Shown: in pieces, positions 1 through 44,189 of the stretch
Layout of the letters: each line of letters opens with the position of its first letter
Position numbering within the stretch: position 1 is the first letter of the stretch
Virus record (IMG/VR): IMGVR_UViG_3300044638_006229
Coordinates: 1 to 44,189 of that record
Source of the DNA: a virus
Strand: one strand, 5' to 3'
DNA: 44,189 nt
Translations under genes and position numbers: made by a program
The notes under the pieces: generated by a model
The model's database searches: none
What the model was told of the DNA's origin: nothing
What the model saw: the letters and a program-made list of their open reading frames with translations, nothing else

Positions 1-3000
1 AAGCAATACTACCTGGACTATTGATGTTTGTACAATCTAGACCTTGTGTATTACCAGCGGTAATGTCACTGCCTACATTGATTGGAATTGCTGGCCATTG
101 ACCTTCAAATCCACCTTGGAAACCTACGATAAACTTACGTAGTTTAACGTATGTAGATTCATTTACAGCATCATATGTACTTGGGATACTACCACTCAAT
201 GTTGGTGATAGTAGTGAACCAGTACTTACATATGTACCTTGAGCATAGAATTTACTGTTTGTAGTACCCCAAACTTTATCTTCTAGATCGAAGTCAATGT
301 TTGTACCATTGCTATCTGAAGCACCATAATATGGTAGTGGCTTGAAGTATTGTTTAGTGTTATTTTCTACACCAACACCAAATGAAGATGTTGGATATAG
401 TGCTTGGATTTCAGTATCAGTTCCTGGAACACTACCGAATACTGTACCAGATGGATACTTACCAGGTCCGAGACCATAGATACTTGCTTTACTGTATTGT
501 ACAGCAGGTACATAGTTGCTTGCGGTACTATCAATTGGAGTACTATATGATTCAAATCCGTATGGTACGCAACTTACTGGGTAAGAAACGTCACTGGCTT
601 CGATTCTGATATACTTACTCAAATTATTGAAATCGCCGAATTGAATTAACTTACCAGCATAAGTGATATATGCGTATCTGTTACCAATTCTACGAGCAAC
701 ATAATTTGCGGATTCTGGATCCAAATTCAAGTTTTGGAAGATTTCCAAATACTTTGGCTTCTTATCAGTATCGCTATAAGCACGTACTACTAGTGTGAAA
801 CTACCCCATTCGCTGCCTGGAACTGTTCCTGCCAACTTAACATTACTAATTTCAATCTTGAACTTAGTGTTGCTCAATGTACCGTCACTCAAAGTGTGAA
901 CCTTGAACAACTGGAACTTGGTTGGAGAAGCAGCTACATCAGCGCTACCTTTAAATGGAGCAATCTTTTGACTGTAGATCCAAGGAGTAGAAGCATTGGT
1001 GATACTGAATTGACTATCACCGTTATTCAAATCAGTGCTATATTGATCAACAAACTTTAGAGGTTCGCCAACAATTGAACTTCCTGATAGGTTACTTGTA
1101 CCAACTTGTAGTCTCCAACCATAAGCGCTGGTCTTTTCAGCTACGAACTTCTTGATGCTATCTTCGAATAGTACGTAGTTGTAAGCCGCTTCAACTTTTT
1201 GACCAGCAATTTGTTTGTTAGGATTACCAACAGTTGGGTCTACACCAAATACATCTTTGATGTAATTATTGTCGTTTTCATTTAAACTGAAGTCGTAGTA
1301 ACCATATGTACCAGCACTTGTACCACCGGCTGGATTTGTGTAACTATACTTTAATGCCAAGTTGTAAACATTTTCATTAGGATTGATTACACCCTTATAT
1401 GGGAATGTACTACTTGTTAGTTGAGTCAATGTTGTGGTATTGAAACCAAATACTTGATAATCACTGGTAAATTGTGATGAAGCATTTTGAGTGTTTGCCA
1501 ATACTGACAAGATCATCTTTTGACGACCTGTTAATACTGGATTACATTGATCTGCGCTTGGATTATCTTGATTTGTGAATCCGCCATTATATTTACCAAA
1601 GGAACCACTTACCACACCTCTTACTTGTAGACCAGCTACACAAGTTCCAACACCACGTAGTGAATGGAAACTACCACTTTGAAGTGTCAATGGTGTGCCT
1701 GCTTGAACATTGAAGTTGGTTAGGTTATAAGCGATAGTACCATTGAAGTAAGATGAACTTACTAGATCAACAGTTGTTGTGCTTTCATCAAAAGCGGTAG
1801 CAATTGCTGTTTCGGCATCAATATTTGAACCTTGTAGACTTGAAGTTAACAAGAAGAATTTAGTACCGACTGGTTTTGCATTTCCGTTGGCAAGAGTTGA
1901 AGTACTGAATTTACGTACCAATAATCCAGAAGAAACTGAACCGATATCAACTGTTTTATTGGCGTACAAGATACTACCACTCAACTTACCTACACCATCA
2001 ACGTCATCTGCGGTTACGCCACTTGTTAGAGTTGCGGATCCAAATTTAACATTCAATGACCCACTGATTGTCATTGTTGAAATGTCAATACGTTGTACCA
2101 ATTGAATTGAAGAACTCAATCCAGCGCCACTCAAACTTGCAGTTGCAAATGATAATGATGAATTTGCGATGTATTTAGCAAAAACCAAACCAAATGTATT
2201 TGGTGCGGTAAATGAAGCGGTTAAGTAATTATTGTTTGAACTATCAAATGTTAGTTTGAACTTACTTGAACCACCACCTCCGACGGTAACACTACCACTT
2301 ATACGTGATTTATCAAAATCAAATGCGGCCAAAGAATGATCTACTGAAGATCCCGCTTTTGCAACTTTACCACCTCTAGCAACAACAGAGCTGCTAAACA
2401 ATTCATAATGTCTTGTGGAAACAACTTTGTATACTTTACCCAAACTGGATGAAGTTGCCAAAGAAGCTGAAAGTGAATTAATTCCAACAACACTTCCAAC
2501 TGTAGCTAAGAAAGAAGCAATTTCAGCGGTTGTTGCTCTTGTAAATTCAGCTGATCCAGTGATTAAAGCTCCGGATGAACCCTTGATTGCAGCTGCGCCG
2601 CTAATATTAAGTTGTGTACTAGTTTGTTGATATATTACATTTGATGTATAATCTGTGGTATCAACATACATAAATGAAGCTGTGGTGATAGCACCTTTAT
2701 CAGCATTTCTGTTCCAGATACCTGGTTGAGCATATACAATCAATGGATTCTTTTGCCAGTAACCAGTTAGACCACCTACACGAACAACGGTAACGATACC
2801 TTGTTGTAGTAGATATTCTTTGGCTGTGTATGGTCCATAATACACACCATCAGCGACACCGAATCTTGTTTCCAAGTCAGCTACGTCAGTTATTGTATTT
2901 GGAAAAAACGCTGGTCCATCAGCGAATGGAGCTATAATTGCTCCTCCAATGTTTGCTACTCCTTGAGCCAGACCGGAGAGGTCGTTTTCACGTGTGAATA

Positions 3001-3058
3001 CACCTGGGCTTACTATATTTTGTGTTGGGGCGAATCTACCGCCTTCTTGTATTGGCAT
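1..3058 (-). CDS. Tail sheath protein, gp18-like (3' end outside window)
   Basis: This is the contractile tail sheath subunit, which polymerises around the tail tube and contracts during DNA injection. I read the frame directly from the minus strand; it is open from the ATG at 3058 to the window edge, giving 1019 residues with no stop. The N-terminus carries the family signature SPGVFTRENDLSG, followed by the GGAIIAPFADGPAF and DLETRFG segments and a VVRVGG strand, as in gp18-type sheaths. The start is supported by a clear AAAGGA ribosome site about 10 bases upstream, one of the few good ones here. T4 gp18 is about 660 residues, so this protein is much longer; residues about 170-600 are Ser/Thr-rich and look like extra surface domains. 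A TATTTATA box lies 33 bases upstream. Family assignment is strong; the C-terminal tube-binding part is not visible. Confidence 0.93.
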   Translation of the reverse strand, partial: MPIQEGGRFAPTQNIVSPGVFTRENDLSGLAQGVANIGGAIIAPFADGPAFFPNTITDVADLETRFGVADGVYYGPYTAKEYLLQQGIVTVVRVGGLTGYWQKNPLIVYAQPGIWNRNADKGAITTASFMYVDTTDYTSNVIYQQTSTQLNISGAAAIKGSSGALITGSAEFTRATTAEIASFLATVGSVVGINSLSASLATSSSLGKVYKVVSTRHYELFSSSVVARGGKVAKAGSSVDHSLAAFDFDKSRISGSVTVGGGGSSKFKLTFDSSNNNYLTASFTAPNTFGLVFAKYIANSSLSFATASLSGAGLSSSIQLVQRIDISTMTISGSLNVKFGSATLTSGVTADDVDGVGKLSGSILYANKTVDIGSVSSGLLVRKFSTSTLANGNAKPVGTKFFLLTSSLQGSNIDAETAIATAFDESTTTVDLVSSSYFNGTIAYNLTNFNVQAGTPLTLQSGSFHSLRGVGTCVAGLQVRGVVSGSFGKYNGGFTNQDNPSADQCNPVLTGRQKMILSVLANTQNASSQFTSDYQVFGFNTTTLTQLTSSTFPYKGVINPNENVYNLALKYSYTNPAGGTSAGTYGYYDFSLNENDNNYIKDVFGVDPTVGNPNKQIAGQKVEAAYNYVLFEDSIKKFVAEKTSAYGWRLQVGTSNLSGSSIVGEPLKFVDQYSTDLNNGDSQFSITNASTPWIYSQKIAPFKGSADVAASPTKFQLFKVHTLSDGTLSNTKFKIEISNVKLAGTVPGSEWGSFTLVVRAYSDTDKKPKYLEIFQNLNLDPESANYVARRIGNRYAYITYAGKLIQFGDFNNLSKYIRIEASDVSYPVSCVPYGFESYSTPIDSTASNYVPAVQYSKASIYGLGPGKYPSGTVFGSVPGTDTEIQALYPTSSFGVGVENNTKQYFKPLPYYGASDSNGTNIDFDLEDKVWGTTNSKFYAQGTYVSTGSLLSPTLSGSIPSTYDAVNESTYVKLRKFIVGFQGGFEGQWPAIPINVGSDITAGNTQGLDCTNINSPGSIA

Positions 3059-3091
3059 AATATTAATATCCTTTCGAAGTTATATTTAAAA

Positions 3092-3099
3092 TATAAATA
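3092..3099 (-). promoter_or_regulatory. TATTTATA box upstream of the sheath gene (possible late promoter)
   Basis: The box reads TATTTATA in the gene direction and TATAAATA on the plus strand. It lies 33 bases before the sheath ATG, leaving room for a leader that contains the AAAGGA ribosome site. It is the only one of the five boxes with such a leader, which suits a very highly expressed structural gene. The promoter role is inferred. Confidence 0.35.
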
Positions 3100-3137
3100 T
3101 AACCGAAAAATCGAAGAACCAACTATTTATTATAACT

Positions 3138-5282
3138 TTAAATTTTTTGTTCTATTAATAGTTGATCTATGGTATCCATAACCATTTTTGGAGTTATTTG
3201 TTTGGTACATTCAAACTCTTCTCTCTTATCAGATTTTGGACACCACTTCCAATTTCCCTTGTCAAATAGCGAATCATTCCAACATCCTGTACACACCGAG
3301 TGGTTTTGTACTCTATAAGGAGTATCAAATTCAGTATATGGATATGAGAACCCGCTAATTAATACTACTGGCTTTTTAACTGCCCAAGCTAACCAAGACA
3401 ATCCTGATGGCAAACCTATAAAAAACTCACTGTGATATATTTGATTCATACGGTCAACCAGTGGTTTATCTCCTGTAAAATCTAAAGCATTGGAAGGCAT
3501 ACTATTCATATAGTCTGATCCATTTCCAAATGTTTTGTGTTTATCTATGCATATTACTTCAAATCCCTTTGATTTAATATATTCAACAACACGTTCCCAT
3601 CCGCCTTTATTGTTCCAATATTTGGCTTGACACGTACTTTGTGTTGCAATTGTGACATATCTCTTTTTGAGAGGTCTTTCTTTGATTTTAAAGTCAAGTA
3701 ATGGTAATTCTGGTTCATATGGCAATCCCAAATAATCACTTGCTATTTTTTGTAAAGGTTGTTTTCTGGGATCTGTTTTACATCTATCATTATTGGGTCC
3801 ATTTTCGTCTACATAATATCCCAACTTATAAGTTGCAAATACATCTGAAATAGGTTTGTTATTGTGAACAAACTTAATTGAAGGGTATTTGTTTTCAAAA
3901 ATATTTTTCAAAGGTAACTTGACATAAAGATCACATTCGTGTTTTTTTCTAAACTGTTCAATTATAGGCATCCAAGCCAATTGATCGCCTAAAGAGTAAC
4001 TTTCATATTCAATTACTACTTTCTTATTCTTTAAATTTAACTTATATGTTTCGACCAATTCATTAGTCTTATTATCTTTAATGTGAATTTCATAGGGAAT
4101 GTAATATGTAAAATTACAACTTCCCCACCAATTATGTTTTAAATCAGTTTCATATTTAATACTATTATCGTCACCATTATAGAATGTTATGTGGAAACTT
4201 TGATCTACGTCTACTGGGTTATCCACTTCAATCTTGGCATTATCATTGAATGAATATTTAAACACCGCATTTGTTTTAATACTCTTTTCATTCTTTTTAA
4301 GATTTTCATAAACATCAATATGTTTGATAGCAAACAATCTTTCAGTATATTGATCATATAAATCGATTAATTGGTCTACTCGGTTGGAATAGGAATTTTC
4401 CTTAGCACATTCCAAAGCTTTGGTTTGATATCGACTATAATCAGATGTGATTTGTTGTATTGCGGATTTTATTTGTTCTACATTTCGTTCAACAACAACC
4501 ATACCTTTATATGATTTTTCCTCAAACGTACCTACCACAGGTAAACCACAACTCATTGCTTCTAAAAGCGTTAGATTTGGATGTCCTGCTTCCAATTCAG
4601 ATGGGTGTATGAATATAGAATGGTCATTATATAAATCGATCAACGATTCTTCATTTAAATCAAATACTTTTGTCAATTTATCATACTGATTTAATTCGTC
4701 ATCTAATATATCAAAGAACTTTTTATTATTAGATGGTCCAGCAATAGTAATTGGATACCCCAATTCTTTAGCCGCTTTAATCGCATATGTGAATCCTTTT
4801 CTGTCATATGATTGATTATTGGCATAACCATTATTTGCAACACACAACAGTTTATTTACTGGAATTTTGTTATTTTTATGTTTAAACACATCGGTATTTA
4901 CCGCGTGGGAAAAATAACGTAATTTTTTACTTCCGAAATAATCAACCAAATATTTGGCAGGACAAGTAGATATTACACTATTTTCAATTGCTTGTAAATT
5001 CTCTTTATATACAGATGAATCTTTGCCATACAAATAAGCGTGGTGATCGTGTAAACTAAAGATATAAGGTATGCCTCTTTTATGACATTCATTTGCCAGA
5101 TTTGCTACGTGTATATGTACGATTATATCGTCTGAATATTTAATTTCATTCAAATACTTTATCTGACATTCTAATCCCTTTTTGTTTAACAGTTGATGGT
5201 AATCCCAAATGATTTTTTCAACTGCACCCCATCCATTAGGCGGAATAGGCAATAACCCTAAATTAACTTGTATAATTTTCAT
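3138..5282 (-). CDS. Two-domain glycosyltransferase: GT4 domain plus TibC-like heptosyltransferase domain
   Basis: This is a predicted bifunctional sugar transferase. Residues 1 to about 310 form a GT4 (GT-B fold) domain, with the acidic donor-binding loop EAGHPNLTLLEAMSCGLPVV near residue 235. After a linker, residues about 420-714 resemble the GT9-related autotransporter heptosyltransferases (TibC/Aah): a YSLGDQLAWMPIIEQF start, a GLPSGLSWLAWAV donor-site segment, and a C-terminal four-cysteine finger with cysteines at 664, 667, 681 and 692. In TibC such a finger binds iron, and the enzyme puts heptose on serines of adhesins. The ATG overlaps the stop of the upstream glycosyltransferase by four bases (ATGA), so the two are probably co-translated, and the sheath gene follows. 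The domain calls are confident; sugar and acceptor are unknown. It could modify virion proteins or host surface glycans. Confidence 0.85.
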   Translation of the reverse strand: MKIIQVNLGLLPIPPNGWGAVEKIIWDYHQLLNKKGLECQIKYLNEIKYSDDIIVHIHVANLANECHKRGIPYIFSLHDHHAYLYGKDSSVYKENLQAIENSVISTCPAKYLVDYFGSKKLRYFSHAVNTDVFKHKNNKIPVNKLLCVANNGYANNQSYDRKGFTYAIKAAKELGYPITIAGPSNNKKFFDILDDELNQYDKLTKVFDLNEESLIDLYNDHSIFIHPSELEAGHPNLTLLEAMSCGLPVVGTFEEKSYKGMVVVERNVEQIKSAIQQITSDYSRYQTKALECAKENSYSNRVDQLIDLYDQYTERLFAIKHIDVYENLKKNEKSIKTNAVFKYSFNDNAKIEVDNPVDVDQSFHITFYNGDDNSIKYETDLKHNWWGSCNFTYYIPYEIHIKDNKTNELVETYKLNLKNKKVVIEYESYSLGDQLAWMPIIEQFRKKHECDLYVKLPLKNIFENKYPSIKFVHNNKPISDVFATYKLGYYVDENGPNNDRCKTDPRKQPLQKIASDYLGLPYEPELPLLDFKIKERPLKKRYVTIATQSTCQAKYWNNKGGWERVVEYIKSKGFEVICIDKHKTFGNGSDYMNSMPSNALDFTGDKPLVDRMNQIYHSEFFIGLPSGLSWLAWAVKKPVVLISGFSYPYTEFDTPYRVQNHSVCTGCWNDSLFDKGNWKWCPKSDKREEFECTKQITPKMVMDTIDQLLIEQKI

Positions 5283-7291
5283 TGTGTAATATCAATAGAA
5301 CCGTTAATATCTATGTCTTCTAATCTTCTAAATGACTTTTTATAACTTCTCAATAAAATTTTATTTTGATCATATAGATTATTTTCAATTTCATAGAAAT
5401 TATTGTTTTCAAACTCGTTTGCTAAATAAAAACAAACCTTTTCTGACACAGTGTACGAATAATTGTTAACTACCTCTCCGTTCTTTTTTATTATTATCTC
5501 ATTTATACGACCATCTAATTTATTATTGATGTATGTTAATACTCCAAACTTATTTATATTCTTCATCCTTAGAACCGATAAATATTCTACCATTGAGAAT
5601 AAATTATTTTTACTATTGCTTAAATAAGATTCTTCGTTGTTCGTGTAATCTATATGAAGATCGTTCTTATTAGATATTAGTTTATTATAATAGAATTGTT
5701 CCAATCCATTTGATATATTTTTCTTCGTAACAAATTCCATATATTCTTCTGGGGTATAGTAATCAAAATTATCCAAGAAAAATTGAGTATTAATCCCGTG
5801 AAATACAGTTTTGAATGTGTCACCTTCTAACGCTTTATCATAAAAGAAAAATGCTTTCTTATTAATTAGAATTTCATCTACATCGTATAACTTTGAAAAA
5901 TCTGATTCTGAAATGATCATATCATAATTGAAGCAAATTGCATTTTTGTATCCGATTTTATTTGCCAATGATATGCCATTGTAATAGTTTAATAATACAG
6001 CGAGACCGTGATAATTATCACAATCAGAAGGTGGAAAAAATAAATTGATCTTGGTATTATCTGTGTTGTATGTCCATCTATTATAGAAATTATGTTTTAA
6101 AATTGGATTGTTTGAGTCATATACATAATGATCAGCCGCTTTTTGCAAATCAACACTAGCAGGATAATGAGATGACAACAACACTTTATAACCAGCTTTT
6201 TTAGCTTGATTAATTGATTCTAAAGTTGTGTCTTCTACAGCTTTAAAATTGGGATGTGTTGATATGATAACCACCGTGTTTTTATTTGTGGATTTCTTTA
6301 TATTAACAATCTCTATTTCAGAATCTGAAATCAACCCCAATTGATTCTTTATGAGTTTAACATTACGATTAAAATTGGTTTCGTCTAGATACTTGATATT
6401 TTCAAATACCTTGTATCTATCAAGGTAAACAGGCAAATTGTACAATAGAGATGGTATATTATAAGATATAGCCTCTTTAATTACAATAGGTGCTGTCTCT
6501 TTATCAGTTGCGTGACCTCTGCTAGTGAACAAAAACAAATCCATACAACTGTAGAAGTTTTCTACATCTTTGCGTTCACCCCAAACTTTTACATTACTCG
6601 GTAAATTATCCAACAGAGGTTGCCAATAATTTTTGAAGTTATCAGCCATATTACCCAGACAATGAAATTGAACATTTTCTTTTTCCATTGCACGAGCATA
6701 TTCTATAAATTCTTTTTGGTTTTTTCTAGGAGTAAACAATCCAACGTGTAATACGTGTTTTTTACTTTCATCCAATCCCAAAAATTTCAATCCTTCAGAT
6801 CTATCTTTTCTACACTTCACAGAAATTGGATATTCAATAACTGTAGTATTTATGCCTAAAGATTCGACGTTTTGTTTCTGATAATTACTTACGAATGTAA
6901 ATTTATCTGGAAAAACACGCTTTCTTCTTGGATCAAAACTACTATCGTGCGAAGTTTCCACAATTAGATATTCTCGGTCTTTATTATAGAGTTTAGTAGC
7001 CAAGTTAACATCCATAAAGTATTCTGGCATTTCCTCCAAATGAATAATGTCAGGTTTTATATTGTCAACTAACTTTAGTAACTCAAATTTATTTGATGAT
7101 AATGTGTAAAACCTCTTACCGCAAATTTTCTGAAGCTGCTTTCTTTGAACAACTAAAACTCCGCCAGTAATATCATCATATTCTACACAATATATTTCAT
7201 AATCATTAATTAACGATTGTATTTTCTTCAATAAAAACTGAGGTAGTCCTCCAGTAGAAAGATGTGGAGCTATAAACAATATTTTTTTCAT
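5279..7291 (-). CDS. Two-domain glycosyltransferase (GT4 plus second transferase-like domain)
   Basis: The first about 320 residues form a GT4-type glycosyltransferase. The N-terminal strand reads KILFIAPHLSTGG, the second Rossmann half opens with HVGLFTPRKNQ, and an ExxxxxxxE motif (ETAPIVIKE) sits near residue 270. From about residue 335 a second domain begins with VVIISTHPNF and continues through CDNYHGLAVLLNYYNGISLA and AICFNYDMIIS; it looks like a GT-A-type domain, but I cannot name its family. The C-terminal 120 residues are Asn/Tyr-rich without a recognisable motif. The gene lies three bases after the FkbM gene and overlaps the next glycosyltransferase by four bases, so the three form one translation-coupled cassette. 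No ribosome site is obvious before the ATG. Donor and acceptor sugars cannot be deduced. Confidence 0.82.
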   Translation of the reverse strand: MKKILFIAPHLSTGGLPQFLLKKIQSLINDYEIYCVEYDDITGGVLVVQRKQLQKICGKRFYTLSSNKFELLKLVDNIKPDIIHLEEMPEYFMDVNLATKLYNKDREYLIVETSHDSSFDPRRKRVFPDKFTFVSNYQKQNVESLGINTTVIEYPISVKCRKDRSEGLKFLGLDESKKHVLHVGLFTPRKNQKEFIEYARAMEKENVQFHCLGNMADNFKNYWQPLLDNLPSNVKVWGERKDVENFYSCMDLFLFTSRGHATDKETAPIVIKEAISYNIPSLLYNLPVYLDRYKVFENIKYLDETNFNRNVKLIKNQLGLISDSEIEIVNIKKSTNKNTVVIISTHPNFKAVEDTTLESINQAKKAGYKVLLSSHYPASVDLQKAADHYVYDSNNPILKHNFYNRWTYNTDNTKINLFFPPSDCDNYHGLAVLLNYYNGISLANKIGYKNAICFNYDMIISESDFSKLYDVDEILINKKAFFFYDKALEGDTFKTVFHGINTQFFLDNFDYYTPEEYMEFVTKKNISNGLEQFYYNKLISNKNDLHIDYTNNEESYLSNSKNNLFSMVEYLSVLRMKNINKFGVLTYINNKLDGRINEIIIKKNGEVVNNYSYTVSEKVCFYLANEFENNNFYEIENNLYDQNKILLRSYKKSFRRLEDIDINGSIDITQ

Positions 7292-7294
7292 AAT

Positions 7295-8254
7295 TTACTT
7301 ATTTAAGTATACGGTGTTCATATGTGATAGATTATGATCCAAGGCATTATCTTTGTGACTTAACTTGTATCCTAAATTCTTAAATCTATCAATTATTTTA
7401 AGTAGATTTACGCCGTCATTGCAATGAAATTCAAAGAATATACTTCTAACATTTTTGAAGAAATTGTCACTTGTATTTTCAAAAAACTCATATTCAGCTC
7501 CTTCTATATCAATTTTTAAATAAGTTGGCAATTCCAAATTATTATCTATTACAAACTTTTCTAAATTAATAGCATCAACTTCAAATTCACCTTCGTTTCT
7601 AATTCTGGAAGCAACTGTAGATTCTGTGGTACCAAATCTTACTTTTTTAAATTCACTTGAAATCGCATTATTAAACACTTTTGTGTTTTTACCATATCTG
7701 TTCAAATTATCGTTAAGATACTGTGAGAGTTCTGGATGTGGTTCAAATGCATATATTTGTTTGATATCAAAATTAGAACACGCAATAGAAAACGCACCAA
7801 TATTAGCTCCCAGATCATAAACAACATCTCCATCTTTGATATTAAAATTTGATGTAAAATAATCATCGTAGAAAAATGTATGGTAAGATGGATAGGTCGT
7901 ATCACCCTGTTTAGATTTTAAATCCAAACATCTAAATTTTTTAGTACCGTGATAATTTTTACTGAATAATAATGTATTGTCTACATCGTGTATTTCTATG
8001 CAAATGCCAGGATGATTTTTATTTAAAATTTCTTTTATATAAAAAATGTTATAATTATAGGTCCACATATCATGCCCCACTGTACAGTGGTGATACATAA
8101 TGTGTGAAATAAGATTGGAATCTAAACTTCGTATTGTTATTATAAACTCATAATTAACCGATGAATCATTGATGGTTTTAAACACACCTTCATCCGTAAT
8201 AATAATTGTTAATTTTCCAAACTTTTCCAAATAGATATCGTCGATAATAGGCAT
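7295..8254 (-). CDS. FkbM-family methyltransferase
   Basis: This is a SAM-dependent methyltransferase of the FkbM type, a family that commonly O-methylates sugars in glycan pathways. The SAM-binding motif I is VVYDLGANIGAFS (residues 144-156), followed by the acidic post-II segment YAFEPHPE and the family hallmark LKIDIEGAEYEFF. The first 120 residues are an extra N-terminal domain with no recognisable family. The gene follows the nuclease fusion by one base and precedes two glycosyltransferases, so it most likely caps or modifies the glycan they build. An AAGGT stretch lies about 14 bases before the ATG, rather far for a ribosome site. The family call is strong; the substrate is inferred from context only. 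Confidence 0.87.
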   Translation of the reverse strand: MPIIDDIYLEKFGKLTIIITDEGVFKTINDSSVNYEFIITIRSLDSNLISHIMYHHCTVGHDMWTYNYNIFYIKEILNKNHPGICIEIHDVDNTLLFSKNYHGTKKFRCLDLKSKQGDTTYPSYHTFFYDDYFTSNFNIKDGDVVYDLGANIGAFSIACSNFDIKQIYAFEPHPELSQYLNDNLNRYGKNTKVFNNAISSEFKKVRFGTTESTVASRIRNEGEFEVDAINLEKFVIDNNLELPTYLKIDIEGAEYEFFENTSDNFFKNVRSIFFEFHCNDGVNLLKIIDRFKNLGYKLSHKDNALDHNLSHMNTVYLNK

Positions 8255-8255
8255 A

Positions 8256-11200
8256 TTAAATATATACTACCTTACTAAAACCATTCTCTTTTTTTATTTC
8301 CACTTGATTATCAACCATATCACGCATTTGATCCAGATGACTGATTACCCAGATAAAATCAAATTGATGTTTCAAATAATTAAACAAAGCACCCATTTGA
8401 CCCAAATGATCACTATCAGCACAACCAAATCCTTCATCAATACAAATAATATTTGGTCTTGGTAGATTACTAATATTAATCAACGAAACTCTGATAGCAA
8501 GTCCACTTACGAATTTTTCCATTCCACTTGCCATTTCAAGTGGCCAACGTTTGTCTTCGTAAACGATATTGGTCATAATGTTTTTTCCATCAGTTTGAAG
8601 AGTAACTGTAAAATCTACTAACTGTTGAAGAATATTATTAACTTCCTTTTCAATCTCAGGAAGAGTCTTGGTTATAATTTCATATGGAATTCCATCACGG
8701 CTAACCACATTTGTATAATGTTTGTAAGCTTCATAACTCGACTCTAATTCTTTTACCTTTTGCAATTGTTCAGTAACAGTTTTATACTGAACTTCTAACT
8801 TTCCTTTTTCAGTTAATGAGGAAAAAAGCTTGGAATTAATAGATTTAATATTAACGTCGATAGATTTAATCAAATCTTTCTGAGTGTTGATGTCAGACAT
8901 CAACTTGTTATTATTCTCAATAATATCTTTATTTGTATAAAAAGTTGAAATGTTATCTGTTATAGTCTTAAGTTTGGTTTGAATCTTAATAAGATCATTT
9001 TCCAACTTAAGAATTGTATTTGAAATAACACTCTTGCTTTTTTCAAAAGCAACTTTATCGTTATTTACTTTTTGACAACGTTTGAATTTTGTTTCAATGT
9101 CGCCATAACTCTCCAAAGATGACTTTATTGTATTATACTCATCTACAATAACCTTGCTTTTGATTTTATCATTCTCCAATTCAACTTTGACTTTTATTGC
9201 ATCTTTTACGAATACATTGTTTACGCAATATGAACAGTTAGGATCATATTTGTGATCTTCCAACTTCTTCAATTTGTCCATTTTATTTTTCACAACAAGC
9301 TTAAGATTATTTAATTCATTGGTCTTGTTATCAAAATTTTGTTTGACAACTTTATAAAGATCATAATCACGATCAATATTTTCGCAGTCTGATATGGATA
9401 AAGACAGATTGGTAATATTTGTTTCTACATCAATTAGTTTATCTTTTTGAAGTTTAATATTAAGATTGGTTTCATTAATCTGACCTTCAAGTTCAATTTT
9501 GTTACTTTCCAATTTAACAATATCAAAATCAAAACTTACAGTTTTAGTAATTTTATTGGATAATTCTAATAAGAGATTGTTATAAGAATCCTTTAACAAT
9601 TCTTGATTTTTTACTTCTTCGTTAAACTCTTGAATCTTGGAATTAGTATAGTCTATACTGCCAGATACAGTTTCCAACTCTTGAATAAGTTGATCTTTAC
9701 TTATATTCTTTAATAAAGTATTTGTTTCTTTAAACTTATCATTTGCGATAGTATATAATTGATCAAATACATCCAATCCCATAAACTGACACAATAAATC
9801 TTTTCTCTCAGTCTGTCCAAGATCAATAAAAGACCCAGCTTTACTGTTTTGTACACTTAAAACAGTAAGAATAAAATCTTCATATGTACCAACGTAGTCG
9901 CGAATAATATCGTTTGTGCTTCTACGAGCTTCTCCGTTCAATGGAACTTCTTTGTCATTTTCTTTTTTGTAGAATTTGACTTCAACTTTGACATTGCCTT
10001 TCTTGTCTGCTTTACCTTCACGCTCAATAAAATAATCAACTCCATTTACCTCAAAATTAAACTTACAACGAAAGCTCATTTTTTGAGTATTAAGCACGTG
10101 TGATGCTTTGTAACCCTTACTGAACTTATCAAAAACACAGAATGCAAGCGCATCCATAATGCTTGATTTACCACTAGCATTTGGTGCAAAAAGTCCGATA
10201 GTGCCGTTTAGTTTAGCAAAATCTATTATATTGCCTTCGCCATAACTAAACATATTGTCGAATTCAAATTTCTTTGGTTTCCAACGAATATTCTTTGGAG
10301 CTTTATCTTTTGGTATTTCTTTATTAATGGTCTTATTTAGATCCTTGACCATTTCTATTAGATTCTTATCTACATTTTTTGATAACAATGTGTCTTCTAC
10401 CAATTTGTTTTGGTAGTCAACATCAAAAATGTTATGTACATCAAACACTTTTCCAGAGTTCAAAATTGTATCTTTTGATACATCGTCGGCACGAACATAG
10501 GTGGTTTCGATTAACGTAGATTTGGTTTTGATGTCATTTAAAATCTCCTTTACTTGTGAAGGAATGGACTCACGACAGATAACACGTAGTGTGGATTTCT
10601 TTGGGATATTAGAAATATCCGTAATCAACTGACCCTTGTCAACTTCCACCGTATAATACCCATATTCATTTACTAGTTCGTAGTGTTTGAATAATTTACG
10701 TTTCAAGTCCCACATAATGAAACCGTGGCCTTTAAGCTCTTCACCGTGGTTTTGTTGAATCATCGATCCCGCATATACAACAACTGGCAAAGATTCATTG
10801 TCATCATATTCTTGTAGAATTTGATGTTTGTGAATATCACCAAGCATAGCAATGTGATGTCCATCAAAGGTTTCATTGGTTACAGATCGACTACTAACAG
10901 TGTACCCAACATCAGTAACAGCATTATATACTGGTCCGTGAAACAAAGCAATGTGATGGTCTGTTTCATCACGATATTTCGATGGGATATTTTCGTACTT
11001 AATGTATTTTTCAGGAACATCCCAATCAAAAACACTGAAGTTATTAAACAAAATATTTTCATATCTATAAACATCTGTATTTCTGAGATAAAATAGATTA
11101 GGGTGATTCAAAGCATCCACAATTGGTGTAATACAATCTAATCTAGATTTATTAGCCAATGTAGCATCGTGATTGCCAGCCGTTAAAATAACAGGAACTC

Positions 11201-11447
11201 TATCTGCGCAATTTTTTAGAAAATCACTTCCAATCTTAACACATTCAGGACTCAAATCGGATTTATTATGAAACAAATCGCCGGCTATAACCAAGATAGC
11301 ATCTAGTGTTTTTGCTTTATCAAGTGCTTTATAAAGCTTTTCAAAAACCAAAGTATATTCGTCATGACGTTTTGTTAAACGAATATGAATATCCGCAATA
11401 TGCACCACCGAATTAATTTTTTTATCTGTATTTTTTAATACAATCAT
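8256..11447 (-). CDS. Single-chain Mre11-Rad50 (SbcD-SbcC; gp47-gp46) recombination nuclease
   Basis: Both halves of the Mre11/Rad50 complex lie in one 1063-residue chain. Residues 1 to about 340 are the Mre11/gp47 metallophosphoesterase, with motifs DIH (19-21), GDLFH (56-60), GNHD (91-94), H170 and GDIHKH (203-208). Residues about 390-1063 are the Rad50/gp46 ATPase: Walker A GLFAPNASGKSS (418-429), long coiled coils with a CSYC zinc hook near 738, the ABC signature ASGMEKF near 970 and Walker B NIICIDEGFG near 997. T4 encodes these as separate genes 47 and 46. The complex resects DNA ends for recombination-dependent replication. The linker (about 340-390) is Lys/Asn-rich, and no start/stop remnant is visible there. 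The gene overlaps the primase gene by four bases. All key residues of both active sites are present. Confidence 0.95.
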   Translation of the reverse strand: MIVLKNTDKKINSVVHIADIHIRLTKRHDEYTLVFEKLYKALDKAKTLDAILVIAGDLFHNKSDLSPECVKIGSDFLKNCADRVPVILTAGNHDATLANKSRLDCITPIVDALNHPNLFYLRNTDVYRYENILFNNFSVFDWDVPEKYIKYENIPSKYRDETDHHIALFHGPVYNAVTDVGYTVSSRSVTNETFDGHHIAMLGDIHKHQILQEYDDNESLPVVVYAGSMIQQNHGEELKGHGFIMWDLKRKLFKHYELVNEYGYYTVEVDKGQLITDISNIPKKSTLRVICRESIPSQVKEILNDIKTKSTLIETTYVRADDVSKDTILNSGKVFDVHNIFDVDYQNKLVEDTLLSKNVDKNLIEMVKDLNKTINKEIPKDKAPKNIRWKPKKFEFDNMFSYGEGNIIDFAKLNGTIGLFAPNASGKSSIMDALAFCVFDKFSKGYKASHVLNTQKMSFRCKFNFEVNGVDYFIEREGKADKKGNVKVEVKFYKKENDKEVPLNGEARRSTNDIIRDYVGTYEDFILTVLSVQNSKAGSFIDLGQTERKDLLCQFMGLDVFDQLYTIANDKFKETNTLLKNISKDQLIQELETVSGSIDYTNSKIQEFNEEVKNQELLKDSYNNLLLELSNKITKTVSFDFDIVKLESNKIELEGQINETNLNIKLQKDKLIDVETNITNLSLSISDCENIDRDYDLYKVVKQNFDNKTNELNNLKLVVKNKMDKLKKLEDHKYDPNCSYCVNNVFVKDAIKVKVELENDKIKSKVIVDEYNTIKSSLESYGDIETKFKRCQKVNNDKVAFEKSKSVISNTILKLENDLIKIQTKLKTITDNISTFYTNKDIIENNNKLMSDINTQKDLIKSIDVNIKSINSKLFSSLTEKGKLEVQYKTVTEQLQKVKELESSYEAYKHYTNVVSRDGIPYEIITKTLPEIEKEVNNILQQLVDFTVTLQTDGKNIMTNIVYEDKRWPLEMASGMEKFVSGLAIRVSLINISNLPRPNIICIDEGFGCADSDHLGQMGALFNYLKHQFDFIWVISHLDQMRDMVDNQVEIKKENGFSKVVYI

Positions 11448-12355
11448 AATTTAACTGTTAATTTTAACTTATACAACAAGCTTTCATCCATTCTAACACA
11501 ACTATCTATGGTTTGCCAAGTTTTTTTATGACCCAATTCATTTGGATCTTTACCGTCAAGTCTTACCAAATATGTAGTTATATCATTTGCAATTAAAAAT
11601 TCACAAATTTTCAAACTTGATGCCAATGCATCGTTGTCCAACAAAACATTTACTCTGGGTGGTTTGTTTTCTACCAATTTTAGTTTGAGTGATTTAGATA
11701 AAGTTTTACCAAACAAAGGAATAACATTATACTTTACGGACATAGCATCAAACACACCTTCTACCAAAGTTACTGGTTGATTAAAGTCTGTATATAGTTC
11801 AAATCCTATAATATCTTTGCTACCATCACACAATCTATATTTAAGATATCCGTCGTAAAACGATCTACCACAGTAAAAGTTGAGCTTTCCTTGACAATCA
11901 TATGACGGCACAATGATTCTATTGATAAAATTTCCACTGGTACAATACCCAATGTTATATCTAACTATATCTAAAGTAGATATATTACGGTTTAAACAGT
12001 AACTCAATGCGTGCTTGTACTCAATATCATTATTCGGTTTACACAAAGGTTTAAACTCTTCAGGCAAACTTAATATCTTTTTTTCTTCTTTTACTACAAC
12101 ATTGGTTCGTTTGGGTGCATCTTTACACAAAATGTCATAATATTCTTTAGGAGCCTTTATCTTTTTTAATAGACTATGAAAACTTTTGCCACTAAACCCA
12201 CATACCCAACATTGGTAAAATCCAGTTTTTGTATTGATGTTTAACTTACGTTTGTGATGACTGCAACTGGGACAAAAAACAAGAATTTCTTCACCACCTT
12301 TTTGGATGTGAATTTTTTGCTTAAATAATCTTGATAATGTGTCAACTACAGTCAT
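11444..12355 (-). CDS. DNA primase, DnaG/gp61-like
   Basis: This enzyme makes RNA primers for lagging-strand synthesis. A zinc ribbon with cysteines at 28, 31, 49 and 52 (CPSC and CWVC) binds template DNA. The TOPRIM catalytic core shows VTLVEGVFDAMSV, with Glu199 and Asp203, and LLDNDA, with Asp240 and Asp242, for metal binding. At 303 residues it is close to the length of T4 gp61 and lacks the helicase-binding region of bacterial DnaG, fitting a phage primase that works with a separate gp41-type helicase, which is not in this window. It overlaps the nuclease fusion by four bases (ATGA) and follows the resolvase, so the three form a replication/recombination operon inside the structural block. 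Confidence 0.92.
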   Translation of the reverse strand: MTVVDTLSRLFKQKIHIQKGGEEILVFCPSCSHHKRKLNINTKTGFYQCWVCGFSGKSFHSLLKKIKAPKEYYDILCKDAPKRTNVVVKEEKKILSLPEEFKPLCKPNNDIEYKHALSYCLNRNISTLDIVRYNIGYCTSGNFINRIIVPSYDCQGKLNFYCGRSFYDGYLKYRLCDGSKDIIGFELYTDFNQPVTLVEGVFDAMSVKYNVIPLFGKTLSKSLKLKLVENKPPRVNVLLDNDALASSLKICEFLIANDITTYLVRLDGKDPNELGHKKTWQTIDSCVRMDESLLYKLKLTVKL

Positions 12356-12384
12356 TTAGATTAGTATAACACCTAAATTTGAAA

Positions 12385-12897
12385 TCACAACTTTTTATAT
12401 AATGAGCAGACTATACCATCGTACATATCACCGTTTCTTTCGTCCCAATTACCTTTTTTATTAAGAACCGCAAACTTAACTACATCTGGACAAAGTGATT
12501 CTAATTCTGATTTTACAAAATCTTTTGATTTTACACCTTTAATTCTACATTTGCCAAACAACTGTTTGCGCATAGTGTTAACTGATAATAGATTTACCTT
12601 GACCTTGAAGTGTTCTTCAATAATATATGCAAAGACGGCATTGTGTCTGGCTAATGTAATGATGACTTGTTGACTGGTAAAACCACCAGCAAATCCGCTT
12701 AAAGCGGCTTCTAAGTTAATGGTGGCAATATCTTTGATTAAAGGCTTTTTTTCCAATTCTGATATAACAAAAAACGTTTTTTCTTTGGTAGTTTCAAGTT
12801 TTTTTGTGTCAATATAACCAGCGTCCAAGACTTTTCCGTCTTTACTAAACGCCCAACCTGTAACTGATGTAGATGAATCCAGACCTAATATAACCAT
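12385..12897 (-). CDS. RuvC-like Holliday junction resolvase
   Basis: This is a predicted RNase H-fold endonuclease that cuts four-way junctions made during recombination and before packaging. The acidic catalytic residues are visible in order: Asp7 in ILGLDSST, Glu63 in INLEAALSG, and Asp157/Asp160 in ERNGDMYDGI. The length of 170 residues is typical of RuvC. T4 instead uses gp49 (endonuclease VII), an unrelated fold, so this phage would have a different solution to the same task. The neighbours downstream are primase and Mre11-Rad50. The start is the first ATG after the preceding gene's stop, and the ribosome site is poor. RuvC-type call strong; junction-cleaving role inferred from family. 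Confidence 0.87.
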   Translation of the reverse strand: MVILGLDSSTSVTGWAFSKDGKVLDAGYIDTKKLETTKEKTFFVISELEKKPLIKDIATINLEAALSGFAGGFTSQQVIITLARHNAVFAYIIEEHFKVKVNLLSVNTMRKQLFGKCRIKGVKSKDFVKSELESLCPDVVKFAVLNKKGNWDERNGDMYDGIVCSLYKKL

Positions 12898-12909
12898 TTA
12901 AAATACATA

Positions 12910-13209
12910 TCAACGGGCAAATGAATTAGATGTATATTTAACAGTATTTACTTTTAAAGCATCTGCGTAGTTTAATGCCTTTTGATTAAAATTTGGAGGG
13001 CCTCCTACCGTAAATCCTGGTTCAATAGTCCATAATACCGATTTATATGTATATCCATATGGAGTTTGAACTCCCTGAATCATCGTGTTAGTTCCAGCTT
13101 TATACGCTGAAAATGCTCCGCCCGCTTTTTCTTTGTCTAGATATCTACTCACTATACCCTTTTTACTTGATTCACGGTCAATTACTTTTGCGTCTGGTGA
13201 TGTTGCCAT
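12910..13209 (-). CDS. Small unknown protein at the end of the baseplate block
   Basis: I do not recognise this 99-residue protein. It has no signal peptide or membrane segment. It begins with a charged helix-like stretch (residues about 8-30) and then becomes Gly/Thr/Tyr/Asn-rich (GVQTPYGYTYKSV, PGFTVGGPPNF), a composition typical of virion proteins. It is the last gene of the structural run before the resolvase, and follows the beta-propeller protein after a 29-base gap. The gap is AT-rich and holds TATTTATT, one base different from the box seen before other genes. There is no clear ribosome site. A minor virion role is only a guess from position and composition. Confidence 0.7.
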   Translation of the reverse strand: MATSPDAKVIDRESSKKGIVSRYLDKEKAGGAFSAYKAGTNTMIQGVQTPYGYTYKSVLWTIEPGFTVGGPPNFNQKALNYADALKVNTVKYTSNSFAR

Positions 13210-13238
13210 ATGTTTGTTCTATTTTATAATAAATATAA

Positions 13239-15815
13239 TTAAGTGTCCCATTTAACAGAAATATTTATTGGAATTTCACCAGTATTTTTAATTGGTTGTG
13301 CCAATTTAGCAACCGCAACCAAATCACATCCACTATACAATCCCACAGTTGTTATGTACGGTGCCAAATAAGATCCAGTTGGATCTATAGAAGAACTATA
13401 TTGATACTTGAAAAAGTCTTGTTTTACGTAATTTTTAATTGACTTGCCTGTTTGATTATCTAAAAATCTAATAATGTCGTCGTAATTATTACGATTGCTT
13501 AGTGTATTCAAAAAAGACTTGTAGTTTGTGAAATTCAACTTTTCGATGAAATATTTCCACATCATTTTACCATCGTAAATGTCTACTTTTCCATCGTTAT
13601 CAACGTCTAGATTTTTTTCAGCCAATATGTTTTTCAATTCAGGAGTTAACAAATTGGTATTATAGTTTAAATATGATGATGTATAAAATCCAAAAATATT
13701 TTGTTCAACGTCATTTGAAATCATATTTAAATACCATTTTTCAGAGCCTGGTACCACGTTTTTATAGTTTATATATCTTAAGATTATATCCAAATTTTCA
13801 AAGTTAAAATTGCTCTTATTAATTACACAATAATTTATAAGCGATGAAGTTGTAGCAGTTGGATTTGTTGATATATTAAACTCTCCTGGCAATATAGTAC
13901 ACACATATTGTTTTTCGTAAGTGGTTATGAGTGTCTTATAATCCATATACAACGATGAATAATCTGGATCTATAGGATCTCTTGTCAACAAATTCAAAAC
14001 GCTACCTGTATTGTTAATTACCAAACTATTATTGTTATAAAATATATTGCCTACAGGATAATTTGTTTTCAAATCTAAGCTGTCATAAATATAAGCTTTA
14101 CCAACGATGTCTGAATATGAATCAGATTCCATTTGTAGTGCAATTTTTGTAACGACACTGCCACTTCCATATACTGTATCCTCTATTTGAAAATATACAA
14201 CATCGGATGTTTCAGTGCAATTTTCTGGGCTGAATGAAGATGTATTTACATAACTAGGATCATCATAACTTCCAGACTCAGTTATTAAAGGAACACTTAA
14301 ATACAAATCTTCATTTAGTGGAATAGGAGACCCCACCACTAAATTAGGATCTGATAAAGCAACGGAATATCCAAAAGCACTAAATGGTTTATTATACTCT
14401 TTTCTTTTAGCAATTGGATCCGTAGTAATTTGAGTTACGATTGAATTACTTACATTATAATACAAACATTGTCCACAATAACTTGATTCACCATAATCAT
14501 TTACATCGTAAAACTTATCATAGTATTTGATTGAGCTAGATATATAAAGAGAACTGAAAGGAAAATACGGTTTGGGAGATCCAATCAATACTTTATTATT
14601 GTGTGTAGAAACTGAATAACCCATCATATTATCTTTGAAGGTTATTTCATCACCATAAATCTTTTTAATAAACAAATATTGATTTGATCCTGTTGGACAC
14701 AAACCATTTTCGTAAATATAAGTCGCACCTCTTTGTCTTAAAACATTAGATCCTGAATATTCGTAGTATAAAAGATCATTTGGTGATCCGATTGCTAATA
14801 CGTTTTTATGTAAAGATACAGAATATCCAAATCTGTTATTTTTCTGTGCAGCAGATAAACTTCCTGAAGGATATAAATCAAATTCAAATCCTTCCAACTT
14901 TAAGTATTCAGATCCTGTTATGTTTTGAAACCTTTGTGAAATTCTCCATCCACCTGATCCAGATGTGAATAAAAACACTTTACTAGCTGACACTTGATTA
15001 CATCCGACTACCAATTTATCTTCAGCATATTTGTCTATACAAACACTAAATCCAAATGAAGATTGATATGGATCAGATACAACACTACTGCTTAGTTTTT
15101 GTACCAAATTATAACTGTTGTTTACATTCTTAAAAACATAAACACATCCTCGGCCGTTATTATAACCTGGAGCACCAACCGCTAAATAATTATTTGATAT
15201 ACTGACTGATTTACCAAACTGTATATTGCTTGACGATGTTAAATAAGCGATAGGCGTTGAACTTATTTCGTATGTACTTGTAGATTCTTTTGTATATTCT
15301 GTGGATTTTGACTGGATGCTTCCACTTTCATATACATAGTTGGGATCTATTTCGTATATGTTTACTTGGTTTTGAGTAAAAAAGTTTCTGTTGTCTATAC
15401 TCTGTGTAAAAGAAACATCGCTTGCTGCTAGAAAATAATCACATACATCAAGTGCTTCGCCGTATTTGCTTTGATAAACAAACTTTGTGGAGTTTTCAAT
15501 TGTTAAATAACTACAAGATGCATCTGTATTTGGCAAACTACCACTATTAGCAATTAAAGAACTTGTATTAACTGTACTGCTACTTTGTTCGGTGTAATAT
15601 GGTGTTAGTAAATTTTCATTTTCATTAAACAAAGTTTTAATTACTTCATAATTTGATTGAAATTGATTTTTACGAACCAAAAATATTTGTCCTCTACGAG
15701 AAAATCCTTCCGCATATTGCCAATTTTTAGTTGGTGGATTTCCTATTGCTATTATGTTACCATTCGTAGCAACAGAGGTACCATATCTTTCGTTATATAT
15801 GTTAATTAAACTCAT
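13239..15815 (-). CDS. Virion protein with seven FG-GAP-like beta-propeller repeats and an EF-hand-like calcium loop
   Basis: The N-terminal 510 residues hold seven copies of a pattern [F/Y/M]GxSV...(6-10)...L[A/V]xGSP, starting near residues 11, 118, 200, 254, 329, 398 and 481. The clearest are FGKSVSISNNYLAVGAPG, FGYSVSLHKNVLAIGSPN and FGYSVALSDPNLVVGSPI. This is the integrin/FG-GAP beta-propeller repeat, and seven copies make a closed propeller. Near residue 735 lies DVDNDGKVDIYD, a dockerin/EF-hand-type calcium loop. The last 45 residues (YITTVGLY...AKLAQPI) match the C-terminus of the 372-residue protein encoded at 16552-17670, a likely shared virion-docking motif. The gene sits among baseplate genes. 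A tail-tip adhesin is the best guess; propeller architecture is well supported, the ligand is unknown. Confidence 0.78.
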   Translation of the reverse strand: MSLINIYNERYGTSVATNGNIIAIGNPPTKNWQYAEGFSRRGQIFLVRKNQFQSNYEVIKTLFNENENLLTPYYTEQSSSTVNTSSLIANSGSLPNTDASCSYLTIENSTKFVYQSKYGEALDVCDYFLAASDVSFTQSIDNRNFFTQNQVNIYEIDPNYVYESGSIQSKSTEYTKESTSTYEISSTPIAYLTSSSNIQFGKSVSISNNYLAVGAPGYNNGRGCVYVFKNVNNSYNLVQKLSSSVVSDPYQSSFGFSVCIDKYAEDKLVVGCNQVSASKVFLFTSGSGGWRISQRFQNITGSEYLKLEGFEFDLYPSGSLSAAQKNNRFGYSVSLHKNVLAIGSPNDLLYYEYSGSNVLRQRGATYIYENGLCPTGSNQYLFIKKIYGDEITFKDNMMGYSVSTHNNKVLIGSPKPYFPFSSLYISSSIKYYDKFYDVNDYGESSYCGQCLYYNVSNSIVTQITTDPIAKRKEYNKPFSAFGYSVALSDPNLVVGSPIPLNEDLYLSVPLITESGSYDDPSYVNTSSFSPENCTETSDVVYFQIEDTVYGSGSVVTKIALQMESDSYSDIVGKAYIYDSLDLKTNYPVGNIFYNNNSLVINNTGSVLNLLTRDPIDPDYSSLYMDYKTLITTYEKQYVCTILPGEFNISTNPTATTSSLINYCVINKSNFNFENLDIILRYINYKNVVPGSEKWYLNMISNDVEQNIFGFYTSSYLNYNTNLLTPELKNILAEKNLDVDNDGKVDIYDGKMMWKYFIEKLNFTNYKSFLNTLSNRNNYDDIIRFLDNQTGKSIKNYVKQDFFKYQYSSSIDPTGSYLAPYITTVGLYSGCDLVAVAKLAQPIKNTGEIPINISVKWDT

Positions 15816-15816
15816 A

Positions 15817-16515
15817 CTATGTATTCAATAAATAATAACCCAAACCATAAGTACCACGGTTTTCTACAGTATCTTTACTTCCTGTCGTAAATTCATAACT
15901 ATTAATAAAATAAGTACCGCCTAGTATTAAGTTGTGATTTCCGTCGTCTTCTATATTTGAAACTATATCGCCAGATTGATTGTATATTACCACGGAATTT
16001 CTTTTTATACCATCGCCTGTCTGAGAAACAGACAATTTATATAAGGAAAAATCATTTGTCAAATCTAATTTGGTTCTTTGATTATCGTAATCATCAAAGC
16101 CAAAGATATTATAACTGTTATTATAATCGTTATAATACATTTTATCTACGGTGTTATAAACCTGACCTTTATATGTACCATTAACGTTTACAGGATTGAC
16201 AACAGGATTCCATTTGGCACTTGATGATGGATAGAAAACAGAACTGGAATTTACATATTTACCCACTGAAAAATTTATCTGAGAAGCCTCTTCAAATTGA
16301 GTCATTGCTAAATATATATCATCAAAATAAACACCTTCACAACTTCCAGATTTATTATTGTCACAAGAAAAATAAGATAGTTGTATTGGAAATACACTAT
16401 CATCTGTGCCGTCTGTACCAGATAAAAGATTATTTAAAACGTTATTAAACGTCTTTTCTTTAGAAACAGTAAATCTAGTAACTAATACGTCTTGAGTTTT
16501 AAAAAATTTGATCAT
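15817..16515 (-). CDS. Probable baseplate or tail structural protein, 232 residues
   Basis: No family is recognised. The protein is rich in Ser, Asn, Tyr and Asp, predicted all-beta in feel, without membrane segments. Features that can be seen are FFKTQDVLVTRFTVSKEKTF at the start, an acidic segment FGFDDYDNQRTKLDLTNDF near residue 140, and a Gly/Tyr-rich end (GTYGLGYYLLNT). One base separates its stop from the ATG of the beta-propeller gene, so the two are made together. A TATTTATA box lies five bases before the start codon. The position between two proteins that share a C-terminal motif suggests a wedge-periphery or tail-fibre-adaptor role, but this is inference. Confidence 0.75.
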   Translation of the reverse strand: MIKFFKTQDVLVTRFTVSKEKTFNNVLNNLLSGTDGTDDSVFPIQLSYFSCDNNKSGSCEGVYFDDIYLAMTQFEEASQINFSVGKYVNSSSVFYPSSSAKWNPVVNPVNVNGTYKGQVYNTVDKMYYNDYNNSYNIFGFDDYDNQRTKLDLTNDFSLYKLSVSQTGDGIKRNSVVIYNQSGDIVSNIEDDGNHNLILGGTYFINSYEFTTGSKDTVENRGTYGLGYYLLNT

Positions 16516-16520
16516 TCTAT

Positions 16521-16528
16521 TATAAATA
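16521..16528 (-). promoter_or_regulatory. TATTTATA box five bases before the start at 16515
   Basis: In gene direction the sequence is TATTTATA then ATAGA then ATG. If it were a -10 element, the transcript would begin at about the start codon. The flanks CTAT...ATAG make it part of an imperfect palindrome, so direction cannot be decided from sequence alone. Confidence 0.35.
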
Positions 16529-16551
16529 GAATAAAAACAAACTATTATAGA

Positions 16552-17670
16552 TTAGAAATCTATTCTCACCTTAATTAGTAACTCATTATCAAATGATTTC
16601 ATCGTTGGTTGACTAATTTTACCAATTGCTAACAGTTCATTATTATCATTATACAAACCAACTGAAGTAATATAGGTTCGTGGATTATTAATTAAATCTT
16701 GATAGATAATAGTTCCTTTAGTCAAACCATCTGTACCATCTGAAACAAAAGTTGGATTGTTACTATAGTTAAACTCTTTATTCTTCACACGAACGAAATA
16801 ATTTGTAGATGGCACAAATTCAGACTTTCTCACGCCCATCGTTAAATTAGATCTTCTGATTGCGTTATAAAAATCTCTGGTCCATACTTTCCAATATCCA
16901 CTTCGATTTGTAGAAGTTACACTATTGGAATAGTTAACACGATTCAAAATCTGTTGTCCTGCGGTAATACCCACATATTTATCTAGATTTATAGCATTAA
17001 ACACTATAACCCCATTTGATGGATAAACCAACCCTATTCCGGCATATACTGGAGATCCATTCTTTAAATAAGGAGTAGCAATACCATTTACAATTGATCC
17101 AGAAATCAAATTGTATGAGTTCTGTTGTTTATTCACTACTTGAGAATCATCAATAAAGGTAAATTTCTTAGGTGCGATTGATCCACTAAATGCAATTTGT
17201 ATTTGGCCTGGGTCAATTTGATCTTTGAATTTATCAGCGGCATAGCTAATTACATAAATTGCTTCGCTATCAACAATGTTATCGACGCTTCCAGATGCAA
17301 AACTAAACAAAGTGTCGCCTGGTTGTAAAAGTGTGTTTTTGTATTGAGAATAAATGACCTTAGTTTCATTGGTCAATACAGGAGTTGAGTAAGTCGCAAC
17401 GTCAAAACGAGAACTTCCACTATTAGCATAGTCGCCATATGCAACATCAAAGTATAAGTCTCCGCCAGAATAAATGTCTAAATAATACTGACCGTTTCTT
17501 ACATCGTATGGACTAGAGCCAGTAAGTTGATTAGCTTGACCAGTAACACCTGATTGTGTTACAAACGTAGATTGACTAACAAATAAACTACCAGTTCCGA
17601 ATAAACCAGAAGATACTTGATTAATTCTACCTACTACGATGTCATCGTTATTAAATTTACTAAATATCAT
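16552..17670 (-). CDS. Baseplate/tail structural protein with the shared YIT-VGLY C-terminal motif
   Basis: This 372-residue protein is Ser/Gly/Tyr-rich and probably all-beta. Its last 50 residues (RTYITSVGLYNDNNELLAIG, then KISQP and a short amphipathic strand ending VRIDF) match the C-terminus of the beta-propeller protein encoded at 13239-15815 (YITTVGLY...AKLAQP...VKWD). Such an end is seen in virion proteins of large marine T4-like phages, from memory, and would serve as a common attachment or trimerisation element. The stop of the preceding gene at 17673 is two bases upstream of the ATG. No enzymatic motif is visible. A structural role is well supported; a T4 counterpart cannot be named. 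Confidence 0.78.
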   Translation of the reverse strand: MIFSKFNNDDIVVGRINQVSSGLFGTGSLFVSQSTFVTQSGVTGQANQLTGSSPYDVRNGQYYLDIYSGGDLYFDVAYGDYANSGSSRFDVATYSTPVLTNETKVIYSQYKNTLLQPGDTLFSFASGSVDNIVDSEAIYVISYAADKFKDQIDPGQIQIAFSGSIAPKKFTFIDDSQVVNKQQNSYNLISGSIVNGIATPYLKNGSPVYAGIGLVYPSNGVIVFNAINLDKYVGITAGQQILNRVNYSNSVTSTNRSGYWKVWTRDFYNAIRRSNLTMGVRKSEFVPSTNYFVRVKNKEFNYSNNPTFVSDGTDGLTKGTIIYQDLINNPRTYITSVGLYNDNNELLAIGKISQPTMKSFDNELLIKVRIDF

Positions 17671-17672
17671 AA

Positions 17673-18314
17673 TTATGTTGTTGTTGGAACTTTAACTGTC
17701 ACTGTAATTGATGTATTACCGCCACTTTCATTTCCAATAATTGTAATATTAGTGGTTGTGGTTTTAGACAATCCTGCGTTTGGTACAAATCTAAATTTAT
17801 TACCAACAACTACTTGTGATGTTTGTGAAGTTAGATCTCCTGAGAAAGTAGGAATTGTAGCACTTGTTGAATTTAAACTATTTGTTTCGGTCACAATCAA
17901 AGTTCCAACGTTCTTATTGGCCAAAATGACTGTATATCCAAGTGTAACGTTATAAGTTGGATTTGTACTTGGACTGATTAAAATTTCACCGGTATAGTCT
18001 CTATCTACGGTAATTACACTTTGTGCTACACTGATAGTAGGTACAGATGTTACACCATCGTTTAGAGTTACCAACTTATACTTCATTGACTGGGATTCAT
18101 CGGTAATAGGTTCTTGAACCGGAGTGTTACGAATCGCAATGTCGTAATATGCACTGCCTAGTGGATGATTTGGATTGAATTGAGTGTAGTCAATTTCATC
18201 ATCTGCCAAAGCAAAGGCTGTGATATTCAAACCGCCTGTTTTTGCGAGTATTTCTCTTCCCTTTTTAGTCAATACAGCATTCACTGTAAGAATGTTGTTA
18301 TTTAAATATGCCAT
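17673..18314 (-). CDS. Phage structural protein with LTKKGRE motif and Ig-like C-terminus
   Basis: The first 70 residues carry a pattern I recognise from uncharacterised virion proteins of T4-like aquatic phages: NAVLTKKGREILAKTGG, then FALADDEIDYTQFNP and HPLGSAYYD. The remaining 140 residues are Thr/Ser/Val-rich beta strands (SVITVDRDYTGEILISP, ITVTVKVPTTT) resembling a bacterial Ig-like domain. No membrane segment or signal peptide is present. The gene lies between the 1504-residue protein and the 372-residue wedge-type protein with only a 46-base AT-rich gap upstream. The most likely role is a small baseplate or fibre-connector component; the family resemblance is from memory and could not be searched. 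Confidence 0.8.
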   Translation of the reverse strand: MAYLNNNILTVNAVLTKKGREILAKTGGLNITAFALADDEIDYTQFNPNHPLGSAYYDIAIRNTPVQEPITDESQSMKYKLVTLNDGVTSVPTISVAQSVITVDRDYTGEILISPSTNPTYNVTLGYTVILANKNVGTLIVTETNSLNSTSATIPTFSGDLTSQTSQVVVGNKFRFVPNAGLSKTTTTNITIIGNESGGNTSITVTVKVPTTT

Positions 18315-18360
18315 ATATAATAATTATTGATAAGTTTTAAATTTTACTCAAAAATATGAA

Positions 18361-21300
18361 TTATAAATTCATTATGTATCTTTCCAAACTTGCGCTGGTC
18401 TGTAAAGAAGCTGTTAGCGGTAGTTGTGTAAACAATGAATCTGGACTTCCTATAGAACCAGTTGTATCACCATAAGCAGGTGCATTGTTGGTTTCTATGT
18501 TCAAACTTAAAAATCCAGGTACTGTGATAACTGGCTCACTTCCGTTTGTAATACCACTTCTGTCTACGGTACTATTTTTATCATTTTTACCCTTTGTGTA
18601 AGTATAATATGTGATATTACCGCCATTATTTAATTTTAATCCGTTTACCAGTTGTGTTTTGGAACTGCTTAACGCTTGATACTGTGTTCTACTACCGACA
18701 AATGAGAATTTACTCAAATGTCTATTGGAATATCCACTATTAAAAGCAGCGCCTTTATAGTAATTTTTTAAATATTTACTTCCAGTGACAGATCCAGAAC
18801 CAATAACTTGAACTTCATTAAATGAAGAAGTAAATGTTACCACAAATCCAGTGTTATTAACAGATTGATAATAGTCTTTTTTACCTACATTAACTGTATC
18901 ACGTACATTATATCCATTTGAATCAACATATACATACTTTCCATATTTTGCATAAATAAAATCACGACTATCTATTACGTCTTTTATTTCAAGACGGGAA
19001 TAATTATAAGTATTTTGATCTTGGGTAATATCGTTAACACGTGAACTGGTTATTATAGTAAAGCTAGATGTATTGTTTGTGTTTAACAAGGAAGCTGTAA
19101 ATGATGCTTTATTGTTAAAGTATAAATCAAATTGGTTGTTTGTTACAAATTCTACATCCCTGTAGTTAAATTTTTTACGTTCAAATAAACTTGGTTCCAA
19201 TAGAACACCTGTTAATAAATTAGATCTTGCTGGTTTTAACTTACTTACGACATCAAATATTGAAAAGTCGATATAAAATTTGTACGTACTGTAAAATTCT
19301 TGAGGGTATATGTATTTCTCATTTATTTTACCAAACTCACGTTGTAATGTGTCCAACCCAACATAATTTTGTTTAGTTAAGTTTTCTGGCTCACCAATGA
19401 TATCAGCTATACCATCCAACCCTATGAAATTCTCTATTTTTTGATTTAAATAATTATATGGACTTATGAAAAATCCAGAGAGTATTGAATCATCACCCAA
19501 ACTATCTTGAATTCTGGTGGAATAATCATAAGGGGTAAGATTAGATAAAGCGGTCTCTGTTATTTTATTTATCTTGCTATTAATCTTGTAGTTAGGGCCG
19601 AAGTTGTTAGTATTAACGGTTTGTTTTACGTTAATCTTATCAAATTGATATGGAAATTCATCTATCAATACATTTGAACAAGTTGGATAACTAAAATACT
19701 TTTCTTTTTGTCCAAAATTATATGCATTGAATTGGGTTTGATAATAAATGTTTTGATTATCTACTGTTTTACTAATAGAACTAGGCGAATATAAATTCAC
19801 AGGAGTATCAAAACTCCACAAATAAAACAAATTGGAATAAACATTTTCTTTATCTGGAATTGATATTGAATCCAAGTTATATGAATGTTCATCAAAATAT
19901 TGATTATCAAGTGGATCTCTTAAAACTTTTATTTTATCTAGATTTCCTATAAATGATACAGATGATGAATAATTGCCAATATAATAACTTCCCGAAGAAA
20001 AGTTTTTATTTACAGTATGACTTATAACTTTACGTTTTGTTGCTGAAAAGTTTTTGGTACTTCCATCATATTGATTTGTAGACAAACTATAAATATATGG
20101 AATCAATTCTTTGGTCGAGTTAACGTAGTATGATGAAGTTAGTGTTGTTTTCTGTGAAGCTAATGTTACAAAATCTCCGTCATCTTCTATTACAAAGTCA
20201 CCATCATCTTCTATAATAAACGGTGTAACTTGATTTGTAATCTTGCTTGAACTTACATTTAATTTGTCAAAATCTCCTGGCACAGGCTCACGCTTTAACA
20301 TCACTGTAAAAATTTCCCCGTTTAATAGAGGTAACTCATTTAATGTTAAACTTGAAGTTGTATTTCCCAATTCGTATGGGTGAATTTCAAATACCAACTG
20401 ACCTGAATTAACTTGCTTTGATTTTTTAATGTATAAATCCCAATCAGATTTTTTATTTCTGTATTTGGACATCAATTTGATCTTATCTCCAAAGTCATAG
20501 TTTGTAGATTTGAATCTAAAAGAAAATTCAATTGTAGATATACCATTAAATCGAGAAGTATATTCAGTGCTACTAGTAAAAGTATTTATATTAGATCCCG
20601 AAGCATAATAACTACTAGTTGTGTAAACAAAGTCACTGCTTGTATGTTCAAAATTCAAGAAATTGTTTTCCTTGAAATCGGTCATATAGATTATGTCATC
20701 GTAAACAAAGTAATTATCACGGTTTGAAAAAGCATCTGCGCTTCCATATTCTCTGGTAGTTATTATTCCAGCTGGAATTCCAAACATAGTTCGGATCATT
20801 TCGAATGAATTTACAGTTCCTTTGGATTTATAAACAGAAGAAATGTTATTGGCAAATCTGTTTAATATAGATTTTGCGTAATCAAAATAAGAAGAAGAAC
20901 TATACCCAGCAATATCTTGATTATTAAAATATAATTGATTCAAATCACTTTGAGTAAACTTATCAATATCAATATTCCAACTAAAACTATTGAGTAGTTC
21001 GTCTATATAATTTTTTGGGTAATAATTTGAATCGTTATTTGAAATTGGATATGACTTAGGAAACTTCTTTATAAACACCAAGATGTTATCAAAAAAATGT
21101 CCCACCATTGCTGTGAATTTAATATAATCAGCTGAATCGGAATCTTCCTTTACATATGCCGGAAGTTGATACACCAAGCTATTATAGTTGTCTGAATCAT
21201 ATACAATAGCTTCTTCAATTTTATCATCTATACTAGATGAGTTAAAAAACAAATAAGACTCATATTCATCAAATGTATCCAACAAAGCAATTTGTTGAGC

Positions 21301-22875
21301 AGTTTTTTGGCTAACTAGCTCTCCATATGAAGAAGAAATTATACCACTTGTATTTAAAGATGATGTAATCGTATACTTTTTAACATAGTCAAGTTGATTA
21401 TAATCTTTAATCTTATTCTTAGCTATTTTAGTGCGTAGTTCGGCAGAAGAATAATTGATGAAATTATTAAAATCTGTATAATCGATGTATAAATCATTAT
21501 ACTTTTCTTTCAATCTTATTTTGGATTTATCTAGTGTGAAAGAATCATTGCCATCATATTTTTCCGTAGAAGGACTGACTTTAGATATTTGTACATCAAA
21601 GTTTATGTCATTTAAAAATACCTTTCTTGATATCTTTGAAGAAAACAAGTTAACTTTGAAATAAAGAGGAGCAATTGAAATATTTGATATCCAACAAGTG
21701 GTTTTTACATTATATTGTAAAGGTAAAGGTGCATCTAGTTTTACTTGTACATTGACTGTGCCGTCAGTTGGATTTAAATAATTTGTATGAGTTAAAATCT
21801 TGATCAAATTGCCATTATCAAAATTTAAAGCATTTTTATAAAGACCGTAGTATTTAATTCTATAATTTTCCAACAATTTGCTTACATTAGGCAATATCCA
21901 ATCTGTATAAATTGTTTGTTCAAATAAACCAAGTATGTTTTGTAGATCGATGTCATTTATAGAACTCTTTTGTAATATTCTATCCTGAGATACTTTCAGT
22001 GTAATAATTCTAAATGACTCCAATATTTCATCTGCTGTAAACTCTGTGTTGTTATAAGTGTATATGAAATTATTGATTTGTTCTTGAACGCCTGTAAATT
22101 TGTTTGTTTGTAAAATTGTTGAATCTGTATCACTGTTCAACTTAATGATACTATTATATCCAACATATGTTGAATTAACAAACTCTTGTAGCTCTGCTTC
22201 ACTTTTGAGACCCAACTTCAAACAGATATCTGTGTAGTTATATTTGTCTTTATTAGATAGAAAATCTTTTTCAATTGGATTATTATTAATGATTGCAGTT
22301 AAGTCTTGATAAATTCTCAACAACAAATATTTTTTATCCGCAAATGTTGAAATTTTAATTGCATCTAATCTAGATGTTTCATTCTTGTTTACATCAAATG
22401 CGTAAGATAAACGTATCTCAGTTCTACTAGGAGATATTTCTTTTATAACCAATCTATTTGTTGGATTACCGGCTATATTTCTAACTGGGTTATACAACAA
22501 ATAATATAAACCAGGACCAACTCCATTTGCATTTAAGTCGAATTGTGGATGTAATAGAATATCGTTTTTGTACGATACCACATTCGTAAATGGGTTTGCA
22601 AATCTATATGATCTTAATACGTTATTAATGTCTCTGTAACTACCTTGCAATACAGAATATGTTACAGGTGGAACTACTCTGTTGAAATTTATAAGTTGTT
22701 GGTTATTATTATACAGTGTAAATTCAAACAAATCATCATCGGATTCGCCGTAAAATATATCCTCACTGATTAGTTGTTGTTCGTATAAAGCCTGTAAATC
22801 AGTGGAAAAATAAGATGCGCTTGTAAGACCCTTATTTAAATCGTTATCATTTATTGTTAAATAGTCGTAAGGCAT
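18361..22875 (-). CDS. Very large baseplate protein (1504 residues) with tail-protein-I-like and LamG-like regions
   Basis: This is the largest protein in the window and a probable baseplate wedge component, in the place where T4 has gp7 after gp6. Near residues 620-710 it shows a conserved tail-protein pattern, YPKNYIDELLNSFSWNIDI then NNISSVYKSKGTVNSFEMIR and FGIPAGIITTREYGS, as in P2 gpI-related baseplate proteins. Residues about 750-1000 resemble a LamG/concanavalin-like fold (STIEFSFRFKS...YIGNYSSSVSFIGNLDKIKVL), perhaps a carbohydrate-binding module. Inside it is a tandem octapeptide duplication, IEDDGDFV twice, near residue 890. The end is Ser/Thr/Gly-rich. The stop of the 158-residue gene is one base upstream. 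The T4 gp7 equation is positional only; structural role is strong. Confidence 0.85.
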   Translation of the reverse strand: MPYDYLTINDNDLNKGLTSASYFSTDLQALYEQQLISEDIFYGESDDDLFEFTLYNNNQQLINFNRVVPPVTYSVLQGSYRDINNVLRSYRFANPFTNVVSYKNDILLHPQFDLNANGVGPGLYYLLYNPVRNIAGNPTNRLVIKEISPSRTEIRLSYAFDVNKNETSRLDAIKISTFADKKYLLLRIYQDLTAIINNNPIEKDFLSNKDKYNYTDICLKLGLKSEAELQEFVNSTYVGYNSIIKLNSDTDSTILQTNKFTGVQEQINNFIYTYNNTEFTADEILESFRIITLKVSQDRILQKSSINDIDLQNILGLFEQTIYTDWILPNVSKLLENYRIKYYGLYKNALNFDNGNLIKILTHTNYLNPTDGTVNVQVKLDAPLPLQYNVKTTCWISNISIAPLYFKVNLFSSKISRKVFLNDINFDVQISKVSPSTEKYDGNDSFTLDKSKIRLKEKYNDLYIDYTDFNNFINYSSAELRTKIAKNKIKDYNQLDYVKKYTITSSLNTSGIISSSYGELVSQKTAQQIALLDTFDEYESYLFFNSSSIDDKIEEAIVYDSDNYNSLVYQLPAYVKEDSDSADYIKFTAMVGHFFDNILVFIKKFPKSYPISNNDSNYYPKNYIDELLNSFSWNIDIDKFTQSDLNQLYFNNQDIAGYSSSSYFDYAKSILNRFANNISSVYKSKGTVNSFEMIRTMFGIPAGIITTREYGSADAFSNRDNYFVYDDIIYMTDFKENNFLNFEHTSSDFVYTTSSYYASGSNINTFTSSTEYTSRFNGISTIEFSFRFKSTNYDFGDKIKLMSKYRNKKSDWDLYIKKSKQVNSGQLVFEIHPYELGNTTSSLTLNELPLLNGEIFTVMLKREPVPGDFDKLNVSSSKITNQVTPFIIEDDGDFVIEDDGDFVTLASQKTTLTSSYYVNSTKELIPYIYSLSTNQYDGSTKNFSATKRKVISHTVNKNFSSGSYYIGNYSSSVSFIGNLDKIKVLRDPLDNQYFDEHSYNLDSISIPDKENVYSNLFYLWSFDTPVNLYSPSSISKTVDNQNIYYQTQFNAYNFGQKEKYFSYPTCSNVLIDEFPYQFDKINVKQTVNTNNFGPNYKINSKINKITETALSNLTPYDYSTRIQDSLGDDSILSGFFISPYNYLNQKIENFIGLDGIADIIGEPENLTKQNYVGLDTLQREFGKINEKYIYPQEFYSTYKFYIDFSIFDVVSKLKPARSNLLTGVLLEPSLFERKKFNYRDVEFVTNNQFDLYFNNKASFTASLLNTNNTSSFTIITSSRVNDITQDQNTYNYSRLEIKDVIDSRDFIYAKYGKYVYVDSNGYNVRDTVNVGKKDYYQSVNNTGFVVTFTSSFNEVQVIGSGSVTGSKYLKNYYKGAAFNSGYSNRHLSKFSFVGSRTQYQALSSSKTQLVNGLKLNNGGNITYYTYTKGKNDKNSTVDRSGITNGSEPVITVPGFLSLNIETNNAPAYGDTTGSIGSPDSLFTQLPLTASLQTSASLERYIMNL
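20171..20222. repeat. Tandem 24-base duplication inside the 1504-residue gene
   Basis: Two neighbouring, slightly diverged copies encode IEDDGDFV twice in a row (plus strand: cgtcatcttctattacaaa and catcatcttctataataaa). The reading frame is kept. The copies differ at third positions, so the duplication is not brand new. Confidence 0.75.
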
Positions 22876-22876
22876 A

Positions 22877-23353
22877 TCAAGAAGTTAATGGTAAAAATGG
22901 GTAATCATCATCGAAATCCGAAGCAACTTTTCCTTGTCCCAATTGGATTCGTAAACCAATAATTTGGTTTTTCATAGCTGCAATAACTTGTTTATCGTCA
23001 TTGTTTTCGTATTTTTCTACTAATTCGTTTACCGTTTGATTTAAAATTCTGTTCTCGACCAATACGTTATTATATTGTGTTATAACATCTGTTAAATTTC
23101 TTTTTTCCTCAACCGCAGTTGTTTGTAATTCTGTAAAATCTGATTGCGAAGTATCAACGATTTTATTTTCATTGTATAAAAAACTTTTTATTGGCACTTT
23201 GATATAGTTGTATTTACCTTCAAACGACTGTGATATGTTATAAACCAATTGATCATTTCCAAAATCATCAAAATTGTTTTGGAAAGTACCAAAGTCTTTA
23301 AATGTTTGTATATCACTTAAAGATATATTATATACTAATGGTATATTTGCCAT
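22877..23353 (-). CDS. Small coiled-coil virion protein
   Basis: This 158-residue protein is not assigned to a family. The N-terminal half is beta-type (MANIPLVYNISLSDIQTFKD, then repeated VYNIS-type strands), and residues about 75-135 form a heptad-rich helix (EEKRNLTDVITQYNNVLVEN, NQTVNELVEKYE, AAMKNQIIGLRIQL). The acidic end DFDDDYPFLPL may be a docking tail. It lies one base from genes on both sides, between the DNRLRE-type protein and the 1504-residue protein. A trimeric connector in the baseplate or a fibre adaptor is plausible; nothing in the sequence proves it. Confidence 0.78.
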   Translation of the reverse strand: MANIPLVYNISLSDIQTFKDFGTFQNNFDDFGNDQLVYNISQSFEGKYNYIKVPIKSFLYNENKIVDTSQSDFTELQTTAVEEKRNLTDVITQYNNVLVENRILNQTVNELVEKYENNDDKQVIAAMKNQIIGLRIQLGQGKVASDFDDDYPFLPLTS

Positions 23354-23354
23354 A

Positions 23355-25247
23355 CTAACGCGTTATTTTAAATATTTTTCCGGTATCAACGATGTCAACT
23401 GTCCCATCTTTGTACTCTACCTTAATAAATACTGTCAAATATCGTTCTTGAGGCAATCCATTTGTATTTAATTTAAAATAATTACCATACGTAGCATCGC
23501 AACTTAACTTGGTATAGTTATCGAAATTAATCAAAACTTCCTCAGACTCAGCATCTTTAACCATATAATATGAAGATGTTGGCAGATACTTAGGAGTAAC
23601 CATAGCTGGTTGTTGATATGCTTTATTAAATGTTTTGAGAGGATATTTATCTCTGGCGAACACAAATATTTTAGCAACACTACCAGCTTTATATGCACTG
23701 TTTAACTGTTGTAATGTAACCAAGTTTTGTATAGAAGAAGATACTGGTTTTAAACTACCTGTATTAAATACAGTATCATCCCAACCCATATCAATATATG
23801 GACTGTAAATTGTATTGGTATCCTTGCTGAAAAATTGTAACAACCCGTTGGTTGGTTGAAGAGGAGGTGTACTTATTTCAAATGAAGTCAATAACATTAG
23901 TCCGTTATTTGGAACACACCCACACAACCAAGAACGAACGATAGTAGTGATGTCCATCGATATATCACTTTGTTGTCCGTAACTAAATGATTGACTGCAA
24001 ATTAATCCGTTATTTACCAACGAAGGAAAAGCCACGGAATTACAAATCCACTTTGGTTTGTTTGTATATGATGCTGGTACTTTGTAATACCAAGTTCCGC
24101 CTTGATTTTGAAAACTAGCACTGGAATATGATGCAGTCAATAAATAATTTACTTGTTGGTAACTATTTGTTATTTTACTACCGTACCATAAATTGCTTCC
24201 AGAGTAAGCTCTATTGTTCCAGGTAGCGCCTAATTGAGAGCCATCATCGGCATATCTACCATTTCCATTTTCCCAACTTTGACTTATTGGATAAGCATAA
24301 ATCGAGTAGTTTAGTGGTAGATTTCTCATACCACAGGCTTTTAAATTCAACGTAAATTTCAATTTCGAACTACTGATTTCATTCTTAGAAATTGATTGAC
24401 TTAGTGTGGTTAAGTCAAACTTGATCATAGTTCTACTAAACTCTGGATAGTTTAAGTATATAGCTGTCGAAGGAGCTTTAAAAGATCCACTATATTTACC
24501 TTTGAAATAACCGGCAAAATTTGTGACATCTGTATAATACAATTTACTGGAAGTTAAAGTTTCTATATACAACTTAGAATTTGAACCACTAAAACTTCCT
24601 GTAAATGATCCTGAATTAAAAGCTCTTACCGGCGAATAAAAACTGGAGCTACACGGTATGCCAGTGTTTGATTTTCCTAATAGTTTCCCTCTTAAATTTT
24701 TAAAACTGCCTGTACCTGTCAAAGATGCCGTTAACGGACTTATTGTGTATGTGCGTTTGTTTACTTTTAATTTTGTAAAAAAACTACCAACTCTCACAGA
24801 GCCAGAAAAACTACCTGTACTCCAACTTCCTGTAAAGAATGAGTAACTAGTTATATTCATACTACCTGAAAATGATCCGGATGCATAATTGGCTGATCCG
24901 GAAATATAAAGTGGACGTTTTGGATTAGTAGTTACATTTGATAATCTGCCTGTAAAATTAGCAATAAATGATGTATTTGGTATTACAGAAGATGTAAGAT
25001 TAAAAGCATACCACTTACTACCTGAATAAATAAACAACGAAGATGTGGTGTATGCCAACCATCCGTTATTGCCATATGAAGAGGCAGTAAGAGGTGGCGT
25101 GTGCCAATTTGGATCTGTATAAACCGTTGTTTTGCCTGAGTTAGAGGCGTATATCTCTAACACTTCGTCCAACCCAAAATTTTTGTTTTGGTATTTGTCA
25201 GAATTGTTAATATAAGTGTCTTGAGATGGATAAATAAAAATATGCAT
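23355..25247 (-). CDS. Virion protein with DNRLRE-like domain and inserted Gly/Ser repeats
   Basis: The protein opens with IYPSQDTYINNSDKYQNKNF and a later segment FSRTMIKFDLTTLSQSISKN, the pattern of DNRLRE-type beta-sandwich domains (DTYI...N.G then a LIKFDL core strand), known from surface and phage structural proteins. The matching later strands are ISMDITTIVRSWLCG and NNGLMLLTSF. Between residues about 105 and 255 sits a low-complexity insert of SGSFSGS/TGSFSGS units. The same units occur in the fibre protein encoded at 36960-38450. The gene follows gp6 by one base and precedes the coiled-coil protein by one base. It is probably a peripheral baseplate or short-tail-fibre-like part. The serine repeats are candidate glycan acceptors (inference). 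Confidence 0.8.
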   Translation of the reverse strand: MHIFIYPSQDTYINNSDKYQNKNFGLDEVLEIYASNSGKTTVYTDPNWHTPPLTASSYGNNGWLAYTTSSLFIYSGSKWYAFNLTSSVIPNTSFIANFTGRLSNVTTNPKRPLYISGSANYASGSFSGSMNITSYSFFTGSWSTGSFSGSVRVGSFFTKLKVNKRTYTISPLTASLTGTGSFKNLRGKLLGKSNTGIPCSSSFYSPVRAFNSGSFTGSFSGSNSKLYIETLTSSKLYYTDVTNFAGYFKGKYSGSFKAPSTAIYLNYPEFSRTMIKFDLTTLSQSISKNEISSSKLKFTLNLKACGMRNLPLNYSIYAYPISQSWENGNGRYADDGSQLGATWNNRAYSGSNLWYGSKITNSYQQVNYLLTASYSSASFQNQGGTWYYKVPASYTNKPKWICNSVAFPSLVNNGLICSQSFSYGQQSDISMDITTIVRSWLCGCVPNNGLMLLTSFEISTPPLQPTNGLLQFFSKDTNTIYSPYIDMGWDDTVFNTGSLKPVSSSIQNLVTLQQLNSAYKAGSVAKIFVFARDKYPLKTFNKAYQQPAMVTPKYLPTSSYYMVKDAESEEVLINFDNYTKLSCDATYGNYFKLNTNGLPQERYLTVFIKVEYKDGTVDIVDTGKIFKITR

Positions 25248-25248
25248 A

Positions 25249-27234
25249 TTATACTACCAATCCTTTAATGTCATTGTCTGGATATTTTATTTCAAATACA
25301 GATGGGTCTTTTGATGGATAAAGAATATTGTTTTGGGTAGCAATACTTACATTGTACGCTACAGGAGAATAATCACCATCATCAATTGTCAAATTCTTGA
25401 TCTTCAATTCAATAACAGATTGAACGCCTTCGTTTTTCATTATTTCAAAGTTGAGTTGACTGAGATTTATTGGTTGATTAAAACTCATATTATCAATACT
25501 CAAAAAGCTTTTAACAGATTGGATACAGTTATTTAAAACATCTCTTTTATTGAAACCATTGAAAACAGTAATCTTAAACTCCAATCCCAAATTAATAATA
25601 TATCCGTCTATAATGTTAATTTTATCTGTTAATATTTTGAAATTATTCAGATAACTTATTAAGTTCTGTAATGTAGCAGGATTTAGTTTGGTTAAATTTT
25701 TATTAACATCATATCCCAACAAATAAAGATTGTTGGTAAATGGATTACTTGCTTCTAAAAACTTTCTTCTATCCAATGGATTTAGTGGATTTAGATCTAA
25801 TGTTTCATTTCCATTTTCATTCACTATACCTTTAATTAGTTGATTATATTGAATGCGTCTATTTGAATTGCTTTCAACATATGCTTTAGAGATATTACCT
25901 AAATATGTTGGTAATGAATACACTCTAAGTAAAATATCTTCTGATGTAACCATTCTGTTTTGAGCAGAAAAATTCAATATTGCACTTTGACGTATTTCTT
26001 CGTCTGTTTCAGCATTGTTACCACCTGTAGATGACTGTGGATTATTTACTCTCAATGAGTTTTTTATGTTATTTAATAAAATAACTTCGCTGTCAGTCAA
26101 ACTAGTGACATCATTTAAATAATCAGTGCTGGCAATCTTATTTATTTCGTCGGAATTTACATTTGAATCCAAACCACCACCTACAACATAAGTAACTGTT
26201 AATGTTGTGTTTGATGGAGATACACCATAAGAATTTGCTTTCAATACGTTTGTTCCATCCAAAGATATATTGAGATTTTTTAAATTGGATAGAGCTACAC
26301 CAACATTGGTTGGATTTGGTATAATAACAGTATTTTCGTAATTTTCTGTATTTGCTCCAAATTGGATGTAAGTGAAGTTATTTTGATCTATTGTTGTTAT
26401 AAATCTGCGTTCAGTTCTTAAATACTTTAAAATCTTAGGTGTTTCATTTCTATATGGTGACAGTGTTTGATTATTAATCGGAACGTTATCAACTAAAATA
26501 GGAATGGTATCTTGTGCCAAGTATTGAGTTTCATAATAGTTAATACCATTTGAATCAACCACACTTATTATTTTTACAACATTTGTTTCATCCAACTTGA
26601 TCTTTAAGAAAGATTGTGGGTCACCAACACTGAAAGTCTTAGATGTAATTCTGCCTGAATAACATTGTGCTGTTTTCTTTATCAAATAAAACAATGGTGC
26701 GCCTGTATTGTCACGATTGTAAACACTTATTTCTCTTGGTGAAAATAGTGTGTCTTGACTAAAATCTACACTTTCTTCAACGATAAATGATACACCAGAT
26801 ACACTGGATAGTTGTATATATGGTTTCAAAATTAAACAATATCTTTCGTCTGGTATATATTCACCATTAACTCCTGATGTACGAGTTGCTGGTAATAATT
26901 GAAATAATTCTACGTATGTAGAAGATACTGAAGACACTTTTGGTTTATAACCCAAAAATTGTGCTTGATTTATAATATTCTTACGTTCACCCGCAAATTG
27001 AATAAAACTTTCTTTAAATTGATAATCAGTATAGTAAGATAGTACATCACCAACAAAGCTAGCTTGTTCAATAAAAATTTGTCCTGGCGAACTTTCACTA
27101 AAGTCCTTGTAACTTTGTGGGTAATACTGTTTGGTAAAATCGATCAGTTGTTGCTTTAACGAAGTAAAATCACGATTTAAATACAAAACGTCTTTTGTAT
27201 TAGCTTTGAATGTTTTGTTAATTAGTTGTTGCAT
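25249..27234 (-). CDS. Baseplate wedge protein, gp6-like
   Basis: This is the gp6-type wedge subunit, whose dimers form the continuous ring of the contractile baseplate and trigger its rearrangement. The N-terminus has the strongly conserved block YLNRDFTSLKQQLIDFTKQY, then FSESSPGQIFIEQASFVGDV and LSYYTDYQFKESF. The middle contains the baseplate-J-like core with a GGLDSNVNSDEI segment and the TDEEIRQSAILNFSAQNRMV block. The length of 661 residues matches T4 gp6 (660). Its ATG overlaps the stop of the gp25-like gene by one base (TAATG), preserving the T4 order gp25-gp6. No ribosome site precedes it, consistent with coupled translation. Confidence 0.95.
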   Translation of the reverse strand: MQQLINKTFKANTKDVLYLNRDFTSLKQQLIDFTKQYYPQSYKDFSESSPGQIFIEQASFVGDVLSYYTDYQFKESFIQFAGERKNIINQAQFLGYKPKVSSVSSTYVELFQLLPATRTSGVNGEYIPDERYCLILKPYIQLSSVSGVSFIVEESVDFSQDTLFSPREISVYNRDNTGAPLFYLIKKTAQCYSGRITSKTFSVGDPQSFLKIKLDETNVVKIISVVDSNGINYYETQYLAQDTIPILVDNVPINNQTLSPYRNETPKILKYLRTERRFITTIDQNNFTYIQFGANTENYENTVIIPNPTNVGVALSNLKNLNISLDGTNVLKANSYGVSPSNTTLTVTYVVGGGLDSNVNSDEINKIASTDYLNDVTSLTDSEVILLNNIKNSLRVNNPQSSTGGNNAETDEEIRQSAILNFSAQNRMVTSEDILLRVYSLPTYLGNISKAYVESNSNRRIQYNQLIKGIVNENGNETLDLNPLNPLDRRKFLEASNPFTNNLYLLGYDVNKNLTKLNPATLQNLISYLNNFKILTDKINIIDGYIINLGLEFKITVFNGFNKRDVLNNCIQSVKSFLSIDNMSFNQPINLSQLNFEIMKNEGVQSVIELKIKNLTIDDGDYSPVAYNVSIATQNNILYPSKDPSVFEIKYPDNDIKGLVV

Positions 27235-27635
27235 TATATATTATTGTTTGTGATAATTACTTCGGTTGTAGACTTCAGTTCTTTATAACTAAAGGCTACT
27301 TTTATAAATATTTTATTGTAATCATTATTTACAACATCATTTTCTACTAATTGAACTTTAACATCTTCTACTATTACCCCATTCATAAATCTATTTACAT
27401 CATTTTGAATAAGATTTACCAACATAGGCAACATTTCTTGTAATTCATTCTGTTCAAACAATACTTTATATAAAGAAGACCCAAACGCATTGTTAAATCT
27501 ACGTTCGCCAGGTCGTGTTAATAAAAGATTCTTTATATTACTCGAAACTTGGGAAATAGTATCCACATTGGTTTCAAAATAACCATTTTGACCCAATCTG
27601 AAAGGTATTTTAAGTCCTAGTGCTTTTTTAGACAT
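27234..27635 (-). CDS. Baseplate wedge protein, gp25-like
   Basis: This gp25-type protein, the most conserved wedge component of contractile systems, links sheath and wedge. The hallmark segment is NIKNLLLTRPGERRFNNAFG, followed by SSLYKVLFE; the RPGER motif is the EPR-type core of the family. At 133 residues it matches T4 gp25 (132). The family is often called 'lysozyme-like' in databases although no lysozyme activity is expected. It precedes gp6 with a one-base overlap and lies two bases after the 157-residue protein. Confidence 0.95.
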   Translation of the reverse strand: MSKKALGLKIPFRLGQNGYFETNVDTISQVSSNIKNLLLTRPGERRFNNAFGSSLYKVLFEQNELQEMLPMLVNLIQNDVNRFMNGVIVEDVKVQLVENDVVNNDYNKIFIKVAFSYKELKSTTEVIITNNNI

Positions 27636-27637
27636 AA

Positions 27638-28111
27638 TTAAATCTTAGATTTTTTCTTCTCTATAGCACTCATCAACTTAGAATAATCTCTGGTCATAGC
27701 TGAATATACAGATTTAACTGGTTCAGGAGCATTCTCTGGAGCTTTTGTTTCTGTAATTACTTGAGAGGAAGTTGATCCGTATCCACCTATCATACTAACC
27801 ATACCACCTTCTTGTGGTACTCCTCCTGTAGTCTGATTTAATATGTCATTCAACATTGGATTGTTTGTATATTTGACAAATTTCTTCGCAGGCTTAGTTT
27901 CAACTTCTGCTACTGATTCATTCATAGATTCAAGTTCATTCAAAATTTCAGCTTCTAGATCAGAATCTGCAGATTTTGTCTTTTTTTGAGGCTTTGATGA
28001 ATTATTCGCAAATATTTCTGATAATTGACTTTTCAACTCAGTCTTTAATACGTTGCGAACTTCTTGTTGTACTGTTTTTTTAATAAACTCTTTAAGCACT
28101 TCTATTTTCAT
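27638..28111 (-). CDS. Unknown helical protein of the baseplate operon
   Basis: This 157-residue protein is not recognised. Residues 1-36 form a charged amphipathic helix (MKIEVLKEFIKKTVQQEVRN). An acidic, low-complexity linker follows, then KFVKYTNNPMLNDILNQTTG, a Gly/Met-rich patch (GGMVSMIGGYGSTSS) and a basic helical tail ending in KKKSKI. It contains no membrane segment. The gene lies two bases before gp25 and follows the glycine-zipper gene by a 22-base gap that is purely AT-rich. It may be a small hub or wedge accessory protein; the layout of helix, linker and helix would also suit an assembly chaperone. Confidence 0.78.
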   Translation of the reverse strand: MKIEVLKEFIKKTVQQEVRNVLKTELKSQLSEIFANNSSKPQKKTKSADSDLEAEILNELESMNESVAEVETKPAKKFVKYTNNPMLNDILNQTTGGVPQEGGMVSMIGGYGSTSSQVITETKAPENAPEPVKSVYSAMTRDYSKLMSAIEKKKSKI

Positions 28112-28133
28112 ATTGTTTATATATATATAATTA

Positions 28134-29696
28134 TTAACCCAGAGGAGATTTAGGTAAATTTAATAAATCTGTTGCGCCTTTTGGATATGATGGTCTTGGT
28201 ATTTTAATCGTTTTAATACGTGGAGTACTAGGTGGTTTTGGTATATTTGGCTTAGGCATTCCTTTTTGAACACTAGCTAATTTAGCTGCAGCTGCACCAA
28301 CGGCTCCTCCAGAAACAGCTCCAATTACAGCACCTTTTCCGCCTCCAACTATTCCTCCTATTCCAGCTCCCAATCCACCACCGGCTAAAGCTCCTCCTGT
28401 TACACCTCCAACGGATAATCCAGCGCCAAGTGCAGTACCACTTAATCCACCTATTAATGCACCTTTACCACCACCAGCTAATGCACCTACACCGGCTCCA
28501 AGAGCACCACCTAACAATCCACCTTTTAATCCTTTAGCTAATTCAGAAGTAGATTCAACTACGCCTGTTTTAGCATTTACAAATTTAGTATTTCCAGCTA
28601 TAGATTCAGGGCTATATTTATCAGGAGACCAATCTTTGCCTAGTCCATCTGGTTTTATTCCTTTAGGATTTAGTTTGTCAAAGACTTTGCCAGCTATACC
28701 TCCCGCAACCAATCCGGCACCAGCTCCAATCAATGCACCTTTTCCTCCGCCTGCTAATGCACCTATACCGGCTCCTAAAGCACCTCCTCCAATTGCACCT
28801 TTAACGCCAGATGATAAATTACTAAGTACACCACCGGCAGATTCTTGAGCGCCTCCAATTACACCTTGTGCCTGACCAGTCGCACCTTCTAATGCACCTT
28901 GAGCTTGACCAGCTGCTCCCTGTACTTGGCTAGCTGCACCTTCTAATGCACCTTGTGCCTGGCCGGCCGCACCTTGAACTTGTGATGTTAACCCTCCAGC
29001 TGCACTTTGTACTTGAGATGTCGCATTACTTGTTACGTCTTGGGCTTTTGAAGCTGCTTGTTGCGCTGCATTTGCATCTAACCCTTTTACTTCTTGGGTG
29101 GGAAGTTTTATATTTGGATTATCTACTACGGGAGCTTTATTTGCTACACCATTAATTGTTTGCGTAGGTGGTCCTACTAAAGCGGGATCTGGATCGGTAA
29201 ATGCATCTTGTCGTTCCACTTTAATTCCCTTACCAGAAACACCAATTTGATCGGCTAAAGTTTGTAACAAAGATTCTCTTAGTTGTTTAAAAGCATTATT
29301 GAAAGCTTCACCTGGAGTCTTTCCAATACCACGTGTAGTCTTAAAATCGGATGCTATAATAGATTTCAGTGTTTTTCCACTAGGTGTTTGTCTTGGAACT
29401 TTAACGTCTCCACTTAAAGTAACACTTGCTAAGTAATTTCCGGTTAATTCATCACGTTTCGATGTTGAAAATTTCCCACTTAAACTAAAATTCCATTCAT
29501 TAGGAAAATTTGCGTCTGGAGACAAATTTTTTACAGAAATACTTGGGGTTGGCGCACCATCTTCCACTATTGCATTTGGTTTTACAAGATCAACTTTTGA
29601 ATAGAATGAGTTTATAGCTCTTCTATATTCATTTGCATTAAAAACGCTACCATTCCAAGGTACAGTTTCTTCATAGGATATATAATAATCACTCAT
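28134..29696 (-). CDS. Baseplate-associated protein with three glycine-zipper segments
   Basis: Residues 1 to about 165 are a soluble domain (ANFPNEWNFSLSGKF, then TPGEAFNNAFKQLRESLLQT). Residues about 220-290 are Ala/Gln/Gly helical repeats (QVQGAAGQAQGALEGA). From about residue 298 follow three long Gly/Ala stretches, each built on the same unit LGAGIGALAGGGKGALIG, with spacing typical of glycine-zipper membrane helices; a Pro/Arg-rich tail ends the protein. Glycine zippers are known from pore-forming, lipoprotein and phage-ejected proteins. There is no signal peptide. It lies two bases after the gp5-like spike gene, so it may ride in the tail and enter the host envelope on injection. That role is inferred; a tape-measure-like function is less likely at this length. 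Confidence 0.78.
   Translation of the reverse strand: MSDYYISYEETVPWNGSVFNANEYRRAINSFYSKVDLVKPNAIVEDGAPTPSISVKNLSPDANFPNEWNFSLSGKFSTSKRDELTGNYLASVTLSGDVKVPRQTPSGKTLKSIIASDFKTTRGIGKTPGEAFNNAFKQLRESLLQTLADQIGVSGKGIKVERQDAFTDPDPALVGPPTQTINGVANKAPVVDNPNIKLPTQEVKGLDANAAQQAASKAQDVTSNATSQVQSAAGGLTSQVQGAAGQAQGALEGAASQVQGAAGQAQGALEGATGQAQGVIGGAQESAGGVLSNLSSGVKGAIGGGALGAGIGALAGGGKGALIGAGAGLVAGGIAGKVFDKLNPKGIKPDGLGKDWSPDKYSPESIAGNTKFVNAKTGVVESTSELAKGLKGGLLGGALGAGVGALAGGGKGALIGGLSGTALGAGLSVGGVTGGALAGGGLGAGIGGIVGGGKGAVIGAVSGGAVGAAAAKLASVQKGMPKPNIPKPPSTPRIKTIKIPRPSYPKGATDLLNLPKSPLG
28310..28800. repeat. Three diverged glycine-zipper coding repeats
   Basis: Copies near 28316-28395, 28436-28515 and 28720-28800 encode variants of LGAGIGALAGGGKGALIG. 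They are similar in DNA as well as protein (recurring cacctttaccaccaccagct-like stretches), pointing to internal duplication within the gene. Confidence 0.7.
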
Positions 29697-29698
29697 AA

Positions 29699-31375
29699 TT
29701 AATCCTCAAATTCAAATTCAACTTGTACTGGACCTTCACGGCGATTTCTACCTTTGAAATCACCCACAACTCCAGCTCCTGTAACAGTATTAATTTCTAC
29801 TGGATCTTTACATTCACCACCACTTCCAGGTGGTTTGACTCCATTACTACCAGGCGCATATCCGCCACCTGTAACAAATACTCTTCTACTTAATGTTTTG
29901 TGTAGATTGTCTCTCAACAATTTAAGCTTTATTTGTTGTACTGGTATTTGCGTTTGATCTGGATTAGCATCCTTTGTATTTTCAGGCGTTGCATTTCCTG
30001 ATCTAGGATGTGTATGTGGATGTGGGTGTACGTGGTGATGCCAGTGTACGTGGTCTAATAACCAATTACACAAATCGTACATCCAATCTACAGTTGTTTG
30101 ACCTAGTAATACTGGTTCATTTGTTTCGCCATATTGACCCAAAAATATTTGTGGTGCATTTATACAAGCGGTATTATTTGTAGTTATAACTACATTGTCA
30201 TTAGCATCTACTGTATATTCACTGTCAGTGGTCACAGCATAACGTTTTTTACTAAAGTGTAGTGTTTCTGCAAATCTACTGCTCAATACCAATCTATCGG
30301 TGTTTATTACGATTTGATCGCCATTTAAAGTTGGTAATACAAATGGAGTGGAATTTTTCGGATTGAATCTTACTTGTTCTTCAGTTGGTTCTCCGTTTGA
30401 CGTTTTGCCAAATATACTTTTATAAACTGTAGTTTTCCAATCGCTTTCTGTTTTTCCACTTGTTATTTGTATTGTGCTGCCATCATTGTTAATATCTTCA
30501 TCTATTTGTCCACCAAAATTTTTCTCAGATGGAGTTATTTTTGGAATAGGTGGTAACTTGGGATGTAATTGTTGTGGTTCGTCTAAAGAGATATTTCTTT
30601 GTCTATTTCTAATAGTAATCTTTGGATTTCCATATCCACCACCACTAGATTCTTTTAATAAATTGCTGTTTAATGCGTAGGATGGATATGATCCTTTATC
30701 ATTAAGTCTATTATTATCATAAGCACTAAAACGAATTGATTGACCAAATCTACTTTCTATTGCTGTATCTCCTTCGTTTTTTCTAATCAATCTTATAAAT
30801 GGATTGGAAATGAAATATTCCCCAACATACCCAATGTTATTGTATTTTGAATAAATTGGAGCTGATGTATAAGTAGCTCTATTTCCGTCAAAGTAAAAAG
30901 GCACAGCAGGCTTTCCATTTTCACTATATACTGTTTCAACAGTGTAATCTATATTGGTTGGAAAGTTGAATTTATTTAAAGGTTTGCTATAGTAGTAGTT
31001 ATTGCCTACTTTTTGAACCAATACAAGTTCGTTGACCAATGGATATTGCGTAATAGTTTGATCCAAAGGTATAGCCCAAGGCAATTTTTCCACCGATGAC
31101 TTTTTTTCTTGTGATAAGATTCTTACTTTGGCCCGTCCTATATATGAAAAATCCACATCGTTTTCTTTGGCTGGTTCATTCTTATAGTTAAGAGGAACTG
31201 TTTGTGGATTTATTTTTTGTTTATATTCGTCCTGCAATTTTACGTGATTTTCATTGAAAATCACATCAACTACAACGGCGAGTTGTATAGGTGAACGAAT
31301 ATCAACCAAATCTTTTATTTGTTGATCGTTTAACTGTGGAGATTTATTTGATTTGGATACATCCGTAACTACCAT
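29699..31375 (-). CDS. Baseplate hub / central spike protein, gp5-like, with histidine-rich segment
   Basis: The N-terminal part (about 20-170) looks like the OB-fold hub domain of gp5-type spikes (SPIQLAVVVDVIFNENH, IGRAKVRILSQEK, QYPLVNELVLVQKVGNNYYY). A spike-stem region follows with the family pattern ESRFGQSIRFSAYDNNRL, and short repeated strands (GDQIVINTDRLVLSSR, NVVITTNNTACINAPQIFLG) typical of the triple beta-helix. T4's lysozyme domain is absent. At about 440-460 lies a run DHVHWHHHVHPHPHTHPRSG with ten histidines, and an extra 100-residue tail follows. Histidine clusters bind metal at the tips of some spikes, though here the cluster is internal. Neighbours (glycine-zipper protein, gp25, gp6) support the hub/spike call. 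Confidence 0.85.
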   Translation of the reverse strand: MVVTDVSKSNKSPQLNDQQIKDLVDIRSPIQLAVVVDVIFNENHVKLQDEYKQKINPQTVPLNYKNEPAKENDVDFSYIGRAKVRILSQEKKSSVEKLPWAIPLDQTITQYPLVNELVLVQKVGNNYYYSKPLNKFNFPTNIDYTVETVYSENGKPAVPFYFDGNRATYTSAPIYSKYNNIGYVGEYFISNPFIRLIRKNEGDTAIESRFGQSIRFSAYDNNRLNDKGSYPSYALNSNLLKESSGGGYGNPKITIRNRQRNISLDEPQQLHPKLPPIPKITPSEKNFGGQIDEDINNDGSTIQITSGKTESDWKTTVYKSIFGKTSNGEPTEEQVRFNPKNSTPFVLPTLNGDQIVINTDRLVLSSRFAETLHFSKKRYAVTTDSEYTVDANDNVVITTNNTACINAPQIFLGQYGETNEPVLLGQTTVDWMYDLCNWLLDHVHWHHHVHPHPHTHPRSGNATPENTKDANPDQTQIPVQQIKLKLLRDNLHKTLSRRVFVTGGGYAPGSNGVKPPGSGGECKDPVEINTVTGAGVVGDFKGRNRREGPVQVEFEFED

Positions 31376-31376
31376 A

Positions 31377-31718
31377 TTATTCGCCTTTACTAATTGTTAT
31401 AACTTCATCCATTAACTGTTTACGTTCGTCTTCACTTAATACCATTGAATTGCCTTCGCCAGTAGCTTCACCTTTTGCTACCAATCTTTGTATAACTGCG
31501 GCTAATTTGACCAATTGTTCATCGTTTTTAACGCCTACATCATAATAGTCTTTTATCATAGGCACTACGATAGTAGCGTCGTTAACAGTTTTAATTAAAC
31601 TTCTTAACTCAGATATTAAAATATCAATTTGATCTTTCTTGCTCTCTGAATTTTTCACTATGTCTTTACAAAGACCAGAAAAATTCTTTCCTTTATAAAT
31701 TTCAAAATTTAAGTCCAT
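31377..31718 (-). CDS. Small helical protein at the head of the baseplate operon
   Basis: This unrecognised 113-residue protein is acidic and largely helical (KDQIDILISELRSLIKTVND, NDEQLVKLAAVIQRLVAK, SEDERKQLMDEVITI). There is no membrane segment. It is the first gene after the terminator that follows gp55, and one base before the spike gene, so its expression starts the baseplate block. The ATG sits only 14 bases after the terminator's T-run, and a TATTTATA box fills that space. It could be a tail assembly factor or a small hub protein; sequence alone does not decide. Confidence 0.8.
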   Translation of the reverse strand: MDLNFEIYKGKNFSGLCKDIVKNSESKKDQIDILISELRSLIKTVNDATIVVPMIKDYYDVGVKNDEQLVKLAAVIQRLVAKGEATGEGNSMVLSEDERKQLMDEVITISKGE

Positions 31719-31723
31719 ATATC

Positions 31724-31731
31724 TATAAATA
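31724..31731 (-). promoter_or_regulatory. TATTTATA box between terminator and start at 31718
   Basis: The order in gene direction is hairpin, T-run, C, TATTTATA, GATAT, ATG. No other promoter-sized space exists between the terminator and the gene. A gp55-type -10 element needs no -35 box, so this is the best candidate for the start of the baseplate transcript, which would be leaderless or nearly so. Confidence 0.4.
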
Positions 31732-31732
31732 G

Positions 31733-31757
31733 AAAAACCACTCTATTTGAGTGGTTT
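31733..31757 (-). terminator. Terminator after the gp55-like gene
   Basis: A nine-base-pair stem (AAACCACTC / GAGTGGTTT) with a five-base loop is followed by a T-run on the minus strand. It lies 13 bases beyond the gp55 stop and separates regulator and baseplate transcripts. Confidence 0.85.
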
Positions 31758-31769
31758 ATTTGTTTTGTA

Positions 31770-32774
31770 TTATATTTTTCCGTTATCAATGTAATTTTTT
31801 ATAACTATATTTTGATATGATTTCATTTTATTGATAATTTTAGTAATTTGTTGTGTTTTACAATTACTTAGTTCTCTGATGTAAAGATATAGTGTTTTTT
31901 TATTGAAATTTTCAATTCTTTCGCTATTTCTAAATAATTCTATAACTGCATATGCTATATTGAGATCTTTTTGTTTGGTGAATATTTTTGTTATATTTCG
32001 TTCCCAATAGTTAATTAACAATTTCATAAACTCTTGTGTCTGAATAGTCTTATGATGTGCATCTTCTGTTTGCAAACAAACACTATCTTCACCTGGAGTT
32101 TCACTAATATCTACGTGTTGATTAAATCTTTTATAATTGTTATTGTTATGGAATATCAAGTAATTTTTAGCTACAATACTAAAATAACTAAATGCCTTAC
32201 CTTTACCAGCTTCAAATTTGTGAATATTTGAAACCAAGTGTGCTACGGTTTCTTTTTGAATCTCTAATGGACTGTTGTCAAAATAAGTAAATTTAAATGT
32301 ATTAAAAATATTTTCTACCAATTTATCAAAGCTGTATTTTATACGAGTTTCGTAAATTTCATTTCTTTTTACGTTGTCGGTTTCGGAATTGTATTCGATG
32401 ATAGCTTCTTCGGTTTTTTTAGAAAAGTAAATTTTTTCTTTTTTATTGCGACCTCTACGTTTTTTTCTTACTTCTGTAAGTTCTTCAACTTCTTTATTAA
32501 TCGCGTCCAATTCATTAATTACTATTACATCTTTGCTTGTTATGGTGCGGGGTACATTGATCTCAGATAAATTTTTAGATTCATATGTAATGTCTAATTT
32601 TAATTTATTTACCTTTTTGGGTTTTTTAACTATCTTTTTTACAGATGTTATTTTTGTTGGCTTCTTTATTTTTTTATTAACACTTTTTACCATAGCAGAT
32701 ACTTTACGTTTTTTAGGATTTACTACTTTAGTCACTTTCTTGGTAATGACTTTACTTTTTTTTATTTTTTTCAT
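31770..32774 (-). CDS. Late-transcription sigma factor, gp55-like, with lysine-rich N-terminal tail
   Basis: This is the phage late sigma factor that directs host RNA polymerase to late promoters. The core (about 150-235) matches gp55: YSFDKLVENIFNTFKFTYFD, then ETVAHLVSNIHKFEAGKGKA, then FSYFSIVAKNYLIFHNNNNY, the conserved sigma-region-2-like block. A C-terminal part of about 80 residues could hold the flap-binding/clamp segment. T4 gp55 is 185 residues, so this 334-residue form has a long extra N-terminus. The first 58 residues contain more than 20 lysines and resemble a histone-tail or DNA-binding arm, followed by a second basic patch (EVRKKRRGRNKKEK). An internal start at Met28 is possible. 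The gene ends 13 bases before a strong terminator. gp33 and gp45 partners are not in the window. Confidence 0.92.
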   Translation of the reverse strand: MKKIKKSKVITKKVTKVVNPKKRKVSAMVKSVNKKIKKPTKITSVKKIVKKPKKVNKLKLDITYESKNLSEINVPRTITSKDVIVINELDAINKEVEELTEVRKKRRGRNKKEKIYFSKKTEEAIIEYNSETDNVKRNEIYETRIKYSFDKLVENIFNTFKFTYFDNSPLEIQKETVAHLVSNIHKFEAGKGKAFSYFSIVAKNYLIFHNNNNYKRFNQHVDISETPGEDSVCLQTEDAHHKTIQTQEFMKLLINYWERNITKIFTKQKDLNIAYAVIELFRNSERIENFNKKTLYLYIRELSNCKTQQITKIINKMKSYQNIVIKNYIDNGKI

Positions 32775-32787
32775 TCAAGTAATAATG

Positions 32788-33069
32788 TCAAACGTTGTCG
32801 GTTTCTTCTTCTTTTACTTTTTTATTCAAAGATTCAATGATTTGTTTCAAATCCGTGAAAAGAAAACCAACATCGTCATCTTTTTCAAATATACCACGGT
32901 TATCAACATCTTTCAATTTATTAAAAGTACTTTCTACAGAATTTTTAAAGTTTATAATCCAGTCTTCAAGTATATCTATTTGATTAAATGATTTTTTTAA
33001 TGTGATTAATAAAAACACATTAGCTGATACGGATACCAATAACAGTATTAATAATAAAATTTCAATCAT
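32788..33069 (-). CDS. Small membrane-anchored coiled-coil protein
   Basis: The 93-residue product starts with a hydrophobic helix (residues 2-24, IEILLLILLLVSVSANVFLL) followed by a charged, heptad-like helical region (NFKNSVESTFNKLKDVDNRG, LFTDLKQIIESLNKKVKE). It should be anchored in the inner membrane with most of the chain on one side. Similar small proteins near gp55 occur in aquatic T4-like phages (from memory), with unknown function; an i-spanin-like role is possible but there is no partner lipoprotein visible. Its ATG overlaps the end of the upstream 47-residue gene by eight bases, and gp55 follows 13 bases later. Confidence 0.8.
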   Translation of the reverse strand: MIEILLLILLLVSVSANVFLLITLKKSFNQIDILEDWIINFKNSVESTFNKLKDVDNRGIFEKDDDVGFLFTDLKQIIESLNKKVKEEETDNV

Positions 33070-33205
33070 TGTCTATAGGAGATTCATCATCTACTTCAAC
33101 GAATTCAGATATGTAATCTAAAGCGTCATTTAAGGTTTTCCAACACGATTCATCGTATGATCTTTTGATCAATTTGTACAATTCTTTAAGCTCAGTTTCA
33201 TCCAT
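33062..33205 (-). CDS. Very small acidic protein, 47 residues
   Basis: A 48-codon frame (including the stop) opens at 33205 and overlaps the next gene by eight bases. The protein is acidic and probably helical: MDETELKELYKLIKRSYDES, then a middle segment with Cys-Trp, and an acidic end EVDDESPIDND. Its wobble-position usage and its tight overlap with the membrane protein gene argue that it is real. The function is unknown. A TATAAG stretch lies directly before the start and no ribosome site is seen. Confidence 0.65.
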   Translation of the reverse strand: MDETELKELYKLIKRSYDESCWKTLNDALDYISEFVEVDDESPIDND

Positions 33206-33290
33206 ACTTATAACTACATATATATGGATGATCTACAAAACGAATAAAAAATTATTTTAATTGTAATTGTTAAAAACTAAACATTAATTG
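33206..33290. other. Short AT-rich intergenic region with part of a direct repeat
   Basis: This 85-base gap between the 337-residue gene and the 47-residue gene holds no hairpin. Its right half contains the first copy of the 20-base repeat described at 33265-33305. A promoter for the gp55 operon may lie here, but no convincing -35/-10 pair is visible. Confidence 0.6.
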
Positions 33291-33305
33291 TTAAAAACTA
33301 AACAT
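33265..33305. repeat. 20-base direct repeat spanning a gene's stop codon
   Basis: AATTGTTAAAAACTAAACAT occurs at 33265-33284 and again, identical, at 33286-33305. The second copy encodes the end of the 337-residue protein including its stop, so the last codons and stop are duplicated just downstream. It looks like a recent slippage duplication. Confidence 0.9.
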
Positions 33306-34304
33306 ACCTCTTACACCAGTTTTGCCTTTTCGTTCAACAACCTTCTCTACTATCTTTTCAACCTCTACTGGCTTCTCTATTATTTTTTCCACTATCTTTT
33401 CAACCTCTACTGGCTTCTCTACTATCTTTTCAACAACAGATGGAGTCGGAGATATGTTTTTATCATTAGAGTCAACCGTATTTTTTTCTTGTTTCTTATA
33501 TAGTTCGTAATTTTTGTCTTCCTCTATGTAGGTTTTATTGCTACTTATATTATATGCCAATAACAATATAACTGCAAGTGGATCAAATACTGTAATAAGC
33601 ACTACTATGAACCATTTAACTACTGTTTGAATTGTAGTGTTGAATTGATCCGCAACAAATTTAAATGTGGTAATATCCTTCTTTTGACTATTATCCACTT
33701 TTAATTTGTAAATGTTATCATCTATAGAACTTACTTTGGTACTATAAGTTTTAATCTTTTCATTTTCCCCCTCCAATTGTTTGTTTAAATCCCCAATCTG
33801 ATCATTAATCTGATTTTGAATATTTTGTAATTGTATTGGATTTCTCGCAATTAATACATTTGTAAGTACTTCGTTCAATCTGACCTCTTGACTACTTCTC
33901 AAACTATAAAGTTTTTCAATTGTCTTTTTAGTAGACTCCATCTTACTAAGTTCTTCTTTTTTCTGAGACTCAAGTGTGACAATCTTATTCATAGATAACT
34001 CGGTCTCCAATGAAGATTTTTGAAACGCAGCTGTTAAAAATCCAAATACACCTAGAGATGTAATTGCCATTAAAGCAAATACAGCAATTATCATATAGGT
34101 TCTCATTAATATATTGGCTTTATTCCAATATCTGAATAACCACGATGTTGTTACAAGTTTACCTAGTTCCAATGAACCAGCCATAATCATTGCAGCAATA
34201 GTTGCTCCTGAAAATAACAATCCAATACCATATACACTAAAATAGGCAGCACACCCGGCGATTAAAAGTGACGTTGCCATTACCAAATGATGAAATTTTA
34301 TCAT
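33291..34304 (-). CDS. Four-helix membrane protein with coiled coil and KIVEKPVEV repeats
   Basis: The product has three membrane helices near residues 7-30, 33-57 and 68-92, a long coiled coil (about 95-215, with heptads such as LNKQLEGENEKIKTYSTKVS), a fourth membrane helix (about 230-255, FIVVLITVFDPLAVILLLAY), then a charged tail. The tail has tandem KIVEKPVEVE units with a 14-residue period, which look like an extended Pro/Val/Lys/Glu spacer, ending in GVRGMFSF. Proteins of this layout are frequent in large aquatic T4-like phages (recollection), but no function is known. A link between membrane and another phage or host complex is plausible. The ATG lies 20 bases from a terminator's T-run, with a TATTTATA box three bases before it. 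Confidence 0.82.
   Translation of the reverse strand: MIKFHHLVMATSLLIAGCAAYFSVYGIGLLFSGATIAAMIMAGSLELGKLVTTSWLFRYWNKANILMRTYMIIAVFALMAITSLGVFGFLTAAFQKSSLETELSMNKIVTLESQKKEELSKMESTKKTIEKLYSLRSSQEVRLNEVLTNVLIARNPIQLQNIQNQINDQIGDLNKQLEGENEKIKTYSTKVSSIDDNIYKLKVDNSQKKDITTFKFVADQFNTTIQTVVKWFIVVLITVFDPLAVILLLAYNISSNKTYIEEDKNYELYKKQEKNTVDSNDKNISPTPSVVEKIVEKPVEVEKIVEKIIEKPVEVEKIVEKVVERKGKTGVRGMFSF
33349..33434. repeat. 42-base tandem repeats encoding KIVEKPVEVE units
   Basis: The 30-base core ACTATCTTTTCAACCTCTAC plus TGGCTTCTCT is identical at 33349-33378 and 33391-33420, with a partial third copy at 33421-33434. The identity at DNA level suggests recent expansion or contraction of the spacer. Confidence 0.85.
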
Positions 34305-34307
34305 ATC

Positions 34308-34315
34308 TATAAATA
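34308..34315 (-). promoter_or_regulatory. TATTTATA box three bases before the start at 34304
   Basis: In gene direction: terminator T-run, then AT-rich bases, TATTTATA, GAT, ATG. As at 31724, no other promoter fits between the terminator and the gene. Confidence 0.38.
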
Positions 34316-34324
34316 TATAAAAAT

Positions 34325-34354
34325 AAAAAACCCCGTTAATTTAATAACGGGGTT
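34325..34354 (-). terminator. Terminator after the Hsp20 gene
   Basis: A ten-base-pair stem AACCCCGTTA / TAACGGGGTT with a six-base loop is followed by six Ts on the minus strand. It ends the Hsp20 transcript 21 bases after its stop. Confidence 0.88.
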
Positions 34355-34374
34355 AATATAACCTTGATTGAATA

Positions 34375-34857
34375 TTAATCAATCTTTACTTTTTTCGTGA
34401 CAGGAATCGTTGGTTTCACCTTTAATAATGTAACCTTTAACAATCCATTTTCAAACTTTGCGGTGGGATTCGTTCGATCAATTTGATCTCCTAAAGTAAA
34501 ACTACGTTTAAAACTACTATGCTTTAGTTCTCTGCGAATGTATTTTCCTGTAGACTCCTTATCATCCACGTTTTTGATCTTTTGACCACTGATAGTAAGT
34601 ACGTTTTCTTGTACATCTACAGATACTTCGTCTTTAGACAAACCTGGAATTTCCGCTAGAATTTCCACACGGTCATTATAATCAATAACATCTACACGTG
34701 GATAACTTTGTTTTTCAAAAAAACCAACGCCTAATTCTTTGTTTAATTCTGGGAAGTGCGCCGCAAATACTTCATCAAATACGCGGTCAAATGGTGTTAA
34801 AAATTCATCACGATCAATGTGTCGCAATGCAAACGGACTATATTTTACTACTGACAT
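34375..34857 (-). CDS. Small heat-shock protein (Hsp20 / alpha-crystallin family)
   Basis: This ATP-independent holdase should protect proteins from aggregation. The alpha-crystallin domain spans about residues 50-145: YPRVDVIDYNDRVEILAEIP, GLSKDEVSVDVQENVLTISG, and the closing FENGLLKVTLLK with the conserved G-L-L motif. The C-terminal TIPV resembles the I/V-x-I/V oligomerisation tail. The length of 160 is typical. The N-terminus has LTPFDRVFDEVF, typical of bacterial IbpA-like proteins. The gene forms its own unit with a good ribosome site (AAAGGT), a sigma70-like promoter and a strong terminator. Hsp20 genes are common in T4-like cyanophages and may help virion assembly or host stress control. 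Confidence 0.95.
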   Translation of the reverse strand: MSVVKYSPFALRHIDRDEFLTPFDRVFDEVFAAHFPELNKELGVGFFEKQSYPRVDVIDYNDRVEILAEIPGLSKDEVSVDVQENVLTISGQKIKNVDDKESTGKYIRRELKHSSFKRSFTLGDQIDRTNPTAKFENGLLKVTLLKVKPTIPVTKKVKID

Positions 34858-34955
34858 ATATTTACCTTTCTTTTTAATAATTCTATTGAACTTATTAACC
34901 TAATAGCCTCATTCGAGCACTATAGTGAATAACACATCCGTGTCATTCAACAATA

Positions 34956-34983
34956 TATATAACCAAATTTTGAAAAATGTCAA
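34956..34983 (-). promoter_or_regulatory. Sigma70-like promoter of the Hsp20 gene
   Basis: On the minus strand TTGACA (34978-34983) is followed 16 bases later by TATATA (34956-34961), with a further TATATA alignment at an 18-base spacing. It lies in the 132-base gap after the fibre gene, about 100 bases before the ATG. The perfect -35 box suggests host polymerase, so early or constitutive expression. Confidence 0.65.
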
Positions 34984-34989
34984 TATTTT

Positions 34990-36945
34990 TTATCCTACAG
35001 ACGAAACTCCACCTGTTTGACACAAATTAATATAGTTTTCGATAGACACAATGTTATTGTTTCTTCTCAAGAACAATATGTAAAAGCTTGCACTACCCAA
35101 TATTGAATTTGTTGTTACAACTGTATAAGTACCTGAAAATTGTCCCGATGCACCAGTGGTACACGCATAGTCTTGACCTCCGGCTGGATCTAATGTCCAC
35201 GAAATGTTAATAGTATATCCGTCTTGAGTTATAGTAGAAGGTAATGTACAGCCTGAATTTGGCAAAGCATTAACAACCGCTTTAGCAAAAGTTTTATCTG
35301 CAGATGTACCTGTTTTGTAGGCAATTGTTACTACTGTTCTGGTTTTTATCTGTGTCCAACTCTCCAACATACTTGGATTATAACTAATACACCCAAGATT
35401 ACTTGTTACAGGTGTAACCACTGGAGGTACTACCGGAGAAACCACACAAGAATTCTTATCAAAGTTAGCTATAATTTCACAATTTTGAGATTGAGGTGAA
35501 TATCCCAATGGCAAAGTCAAACTCACAGAACCCTTTGCATTAAAAGTTTTTGGTTGAAGTGTGTTTTGATAATTAGCAAGTCCAAAACCAATGCTAATTT
35601 TACGTATTCCATTCGCTGGTATAGAAAACATTCCTGATGGACTAACATCAACAGTGTTAATCAATGCGTTCAATGATGTTCCATCTAAATTGGTCCAAGT
35701 AGGACTAATGGTTGCCAACATTTCCGCATTATTGTTATTTGTTATTATGAAACTACCGCTGTGTTTTACTTGTGTAGTTGCGGTTGGGTTACAAACTGGT
35801 TGAGTATAACCATCTCCACAGTCCAAGTAACCACATCTTGGTCCTGTAAATGATATATTTGTTGGAAAATTTCCAACAGTTGCTGGTGGAGACGTACAAG
35901 AGGATGCATTTGAATCTTGTGTACCCAAAATATAAAGTGTTATTTGACCAAATGTAGATGTGTTTTCAAATGCATATTCATAATTAACATTTGTTCCACC
36001 CAAACTAGTTGCTGTAACCAAACCTGTATAAAAATATCCAAGTGATCCATCAGGTGTATTTGATTTTTGCAAAATCAATCCGTCAAATGTCAAAGTTCTA
36101 TTGTATCCTAAGTTATCTCTGTAAGATATAATAGGCAAAAGTTGTCCACTCGATTTGTATGTTGTTATATTGGGATTTTGTAACAAACTATTTAAGTTAT
36201 TTAATATGTTTGATAAATCAGTTATTTTGGTGTTTGTATATCCATTTGCAGTTTTATCACCGTTGATTTTTTGAAACAGTAGTGAACTTGCAGTAGGTAA
36301 ATCTGCAGCGGTTATTGTGTATGTATAAGTTGTATTATCCGTTACAGTACTGGCACAAGTGCCTATAAACATACTGGACGTAAATGCATTCGATAAACAA
36401 TCTTTTGATACCAATTTATAAGCTTTGGCATCTATCAAATTATAAAACAATTCGATGTTATCTCCTGATTTAGCATAAGAAAAAACTTTATTCCATCCAG
36501 AATCAACAATTGGAGTAGTAACATCGGATTTAGAATACAATGTATATTGATAAACTTTATCTTGTATGTTGTTGGTTAAAAAGTTGTTGTTTTGTATAAC
36601 GCTTGGTGAATAAATTTTAACAGTTGCTACTCCTGTAGACGCAGCTACTTTAAAAGAACTGCTTATATAAGATGCACCATAAAACTCACTAAATTTTATT
36701 GGTCTTCTATTGTCTTTGTTTATAAACCCAACTCCCAAAGCTTTTGTGATATTAATCGTACTTGAATCGGTGGTGGAATTACCAATTCTATTTTCCAATT
36801 GATAATAACTCTGTGATATAGAAAAATTACTTGATCCTGGATTATAAAAATTACTTAATAAACTATTGATAGATAAATTTTCACTATTGTTGGTTTCACT
36901 TTTAAAACTAAGCGGACCAAATCTATTTAATATATTGACAGGCAT
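34990..36945 (-). CDS. Fibre-type virion protein with Ig-like regions
   Basis: The product has 651 residues. The N-terminal 110 residues include RRPIKFSEFYGASYIS, a motif (IKFSxFYG) common near the start of adhesin-like proteins of T4-type phages. Long Ser/Thr/Asn-rich beta regions follow, with several cysteines in the last third (SSCTSPP, CGYLDCGDGY, NCEIIANFDKNSC). Pro/Val-rich linkers (VVPPVVTPVTSN) separate likely Ig-like domains. No enzyme motif or chaperone domain is seen. It is the last of four clustered fibre genes and ends just before the Hsp20 promoter. It could be a tail fibre, whisker or capsid decoration; host-recognition is inferred from the cluster. Confidence 0.78.
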   Translation of the reverse strand: MPVNILNRFGPLSFKSETNNSENLSINSLLSNFYNPGSSNFSISQSYYQLENRIGNSTTDSSTINITKALGVGFINKDNRRPIKFSEFYGASYISSSFKVAASTGVATVKIYSPSVIQNNNFLTNNIQDKVYQYTLYSKSDVTTPIVDSGWNKVFSYAKSGDNIELFYNLIDAKAYKLVSKDCLSNAFTSSMFIGTCASTVTDNTTYTYTITAADLPTASSLLFQKINGDKTANGYTNTKITDLSNILNNLNSLLQNPNITTYKSSGQLLPIISYRDNLGYNRTLTFDGLILQKSNTPDGSLGYFYTGLVTATSLGGTNVNYEYAFENTSTFGQITLYILGTQDSNASSCTSPPATVGNFPTNISFTGPRCGYLDCGDGYTQPVCNPTATTQVKHSGSFIITNNNNAEMLATISPTWTNLDGTSLNALINTVDVSPSGMFSIPANGIRKISIGFGLANYQNTLQPKTFNAKGSVSLTLPLGYSPQSQNCEIIANFDKNSCVVSPVVPPVVTPVTSNLGCISYNPSMLESWTQIKTRTVVTIAYKTGTSADKTFAKAVVNALPNSGCTLPSTITQDGYTINISWTLDPAGGQDYACTTGASGQFSGTYTVVTTNSILGSASFYILFLRRNNNIVSIENYINLCQTGGVSSVG

Positions 36946-36959
36946 ATATCCTATATATA

Positions 36960-38450
36960 TTAAGATTTAATCTTATTTTTTAGTTCTTGAACTTCTTTGT
37001 TGAGTTCTTGAATAGATTTCAACAACAGTGCTATCAATGGATTATATTTTACAACTTTGTATCCCTCAAGATTTTCCATTACCAAATCAGGATACAATTC
37101 TTCAATTTGTTGAGCAATAACTCCGAAATCTTGTTTGCCATTAGACTTCCAATTGAATTCAATTGCATTGATTTGTTCCACTTTTTTCAGTGCATTTTCA
37201 ATTGGTCTGATATTATCTTTCAGTCTTATATCAGATGTAGCGAATGTAGAAAGCGCAACTATATCACCTCTAACGTCCAATTGTCCACTTCCACTGACAC
37301 GTAATAGTTTGGTTTGTGAACTACCAGATGTAATTAAAAATACATTTGAATTTGGATTATATCCAGATGGCCATCCAGTAGACCCACTTAAATGCAAATG
37401 TAATTGAGCATTTACGTTGTCGGAACTCACTATATTTCCAACACTTAATAATCTTTGTCTGATTCCCAAAACTCCCCAACCAGATTTTCCTGATTGCCAA
37501 GTTACATCTTTGCCTGGTAAAGCTGATGTATTTACGTGAGATCCAGAATAATAAAATGCAAAATTAGCAGATGTTCTTAAATAATTGTTTGAGGTTTGTA
37601 ATCCTATACCATATATGGATTGACCCGATGAAGAATTTTGAATCAAATGTTCACCTACGACGGAAAATTGTAATGGGTTGTTTACAGTAACTCTACCTGG
37701 ACCCATACTTCCCAAATTATTAATACTACTATTTCTCACCAGATAATTAGTAGATCCTATAGCAGTGCCTGCTGTCCAGTATGTAAATTGATTTGCAGTA
37801 CCAGTGCCTGTTATGTTTCCTCCTGAATTCAAAGCATAAGAAGCGGTTTTAGCGCAACTAGCCGTACCATAAAATGCAACTTTTCTATTTGCGTTGTAAT
37901 GATTTGATGCACTAATGTAACCCTTGATGCTAGCAGAAACACTTCCTGAGAAACGTCCTCTTGAAACACCACTAAAACTACCAGTTAATTTAGAGTTTTT
38001 ACTAATCAATGAACCATATAAACTTCCACTGAAACTTCCACTAGCACTTGCTTTCTTAGTCAATATATAACCATAAAAACTACCACTCAATGATCCTGAA
38101 GTGTTGGATTTGCCTGTTGTTAGTCCTTTAAAACTGCCGGTAAAACTACCTGTATTTGTACCATTAAAGTTTCCACTAAAACTACCGGAGTGATCTCCTT
38201 GAAAACTACCAGTAAAACTACCTGTAAAAGTACCACTTAATGTTTTTGCAGATCCAGAAAAACTTCCGGTATAAGATCCTGTTACAGATGATAAAAATGT
38301 TACAACGTCCCCAAATGTGCTTTTTCTGGAATATAAATCGTTGGAAGAACCAGATTCAATTGTTAAAATTAAATCTTTAGACGTTAACGTACTGTATCGT
38401 ACCAGATCGCTAACTTTTACTTGTTGTATTAAATTACAGGTAGTTGACAT
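36960..38450 (-). CDS. Tail fibre with GSFSG repeats and self-cleaving S74 chaperone domain
   Basis: The N-terminus (QQVKVSDLVRYSTLTSKDLI, later YSRKSTFGD) is shared with the neighbouring fibre encoded at 38453-38995. Residues about 55-180 are repeats of GSFSGS/GSFTGSFKG type. The C-terminal 91 residues are an intramolecular chaperone of the peptidase S74 (endosialidase) family: SDIRLKDNIRPIENALKKVE, then FGVIAQQIEELYPDLV and a coiled-coil end QELNKEVQELKNKIK. Such domains assemble the fibre trimer and then cut themselves off; the conserved Ser-Asp is at 406-407. The mature fibre would end at residue 405. The receptor-binding part is probably residues about 200-405. Confidence 0.9.
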   Translation of the reverse strand: MSTTCNLIQQVKVSDLVRYSTLTSKDLILTIESGSSNDLYSRKSTFGDVVTFLSSVTGSYTGSFSGSAKTLSGTFTGSFTGSFQGDHSGSFSGNFNGTNTGSFTGSFKGLTTGKSNTSGSLSGSFYGYILTKKASASGSFSGSLYGSLISKNSKLTGSFSGVSRGRFSGSVSASIKGYISASNHYNANRKVAFYGTASCAKTASYALNSGGNITGTGTANQFTYWTAGTAIGSTNYLVRNSSINNLGSMGPGRVTVNNPLQFSVVGEHLIQNSSSGQSIYGIGLQTSNNYLRTSANFAFYYSGSHVNTSALPGKDVTWQSGKSGWGVLGIRQRLLSVGNIVSSDNVNAQLHLHLSGSTGWPSGYNPNSNVFLITSGSSQTKLLRVSGSGQLDVRGDIVALSTFATSDIRLKDNIRPIENALKKVEQINAIEFNWKSNGKQDFGVIAQQIEELYPDLVMENLEGYKVVKYNPLIALLLKSIQELNKEVQELKNKIKS

Positions 38451-38452
38451 AA

Positions 38453-38995
38453 TTACTTCCAGGCGTAAATTTTAAGATACCATTTGGTTGTATCGATATT
38501 ATATTGACTTATTACACTGGTGCTACTGTTATAGTCGTAAACAGTAATGCTGGTATAAGTTGGGACAATTAGTAACACAGTACTAGAACTTGAAACGATA
38601 CTGCAAATTGGTTTTGTTTGGTTATTGAAAAAAGATGTTACGTCAACTTCTTGGTTAATAACAAATCTTCCATCATTACTATTACATTTTAAAACTACTT
38701 GGACCAAAGAAGGTACAGCAGAAAATCCGTGGGAAAATGAAAGAACATTTCCAGAGGAATAATATGATATGCTATTACTATCAGTTGTGGTATTAAATAA
38801 AGAAGTGGTATATCCAGATATACCATCTGAGTTAGCATAATCTTTTAAATCAGATAAAGTGGATTTTCTAGAATATTTTGAACCACCTGTATTTTCAATA
38901 ACCATCAGTTGATCTGCATCTTTGATACTAGAATAAGTTGCTAGATCGCTGACCTTTATTAGTTGTACATTTAAACTGTTACACGGAGTTGACAT
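38453..38995 (-). CDS. Short fibre protein sharing the N-terminal docking module
   Basis: This 180-residue protein starts with the module IKVSDLATYSSIKDADQLMV...YSRKSTLSDL, nearly the same as its downstream neighbour. The remaining 110 residues form a compact beta domain (VLSFSHGFSAVPSLVQVVLK, FVINQEVDVTSFF, ending KWYLKIYAWK) like small C-terminal domains of phage appendages. It has no chaperone. The short length suggests a plug or a minor fibre occupying the same socket as its longer relatives. Two bases separate it from the next fibre gene. A TATTTATA box lies four bases before the ATG. Confidence 0.82.
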   Translation of the reverse strand: MSTPCNSLNVQLIKVSDLATYSSIKDADQLMVIENTGGSKYSRKSTLSDLKDYANSDGISGYTTSLFNTTTDSNSISYYSSGNVLSFSHGFSAVPSLVQVVLKCNSNDGRFVINQEVDVTSFFNNQTKPICSIVSSSSTVLLIVPTYTSITVYDYNSSTSVISQYNIDTTKWYLKIYAWK

Positions 38996-38999
38996 ATTT

Positions 39000-39007
39000 T
39001 ATAAATA
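39000..39007 (-). promoter_or_regulatory. TATTTATA box four bases before the start at 38995
   Basis: In gene direction: TATTTATA, AAAT, ATG. It lies in the 19-base gap between two fibre genes. Same spacing class as the boxes at 16521, 31724 and 34308. Confidence 0.35.
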
Positions 39008-39014
39008 TAAAGTA

Positions 39015-41387
39015 TTAAGAGTAAGAAGCTGCGATTCTATTAATAAGAATTTCACTACCCATCAATACGACAGAATATAGATCTCTGGATCCATTTGATG
39101 GATTGGATGCAGCTCCACTTGGCCACTTTAAAGAATTGGCAGTACTAGTGGCCCACGTAAATGATGTGCCACCGCTATTATTATAGAAATATAAATAACA
39201 CACTTTTTTCTGTGTAAGATTTACATTAAATGTTTGAGCGGCTGTAGCCGTTAGGTAAATCATATCATAATCATCAAAACTCAAATTTGTGGTTGCAGCT
39301 GCAACAGTTGCGCTCACAGTAGTATAATCTTTTTGATAATTTCCTTTGAAAGATCCTGTTATGATAGCGCTATCTGTTTTAGAAATATATGAACCATTAT
39401 CAACTTTGATGTTTCCATATGAATATATTTTACTGCCGCTGATAGATCCATATGCCCGCATATCACCGCTACTAGATACATAAAATGTATTTGAAAAACT
39501 ACTAGATCCGTATTGTACCAATATGGCAGTTTGTTTATTTTCTACACCAATAGGCGCCCCACCAACAAATTTACCAGCTAATACTGATCCAGCAACGTTA
39601 GCCGCCTGATTACTACCGCTAAACATTCTGATTTGCAACTTAGCACGTAAATACTTGTCTATAGAACCAGTTGGCTCTGCTGGAGGTTGTATGCCTATAC
39701 CAACTGAACCATCTCTTGCAGCCGAATCCGTATTAATATATGGCCAGAAGTAAAAACCATTACGCACTTGTTTCAGTGCAACCATCACTCCACCTGAATC
39801 CGATGTTCTTGTTGTAATGGTACTATTTTTAAGATGATATGATCCTGTAGTAATACTCAATGTTAAACTACCACTGGTAACAGATGATATAAACCATTGA
39901 TCTTGATTTGGATAGTTGGTTGATCTGTTTTTATTTTGTAATACAAATCCAGCTGAACTAAATATACCAGATCCTCTGTTTACTACAAAAAGATTGGACT
40001 GTGCATATTTAGCGGAAGCTGATATATAAAAATTTATTTGTCCAAACTCATTTTTATAAAATAATGGAGATGTTGTTAATCTATTGTTATCAAAGTATGG
40101 TACAGCGCTTGAACTATTCAAAGATCCTTTTAACAAATAAGAGGATGTTAGTGATGTAGTTGAAGAATCCGCAGTTATAGCATTTAAAGCATTATCCACA
40201 GTCCCAAGTACAGTTGAAGCTCTTAATGCGTATGAAGCACTAGTGGTTCTGGTAGAATAACTACTACTAATAGCTTTACTTGATGTTAATGCGTAACTAC
40301 TTGAAAAAGATGAGTATTTTTGATTGCCATTATAAGAATAACTAGATGTACCATTTACTCTTAGGTTTGACCAAACTAAATACGAAGCGGTATCTGCGGT
40401 AGTTGACATACACATACTTGAGGTTTGTGCGTAACTACTGGATAAAGATGATAGTTCTCCATTTCCATTGTAAGAATAACTAGCTGTGCCTATAAATGAT
40501 GGTGACTCAATATATACACTTGAATATACACTAGCTGCAGTAATATTGTTAAATACACTTGTACCAGTGGTAGCAGTAACATTACCTGTTAACTTGCCTT
40601 TTAAACTACCTGTGAGTGAGATATTACCACTACCAGAAAATACTCCTGAAAATCCATTTGCAGAATAAATCTTTGAACCAGATATGACATTTGGCACAGT
40701 AGTTCCAATCGGACTATTATTAATAGTTACCCCACCAATAGAACCGCCATTTATAGCTGCGTTGTCTATTTCACCATTTACAGCATATAAATTGTTATTT
40801 ACATCTACATTGTTAAATGAACTTTTACCTATACCAACCGTTACATTGCCTAGTAAACGTCCTTTTAAACTGCCTGTTATACCAATACTAGCTGTAATTT
40901 GTTCAATCTTAAAAGGTGTGTTTTCAAGATTCAATCCATTTGGATAGTCAAAAATTGTTATTTGACTATTTATAGAATTTCCAGTAAACGTAATATTGCC
41001 ACCGCCGCCAAGTGCTTGATTAACATCTATTGTTTTTGCATATATTCCCAAAAACGTTGGCGCTGATGGATTGTATCCGATAGTAAGATAATCACTTACT
41101 ATGGCTCGTTTAAATACATTGGGTATTTTCTGACTTATTACAGAATAGTTATCACCTTCAAAACTTCTAAATGAACCCGTGTATGTATTATTTGGTCCTA
41201 CAAAATTCAAGTTGTTGAATGTTGTTAGAAGATTTGCTGTTTTTTGTACAAAACTACTAACAGTAGACTTTTTTGTAGAGTTGCTACTTACATTTTGTAT
41301 GATTAAATAATCATTATTACCGATAGTACCAGCTGTTAGTGTTGGTAATTCGGGAACAGTTCTACCTTGATTGGATACTATCGCCAT
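39015..41387 (-). CDS. Long tail fibre protein, 790 residues
   Basis: The N-terminus (TVPELPTLTAGTIGNNDYLI, then NVSSNSTKKSTVSSF) is a diverged form of the docking module of the next two fibres. The shaft contains repeated units: TGSLKGRLLGNVT / TGSLKGKLTGNVT and SYSYNGN...SSSYAxTSS, the latter from a 62-base DNA repeat. Ser/Ala/Tyr-rich SYAL repeats are typical of phage appendage shafts. The C-terminal part (about 670-790) is a beta domain with VSATVAAATTNLSFDDYDMI and FTWATSTANSLKWP, resembling small appendage-tip domains. No chaperone or enzyme motif is present. It is the first gene of the fibre cluster and follows PhoH after 20 bases. Confidence 0.85.
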   Translation of the reverse strand: MAIVSNQGRTVPELPTLTAGTIGNNDYLIIQNVSSNSTKKSTVSSFVQKTANLLTTFNNLNFVGPNNTYTGSFRSFEGDNYSVISQKIPNVFKRAIVSDYLTIGYNPSAPTFLGIYAKTIDVNQALGGGGNITFTGNSINSQITIFDYPNGLNLENTPFKIEQITASIGITGSLKGRLLGNVTVGIGKSSFNNVDVNNNLYAVNGEIDNAAINGGSIGGVTINNSPIGTTVPNVISGSKIYSANGFSGVFSGSGNISLTGSLKGKLTGNVTATTGTSVFNNITAASVYSSVYIESPSFIGTASYSYNGNGELSSLSSSYAQTSSMCMSTTADTASYLVWSNLRVNGTSSYSYNGNQKYSSFSSSYALTSSKAISSSYSTRTTSASYALRASTVLGTVDNALNAITADSSTTSLTSSYLLKGSLNSSSAVPYFDNNRLTTSPLFYKNEFGQINFYISASAKYAQSNLFVVNRGSGIFSSAGFVLQNKNRSTNYPNQDQWFISSVTSGSLTLSITTGSYHLKNSTITTRTSDSGGVMVALKQVRNGFYFWPYINTDSAARDGSVGIGIQPPAEPTGSIDKYLRAKLQIRMFSGSNQAANVAGSVLAGKFVGGAPIGVENKQTAILVQYGSSSFSNTFYVSSSGDMRAYGSISGSKIYSYGNIKVDNGSYISKTDSAIITGSFKGNYQKDYTTVSATVAAATTNLSFDDYDMIYLTATAAQTFNVNLTQKKVCYLYFYNNSGGTSFTWATSTANSLKWPSGAASNPSNGSRDLYSVVLMGSEILINRIAASYS
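40291..40490. repeat. Two 62-base imperfect repeats in the long fibre gene
   Basis: The copies at 40291-40352 and 40429-40490 share most bases, both starting GCGTAACTAC and ending near TAAGAATAACTAG. They encode the SYSYNGN...SSSYA shaft unit. Such repeats allow shaft length change by recombination. Confidence 0.8.
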
Positions 41388-41407
41388 AATATATTAATAA
41401 TTATTAA

Positions 41408-42118
41408 TCACCCAACATTTTTTAGTTTTTTTAATATAAATTTTACTAAACCGCTTCTAACAATATCATCTTCATCGAATTTAAATACATAAATTCCGTT
41501 ATTTCTACTTTCTTCATCGTCAAAGATGTTCATCATTGGCACAAATCCACTTTTACCATTGATATCACTTTGATCGGGATCACCACATATAAACAACTTA
41601 CTAAATTCTCCAACACGGGTAATTAATGTGGTCAATTCTTTCTTACTCATATTCTGAGCTTCATCAGCTACAATACATTTAGCGTTCCAACTCAAACCAC
41701 GTAAGAAATTTATTGGAAAACCGTGAATACGTTCTTCTTTTTTTAACTTATCAATATCGTGTTTTGGCAATAATTCTTCTAATTTATCTATTAGTGGTTG
41801 AATGTAAGGACTCATCTTTTCATCCATTTCACCTGGTAAAAATCCCAATTTACTATCACTACTTTCTACAATACTTCTGACATATACGATTTCACTTACT
41901 CTTTTTTGGTTTATTAAATTTAAACCGGCTAACACAGATGTATATGTTTTTGAAGTTCCAGCTGGACCTGAAATGAAGACTAGTTTAGTTGTTTTATTTT
42001 GTAGTAAATTTAATAATTCAATTTGTTTTGGCGTAAGAGTTCGGTCATCAATTTTTATTGTTTCTCTAATTTTTTCGTTTTGATGAACCTTTGGGCTTGT
42101 GTCTTTTTTCTTGCTCAT
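41408..42118 (-). CDS. PhoH-like P-loop ATPase
   Basis: This is a PhoH-family ATPase of the superfamily I helicase-like group. Walker A is GPAGTSKT (51-58), Walker B is CIVADEAQNMS with Asp152/Glu153, and the conserved GFLPGEMDEKMSPYIQPL block (92-109) and FICGDPDQSDI follow. PhoH genes are widespread in marine phages; the role is uncertain, with suggestions in phosphate stress or RNA metabolism. The first about 25 residues are charged and overlap the end of the upstream gene by 53 bases. The start at 42118 is the only ATG before the conserved domain. It shares a transcript with the upstream 117-residue gene and perhaps the fibres. Confidence 0.94.
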   Translation of the reverse strand: MSKKKDTSPKVHQNEKIRETIKIDDRTLTPKQIELLNLLQNKTTKLVFISGPAGTSKTYTSVLAGLNLINQKRVSEIVYVRSIVESSDSKLGFLPGEMDEKMSPYIQPLIDKLEELLPKHDIDKLKKEERIHGFPINFLRGLSWNAKCIVADEAQNMSKKELTTLITRVGEFSKLFICGDPDQSDINGKSGFVPMMNIFDDEESRNNGIYVFKFDEDDIVRSGLVKFILKKLKNVG

Positions 42119-42419
42119 TTTTGTTGGTTAGTTGTTGTTTAATGTTTAAAACACGACCACAATGTTCATATTTCTCAGACGAAATATAATATTCGTAAAT
42201 ATTATTTAGATTATCTTCAAATGAATTGCGGTCTAATACTACTATGAAATCAGAATCTTTAAAGTTAAAGACCTCTATCGCATTCAAATTGTTGTCTACC
42301 GCATAACATATTGATGAAACAATTTGTTCCATCAATTTAATTTTATTAGATTTAATTAAACTATCCATCTGATCATAATCAGATGGCAAAGTTAATGAAG
42401 AGTACTTATCTGTCATCAT
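42066..42419 (-). CDS. Unknown protein overlapping the start of PhoH
   Basis: This 117-residue frame starts at 42419 with a second Met next to it. It is helical and acidic in its first 90 residues (MDSLIKSNKIKLMEQIVSSI, NLNAIEVFNFKDSDFIVVLD) and strongly basic at the end (NEQEKRHKPKGSSKRKN). The basic end lies in the 53-base overlap with PhoH. The gene follows a terminator by 15 bases, and no sigma70 promoter fits there. The function is unknown. The tidy domain-like N-terminus and position make it likely real, and its overlap suggests coupled translation with PhoH. Confidence 0.75.
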   Translation of the reverse strand: MMTDKYSSLTLPSDYDQMDSLIKSNKIKLMEQIVSSICYAVDNNLNAIEVFNFKDSDFIVVLDRNSFEDNLNNIYEYYISSEKYEHCGRVLNIKQQLTNKNEQEKRHKPKGSSKRKN

Positions 42420-42434
42420 ATATAAGTATATGGG

Positions 42435-42468
42435 AAAAAATAAAGACGTTACCGAAGTAACGTCTTTT
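42435..42468 (-). terminator. Terminator after the small-gene pair at 42.5-42.9 kb
   Basis: An 11-base-pair stem AAAGACGTTAC / GTAACGTCTTT closed by a CGAA/TTCG tetraloop is followed on the minus strand by a T-run. It ends the 42490-42914 transcript. The plus strand has only a short T-run, so it could work weakly in that direction. Confidence 0.88.
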
Positions 42469-42489
42469 CAGAACCAATTTGGTTAAATC

Positions 42490-42723
42490 TTACTTTTTCT
42501 TTTTCTTTTTTACTTGTTTATCAGTATCATTTTCAACCTTTTCCACTGACGAAATAGTCGAATTTAACTGTTGTAACTTTTTTGCAGAAGCATTTTTCCA
42601 AGAACGAACTGTTTCTGGAGATGCGTCCACGTATGTTTTGCTTAACTTTAATAAGTCTAGTACTTCTTTTTCTGTACTAGCCAAGTTAATTTTTTGTTTT
42701 AAGCCAAATATATTACCACTCAT
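42490..42723 (-). CDS. Small basic helical protein, 77 residues
   Basis: I do not recognise it. It has two helices (TEKEVLDLLKLSKTYVDASP, TVRSWKNASAKKLQQLNSTI) and ends in a run of seven residues KKKKKKK-like after VKKK, giving a strongly basic tail. Such a tail might contact nucleic acid. A good ribosome site (AAAGGT, six bases before the ATG) lies within the end of the upstream gene, whose stop overlaps this start by one base (TAATG). It is followed by a strong terminator. Confidence 0.75.
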   Translation of the reverse strand: MSGNIFGLKQKINLASTEKEVLDLLKLSKTYVDASPETVRSWKNASAKKLQQLNSTISSVEKVENDTDKQVKKKKKK

Positions 42724-42914
42724 TATTTACCTTTCACTTCTACAATTTCAATTTTAGAACCATCTGGCCATCGTTTAAGAATTGAAGACCAATGATCATA
42801 TTCAGTTTTAGCTTCATCCTTGGATGGATATTCCAAATCTGAAACTCGTCTGCCATCACGTAGGATTACGTACTTAATATTGTTATCCATAACACTATCA
42901 CTTTTAACTGTCAT
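42723..42914 (-). CDS. Small unknown protein, 63 residues
   Basis: This 63-residue protein is not recognised. A beta-hairpin-like start (NNIKYVILRDGRRVSDLEYP) leads into a helix (SKDEAKTEYDHWSSILKRWP) and a closing strand (GSKIEIVEVKGK), a compact alpha/beta layout. It is the first gene of a two-gene unit and has a convincing sigma70-type promoter 78-106 bases upstream. The second Met (position 9) is an alternative start. It is probably an early-expressed small phage protein. Confidence 0.75.
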   Translation of the reverse strand: MTVKSDSVMDNNIKYVILRDGRRVSDLEYPSKDEAKTEYDHWSSILKRWPDGSKIEIVEVKGK

Positions 42915-43092
42915 ACTAATTTATAATTTAATATTTAAATGTGGTAATATACTTACTAATTCTAAGATTACCAGCCTTAGAACATAATCTAATAATACAT
43001 ACAAATAGCGATTACGTCAACTTTATTTTAAAATATAAATTGAATTATAATTATCCAAAAATCAATAAACCAGATATGTATCTAAAAATATT
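42915..43092. other. Divergent intergenic region, 178 bases
   Basis: This gap separates minus- and plus-strand small genes. It holds a leftward sigma70-like promoter (42992-43020). For the rightward gene only a TATAAT at 43046-43051 without a matching -35 is seen. No hairpin or repeat is visible. Confidence 0.7.
42992..43020 (-). promoter_or_regulatory. Sigma70-like promoter for the 42723-42914 gene
   Basis: On the minus strand TTGACG (43015-43020) and TATTAT (42992-42997) are separated by exactly 17 bases. Both boxes are one base from consensus, the best match to a host-type promoter in the window. Confidence 0.75.
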
Positions 43093-43377
43093 ATGAGTGA
43101 AGTTACTAAATTTACAGAACAAGAAATGCAAGAAATCGCAATCGTTCAATCCAAATATCAACAAAAAATATTTGAACTTGGTCAATTGCAATTAGAAGAA
43201 ATTGAACTGGAACAAACAAAAACAGAATTAACTGAACGTAGATCAGCTATTCTAACAGAGTGGAAAGATATTCAAAAACTAGAAGAAAACTTACTAAATA
43301 GTCTGGCTACAAAATATGGAGACGGTAGTCTTAATTTAAAAGATGGCACATTTAAGCCATCTCCAAAAGAACAATAA
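43093..43377 (+). CDS. Coiled-coil protein on the plus strand, 94 residues
   Basis: The protein is a single long helix-rich chain: VQSKYQQKIFELGQLQLEEI, then ELEQTKTELTERRSAILTEW, with heptad spacing over residues about 8-75, and a short polar end. Similar small 'coil-containing' proteins are common in T4-like phages (recollection), with unknown function. It is one of only two plus-strand genes in the window. A strong bidirectional hairpin ends it. No Shine-Dalgarno sequence is visible before the ATG. Confidence 0.82.
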   Translation: MSEVTKFTEQEMQEIAIVQSKYQQKIFELGQLQLEEIELEQTKTELTERRSAILTEWKDIQKLEENLLNSLATKYGDGSLNLKDGTFKPSPKEQ

Positions 43378-43378
43378 T

Positions 43379-43410
43379 AAAAAAGCCGGTCTTAATTGAC
43401 CGGCTTTTTG
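43379..43410. terminator. Bidirectional terminator between converging genes
   Basis: An 11-base-pair stem AAAAGCCGGTC / GACCGGCTTTT with a six-base loop has Ts on both strands. It stands right after the plus-strand gene's stop and two bases beyond the end of the minus-strand gene at 43413. Confidence 0.9.
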
Positions 43411-43412
43411 TT

Positions 43413-43598
43413 TTACTTAGTTGGATCACCTATAGAAGCATCTTCGACAATTGCTTTAATTTCATTTTCGATTTCTTTCATGCGTTCTTTGTAGCCAGCA
43501 GCTACATCTTTAAAATCTTTCTTTACATGCAAAAGATTTTCGGTTAGTTCATATACTTTCTTTTCGGCTTCAGCCTTTGTTAATTTAATATTACTCAT
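43413..43598 (-). CDS. Small helical protein, 61 residues
   Basis: This charged helical protein (LTKAEAEKKVYELTENLLHV, then GYKERMKEIENEIKAIVEDA) has a coiled-coil pattern throughout. The function is unknown. Its start is only 25 bases from the divergent plus-strand gene at 43624. A good promoter overlaps that neighbour's 5' end. AGAG close to the ATG may act as a weak ribosome site. It ends at the bidirectional terminator. Confidence 0.75.
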   Translation of the reverse strand: MSNIKLTKAEAEKKVYELTENLLHVKKDFKDVAAGYKERMKEIENEIKAIVEDASIGDPTK

Positions 43599-43615
43599 AA
43601 CTCTAATATATATTT

Positions 43616-43644
43616 AATATACAATGAATGAAGTAAATTTTCAA
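43616..43644 (-). promoter_or_regulatory. Sigma70-like promoter overlapping the divergent gene's start
   Basis: On the minus strand TTGAAA (43639-43644) and TATATT (43616-43621) are 17 bases apart. The -35 box lies inside the first codons of the plus-strand gene, so leftward and rightward transcription should interfere. Confidence 0.6.
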
Positions 43645-43845
43645 GATATAAAAATTAAAGATCACCATATAACAATCTGGGCTGATAGATTTATTGTTTT
43701 AAGACACCCAGAAAAATGTGATTTATATGAAGACGAAACTTGTAGAGAGAAAATGTTGGATTATCTACAAAAAGAAGGATATATAGATCCAGAAAAATGC
43801 AACTGTTTAGTATTTGATAGTTACATTGACTTTGAACCGCAATAA
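43624..43845 (+). CDS. Small acidic protein on the plus strand, 73 residues
   Basis: This unrecognised protein has a beta-type start (IKIKDHHITIWADRFIVLRH) and four cysteines: CDLYEDETC in the middle and CNC near the end. The pattern Cys-X7-Cys and Cys-X-Cys could bind a metal, but spacing does not match a known finger. It lies between the divergent promoter region and the terminator shared with the tmRNA gene. The start codon is the first ATG after the divergent gene and lacks a ribosome site. Confidence 0.75.
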   Translation: MNEVNFQDIKIKDHHITIWADRFIVLRHPEKCDLYEDETCREKMLDYLQKEGYIDPEKCNCLVFDSYIDFEPQ

Positions 43846-43873
43846 AAAAACCCCAAGCATAACTTGGGGTTTT
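43844..43873. terminator. Bidirectional terminator between the plus-strand gene and the tmRNA
   Basis: A CCCCAAG / CTTGGGG stem extended by A-T pairs, with loop CATAA, is flanked by As on the left and Ts on the right. It serves the plus-strand gene ending at 43845 and the minus-strand tmRNA ending at 43879. Confidence 0.88.
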
Positions 43874-43878
43874 AAAAA

Positions 43879-44189
43879 TGGTGGAGATGGCGAGGAGTCG
43901 CACCCCGCGTCCATAAAAAATTATTATTGCCAGACTACACGCTTATATATTTTGAATTGTTAGGAAGTAATAATGAAAAATATCTAAAAATATTACCCTT
44001 AAGATTTACTAATCTCTCGACCATTTACGCAAATCAAATATTTGGTCCAGTCCAATAATTTACACCCAACACAAATATCAGACTTCATTGTATTGAATGT
44101 GCAACAACTTAGGCTGCAAGGGCTACAACGTCATCGTAAGAGAAGTCATAGCTAACTACGTTATCTTCAGCAGTTAATGTTTCGATAGG
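43879..44189 (-). ncRNA. ssrA: tmRNA (ssrA), 3' part; 5' end outside window
   Basis: Transfer-messenger RNA rescues stalled ribosomes and tags unfinished proteins. The minus strand ends in GGACGCGGGGTGCGACTCC then TCGCCATCTCCACCA, the tRNA-like T arm and acceptor strand with encoded CCA (43879-43881). Upstream is a small frame ending with TAA at 44109-44111; from a GCT resume codon (44169-44171) it encodes AEDNVVSYDFSYDDVVALAA. The ALAA end is the classical ClpXP degron, and an A lies four bases before the resume codon, as in E. coli. The 20-codon tag is about twice E. coli's. About 195 bases of stem/pseudoknot region lie between tag and T arm. The 5' half of the tRNA-like domain lies beyond 44189. 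Phage-borne tmRNAs are known but uncommon. Confidence 0.92.
44109..44171 (-). other. tmRNA tag reading frame (20 codons plus stop)
   Basis: GCT at 44169-44171 is the proposed resume codon and TAA at 44109-44111 the stop. The encoded tag is acidic in its middle and hydrophobic at its end. The same frame stays open upstream to the window edge, so the resume codon rests on the Ala start and the A at -4. Confidence 0.75.

Follow-up and report, generated by a model that had tools for sequence, protein, structure and literature searches.

The locus described here raises the question of which enzyme a long gene beside a phage tail sheath encodes and what this enzyme modifies. The locus lies in IMGVR_UViG_3300044638_006229, a virus of bacteria known from sequence alone, and the window, which is the whole stretch of DNA that was analysed, covers positions 1-44,189 of that record (44,189 nucleotides). 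Positions 3138-5282 form one long ORF on the minus strand, with an ATG start and a product of 714 aa; the plus strand there is stop-rich. The features of the locus are as follows.

3138..5282, minus strand: GT4-TibC ORF, 714 aa, a GT4 domain fused to a TibC-family O-heptosyltransferase (predicted)
4278..5282, minus strand: GT4 domain, residues 1-335; PF00534 at 160-283 and a conserved E231-x9-E241 stretch
3162..4274, minus strand: TibC-family domain, residues 337-707 (TIGR04414, PDB match, AF2 model, VIA-align)
4041..4265, minus strand: TibC-type N-terminal beta-barrel, about residues 340-414 (modelled strands; TibC alignment from model residue 3)
3984..3986, minus strand: D433, corresponding to the TibC catalytic base Asp-110 (alignment to TibC; codon checked)
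3621..3635, minus strand: T550 and K554, corresponding to TibC Thr-226 and Lys-230, which bind the beta-phosphate (alignment to TibC; codons checked)
3393..3452, minus strand: R611, P625 and W630, corresponding to TibC Arg-286, Pro-300 and Trp-305 (alignment to TibC; codons checked)
3207..3293, minus strand: iron-finger segment, Cys664/667/681/692, corresponding to TibC Cys-339/342/358/370 (alignment to TibC; codons checked)
5279..7291, minus strand: cassette gene 2, GT4-containing protein, 670 aa; PF00534 at 169-290, 4-bp overlap with the start of GT4-TibC
7295..8254, minus strand: cassette gene 1, FkbM-family methyltransferase, 319 aa (family profile searches)
8256..11447, minus strand: left cassette border, SbcCD- or gp46/47-like fused nuclease-ATPase (profile searches, PHROGs)
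2..3058, minus strand: right cassette border, tail sheath, 1019 aa up to the window edge (a full-length relative in L013 matches PF04984, E 2.9e-13)

The edge-cut sheath piece in the window had no PHROGs match. In the left border gene (8256-11447), the SbcD- and SbcC-like (T4 gp47/gp46-like) parts are contained within a single 1063-aa protein.

The two enzyme domains and their conserved residues

The TIGR04414 profile matched residues 337-707 with 343.4 bits, the curated cut-off being 200, and the match covered model positions 8-373 of 374. This profile represents the autotransporter strand-loop-strand O-heptosyltransferase family (Aah/TibC), the studied members of which are protein O-glycosyltransferases (PMC4358343). 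The best PDB relative by sequence was TibC itself (4rap, E 2.6e-75, residues 343-708), with the 4rb4 form second, and other solved structures had E values of 0.013 or worse among the matches listed. The AF2 model of the domain alone, based on 57 sequences, showed a pLDDT of 95.6 and a pTM of 0.92. VIA-align revealed TibC as the top match to this model, with a Z-score of 44.7 and an rmsd of 1.9 Å over 366 residues (model residues 3-379); the runners-up were a GT9 protein (Z 21.2), WaaF (19.3) and WaaC (18.6), the alignments of which begin at model residue 78 or 85, past the barrel. The identity to TibC in the structural alignments was 36-38%. Much of the iron finger was below a pLDDT of 50 in the first AF2 model, which used 22 sequences, and it reached about 86-92 in the 57-sequence domain model. 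Structure comparison of the full-length model also placed TibC first, followed by the GT4 enzymes BshA/MshA; with a pTM of 0.52, that model is not trusted for how its halves sit relative to each other.

By sequence and modelled fold, the C-terminal half is thus firmly assigned to the TibC family. An earlier note on this DNA had proposed both a search with the Aah/TibC profile and a structural comparison with TibC, and both results agree with its TibC-like reading while contradicting an ordinary LPS heptosyltransferase or an unrelated fold. Its domain limits (residues 420-714) needed correction, as the TibC part starts at about residue 337 when the beta-barrel is included. In the N-terminal half, PF00534 matched residues 160-283 (E 7.7e-13, 48.8 bits against a cut-off of 26.4), and profile and fold identify a GT4 domain, a predicted glycosyltransferase; the joining of a GT4 domain to a TibC-family domain, as that note had described it, therefore holds.

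The key residues of TibC are Asp-110, Thr-226, Lys-230, Arg-286, Trp-305, Pro-300 and Cys-339/342/358/370, with Arg-286 assigned to the adenine, Pro-300 to D,D-heptose selectivity and Trp-305 to the heptose O4 (PMC4358343). Upon alignment with TibC, the window protein was found to keep D433, T550, K554, R611, P625 and W630. The four-cysteine pattern C-x2-C-x13-C-x10-C that had been noted earlier occurs only once in the 714-aa protein, at Cys664/667/681/692, and random placement of its 15 cysteines yielded the pattern in 21 of 200,000 trials. All four cysteines align with the TibC iron ligands, which suggests a finger of the same type.

We compared these positions across 159 viral loci with a TibC domain, including the window and phage-collection loci, of which 72 remained after sequences at least 90% identical were dropped. 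Equivalents of D110, K230, W305 and all four cysteines were present in 72/72 viral domains. The T226 position held threonine in 48 and serine in 24, arginine was kept at the R286 position in 52/72, and the P300 position was glycine in 54, serine in 12, proline in 5 and alanine in 1. The aspartate, lysine and tryptophan were each found in all of 80 domains taken from assemblies of bacteria and archaea, and each cysteine in 79 of them. The invariance of the base and the sugar-site residues argues that the phage enzyme is under catalytic constraint. Since the window protein keeps both the arginine and the proline, ADP-heptose is its likely donor; in other phages these two positions are less constant, and a different donor may be used.

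The thumb tip of TibC, Phe-265/Val-266, is needed for dodecamer ring assembly and activity (PMC4358343). In the window protein, Phe-Val is replaced by polar residues, and the thumb region of the domain model consists of short strands. The tip was also found to be variable in the bacterial relatives, so its loss says little and gives no ground for reading a loss of the dodecamer from the changed tip.

Two other readings of the C-terminal half were weighed against these data. An LPS heptosyltransferase of the ordinary GT9 type, acquired from the host, would share the ADP-heptose GT-B fold, as the Z-scores of WaaF and WaaC reflect, and the general PF01075 Glyco_transf_9 model did match, just above its cut-off (25 bits, cut-off 22). 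However, the LPS heptosyltransferase profiles stayed below their cut-offs (RfaQ, 22 bits against 467; heptosyltransferase I, 19 against 185; heptosyltransferase II, 12 against 135), in contrast to the TIGR04414 score; the fold match to TibC, the conserved iron-finger cysteines and the alignment of the barrel to TibC likewise speak against capture of a GT9 enzyme, which we regard as contradicted and very improbable. A reading in which the TibC half serves as a scaffold without catalysis and the GT4 domain is the sole active enzyme is also very improbable: the unconserved thumb tip would suit a scaffold, but the tip varies in bacteria too, and the base and two sugar-site residues do not vary in any of the 72 viral sequences.

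Partner genes and the accessory cassette

At least 300 residues precede the TibC domain in 40 of the 72 viral loci, while the domain stands alone in 26 and is cut or intermediate in 6. The extension is window-like, at 332-347 residues, in 22 of the 40 extended proteins; longer extensions are partly classified. Bacterial relatives are nearly all stand-alone TibC proteins. In 18/72 viral loci, GT4 is encoded by a gene of its own upstream of a stand-alone TibC gene; the two are direct neighbours in 17, and a single ORF separates them in L229. These separate genes encode 204-320 aa, some being cut by contig ends, and are 42-53% identical to the GT4 half of the window protein. Fusion in one lineage and adjacency of genes in another is a classical sign of two enzymes that act on one product. 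Because the same GT4 is fused here and a separate neighbour elsewhere, the fusion links two partner enzymes. A second linkage of TibC with a partner enzyme emerges from FkbM, which forms a C-terminal domain of the GT4-TibC protein in L042, L060, L041 and L052 (by Pfam for L042 and by BLAST for all four; L041 and L052 are near-copies of L042 by the 90% cut) and a separate gene, two genes upstream of GT4-TibC, in the window. The two-step glycan synthesis on a protein that the earlier note had suggested is strengthened by the separate neighbouring GT4 and TibC genes, while family and neighbourhood are what suggest its protein acceptor.

Further candidate domain relations were examined. The TibC barrel, the N-terminal part of FkbM and the C-terminal end of the 670-aa protein resembled one another by eye, but a shared beta-domain was rejected, as hhalign gave the three pairs probabilities of 7.7, 2.9 and 0.5%. 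More than 150 residues precede the domain in 5 of the 105 TibC-matching ORFs from bacterial loci, and none of these was accepted as a bacterial fusion: L129, L122 and L143 fall on the viral side of the tree, with phage-locus neighbours for L129 and L122 and one weak match for L143, and L145 and L149 were judged by eye to have over-extended starts. In the record of Microcystis phage Mel-JY01 (PP395634), which is listed with a host, the gene at L077:4747-8430, with a product of 1226 aa and annotated as 'methyltransferase FkbM', contains GT4 and TibC domains and had no FkbM match in the Pfam or NCBIfam scans at E 0.001, and its annotation may be wrong.

In the window, the FkbM, GT4 and GT4-TibC genes are tightly packed, with a 3-bp gap followed by a 4-bp overlap, and lie between the SbcCD-like gene (8256-11447) and the tail sheath, which starts at 3058. 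L255 and L257 carry the window gene order on both sides, with homologous genes (FG-GAP protein, small gene, RuvC-like, primase, SbcCD, sheath), and lack the three cassette genes; the spacing from SbcCD to sheath is 113 and 109 bp in L255 and L257, respectively, compared with 5,197 bp in the window. The three genes thus form a removable accessory cassette.

Other gene sets were found in related loci. Upstream of a related sheath, L260 (2441-7908) and L261 contain a GT4 protein, a short DegT-like protein, a GT2, a GT4-TibC and a second TibC-like protein of 281 aa; the families were named for L260, and the left border lies outside these loci. By gene content, this set suggests an exchangeable glycan locus. 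L042 has an added hexapeptide-transferase gene. In L071, L072 and L074, the TibC gene is immediately followed by genes for a cupin, an adenylyltransferase and a kinase; the last two are HldE-like in L072 by gene order, and the L071 pair (within 9349-10851) gave rfaE_dom_II (100 bits) and rfaE_dom_I (122 bits) as best NCBIfam matches, below the cut-offs of 181.5 and 345. After the HldE-like genes of these three loci, a (G-S/T-S/T)n collagen-like gene lies on the opposite strand. Among 32 viral records, HldE-domain-II-like genes were present in 4, domain-I-like genes in 4 and GmhA in 1; they include an HldE-domain-I-like match of 306 bits in LR756501 and, above its cut-off, the GmhA match of 251.5 bits in LR756504. 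At E 0.001, neither an HldE- nor a GmhA-like gene was found in the 24 records with window-like fusions (G001-G024; fragments, many of them near-identical), which would leave these phages dependent on ADP-heptose from the host.

The genomic setting agreed with the virion-gene surroundings that had been described earlier: the cassette adjoins the sheath, and at least one sheath, tail tube, baseplate, portal, terminase or Ig/Hoc-like gene was found in 46/72 viral loci. The remaining 26 contained none of the counted structural genes, and since many loci are short fragments, such neighbourhood counts are lower bounds. The sheath lies at most three genes downstream of the TibC gene in 25/72 loci. 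A GT4 protein of the 5279-7291 type occurs in 33/72, at most three genes upstream in 28 (neighbour gene clusters were named from one member each). Other lineages differ, and several have a downstream gene that is non-structural or on the opposite strand.

Candidate acceptors and the proposed function

The studied bacterial acceptors are autotransporters with strand-loop-strand repeats, TIGR04415 (PMC4358343). We found these repeats in 20 of 30 bacterial genomes that carry a TibC relative; a search of 30 viral records, with many fragments and near-copies among them, gave none, and none was found in the window. They occurred in 0/12 cellular genomes on the viral side of the tree compared with 20/27 on the bacterial side (of the 30 bacterial genomes, 3 are among the 12 viral-side rows); the tree rows are related, so the Fisher value of 1e-5 for repeats by tree side overstates the evidence. 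The absence of the repeats on the phage side suggests that the phage branch probably acts on a different acceptor, and the modification of serines of adhesins, which the earlier note had named for the enzyme group, does not appear to extend to it.

The neighbouring sheath was considered as an acceptor. The window-type sheath has about 1,300 aa in near relatives (L013:10225-14136), with a long insert of Ser/Thr content about 0.2 that separates the N-terminal part from the conserved sheath domain, and sheaths of other related phages have about 740-830 aa. At least 80 sheath loci were available; in 46 of them the sheath was complete and no less than 3 kb of upstream sequence was present. A TibC gene was present, among the matches listed, in 10/16 of these with a sheath of at least 1000 aa and in 0/30 with a shorter one, a split that follows kinship. 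The Ser/Thr content of the insert was about equal with and without the cassette, and in L207 a TibC gene lies beside a 565-aa sheath without the insert; the insert as sole acceptor is thus not supported. The sheath is a candidate acceptor by position, and the composition test is not in its favour. Collagen-like G-S/T/A repeat proteins, as putative acceptors, were found in 15/72 viral loci, which counts as an association, and none was seen in the window. The FG-GAP repeat protein of 858 aa at 13239-15815 is a possible appendage and another candidate acceptor.

We propose that GT4-TibC is the core of a phage protein O-glycosylation cassette; on balance, this is probable, with one or more virion structural proteins as the most likely acceptor because the cassette is an accessory insertion beside late tail genes. 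Our confidence is higher for an active TibC-type protein glycosyltransferase than for the virion acceptor. Against the reading stand the similar Ser/Thr content of the sheath insert with and without the cassette, the insert-free sheath of L207, the missing HldE- and GmhA-like matches in G001-G024, the variation at the R286 and P300 positions in other phages, the 26 loci in which none of the counted structural genes was seen, and the thumb tip that is not kept. The TibC domain would transfer heptose, most simply from ADP-D-glycero-D-manno-heptose, to Ser/Thr hydroxyls of the protein, and the GT4 domain on the same polypeptide would add the next sugar. The 670-aa GT4 protein may then extend the glycan and the FkbM enzyme may cap it by O-methylation. 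The benefit could be masking or shielding of the virion or tuning of adsorption.

Two rival targets were considered. The cassette might instead act on the infected host by glycosylating its proteins or surface glycans, for example as a barrier to superinfection or to change a receptor; phage glycosyltransferases that alter the host serotype are known (PMC12619734), and the virion acceptor is itself deduced from gene position. However, the cassette is co-oriented with and beside tail or packaging genes in several lineages, the studied TibC family member acts on proteins (PMC4358343), and neither a flippase nor a polymerase was found among the neighbours named by family searches, which makes a host target unlikely. 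Glycosylation of phage DNA as a base hypermodification would be in keeping with the frequent action of phage glycosyltransferases on DNA (PMC12619734), but the studied TibC members are protein O-glycosyltransferases (PMC4358343) and the cassette sits at the sheath, though its opposite border is a gp46/47-like recombination gene; we consider this reading improbable.

Distribution, known relatives and significance

Scanning IMG/VR with the whole protein revealed 97 relatives in 100 matched stretches, of which 80 in 75 loci were kept, and the domain alignment gave at least 584 relatives in at least 600 stretches. Of 50,697 annotated phage records, 7 matched, with the TibC domain covered in 4 (LR756501 and LR756503, 735,411 bases each; LR756504, 636,363; and Microcystis phage Mel-JY01) and the GT4 part only in 3. 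For the window protein, PHROGs returned a single glycosyltransferase family at residues 1-45; 8 further viral TibC domains had no match or, in two cases, E 0.005-0.009 to families of unknown function. As no convincing PHROGs family exists for the domain, phage annotation relying on PHROGs will miss it.

The tree separated 68 bacterial rows from 72 viral and 12 cellular-assembly rows with an SH-aLRT of 100 (midpoint drawing). Three of these 12 (L102, L129 and L122) have phage-locus-like neighbours; they are contigs binned into Winogradskyella, Chloroflexi and Pacearchaeota MAGs, and the gene order in L102 is GT4, GT4, TibC, sheath, tube. The other cellular rows on the viral side, mostly without phage-like neighbours, may be true bacterial genes.

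Compared with the bacterial enzymes TibC and AAH (BAHT; TIGR04414, 4rap, 4rb4, PMC4358343), the phage domain has the same beta-barrel, GT-B core, four-cysteine finger and catalytic and sugar-binding residues. In contrast to them, it is joined to a GT4 domain or accompanied by a GT4 gene and lies among phage structural genes, strand-loop-strand repeats are absent from the phage records searched, and it lies on the opposite side of the tree with a different thumb tip. The fold was also found in two BFVD entries, A0A6J5SVC1 ('Glycosyltransferase Aah/TibC', uncultured Caudovirales phage, 924 aa, TMq 0.91) and A0A7S9XE01 (Virus NIOZ-UU157, 985 aa, TMq 0.87), which we know by their database names only; as one is named Aah/TibC, the TibC fold in a phage sequence is not itself new. 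Two papers that name NIOZ-UU157 (PMC13037465, PMC10537231) contain, in the passages searched, no discussion of glycosyltransferases, and the TibC mention in the viral domain database paper PMC7316859 is, in the passage retrieved, the software name Tibco. Among the matches listed from the open-licence literature, we found no study of phage TibC enzymes, the GT4 pairing or the cassette. The enzyme family is therefore known, and what is new is the GT4 pairing, the genomic setting and, putatively, the acceptor class.

To our knowledge, there are reports of virion protein glycosylation in few phages, and the enzyme responsible for the attachment has often gone unidentified. In mycobacteriophages, capsid and tail tube are glycosylated by phage glycosyltransferases, with shielding proposed (Freeman et al. 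2023 in PMC12619734). The proposed cassette would be alike in placing glycans on phage structural proteins and in a possible shielding role.

More tentatively, and as a possibility that we would put at well short of even, many T4-type environmental phages may carry an exchangeable 'virion O-antigen' locus, in which TibC heptose priming and swappable genes would give serotype-like coats. The TibC enzyme would first place heptose on structural proteins such as the sheath or appendages of collagen-like or Ig-like type, and genes drawn from a swappable set (GT4, GT2, FkbM, hexapeptide acetyltransferase, DegT and HldE-like) would then build different capped glycans. The fused two-enzyme glycosyltransferase may also find use in making glycoproteins in bacteria. 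In these loci, a family of protein O-glycosyltransferases whose structure is understood is spread over phage lineages and forms part of a discrete cassette that some related phages naturally lack. It thus becomes possible to test directly if phages attach glycans to their own particles, at which sites and to what end.
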